DNA from: an uncultured Verrucomicrobiales bacterium | Lineage (GTDB): Bacteria; Verrucomicrobiota; Verrucomicrobiae; Limisphaerales; CANJSG01 | Reading direction: 5' to 3' | Assembly: GCA_946480965.1 (NCBI GenBank) | Contig: CAMLMI010000137.1 | Location: forward strand, 1-11,049 | DNA length: 11,049 nucleotides | The notes under the pieces: generated by a model | Seen by the model: the letters and a program-made list of their open reading frames with translations, nothing else | Database searches by the model: none | Told to the model about the DNA's origin: nothing | Position numbers and translations under genes: made by a program | Shown: in pieces, positions 1 to 11,049 of the stretch | Layout of the letters: every line of letters begins with the position of its first letter | Numbering within the stretch: position 1 is the first letter of the stretch

Positions 1-1
1 C

Positions 2-181
2 GGTAGCCGGAGGTTGAGCGCAGCGATACCTCCGGAACGATGCGCTCAACGAATCGCACCCTGGAGGGGTGCCAGAGCCGTCGCCTATTCCCGGCGATCT
101 GCGACCCCGCTGGGGTCGATCTACTTTCGGGCAGCTACCGGGGGTATCGTCGCGCTCCGCGCTCCTCAACCTCCGGCTACC
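2..181. repeat. Composite foldback repeat element with internal hairpins
   Basis: Positions 2-17 are a perfect 16-bp reverse complement of 166-181. The pairing continues inward, with mismatches, between 18-30 and 143-155. Three local hairpins sit inside: 56-61 with 67-72 (GCACCC/GGGTGC), 81-85 with 93-97 (TCGCC/GGCGA) and 102-108 with 112-118 (CGACCCC/GGGGTCG). Short open frames cross it but show no domain and are probably not genes. The layout, a long outer stem closing several short hairpins, is that of a mobile or dispersed intergenic repeat or a structured RNA. I recall similar sequences repeated in Verrucomicrobiota and Planctomycetota genomes, but only one copy is visible here, so dispersal is inferred. 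The left end may continue beyond the window. Confidence 0.6.
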
Positions 182-186
182 TTCTG

Positions 187-321
187 CCAACCCTTCGGGT
201 TGGACCGAGCTTCGTAGCCGCGTCGTCGGAACGCGGTGACCCGCGGACGTGACCGTCCGAGCTCCGACCGCTGCCACTCGATTCACGCGCACAGACTTCG
301 GGACAGGCTGGAAGCCTATCC
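187..321. repeat. Train of four small hairpins
   Basis: Four short perfect or near-perfect stem-loops follow each other: 187-193 with 197-203 (CCAACCC, TTC loop, GGGTTGG), 218-223 with 231-236 (CCGCGT/ACGCGG), 244-249 with 254-259 (CGGACG/CGTCCG) and 301-309 with 313-321 (one mismatch, GGA loop). No coding sequence is supported here. The block lies downstream of the minus-strand isomerase-aldolase unit, so one or more hairpins could mark or protect its transcript end. None has a clear T-tract on the minus strand, so I do not call any of them an intrinsic terminator. They are more likely fragments of dispersed repeats. Confidence 0.5.
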
Positions 322-329
322 TACTTAAT

Positions 330-359
330 CTGCGTCGTTCTGCGTTCATCTGCGGTTCA
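330..359. repeat. Three tandem 10-bp CTGCG units
   Basis: Three consecutive 10-bp units start with CTGCG: 330-339 (CTGCGTCGTT), 340-349 (CTGCGTTCAT) and 350-359 (CTGCGGTTCA). The array ends two bases before the complemented stop codon of the aldolase. Read on the minus strand it is a GAACGCAGA-like sequence directly after the gene. I recall such CGCAGAT(G/T)AA repeats next to genes in Verrucomicrobiota and Planctomycetota, where they look like dispersed intergenic elements. Function unknown. Confidence 0.5.
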
Positions 360-361
360 TA

Positions 362-1195
362 TCACCCACCAATCATCTTCAGCGCGTCGTCCACGTCGGT
401 GCCGTCGTGGACCATCGCCATGAGGGCACGGACGATGCCGGCGGGGTTGGCGTGCTGGATGATGTTGCGGCCATAGACGATGCCGTGGACGCCCTGCTCC
501 AGCAGGCCTTTCGTGCGGACGAGGATCTCGCGGTCGCTGACTTTGCCGCCGCCGCGCACCAGCACGGGAATTCCGCCGGCGGCTTCCACGACCTTGTGAT
601 AGCGCCCGACGTCGTCAGTCGGATCGGCCTTGAGGATGTCGGCGCCGAGTTCCACGGCTTGGCGGGCGAGGTGGACGATCTTGGTTTCGTCGCCATCGAC
701 CATGTAGCCGCCGGCCTCGGAGTTGGGCCGGAAAACGAGCGGCTCGACCATCATCGGCATGGCGTAGTGGTCGCTCTGCACCTTCAGGCGAAGGATGTTC
801 TCGATGCACTGCTCGGTCACTTCGGGCGCGCCGGGGATTTGGAACAGGTTCACGCAGACGCAGGCGGCATCGAGCCGCACGGCCTGGAGCATGGCCTCAT
901 CGAGCATCGCGCTGTAGCGCGCGGCGGGCAGTTCCTTGCCATAGACGTTGGCGGCGTCCACGCGGAGAACGAGGCGCGGCTTGAGGTGGCCGGGGACGTT
1001 CTGCAAATGCCGCGCCTGACCGGTGGTGAGCTGGATGGCGTCCGGCCCGGCGGCGACAAGCGTGGCGACGGTCTTGCGGATGTCCTCGATGCCGGTGAGG
1101 AAGCCCGGCTGGTTGAAGAAGCCGTGGTCCACCGCCACGTCGAAGCAGCGGCCGGACTTGGCGTTGAAGAGGCGGTTGAGGCGAAAGGCTTTCAT
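362..1195 (-). CDS. Class I aldolase, DeoC/LacD/LsrF-type TIM barrel
   Basis: A 277-residue cytosolic enzyme, full length for the family (PF01791, Schiff-base aldolases). An early AVDHG motif lies at residues 21-25, where LsrF and archaeal-type fructose-bisphosphate aldolases carry DHG. Lys189 in GADILKADPTDD sits where the Schiff-base lysine is expected. The C-terminal VLVRGGGKVS (211-220) and GIVYGRNIIQ (238-247) match the phosphate-binding GGGK and GRNI loops of LsrF. The segment MVEPLVF (149-155) replaces the WxYPRG segment of archaeal fructose-bisphosphate aldolases and looks more like LacD, so the substrate cannot be fixed; a phosphorylated ketose or deoxy-sugar is likely. The gene follows the isomerase by 10 bp on the same strand with no clear Shine-Dalgarno, suggesting translational coupling. 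Cleavage of a keto-sugar made by the neighbouring isomerase, after phosphorylation, is inferred. Confidence 0.85.
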   Translation of the reverse strand: MKAFRLNRLFNAKSGRCFDVAVDHGFFNQPGFLTGIEDIRKTVATLVAAGPDAIQLTTGQARHLQNVPGHLKPRLVLRVDAANVYGKELPAARYSAMLDEAMLQAVRLDAACVCVNLFQIPGAPEVTEQCIENILRLKVQSDHYAMPMMVEPLVFRPNSEAGGYMVDGDETKIVHLARQAVELGADILKADPTDDVGRYHKVVEAAGGIPVLVRGGGKVSDREILVRTKGLLEQGVHGIVYGRNIIQHANPAGIVRALMAMVHDGTDVDDALKMIGG

Positions 1196-1205
1196 GTCGG
1201 TCGGA

Positions 1206-2249
1206 TCAGCGGACGCCCATGAGATGCTTCAGGATGAAGAGTTCAAGCCCTTCGTAGTCGCGGACCTCGATGTAGGCGCGCTCGGCTTCGCGGTCCAAGG
1301 TGCGGACCTTCTCGACGAGATGCAGGAAGATCTCGCGGCTGTTGGCCAGGTGGCTGGTCACGGGGTTGCCGTTCTGCGTGCGCATGGCCTTCACGTCGAG
1401 ACCGACGAACTCGCCGTTCCGGCCGTAGCCGTTTTCTTCCAGCACGCGGACCTGGTTGAACGCCGCGCGCAGATTGGCCGCGCCGAAGTTTTTGTCCTGA
1501 TCGTATTTCAGGCCGTTCTGGTCGTTGAGGTGGACGCTGGCCAGCTTGCCGTGGGCCAGGGCGAAGGCCATTTCGTCGGACGGATCCAAGCCGGCGAGCA
1601 GCGCGTGGGCGGTCTCGATCAAGCCCTTCACGCGCTTCGGATCTTTGGATGCGTAGGCGAGCGTGAGGGCATGACCGATGGTGGGCACGTAAGCTTGGTC
1701 GGTCGGCTCGTTGGGCTTGGGCTCGATCCAGACTTCGATCTCCGAGTCGTGGTCGAGCATCCGGTTGATGACCTCCAGGAGGCGCTGGTAGGCGGTCACG
1801 GCGTTCTTCGCTTCACGGAGGTAGGTGCCTTCGCGCGCGAGCCAGAGGACGATGGCCTTGCAGCCCACGGCGCGGGCGATGTCGATGGAGCGGAGCGTGC
1901 GGTCGAGGGCGTATTGGCGCTCGACGGCGGAGTTGGAGGTGTAGCCGCCATCGACCGTCTGCGGGGCGAACCAGAGGCGTGGCGCGACGAACTCGGGGAC
2001 CAGGCCCTGGTCCCTCAACTGCCTGCCGACCGCTCCGGCTTTTTCCAGGACTTCGGCGGCGGTCAGGTCATCGACGCCGGGAACGACATCGTCGTCGTGG
2101 AACTGCACGCCCTCGAAGCCGAGCGGGCGGTATAGGGCGAACTTGGCCTCGTGGTCGAAACGGCGGCGCGTTTCCGGGCCGAAAGGATCGGCGCCTTCGC
2201 TGATGTTCCAAGGGCCGAAGGAGAAGCGGTAGTTCACGGGAGTGCTCAT
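1206..2249 (-). CDS. Xylose isomerase-like sugar isomerase (TIM barrel)
   Basis: A 347-residue cytosolic protein of the AP endonuclease 2/xylose isomerase fold (PF01261). It resembles class I (actinobacterial) xylose isomerases throughout: FSFGPWN and DPFG near the N-terminus, GVQFHDDD (47-54) with the catalytic His51 and Asp54, DGGYTSN (100-106), EPKPNEP (176-182) with metal ligand Glu176 and Lys178, then Glu212 and His215 (IETAH), Asp250/Asp252 in KYDQD, and Asp285 in LDVKAMR. The stretch between the HLND segment (240-243) and KYDQD is about two residues shorter than the HIDLNGQ segment I recall from Streptomyces xylose isomerase. The expected reaction is metal-dependent aldose-ketose interconversion, perhaps xylose to xylulose, but the sugar is unproven. 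The start at 2249 puts the SFGPWN motif in its usual place. It is first in the minus-strand pair and divergent from an AraC regulator that may control it. Confidence 0.85.
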   Translation of the reverse strand: MSTPVNYRFSFGPWNISEGADPFGPETRRRFDHEAKFALYRPLGFEGVQFHDDDVVPGVDDLTAAEVLEKAGAVGRQLRDQGLVPEFVAPRLWFAPQTVDGGYTSNSAVERQYALDRTLRSIDIARAVGCKAIVLWLAREGTYLREAKNAVTAYQRLLEVINRMLDHDSEIEVWIEPKPNEPTDQAYVPTIGHALTLAYASKDPKRVKGLIETAHALLAGLDPSDEMAFALAHGKLASVHLNDQNGLKYDQDKNFGAANLRAAFNQVRVLEENGYGRNGEFVGLDVKAMRTQNGNPVTSHLANSREIFLHLVEKVRTLDREAERAYIEVRDYEGLELFILKHLMGVR

Positions 2250-2369
2250 GTGTGGGCGAACGCTACCTCGCGCCGCAGCGGGCCGCTACGTCTGGAAGCT
2301 CAACCGCTGGCACTATCGTCTCACCTCCTGGCTTGCCGAAGCCCGTTGCTCCGTCCAATCGTGCCAGCC
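2250..2369. promoter_or_regulatory. Divergent spacer between isomerase and AraC gene
   Basis: This 120-bp gap separates two divergent starts and must contain, or overlap, both promoters. CGCTAC occurs twice, at 2261-2266 and 2284-2289, 23 bp apart. That spacing (about two helical turns) would suit the two-site binding of AraC-type proteins, but a 6-bp repeat is weak evidence in GC-rich DNA. I see no convincing -10/-35 pair and no Shine-Dalgarno for either gene. Confidence 0.35.
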
Positions 2370-3284
2370 ATGCAGTCCCCGCGTGAAACCATCCGGCTGC
2401 CCTCGGGGCGGACCTTCCGCCTGTTGCGCTGGCGGCGGGACCTCGCGCACGTGGAGGTCGTGGAAGGCCCGGGACGGGTTTCATCGACCCGGGGATTCGG
2501 AGCGCACTGGCACTACCATCCGGAGCTGGAGCTGACGCTCTTCCTCAAGGGTTCGGGCACGAGGTTCGTGGCGGACCACATCGAGCTCTTCGAGCCGGGG
2601 GATCTGGTGCTGCTGGGTGCGAACGTGCCGCACACCTGGCATCCCAAGGGCGCTTCGGCCGGGATCTCGCTGCAATGGGATCTCCCGCTGAACCACGGTC
2701 TCTGGGAGATCGGGGAGATCGCCGCGCCGCTGCGCCGACTCTGCGATCAGGCCTTGCGCGGACTCTTGGTGCGGGGGGTGACGGCTGCCGGTGTCGAGAA
2801 GCAGATGGAGCGGATCGCGGGCCTCGACGGACTCGGGCGTTTCGCGGCCTTCCTCGAATTGCTCGGGCTCTTGGCGGAGGCCCCGGCGGCCCATCTGCGG
2901 CCCCTGTCGGAGCGGCCCTTTGCCCTCGCGGGCACGGCCGAGCAACAGGAAGCCATCCGCCGCGCGGTCAGCTACATCCTCGCGCACTACCGCGAAGCCG
3001 TGCGGCTGGAGGATCTGCACGCCTTGACCGGGATGAGCCGGGCGACGTTCGCGCGGCAGTTCCAGCGGCACGCGGGGAAACCGTTCTCGACGTTCCTGAA
3101 CCAGGTGCGGCTCCAGGCGGTGTGCCGGGCGCTGCGCGACACGGGGGAAGCCATCGGGGCGATCGCGCTGGGAAACGGGTTCAACCAGCTCTCGTTCTTC
3201 AACCGGCTCTTCCGCCGGGAATGCGGCGTGTCGCCCGGCGAATACCGGGAGCTGGCCCGGAAGAAACGGGATTGGAAGAGGTAG
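2370..3284 (+). CDS. AraC-family transcriptional regulator with cupin sensor
   Basis: A 304-residue DNA-binding regulator of usual AraC-family length. Residues about 40-95 form a cupin-type effector domain, with HWHYHPELEL (46-55), the turn motif EPGDLVLLGANVPH (75-88) and a following HTWHP. Residues about 193-295 are the double helix-turn-helix domain: VRLEDLHALTGMSRATFARQ (211-230) is the first HTH, and the second ends in the family signature GFNQLSFFNRLFRRECGVSP (270-289). The frame stays open upstream to 2151, but ATG 2370 is the only start that leaves a normal N-terminus and does not overlap the isomerase gene. It is divergent from the isomerase-aldolase pair, so local control of those genes by a sugar is likely (inference). 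Its last codons and stop lie in the left arm of a long inverted repeat. Confidence 0.9.
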   Translation: MQSPRETIRLPSGRTFRLLRWRRDLAHVEVVEGPGRVSSTRGFGAHWHYHPELELTLFLKGSGTRFVADHIELFEPGDLVLLGANVPHTWHPKGASAGISLQWDLPLNHGLWEIGEIAAPLRRLCDQALRGLLVRGVTAAGVEKQMERIAGLDGLGRFAAFLELLGLLAEAPAAHLRPLSERPFALAGTAEQQEAIRRAVSYILAHYREAVRLEDLHALTGMSRATFARQFQRHAGKPFSTFLNQVRLQAVCRALRDTGEAIGAIALGNGFNQLSFFNRLFRRECGVSPGEYRELARKKRDWKR

Positions 3285-3328
3285 CAACTGCCTTTTCAAG
3301 AGAGAGGAGGCAGTTGCTACCTCTTCCA
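3273..3328. repeat. 21-bp perfect foldback covering the AraC stop codon
   Basis: Positions 3273-3293 and 3308-3328 are perfect 21-bp reverse complements separated by 14 bases. The loop bases can extend the stem by wobble pairs. The left arm contains the last codons and the TAG stop (3282-3284) of the AraC gene. Neither strand shows a T-run directly after the stem, so this is not a textbook intrinsic terminator. It could still end the AraC transcript, stabilise its 3' end, or be an inserted palindromic repeat that supplied the stop codon. Confidence 0.75.
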
Positions 3329-3330
3329 GC

Positions 3331-3361
3331 AAAAAGCCGCCGGGCGTGAACCCGGCGGCTT
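3331..3361 (-). terminator. Intrinsic terminator of ndk
   Basis: Positions 3334-3344 and 3351-3361 form a perfect 11-bp GC-rich stem (AAGCCGCCGGG/CCCGGCGGCTT) with a 6-base loop. On the minus strand the stem is followed by TTTTT (complement of 3331-3335). It starts 22 bases after the ndk stop codon, which is the right place and polarity to end the ndk transcript. On the plus strand there is no U-tract, so it probably works in one direction only. Confidence 0.88.
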
Positions 3362-3364
3362 GCA

Positions 3365-3378
3365 GCCAAAGCTTTGGC
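3365..3378. other. 14-bp perfect palindrome after ndk
   Basis: GCCAAAGCTTTGGC is a perfect palindrome lying between the ndk stop codon and its terminator. It could be a protein-binding site or simply the foot of the 3' structure. No function can be assigned. Confidence 0.4.
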
Positions 3379-3382
3379 AAGA

Positions 3383-3808
3383 TCAGTAGGCGAAGATCTC
3401 GTCGGCCTTGAAGAAGCGCTTCACCTCGGCGGCGGCGGTCTCCACGGAGTCGGAGGCGTGGCAGACGTTGACCATCATATCGACGCCGAAGTCGCCGCGG
3501 ATCGTGCCCTTGGGCGCATTCTTGGAATTGGTCGGCCCGAGCAGCTCGCGCACGCGGGCCACGGCGTTCTCGCCTTCCAGCGCCAGCGCGATCACCGGGG
3601 TCTGCTGCATGAACTTCACCACGTCGGGGAAGAACGGCTTGTCCGCGATGTGCGAGTAGTGCTCGCGCAGCAACGCGTCCTCAAACCGCAGCATCTTGAT
3701 GCCGCGCACCTTCAACCCTTCCGCCTCGAAGCGGGACAGGACCTTGCCGCAGAACTGCTTCGCGACGGTGTCGGGTTTGAACAGGATCAAAGTCGTTTCA
3801 ATGGCCAT
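3383..3808 (-). CDS. ndk: Nucleoside diphosphate kinase
   Basis: A 141-residue cytosolic enzyme, the usual length for bacterial Ndk. It transfers the gamma-phosphate of ATP to other NDPs through a phosphohistidine and so balances the NTP and dNTP pools. The phosphorylated residue is His117 in NVCHASDS, the family's NxxHxSD signature. Lys11 in LILFKPD and Arg104 in KGTIRGDFG are the expected nucleotide-phosphate contacts, and PTNSKNAPKG (92-101) is the usual loop before the active site. The N-terminus starts at the normal place with MAIETTLILFKPD. No clear Shine-Dalgarno precedes ATG 3808. It is a single-gene unit with its own terminator and is probably unrelated to the exported cluster beside it. 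Confidence 0.98.
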   Translation of the reverse strand: MAIETTLILFKPDTVAKQFCGKVLSRFEAEGLKVRGIKMLRFEDALLREHYSHIADKPFFPDVVKFMQQTPVIALALEGENAVARVRELLGPTNSKNAPKGTIRGDFGVDMMVNVCHASDSVETAAAEVKRFFKADEIFAY

Positions 3809-4076
3809 AAAGAGCGGCGTGGATACCGGACCCGGCTTCGTCCGTCAACGTCGCCGACGGGTGCTCCCCGGGGTTGAAGCGTCAAAAAGCTGCCGCTCGG
3901 CCTAAATGGTGGGGCGAAGGTTCCGCCTGCGAGGTTGCTGCCAAAATTCCCGTCCCGTCTGTCCATTTTCGCCTTCGCGCGGCTGAGAACGCCCCGGTGG
4001 AGCATGCTTTGTGGACACTTAAAAACTGCACATGGACATGGCCCAAATCCCTGCATGTAAAACTATTTTGCAGAAG

Positions 4077-4110
4077 TGAGAGAAATTCGTTCAAGCGTCT
4101 GAATCTCTCA
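4077..4110 (+). promoter_or_regulatory. Foldback in the leader of the exported cluster
   Basis: TGAGAG (4077-4082) pairs with CTCTCA (4105-4110), and after a two-base bulge ATTC (4085-4088) pairs with GAAT (4101-4104). The stem ends four bases before AAAGGA (4115-4120), the only good Shine-Dalgarno-like sequence in this leader. It could be an operator or a 5' UTR structure affecting ribosome access. It has no T-tract and is not a terminator. Confidence 0.35.
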
Positions 4111-4114
4111 GCCG

Positions 4115-4131
4115 AAAGGAACGGGCAAGTG
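4115..4131 (+). promoter_or_regulatory. Shine-Dalgarno before an in-frame GTG start
   Basis: AAAGGA (4115-4120) lies 8 bases before GTG 4129-4131, which is in frame with ATG 4147. This pair may be the real translation start of the propeller protein, adding six residues. The ATG at 4147 has no Shine-Dalgarno at a suitable distance. Confidence 0.45.
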
Positions 4132-4146
4132 GAACCACTCCCGTTC

Positions 4147-6660
4147 ATGAACACCGCGTCGAGGACCCCGGACGGCCGCCCGGGTGCGCTTGCGAGCCGA
4201 GGCCACCGTCATTCCCCGGGTTTCCCAACTGGCCGATGGGCCTTGCCGGCACTGCTGCTCCCGGCCTTCCTGACGACCGCCGATCTCCGGGCCGAAGTCC
4301 CCGGCATCATCCACCACCAGGGCCGCCTCGCCATCCACGGCACCAATTTCAACGGCTCGGCGCAGTTCAAGTTCTCCCTCGTCGCCACCAATGGCCAGGG
4401 CGACACCGTGACGCTCTGGAGCCACAACGGCACCGGAACCGCCGGAGCCGAACCCGCCGCGCCCGCGCTGGCGCTGCCGGTGACGCACGGCGTCTTCTCC
4501 GTCGCGCTGGGCGACGTGTCGGTCGCGAACATGACCGCGCCGATCCCGGCCACGGTCTTCACCAATTCCGAGATCTGGCTCCGCGTCTGGGTCAATGACG
4601 GTGTCAATGGTTCCCAACCCCTTTCTCCGGACCGCCGCCTCGCTTCGGTCGGCTACGCGCTCGTGGCCGGCTCCGTGCTCGGCACCACGCCCGCTTCCAC
4701 CAACTTCACCGGTTCGCTCGCGGGCGACGTCACCGGCACCCAAGCCGCAACGGTCGTGGAAACGGTCGGCGGATTGTCCGCTGCGGACGTGGCTGCTGGC
4801 GCGACGCTGGCCAACGACGCCACCGCGCTGAACACGGCCGAGACGATTGTCCGCCGCGATGCGAACGGCGGCTTCTCCGCCGGAACCGTCACCGGCTCGT
4901 TCGTCGGCAACGCGGCGGGTTTGACCAATTTCCCGGCCGCCCAGCTCACCGGCACGGCGGCTTCGGCCACGAACTTCGTCGGCGGCCTCGTCGGCGATGT
5001 CGGCGGCACGCAGGCCTCGACCGTTGTCCTGACCGTCGGCGGCCAGGCCGCGACCAACATCGCCTCCGGCGCGGTGCTCGCGAACGCCGCCACTTCCCTC
5101 GCCACCAGCAACGCCATCGTGCGCCGCGACGCCGACGGGAACTTCGCCGCCGGTGTCGTCACCGGCACCTTTGTCGGCAACGGCCAGGCGCTGACCAACC
5201 TCACCGCCGTCAACCTCGTCGGCATCGCGCCCGCCGCGACCAACTTCACCGCCCCGCTCGTCGGCGACGTGGTCGGCGGACAGACCACCACCGAGGTGAA
5301 GACCGTGGCCGGGCTCGGCGCGACCAACGTGGCCGCCGGCGCGATCCTGGCCAATGCCGCCTCCAGCTCGAACGTGCTCGGGGCCATCGTCCGCCGCGAG
5401 GACTGCTACGGCGACTTCGAGGCCGGCACGGTCCGCGCGACCGCGTTCGTCGGCGACGGCTCGGGACTGACCAATCTCCCCACTTCCCCCTCCTCCTTCC
5501 TGGCACCATCCGGTTCGCTGCTGGTCTCGCTGCTGGAGGCCGATTCCTCCCTCATCTCCGCCGGCTATCGCCGCATGATGACCGTGCCCGCTCCCGGCTG
5601 GGTCAACGGCTCCTCCACCGGCGTGCCCTCGGCGCGGGCGGGCCACTCGACCGTCTGGACCGGCACCGAGATGATCGTCTGGGGCGGCAGCGGCAGCTCC
5701 GGCACGCCCTTGAACAGCGGCGGCGGCTACGCGGCCGACACGGACGCTTGGACGACGCTGACCACCGTCGGGGCACCCGCCGCCCGCAGCGGCCACACCA
5801 CCGTCTGGACCGGCACCGAGATGATCGTCTGGGGCGGCCAGGGCGGTTCCGGCAACCTCGGCACCGGTGGCCGCTACTCGCCGAACACGCTCTCCTGGAC
5901 GGGGCTTTCCACCACCGGCGCCCCCGAGGCCCGCCAAGGCCACGCCGCCGTCTGGACCGGCTCCGGGATGATCGTCTGGGGCGGGCTGAACATCGCCGGC
6001 CTGCGCAATGACGGAGCGATCTACGACCCCGCCAACAACACCTGGACCCCGCTGCCCACCGAAGGCGCGCCCGAAGGACGCCGCGGCGCGGTGGCCGTCT
6101 GGGGCGACAACCGCCTCATCGTCTGGGGCGGAGAGGGCGAGTCCGGCGATCTCGCCACCGGCGGCCAACTGCTCTTCACGAACGGCGTGCCCTCCGTGTG
6201 GACCCCGATCAACCCCACCAATGCCCCGGCCGCCCGCAGCGGCCATTCCGCCGTGTGGTTCGGCGACAAGATGTTCGTCTGGGGCGGCAAGAACGGCGGC
6301 GTGGTCTTCGGCGACGGCGCGGCCTACTGCGCGCACTGCGACACTTGGTTCCCCGTCTCCTCCACCAATGCCCCCTCGCCGCGTTTCGACGCCTCGATGA
6401 TCGCCACGACCACGGGCTTTGCCGTCTTCGCCGGGGCCAACAACGGCGGCGACCTGAACAACGGCGCCACCTACGACCCGGCCAACAACGAATGGCTGCC
6501 CCTTTCCACGCTCGGTTCCCCGCTCGCCCGTTCCGGTGGCGGCGGCGTCTGGACCGGCACGGAACTCCTCCTGTTCGGCGGCCGCTCGGGCGGCTCCGCC
6601 GTCGCTTCCCCGCAACGTCTCGTTCCCCAGCCCACCTGGTATTTCTATCGCAAGCTATGA
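4147..6660 (+). CDS. Exported fibre-repeat and Kelch-propeller protein
   Basis: An 837-residue secreted or surface protein of unknown role. A signal peptide with a long polar n-region and a hydrophobic core WALPALLLPAF (31-41) ends near LRA-E (49/50). Residues about 52-180 are a module starting GIIHHQGRL and ending in RRLASVGYALVAGS, also found in the tail-collar gene of this cluster. Three repeats of exactly 90 residues start at 185, 275 and 365. Each has a GDVxGxQ strand, a VAAGAxLANxA strand, an IVRRDA(D/N)G core and a GNxxxLTN end. Seven Kelch-like blades of 49-52 residues follow, with GHxxVWTGTEMIVWGG cores; the WGG-type strands begin at 509, 559, 608, 657, 709, 758 and 807. A Kelch propeller suggests ligand or partner binding, and the repeats suggest a stalk. 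GTG 4129 is a possible earlier start. The stop overlaps the next start as ATGA. Confidence 0.85.
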   Translation: MNTASRTPDGRPGALASRGHRHSPGFPTGRWALPALLLPAFLTTADLRAEVPGIIHHQGRLAIHGTNFNGSAQFKFSLVATNGQGDTVTLWSHNGTGTAGAEPAAPALALPVTHGVFSVALGDVSVANMTAPIPATVFTNSEIWLRVWVNDGVNGSQPLSPDRRLASVGYALVAGSVLGTTPASTNFTGSLAGDVTGTQAATVVETVGGLSAADVAAGATLANDATALNTAETIVRRDANGGFSAGTVTGSFVGNAAGLTNFPAAQLTGTAASATNFVGGLVGDVGGTQASTVVLTVGGQAATNIASGAVLANAATSLATSNAIVRRDADGNFAAGVVTGTFVGNGQALTNLTAVNLVGIAPAATNFTAPLVGDVVGGQTTTEVKTVAGLGATNVAAGAILANAASSSNVLGAIVRREDCYGDFEAGTVRATAFVGDGSGLTNLPTSPSSFLAPSGSLLVSLLEADSSLISAGYRRMMTVPAPGWVNGSSTGVPSARAGHSTVWTGTEMIVWGGSGSSGTPLNSGGGYAADTDAWTTLTTVGAPAARSGHTTVWTGTEMIVWGGQGGSGNLGTGGRYSPNTLSWTGLSTTGAPEARQGHAAVWTGSGMIVWGGLNIAGLRNDGAIYDPANNTWTPLPTEGAPEGRRGAVAVWGDNRLIVWGGEGESGDLATGGQLLFTNGVPSVWTPINPTNAPAARSGHSAVWFGDKMFVWGGKNGGVVFGDGAAYCAHCDTWFPVSSTNAPSPRFDASMIATTTGFAVFAGANNGGDLNNGATYDPANNEWLPLSTLGSPLARSGGGGVWTGTELLLFGGRSGGSAVASPQRLVPQPTWYFYRKL
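4699..5490 (+). repeat. Three in-frame repeats with a 270-bp period
   Basis: Repeat units begin at 4699, 4969 and 5239, exactly 270 bp (90 codons) apart. The third unit is slightly shorter and more divergent; it contains EDCYGDFEAG where the others read DANGGFSAG or DADGNFAAG. The DNA has diverged between copies while the protein pattern is kept, which points to an old internal duplication under selection for length, not a recent tandem expansion. Confidence 0.85.
5650..5838 (+). repeat. Identical 39-bp stretch in adjacent propeller blades
   Basis: Positions 5650-5688 and 5800-5838 are identical over 39 bp and lie exactly 150 bp (50 codons) apart. They encode the TVWTGTEMIVWGG strand of blades 1 and 2. 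Identity at the nucleotide level, including wobble positions, suggests recent gene conversion or duplication between these two blades, since the other blades have drifted. Confidence 0.85.
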
Positions 6661-8465
6661 AGAGGCCTCTCCGCATCCTCCCCCTCGTCCTCGGCGCGCT
6701 CCTCGCCGCCGTCGGCTCCGCCCGAGCCCAGTGGACCACCCAGTCCATCGCGCTCAAGGCCGGTTGGAACGCCGTGTTCCTGCACGTTGACGCGTCGCAC
6801 GACACGCTGGCGAACCTGGTCGCGGCCGACGTGAACAACCCCATCACCGAGGTTTGGCTCTGGGCCCCGCCCGCCGCCACCCTCCAGTTCGTCCAGAGCC
6901 CGCAGCAGCCCGTGGACACCAGCAGCCAATGGATGAGCTGGAAGCGCAACGCCATGGGGGCCTCGCTCCTCCAGCGGCCCATCGGCAATGCCGCCTACCT
7001 CGTCCACGTCTCGACCAACGTCGCGAACTACACCTGGACGATCAAAGGCAAGCCCGTGCCGCCGCACTACGAGTGGAGCACGAGCGGTTTGAACCTCATC
7101 GGCGTGCCCAGCCACCCCTCCACCCCGCCGACCTTCGAGTCCTTTTTCGCCAACGCGCCCGAGCTCCAGCAGAACGCCGAGGTTTACCACTACCCCGGCG
7201 GCCCGCTCGGCGCCGGCAATCCCGCGCGCCTCTACACCCTGCGCACCACGCCCATCCCGCGTGGCAAGGCGTTCTGGATCCGCTCCGGCAACGTCTTCAA
7301 CCGCTACTTCGCCCCGTTCGAGACCGTGTTGAACAACCCCAAGGGCCTTGAGTTCTCGGACTCGCTCGGTGTCGTCAGCTTCCGCCTGCGCAACCTCGCC
7401 CTGACCAACGTCACCGTCACTCTGGGCCTCCACGCCTCCGCCACGCCGCCCGCCGGCCAGTCGAACATCGTGGCCGTGCCGCCGCTGCTCGTCCGCGGAC
7501 CGCTCAACACCACCAACCTCACCTATACCTACACGCCCCTTGCCGAGAACGGCACCCATAGCTGGACCCTCGCGGCCAAGGGCCAGCCCGGAGCGGACGT
7601 CGAGGTCGTCCTCGCGCTGAACCGCTCCGCGATGTCCGGCAACGTCGGCGCGCTCTACGCCGCGCTCATCCGGTTGAACGACTCCTTCGGCCATTCGCAG
7701 GTCGAGCTCCCCGTGTCCGCCACCGTCGCCTCCGAAGCCGGCCTCTGGATCGGCAGCGCGGTCATCACCCACGTGCGCGAGTCGCTGAAGACCTACGAGC
7801 AGGGCCCCTCCGGCACCGTGATCTCGACCAACGGCGAATACGTCGTCGCCGGCACCAGCACGAACCTCGGCGCGGTGCCCAAGAGCTTCCCGCTCCGCCT
7901 CATCGTCCACAACCCCGAGCCCGGCGGCCACGCCCAGCTCATGCAGCGCGTCTATCTCGGCCTGAATCCCCAGACCAACTACGTCGTCGCCACCCGCGAA
8001 TCGGCGCTCGACACCGACCATCTCGACAAGGCCCGCCGCGTCAGCGCCAGCCACCTGCCCTTCACCGCCACGAACGAGACCTGGGCCTTCAACGGCACCC
8101 TCGGCGGCCAGCCCACCCTGACCACCTCGGTCGTGCTGGACTTCAACGACCAGGAGTCGAACCCCTTCCTCCACACCTACCACCCGGACCACGACGGCCT
8201 GGACGGCTCGTTCCTCAACGAGCTGCCGCGCGGTTCGGAATCCTACAGCGTCCGACGCGACATCACGCTCCACGTGGTCCCGCCGGGCGACGGCGTGGGC
8301 AATCTCAACGCCGGGGGCCAGACCCTCGCCGGCACCTATTCCGAAACCGTCACCGTCCTCGGCCTGCAGCGCGGGGGCGGCCAGAACGACTCCCGCTCCT
8401 ACGAGATCCAGGGCGTCTTCAGCCTCAACCGCGTCTCCGCCACCCCCGTCCTGACCCGTCCTTAA
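6657..8465 (+). CDS. Exported protein of unknown function (GWNAVFLHV type)
   Basis: A 602-residue protein with a clear signal peptide: basic MKRPLR, hydrophobic core to about 20, cleavage after SARA (A24). The mature start reads QWTTQSIALKAGWNAVFLHV. I recall this kind of beginning, with a tryptophan-rich EVWLWAPP strand after it (65-72), from Verrucomicrobiota hypothetical proteins. Later segments look like repeated beta domains: GLWIGSAVITHV near 362, LRLIVHNPEPGG near 413, and SNPFLHTYHPDHDGLD from about 501, a histidine- and aspartate-rich motif that could bind metal. The end YEIQGVFSLNRVS looks like a final beta strand pair. No enzyme motif or membrane anchor is visible. ATG 6657 overlaps the preceding TGA (ATGA), so translation is probably coupled to the propeller gene. 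The frame continues open upstream inside that gene, but the signal peptide fixes this start. Confidence 0.85.
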   Translation: MKRPLRILPLVLGALLAAVGSARAQWTTQSIALKAGWNAVFLHVDASHDTLANLVAADVNNPITEVWLWAPPAATLQFVQSPQQPVDTSSQWMSWKRNAMGASLLQRPIGNAAYLVHVSTNVANYTWTIKGKPVPPHYEWSTSGLNLIGVPSHPSTPPTFESFFANAPELQQNAEVYHYPGGPLGAGNPARLYTLRTTPIPRGKAFWIRSGNVFNRYFAPFETVLNNPKGLEFSDSLGVVSFRLRNLALTNVTVTLGLHASATPPAGQSNIVAVPPLLVRGPLNTTNLTYTYTPLAENGTHSWTLAAKGQPGADVEVVLALNRSAMSGNVGALYAALIRLNDSFGHSQVELPVSATVASEAGLWIGSAVITHVRESLKTYEQGPSGTVISTNGEYVVAGTSTNLGAVPKSFPLRLIVHNPEPGGHAQLMQRVYLGLNPQTNYVVATRESALDTDHLDKARRVSASHLPFTATNETWAFNGTLGGQPTLTTSVVLDFNDQESNPFLHTYHPDHDGLDGSFLNELPRGSESYSVRRDITLHVVPPGDGVGNLNAGGQTLAGTYSETVTVLGLQRGGGQNDSRSYEIQGVFSLNRVSATPVLTRP

Positions 8466-8515
8466 AACCATCCTTCGTCCAACCCGTCCTTTTTAGATCC
8501 AAGATCCACACCGCC
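8466..8515 (+). other. Short intergenic spacer
   Basis: A 50-bp gap between two exported-protein genes. ACCCGTCCTT occurs at 8454-8463, across the stop codon, and again at 8482-8491. A run of five T (8490-8494) follows the second copy, but no stem precedes it, so I do not call a terminator. Read-through into the next gene is likely. Confidence 0.4.
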
Positions 8516-9688
8516 ATGAAAACGTTCCGCAACCTGTTCCGCTCCCTGACCCTCGCCGCCCTCGGCCTGGCCCTCCTCGGCACCGACCTCCGGGCCGCCA
8601 ACGGCCGTCCCCCGGAAAAGATGTCCTACCAGAGCTATCTGGTGGACGCGAACGGCCTGCCGCTCGGCAACAACGGCCCGAAGAACTACGACGTGATCTT
8701 CCGCATCTACAACGACCAGTCGGCCACCGCCGCCGGCAACCGCGTGTGGAGCGAGCAGCAGACCATCACCGTGGACAACGGCTACTTCAGCATCCTGCTC
8801 GGCGAGGGCAACGCCTACGCCAGCGAGGCGCGCCCGCCCCTCTCCAGCGTGTTCACGAACATGGCCGACGCTTCCGACCGCTTCATTGAAATGACGGTCA
8901 AGGGCATCGGCGCCGGCGGCACGGACTCCACCATCGCCCCGCGCGTCCGCCTCCTGCCCGCCGCCTACGCCTACCTCGCCACCACCGCCGTCAACGCCAA
9001 CAACCTCGTCAACTCCAGCCACGGCACCGTGGTCAACGTCAGCGGCAGCAACGTCGGCATCAACCAGGGCAACCCCGGCGCGAACCTCGACGTGAACGGC
9101 ACCTTCAAGGCCAATTCCGCCACCATCGGCGGCAACCTCGCCGCCGGTTCCTTCACCACTGCGGGCGGACTCACCGCTTCCGGCACGGTCACCGCCGGCA
9201 ACCTCACCACCTCCGGAACGCTCACCGCCCCGACCGTCAACTCCTCGGGCACCGTTACGGCCAGCAAGTTCGTCGGCGACGGCACCATCCCCGTCGGCGG
9301 CATCATCCTCTGGTCCGGCACAGTTGGAAACATCCCCAGCGGCTGGGCCCTCTGCAACGGCAGCACGGTCAACGGCCAGCTCACCCCCGACCTCCGTAGC
9401 CGCTTCGTCGTCGGTGCCGGCAGCACCTACAGCCCCGGCAACACCGGCGGCAACGACCAGATCACCCTCACCGTCGCCCAGCTCCCGCCCCACAGCCACG
9501 GCTTCAAGGACGGCTACTATGCGGAAAACCAAGGCTTGGGCCAGAAGGTGGCCGGGTCGGACGAGGGCCGGGACTTCGACAACGACGTCTACGAGCGCAA
9601 CTCGACCACGTCGAACACTGGCTCCGGTGCCGCCATCGACATCCGCCCCCGCTACTACGCCCTTGCCTACATCATGCGCGTGCGTTGA
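8516..9688 (+). CDS. Exported protein with phage tail-collar-like C-terminus
   Basis: A 390-residue protein. Its signal peptide (MKTFRNLFR, hydrophobic 11-22, cleavage near DLRA-A at 27/28) shows it is secreted through the membrane, unlike true phage tail fibres. Residues about 35-158 form the module seen in the propeller protein: SYQSYLVDANGLPL, a VWSEQQTITVDNGYFSILLG strand pair and PRVRLLPAAYAYLA. Residues about 195-255 are a Ser/Thr/Gly-rich run with repeated TxxGxLTA(S/G)GT units, typical of a trimeric fibre shaft. Residues about 258-390 match the tail-collar or short-tail-fibre type: IPVGGIILWSG, IPSGWALCNGS, TPDLRSRFVVGAG, QLPPHSHGF and the end RPRYYALAYIMRV. The His-x-His in PPHSH is the usual trimer-tip signature. 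It follows the previous gene by 50 bp without a Shine-Dalgarno. It may be the tip of a surface fibre. Confidence 0.88.
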   Translation: MKTFRNLFRSLTLAALGLALLGTDLRAANGRPPEKMSYQSYLVDANGLPLGNNGPKNYDVIFRIYNDQSATAAGNRVWSEQQTITVDNGYFSILLGEGNAYASEARPPLSSVFTNMADASDRFIEMTVKGIGAGGTDSTIAPRVRLLPAAYAYLATTAVNANNLVNSSHGTVVNVSGSNVGINQGNPGANLDVNGTFKANSATIGGNLAAGSFTTAGGLTASGTVTAGNLTTSGTLTAPTVNSSGTVTASKFVGDGTIPVGGIILWSGTVGNIPSGWALCNGSTVNGQLTPDLRSRFVVGAGSTYSPGNTGGNDQITLTVAQLPPHSHGFKDGYYAENQGLGQKVAGSDEGRDFDNDVYERNSTTSNTGSGAAIDIRPRYYALAYIMRVR

Positions 9689-9733
9689 TCCCGGCCGAAA
9701 CGTCGTCGTCCACCTCGACCCCACTCTCGGCTT

Positions 9734-11049
9734 ATGAGAATCACACGAAAACTCGGGCTCCTTGCCGGCTGGTTGCTGGCAGGCACGGGTCTGCTACGCG
9801 CGGCGGAAAGCCTGCCGCTCGAGCTGCGGCAAAACTCCACGCCGCACAACTACCAGTCCCTGCGCGGCGTCCCCATCTCCGCCACTCCCGGCTCCCCTGT
9901 CGGCTCCGACGGACGGATGCCCACAGGCCTCAACGGATCGGGCAGCTACACCACGCCCACCATCGGCCAGTTCCAGGGCTTCGGCCCGTTCAGCGGCGGA
10001 GCCTCCGCCACGAACAAGACGCTGCTCAAGAACGCGGGCGGACTGGACGGCACCCACTCCTTTAACGCCGCCATCGCCGACGCCATGCAGTTGCCCTCCG
10101 CCAAGACCGCGGGCAACGGCCGCATGATCCAGCGCCGGGTCACGGTGGGCGCGCCGTTCCTCGGCCGCCAAACCTCGCTCTCCTTCGGCTCCATCGTCTC
10201 GGTGCCCATCACCGACGAGAAGGGCACGCTGCTCTCCGGGGTTTCCGCCGCAAGCTACTGGATTCCCGAGCCCTACGGCGTCGAATCCGGCCTGGACTCC
10301 GGCTTCTACTGGAGCCCCCACGCGCGGAAAGTCTTCGCCATCCAGTCCGGCCCCATCCGCATCACCTGGCGCAAGTCCGCCCCCTACACCGCCGCCACCG
10401 TTCCGACGTCCTATGTGAACCCCGGAGGACCGGTCAGCTTCGAGACCAACGGCACCAGCATCTATCTGCTCTACACCGATTCGCTCGTCGTCTCCGGCAG
10501 CTCGGTGAAGCCCGCCAAGAAGATGTATTGGACCGAGCGCGAATACCGCCTGCTCGGCAAGCCCGTCTCCATCCCGCCCGCCCGCATCGGCGGCGTGAAC
10601 ATCGTTTACAACAACAACTTCCCCCGCACCGTGGAGCAGGAATACCGCGGCCCGGGCTACACCAGCCCGACCGAAGGGAACGAAAACGAGACCCTCTCCG
10701 AGCTGCGCACCCTCTGGTATGACCAGACCCAGGGCTTCCTCTACGCCTACAACCTCGAGGGCCGCGTCTTCGTCGAGTTGCTCGGCGACGCCAATGCCGA
10801 CGGCCAGACCCGCCAGCACCTCGGCTTCGAGCTGGTGGACGTCATCCAGCAGCCCAGCCCGGCCGACGTCTCCATCGAGCTCGGCGAGCGCATCGTCCCG
10901 CCCTTCGGCTCGGCCGACGACCTGACGCCCGACCCCATCCTCCAGGCCGGCAGCCCGCAGTTCGGCTTCAAACACGTCGTCGTCGGCAACAACCGTCAGA
11001 ACCTCTACGCCCAGATCGAGACCCGCAGCCTGAACGACTACCTCGTGCA
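9734..11049 (+). CDS. Large exported protein, 3' end beyond the window
   Basis: An open frame from ATG 9734 runs without a stop to the window edge: 438 complete codons plus two bases. Codon use is like its neighbours. The signal peptide is clear: MRITRK, hydrophobic core LGLLAGWLLAGTGLL, cleavage near LRA-A (23/24). The mature part has no domain I can name with certainty. Visible segments are RIGGVNIVYNNNFPRTVEQE, TLWYDQTQGFLYAYNLEGRV and a DANADG sequence (352-357) that has the spacing of a calcium-binding DxNxDG loop, as in dockerin or thrombospondin type 3 repeats. The pattern recalls very long repeat-rich exported proteins of Verrucomicrobiota. It starts 45 bp after the tail-collar gene, with no Shine-Dalgarno, and is probably the fourth gene of the same operon. 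Total length and C-terminal sorting signals cannot be seen. Confidence 0.82.
   Translation, partial: MRITRKLGLLAGWLLAGTGLLRAAESLPLELRQNSTPHNYQSLRGVPISATPGSPVGSDGRMPTGLNGSGSYTTPTIGQFQGFGPFSGGASATNKTLLKNAGGLDGTHSFNAAIADAMQLPSAKTAGNGRMIQRRVTVGAPFLGRQTSLSFGSIVSVPITDEKGTLLSGVSAASYWIPEPYGVESGLDSGFYWSPHARKVFAIQSGPIRITWRKSAPYTAATVPTSYVNPGGPVSFETNGTSIYLLYTDSLVVSGSSVKPAKKMYWTEREYRLLGKPVSIPPARIGGVNIVYNNNFPRTVEQEYRGPGYTSPTEGNENETLSELRTLWYDQTQGFLYAYNLEGRVFVELLGDANADGQTRQHLGFELVDVIQQPSPADVSIELGERIVPPFGSADDLTPDPILQAGSPQFGFKHVVVGNNRQNLYAQIETRSLNDYLV

What the first reader, a model, noticed from the sequence alone, without database searches (positions are those of the whole stretch)
4147..11049. Exported fibre, propeller and tail-collar gene set
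Seen: four adjacent genes, all with signal peptides. One pairs 90-residue repeats with a seven-bladed Kelch propeller, and another ends in a phage tail-collar-like tip. Known: tail-collar domains normally trimerise at the end of phage fibres made in the cytoplasm. Inference: this bacterium has combined phage-like tip modules and a propeller into a secreted surface or envelope structure, possibly for adhesion or substrate capture. I know of no named system with this composition.
Basis: partly seen in the sequence, partly recalled or inferred. Interest (0 to 1): 0.72.

Follow-up and report, generated by a model that had tools for sequence, protein, structure and literature searches.

The report
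Verrucomicrobial fibre and Tc-like operon
Four neighbouring export-tagged genes are the start of a conserved operon that pairs swappable-tip fibre proteins with a giant protein whose rear part is predicted to fold like the injection channel of Tc toxins, so it may be an unrecognised contact or delivery machine of environmental bacteria.

Summary
The four genes are real and belong to a conserved operon. In 80 loci chosen by gene B, a C-type gene follows in 70 of 72 testable and a D-type gene in 58 of 60. The Kelch gene A precedes B in only 33 of 58, so A is accessory. Hosts are mainly Verrucomicrobiota. A and C share an N-terminal domain (hhalign 95%); C's is a distant relative of the anchor domain of Bdellovibrio mosaic adhesive trimers (MAT). 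C tips vary: S74 24, collar 21, Kelch 9 of 73. So the collar tip has a published precedent in kind.

The surprise is D: the window holds 438 residues of a 2,600-3,100-residue protein. A model of a relative's last 1,194 residues finds only Tc-toxin A subunits among its 21 PDB hits at E<=0.001. But confidence is modest, coiled coils tie on the helices, and sequence profiles see nothing.

Best reading: an exported recognition-plus-channel apparatus. The canonical TcB gene was not found in 52 of 56 D-carrying genomes; payload, and whether it injects, are unknown.

The parts
4147..6660 (+). Gene A: export-like N-terminus, MAT-type N-terminal domain, three 90-residue repeats, seven-bladed Kelch propeller (accessory gene)
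   Evidence: upstream of B in 33 of 58 testable loci
4282..4686 (+). N-terminal domain of A, related to that of C
   Evidence: alignment A7, hhalign probability 95.2, E 2.6e-8 to A8; NF053851 only E 0.017 for A itself
4723..5532 (+). Three 90-residue fibre-type repeats of A
   Evidence: 50-61% identity between units
5614..6582 (+). Kelch propeller of A
   Evidence: PF24981 residues 490-719 and PF24681 residues 598-812; seven blade cores
6657..8465 (+). Gene B: exported-type all-beta protein without Pfam family; model has a PapD/ASH-like Ig domain
   Evidence: ATGA overlap with A
8516..9688 (+). Gene C: MAT-like mosaic fibre protein with tail-collar tip
8591..9010 (+). MAT-type N-terminal domain of C
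   Evidence: NF053851 E 6.3e-6, 26.1 bits, cut-off 60; alignment A8
9233..9679 (+). Tail-collar tip of C
   Evidence: phrog_1800 residues 240-388; PF07484 residues 261-295
9734..11047 (+). Gene D, first 438 residues (runs off the window): N-terminus of a giant protein family with a Tc-A-like predicted C-terminal fold
   Evidence: 30-53% identity to the fronts of 18 complete D frames of 2,615-3,127 residues; fold of a relative's C-terminus

Best explanation
A conserved, exported recognition-plus-channel apparatus of Verrucomicrobiota. SHOWN by computation: the gene order B-C-D, with A in front in about half, is conserved; A and C share a MAT-type N-terminal domain and C carries swappable tips; D is a giant protein with a strongly conserved C-terminal part. 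PREDICTED: that part folds as two very long helices with a hydrophobic turn, then a beta domain, in the same order as the pore-forming and TcB-binding domains of Tc-toxin A subunits. INFERRED: the products leave through Sec and assemble at the cell surface; A and C grip a partner cell or particle with their tips; D enters or spans a membrane with its helical hairpins, and something docks on its C-terminal face and passes through. B (pilus-chaperone-like Ig domain) and E (TSP3 repeats, usually next after D) would be scaffold parts. The docked partner or payload is not identified.
Confidence: 0.5

Rival explanations
1. Purely adhesive surface layer. A, C and D are large attachment proteins (to polysaccharide, algae or particles). 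D's long helices are a stalk and its C-terminus an anchor or assembly domain; nothing is translocated.
For: MAT-type fibres are adhesive in Bdellovibrio (PMC10769870). Divergent D neighbours carry LamG, cadherin-like and Calx-beta domains. The canonical TcB gene was not found in 52 of 56 D-carrying genomes.
Against: D's hydrophobic-tipped long hairpin plus C-terminal beta domain matches Tc A specifically in Foldseek, and the C-terminal part is the most conserved, which is more than a plain stalk needs.
Confidence: 0.33
2. The Tc likeness is a coiled-coil artefact. D is a giant secreted protein of unknown fold whose two long helices attract Tc A chains in fold searches.
Against: Unrelated coiled coils begin only at Foldseek E 0.22, over seven orders of magnitude weaker than the best Tc hit. 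The non-helical C-terminal domain matches the isolated TcB-binding fragment.
Confidence: 0.13
3. A domesticated phage tail or prophage remnant that supplies the collar tip and its neighbours.
For: Collar tip and phage tail families in C; repeats of A weakly match a phage structural family (phrog_697).
Against: All four genes have export-like N-termini; window neighbours are metabolic genes; no relative of D in viral contigs; the tip is swapped between S74, collar and Kelch on the same N-terminal domain.
Confidence: 0.03

Closest known systems
Mosaic adhesive trimer (MAT) superfamily of Bdellovibrio bacteriovorus (PMC10769870; abstract, sections 10 and 16 and passages seen)
   Different: Matches stay under the curated cut-off (26 against 60 bits for C). 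Here the genes sit in a fixed operon with B and the giant D. Kelch and collar tips are not among those in the parts I read (no match for 'kelch' or 'tail collar' in the paper).
Tc (ABC) toxin A subunit, TcA (PMC11435725, passages; PDB fold hits)
   Same: Giant protein; predicted long-helix hairpin with hydrophobic turn followed by a C-terminal beta domain like the TcB-binding domain.
   Different: No Tc Pfam family, no detectable sequence similarity, canonical TcB mostly not found, an export-like N-terminus, and MAT-like fibre genes beside it. In Yersinia entomophaga Tc toxins are released by lysis (title and abstract start of PMC10847048, listing only).
Phage tail-collar fibres (phrog_1800, PF07484)
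   Same: The C-terminal tip of C.
   Different: Export-like N-terminus, MAT-type domain and operon context; only the tip is shared.

Membership tests
MAT superfamily (genes C and A) | conserved beta-rich N-terminal domain of about 130 residues right after the signal peptide | tested here: inconclusive
   NF053851 in 65 of 73 C proteins at E<=1e-3, best 4.6e-12; over the cut-off in 0 of 10 operon genomes; A itself E 0.017, related to C by profiles
MAT superfamily (genes C and A) | variable C-terminal tips, S74 or other adhesive domain | tested here: met
   S74 24, Collar 21, Kelch 9, H_lectin 1 of 73
MAT superfamily (genes C and A) | trimeric fibre on the cell surface | not testable with these tools
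Tc toxin A subunit (gene D) | C-terminal pore-forming helices followed by a TcB-binding beta domain | tested here: inconclusive
   21 of 21 Foldseek hits at E<=0.001 are Tc A, but low-confidence model and coiled-coil ties
Tc toxin A subunit (gene D) | sequence family PF18276 (TcA_TcB_BD) | tested here: not met
   over cut-off in 0 of 16 D-carrying genomes; no Tc family in Pfam scans of D members
Tc toxin A subunit (gene D) | TcB and TcC partners | tested here: not met
   TcB mid domain PF12256 over cut-off in 2 of 16 genomes and 4 of 56 D-carrying genomes of the sample; TcC was not searched
Tc toxin A subunit (gene D) | homopentamer, helical shell, neuraminidase-like domain | not tested
   only the last 1,194 residues were modelled, as a monomer; the first 270 of them have pLDDT mostly under 50
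Phage tail or prophage | neighbouring structural phage genes | tested here: not met
   the upstream window neighbours are metabolic or regulatory genes; no D relative in viral contigs

The most novel reading that the evidence does not exclude
A phylum-wide class of exported Tc-like injectors in Verrucomicrobiota that separates aiming from translocation: MAT-type fibres with swappable tips (A, C) recognise the target cell, and the giant D forms the channel without the usual TcB/TcC cocoon, possibly with another operon product (for example A's propeller, where present) on its docking face. It would be a contact-dependent weapon or predation device.
Probability: 0.25. Interest if true: 0.9.

Novelty: new variant of a known kind. 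Interest (0 to 1): 0.74.

Why it matters
D-type proteins were found in 56 of 387 sampled genomes of the phylum, and 1,304 relatives of one divergent lineage scored at E<=0.001. In the 120 listed, the names given are 'hypothetical', HYDIN/VesB/CFA65-like or choice-of-anchor D proteins; none is a Tc name. If the fold holds, a large group of environmental bacteria owns a channel-type machine that sequence tools do not recognise, and the Bdellovibrio MAT design (one anchor, many tips) is wider than predators. Cultured carriers of D-type genes exist (Pelagicoccus mobilis and Verrucomicrobiae DG1235; Prosthecobacter and Luteolibacter), so it can be tested.

Tried and rejected
Own genome: none held. 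Rfam: no hit in the window. Terminator-like sites 2 against 4.7 in shuffles, promoter-like sites 0 against 0.3. A-B fusion in P0075: set aside, since part of the joined protein looks out of frame (by eye). B fold: PsbO-like barrels and PapD/ASH Ig domains with low TM-scores, read as common folds only. Tc relation by sequence: profiles A3, A4 and A5 against PDB sequences gave mostly coiled-coil, designed-helix and other helical chance hits and no Tc A; Pfam on D members gave no Tc family, NCBIfam likewise; profile A5 on the TcA-bearing genome G330 gave nothing, which the tool says shows little by itself. D with canonical TcB: 4 of 56 against 8 of 331, p 0.08, not convincing. A as core gene: rejected. 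Profiles found no Kelch or N-terminal domain in the frames just upstream of B in the 25 Kelch-less loci; L022 has Kelch frames some 3.5 kb further up. Of ten upstream frames from eight of the 25 loci that were scanned, nine have other families and one has none; three of them (L049, L057, L031) are kinases with WD40 or Reg_prop propellers, not followed up. Phage origin of D: no relative in viral contigs. Papers: searches listed none on this operon (one search listed 10 of 13). Passages of PMC3482391 do list Verrucomicrobia among carriers of TcdB/TcaC-type polymorphic toxins, and PMC8550312 speaks of TcC in eight rhizosphere genomes and, apart from that, of adhesins in Verrucomicrobia. That nothing on this operon is in print rests on these searches of open-licence papers only. 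A first regex for Kelch blades returned nothing and was replaced by a looser one.

Full report
1. What is there. The region carries four adjacent genes on the + strand: A 4147-6660, B 6657-8465, C 8516-9688 and D from 9734 off the window end. A's stop and B's start overlap as ATGA; by coordinates the other gaps are 50 and 45 bases. Upstream lie unrelated genes: a DeoC/LacD-type aldolase, a xylose-isomerase-like protein, an AraC-type regulator and a nucleoside diphosphate kinase. Named relatives of B in the listing are Verrucomicrobia; those of D too, except two called Chitinophagia.

2. Conservation. I aligned 25 B proteins and scanned one genome per species: 353 relatives, best 80 loci kept. 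Frames of these loci were searched with pieces of the window's proteins. Counting only loci with enough sequence, a Kelch gene stands just upstream of B in 33 of 58, a C-type gene just downstream in 70 of 72, a D-type gene downstream in 58 of 60. The loci were chosen by B and are related, some from one genome, so the counts are not independent. In the two testable loci without D (L064, L078) the C-type genes carry Kelch repeats. Profiles found no Kelch or N-terminal domain next to B in the other 25 loci; ten frames from eight of them have other families or none. The core is therefore B-C-D, with A optional. A gene E follows D in 21 of 28 rows and a gene F in 8 of 15; the sequences that built those two profiles are among the rows, and two genes appear twice. 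Of five E proteins scanned, all match bacterial TSP3 repeats and three pass the cut-off; three of three F proteins pass for MORN_2.

3. Genes A and C are MAT-like. C matches NF053851, the N-terminal domain of the Bdellovibrio mosaic adhesive trimers, at E 6.3e-6 and 26 bits against a cut-off of 60. Of 73 C proteins (the window's and 72 complete ones from the loci, some loci giving two or three), 65 match at E<=0.001, best 4.6e-12. In 10 of 10 operon genomes the family rings, never over the cut-off; comparing coordinates, each has a hit beside a B gene, and in nine (not G005) that is the best hit. Tips vary: Peptidase_S74 24, Collar 21, Kelch 9, H_lectin 1 of 73. A's N-terminal domain aligns to C's by profiles (probability 95.2, E 2.6e-8), while A alone reaches only E 0.017 to NF053851. 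[quoted passage not shown]). So exported proteins with phage-like tips have a published precedent.

4. Gene D is a giant. The window's 438 residues match the fronts of 18 complete frames at 30-53% identity (best L004, 2,669 residues). These frames are 2,615-3,127 residues long (set). Two of them scanned whole have no Pfam family at E<=1. Conservation is highest around residues 1,450-1,950 and 2,250-2,669 of L004 and lower between. D's C-terminus was found in 56 of 387 genomes drawn from the phylum of DG1235, mostly in open frames of 2,400-3,800 residues, a few shorter. For one divergent lineage (L107; its listed match is Prosthecobacter debontii) 1,304 relatives scored at E<=0.001. In the best 120 the C-terminal region is 57-100% identical while the precomputed Pfam domains, where any, vary; the names given are generic and none is a Tc name.

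6. Partners. Canonical Tc toxins work with TcB and TcC. The TcB mid domain is over cut-off in 2 of 16 D-carrying genomes, and SpvB in the same two. In the 387-genome sample it is in 4 of 56 with D and 8 of 331 without (p 0.08). PF18276 of canonical TcA is in 1 of 387. MAGs can be incomplete, so absence is only likely. The 2021 survey reports TcC proteins mostly in Proteobacteria (96.4%) and Firmicutes (3.2%) and holds no word starting 'verrucomicrob' (PMC7861908, two passages); a 2012 survey does list Verrucomicrobia among carriers of TcdB/TcaC-type toxins (PMC3482391, passages).

8. Verdict. The Kelch-collar combination is a variant of a known mosaic-fibre design and not the constant part. 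The constant parts are B, the MAT-like C and a giant D with a likely Tc-A-like end. A recognition-plus-channel apparatus is the best reading (0.5); a purely adhesive system is the main rival (0.33). D does not qualify as a Tc toxin A subunit by family or partners; it may work like one.

Noticed in passing
window 362-3284: A DhnA-type aldolase and a xylose-isomerase-like gene on the - strand beside an AraC-type regulator on the + strand; looks like a sugar-use cluster.
   Followed up: no
L059, L064, L076, L078: Several adjacent C-type genes with the MAT-like N-terminal domain and Kelch repeats, like an expanded propeller-tip set.
   Followed up: partly
L106, L107, L109, L112: Divergent giant D genes (3,073-3,844 aa) with a B-like frame upstream and, downstream, a large protein with RTX, cadherin-like or Calx-beta domains.
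   Followed up: partly
L081 and L086 (Verrucomicrobiae DG1235): Two separate copies of B-C-D in one genome; the second B frame is 1,043 aa with a gap in the match.
   Followed up: no
L081 4186-4743, L082 17192-17749, L090 1833-2462: A MORN_2-repeat protein two genes after D; such repeats also occur in proteins called antitoxins (recalled), so an immunity role is conceivable.
   Followed up: no
   Followed up: no
G005 C12:93445-98182: A match to the MAT N-terminal domain lies about 2.5 kb before a TcB-type gene (SpvB, TcdB mid domain), away from that genome's D operon on C79.
   Followed up: no
L084 8376-17008 (same gene as in L014): The D gene is split over two frames in this MAG; left as it is.
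   Followed up: no
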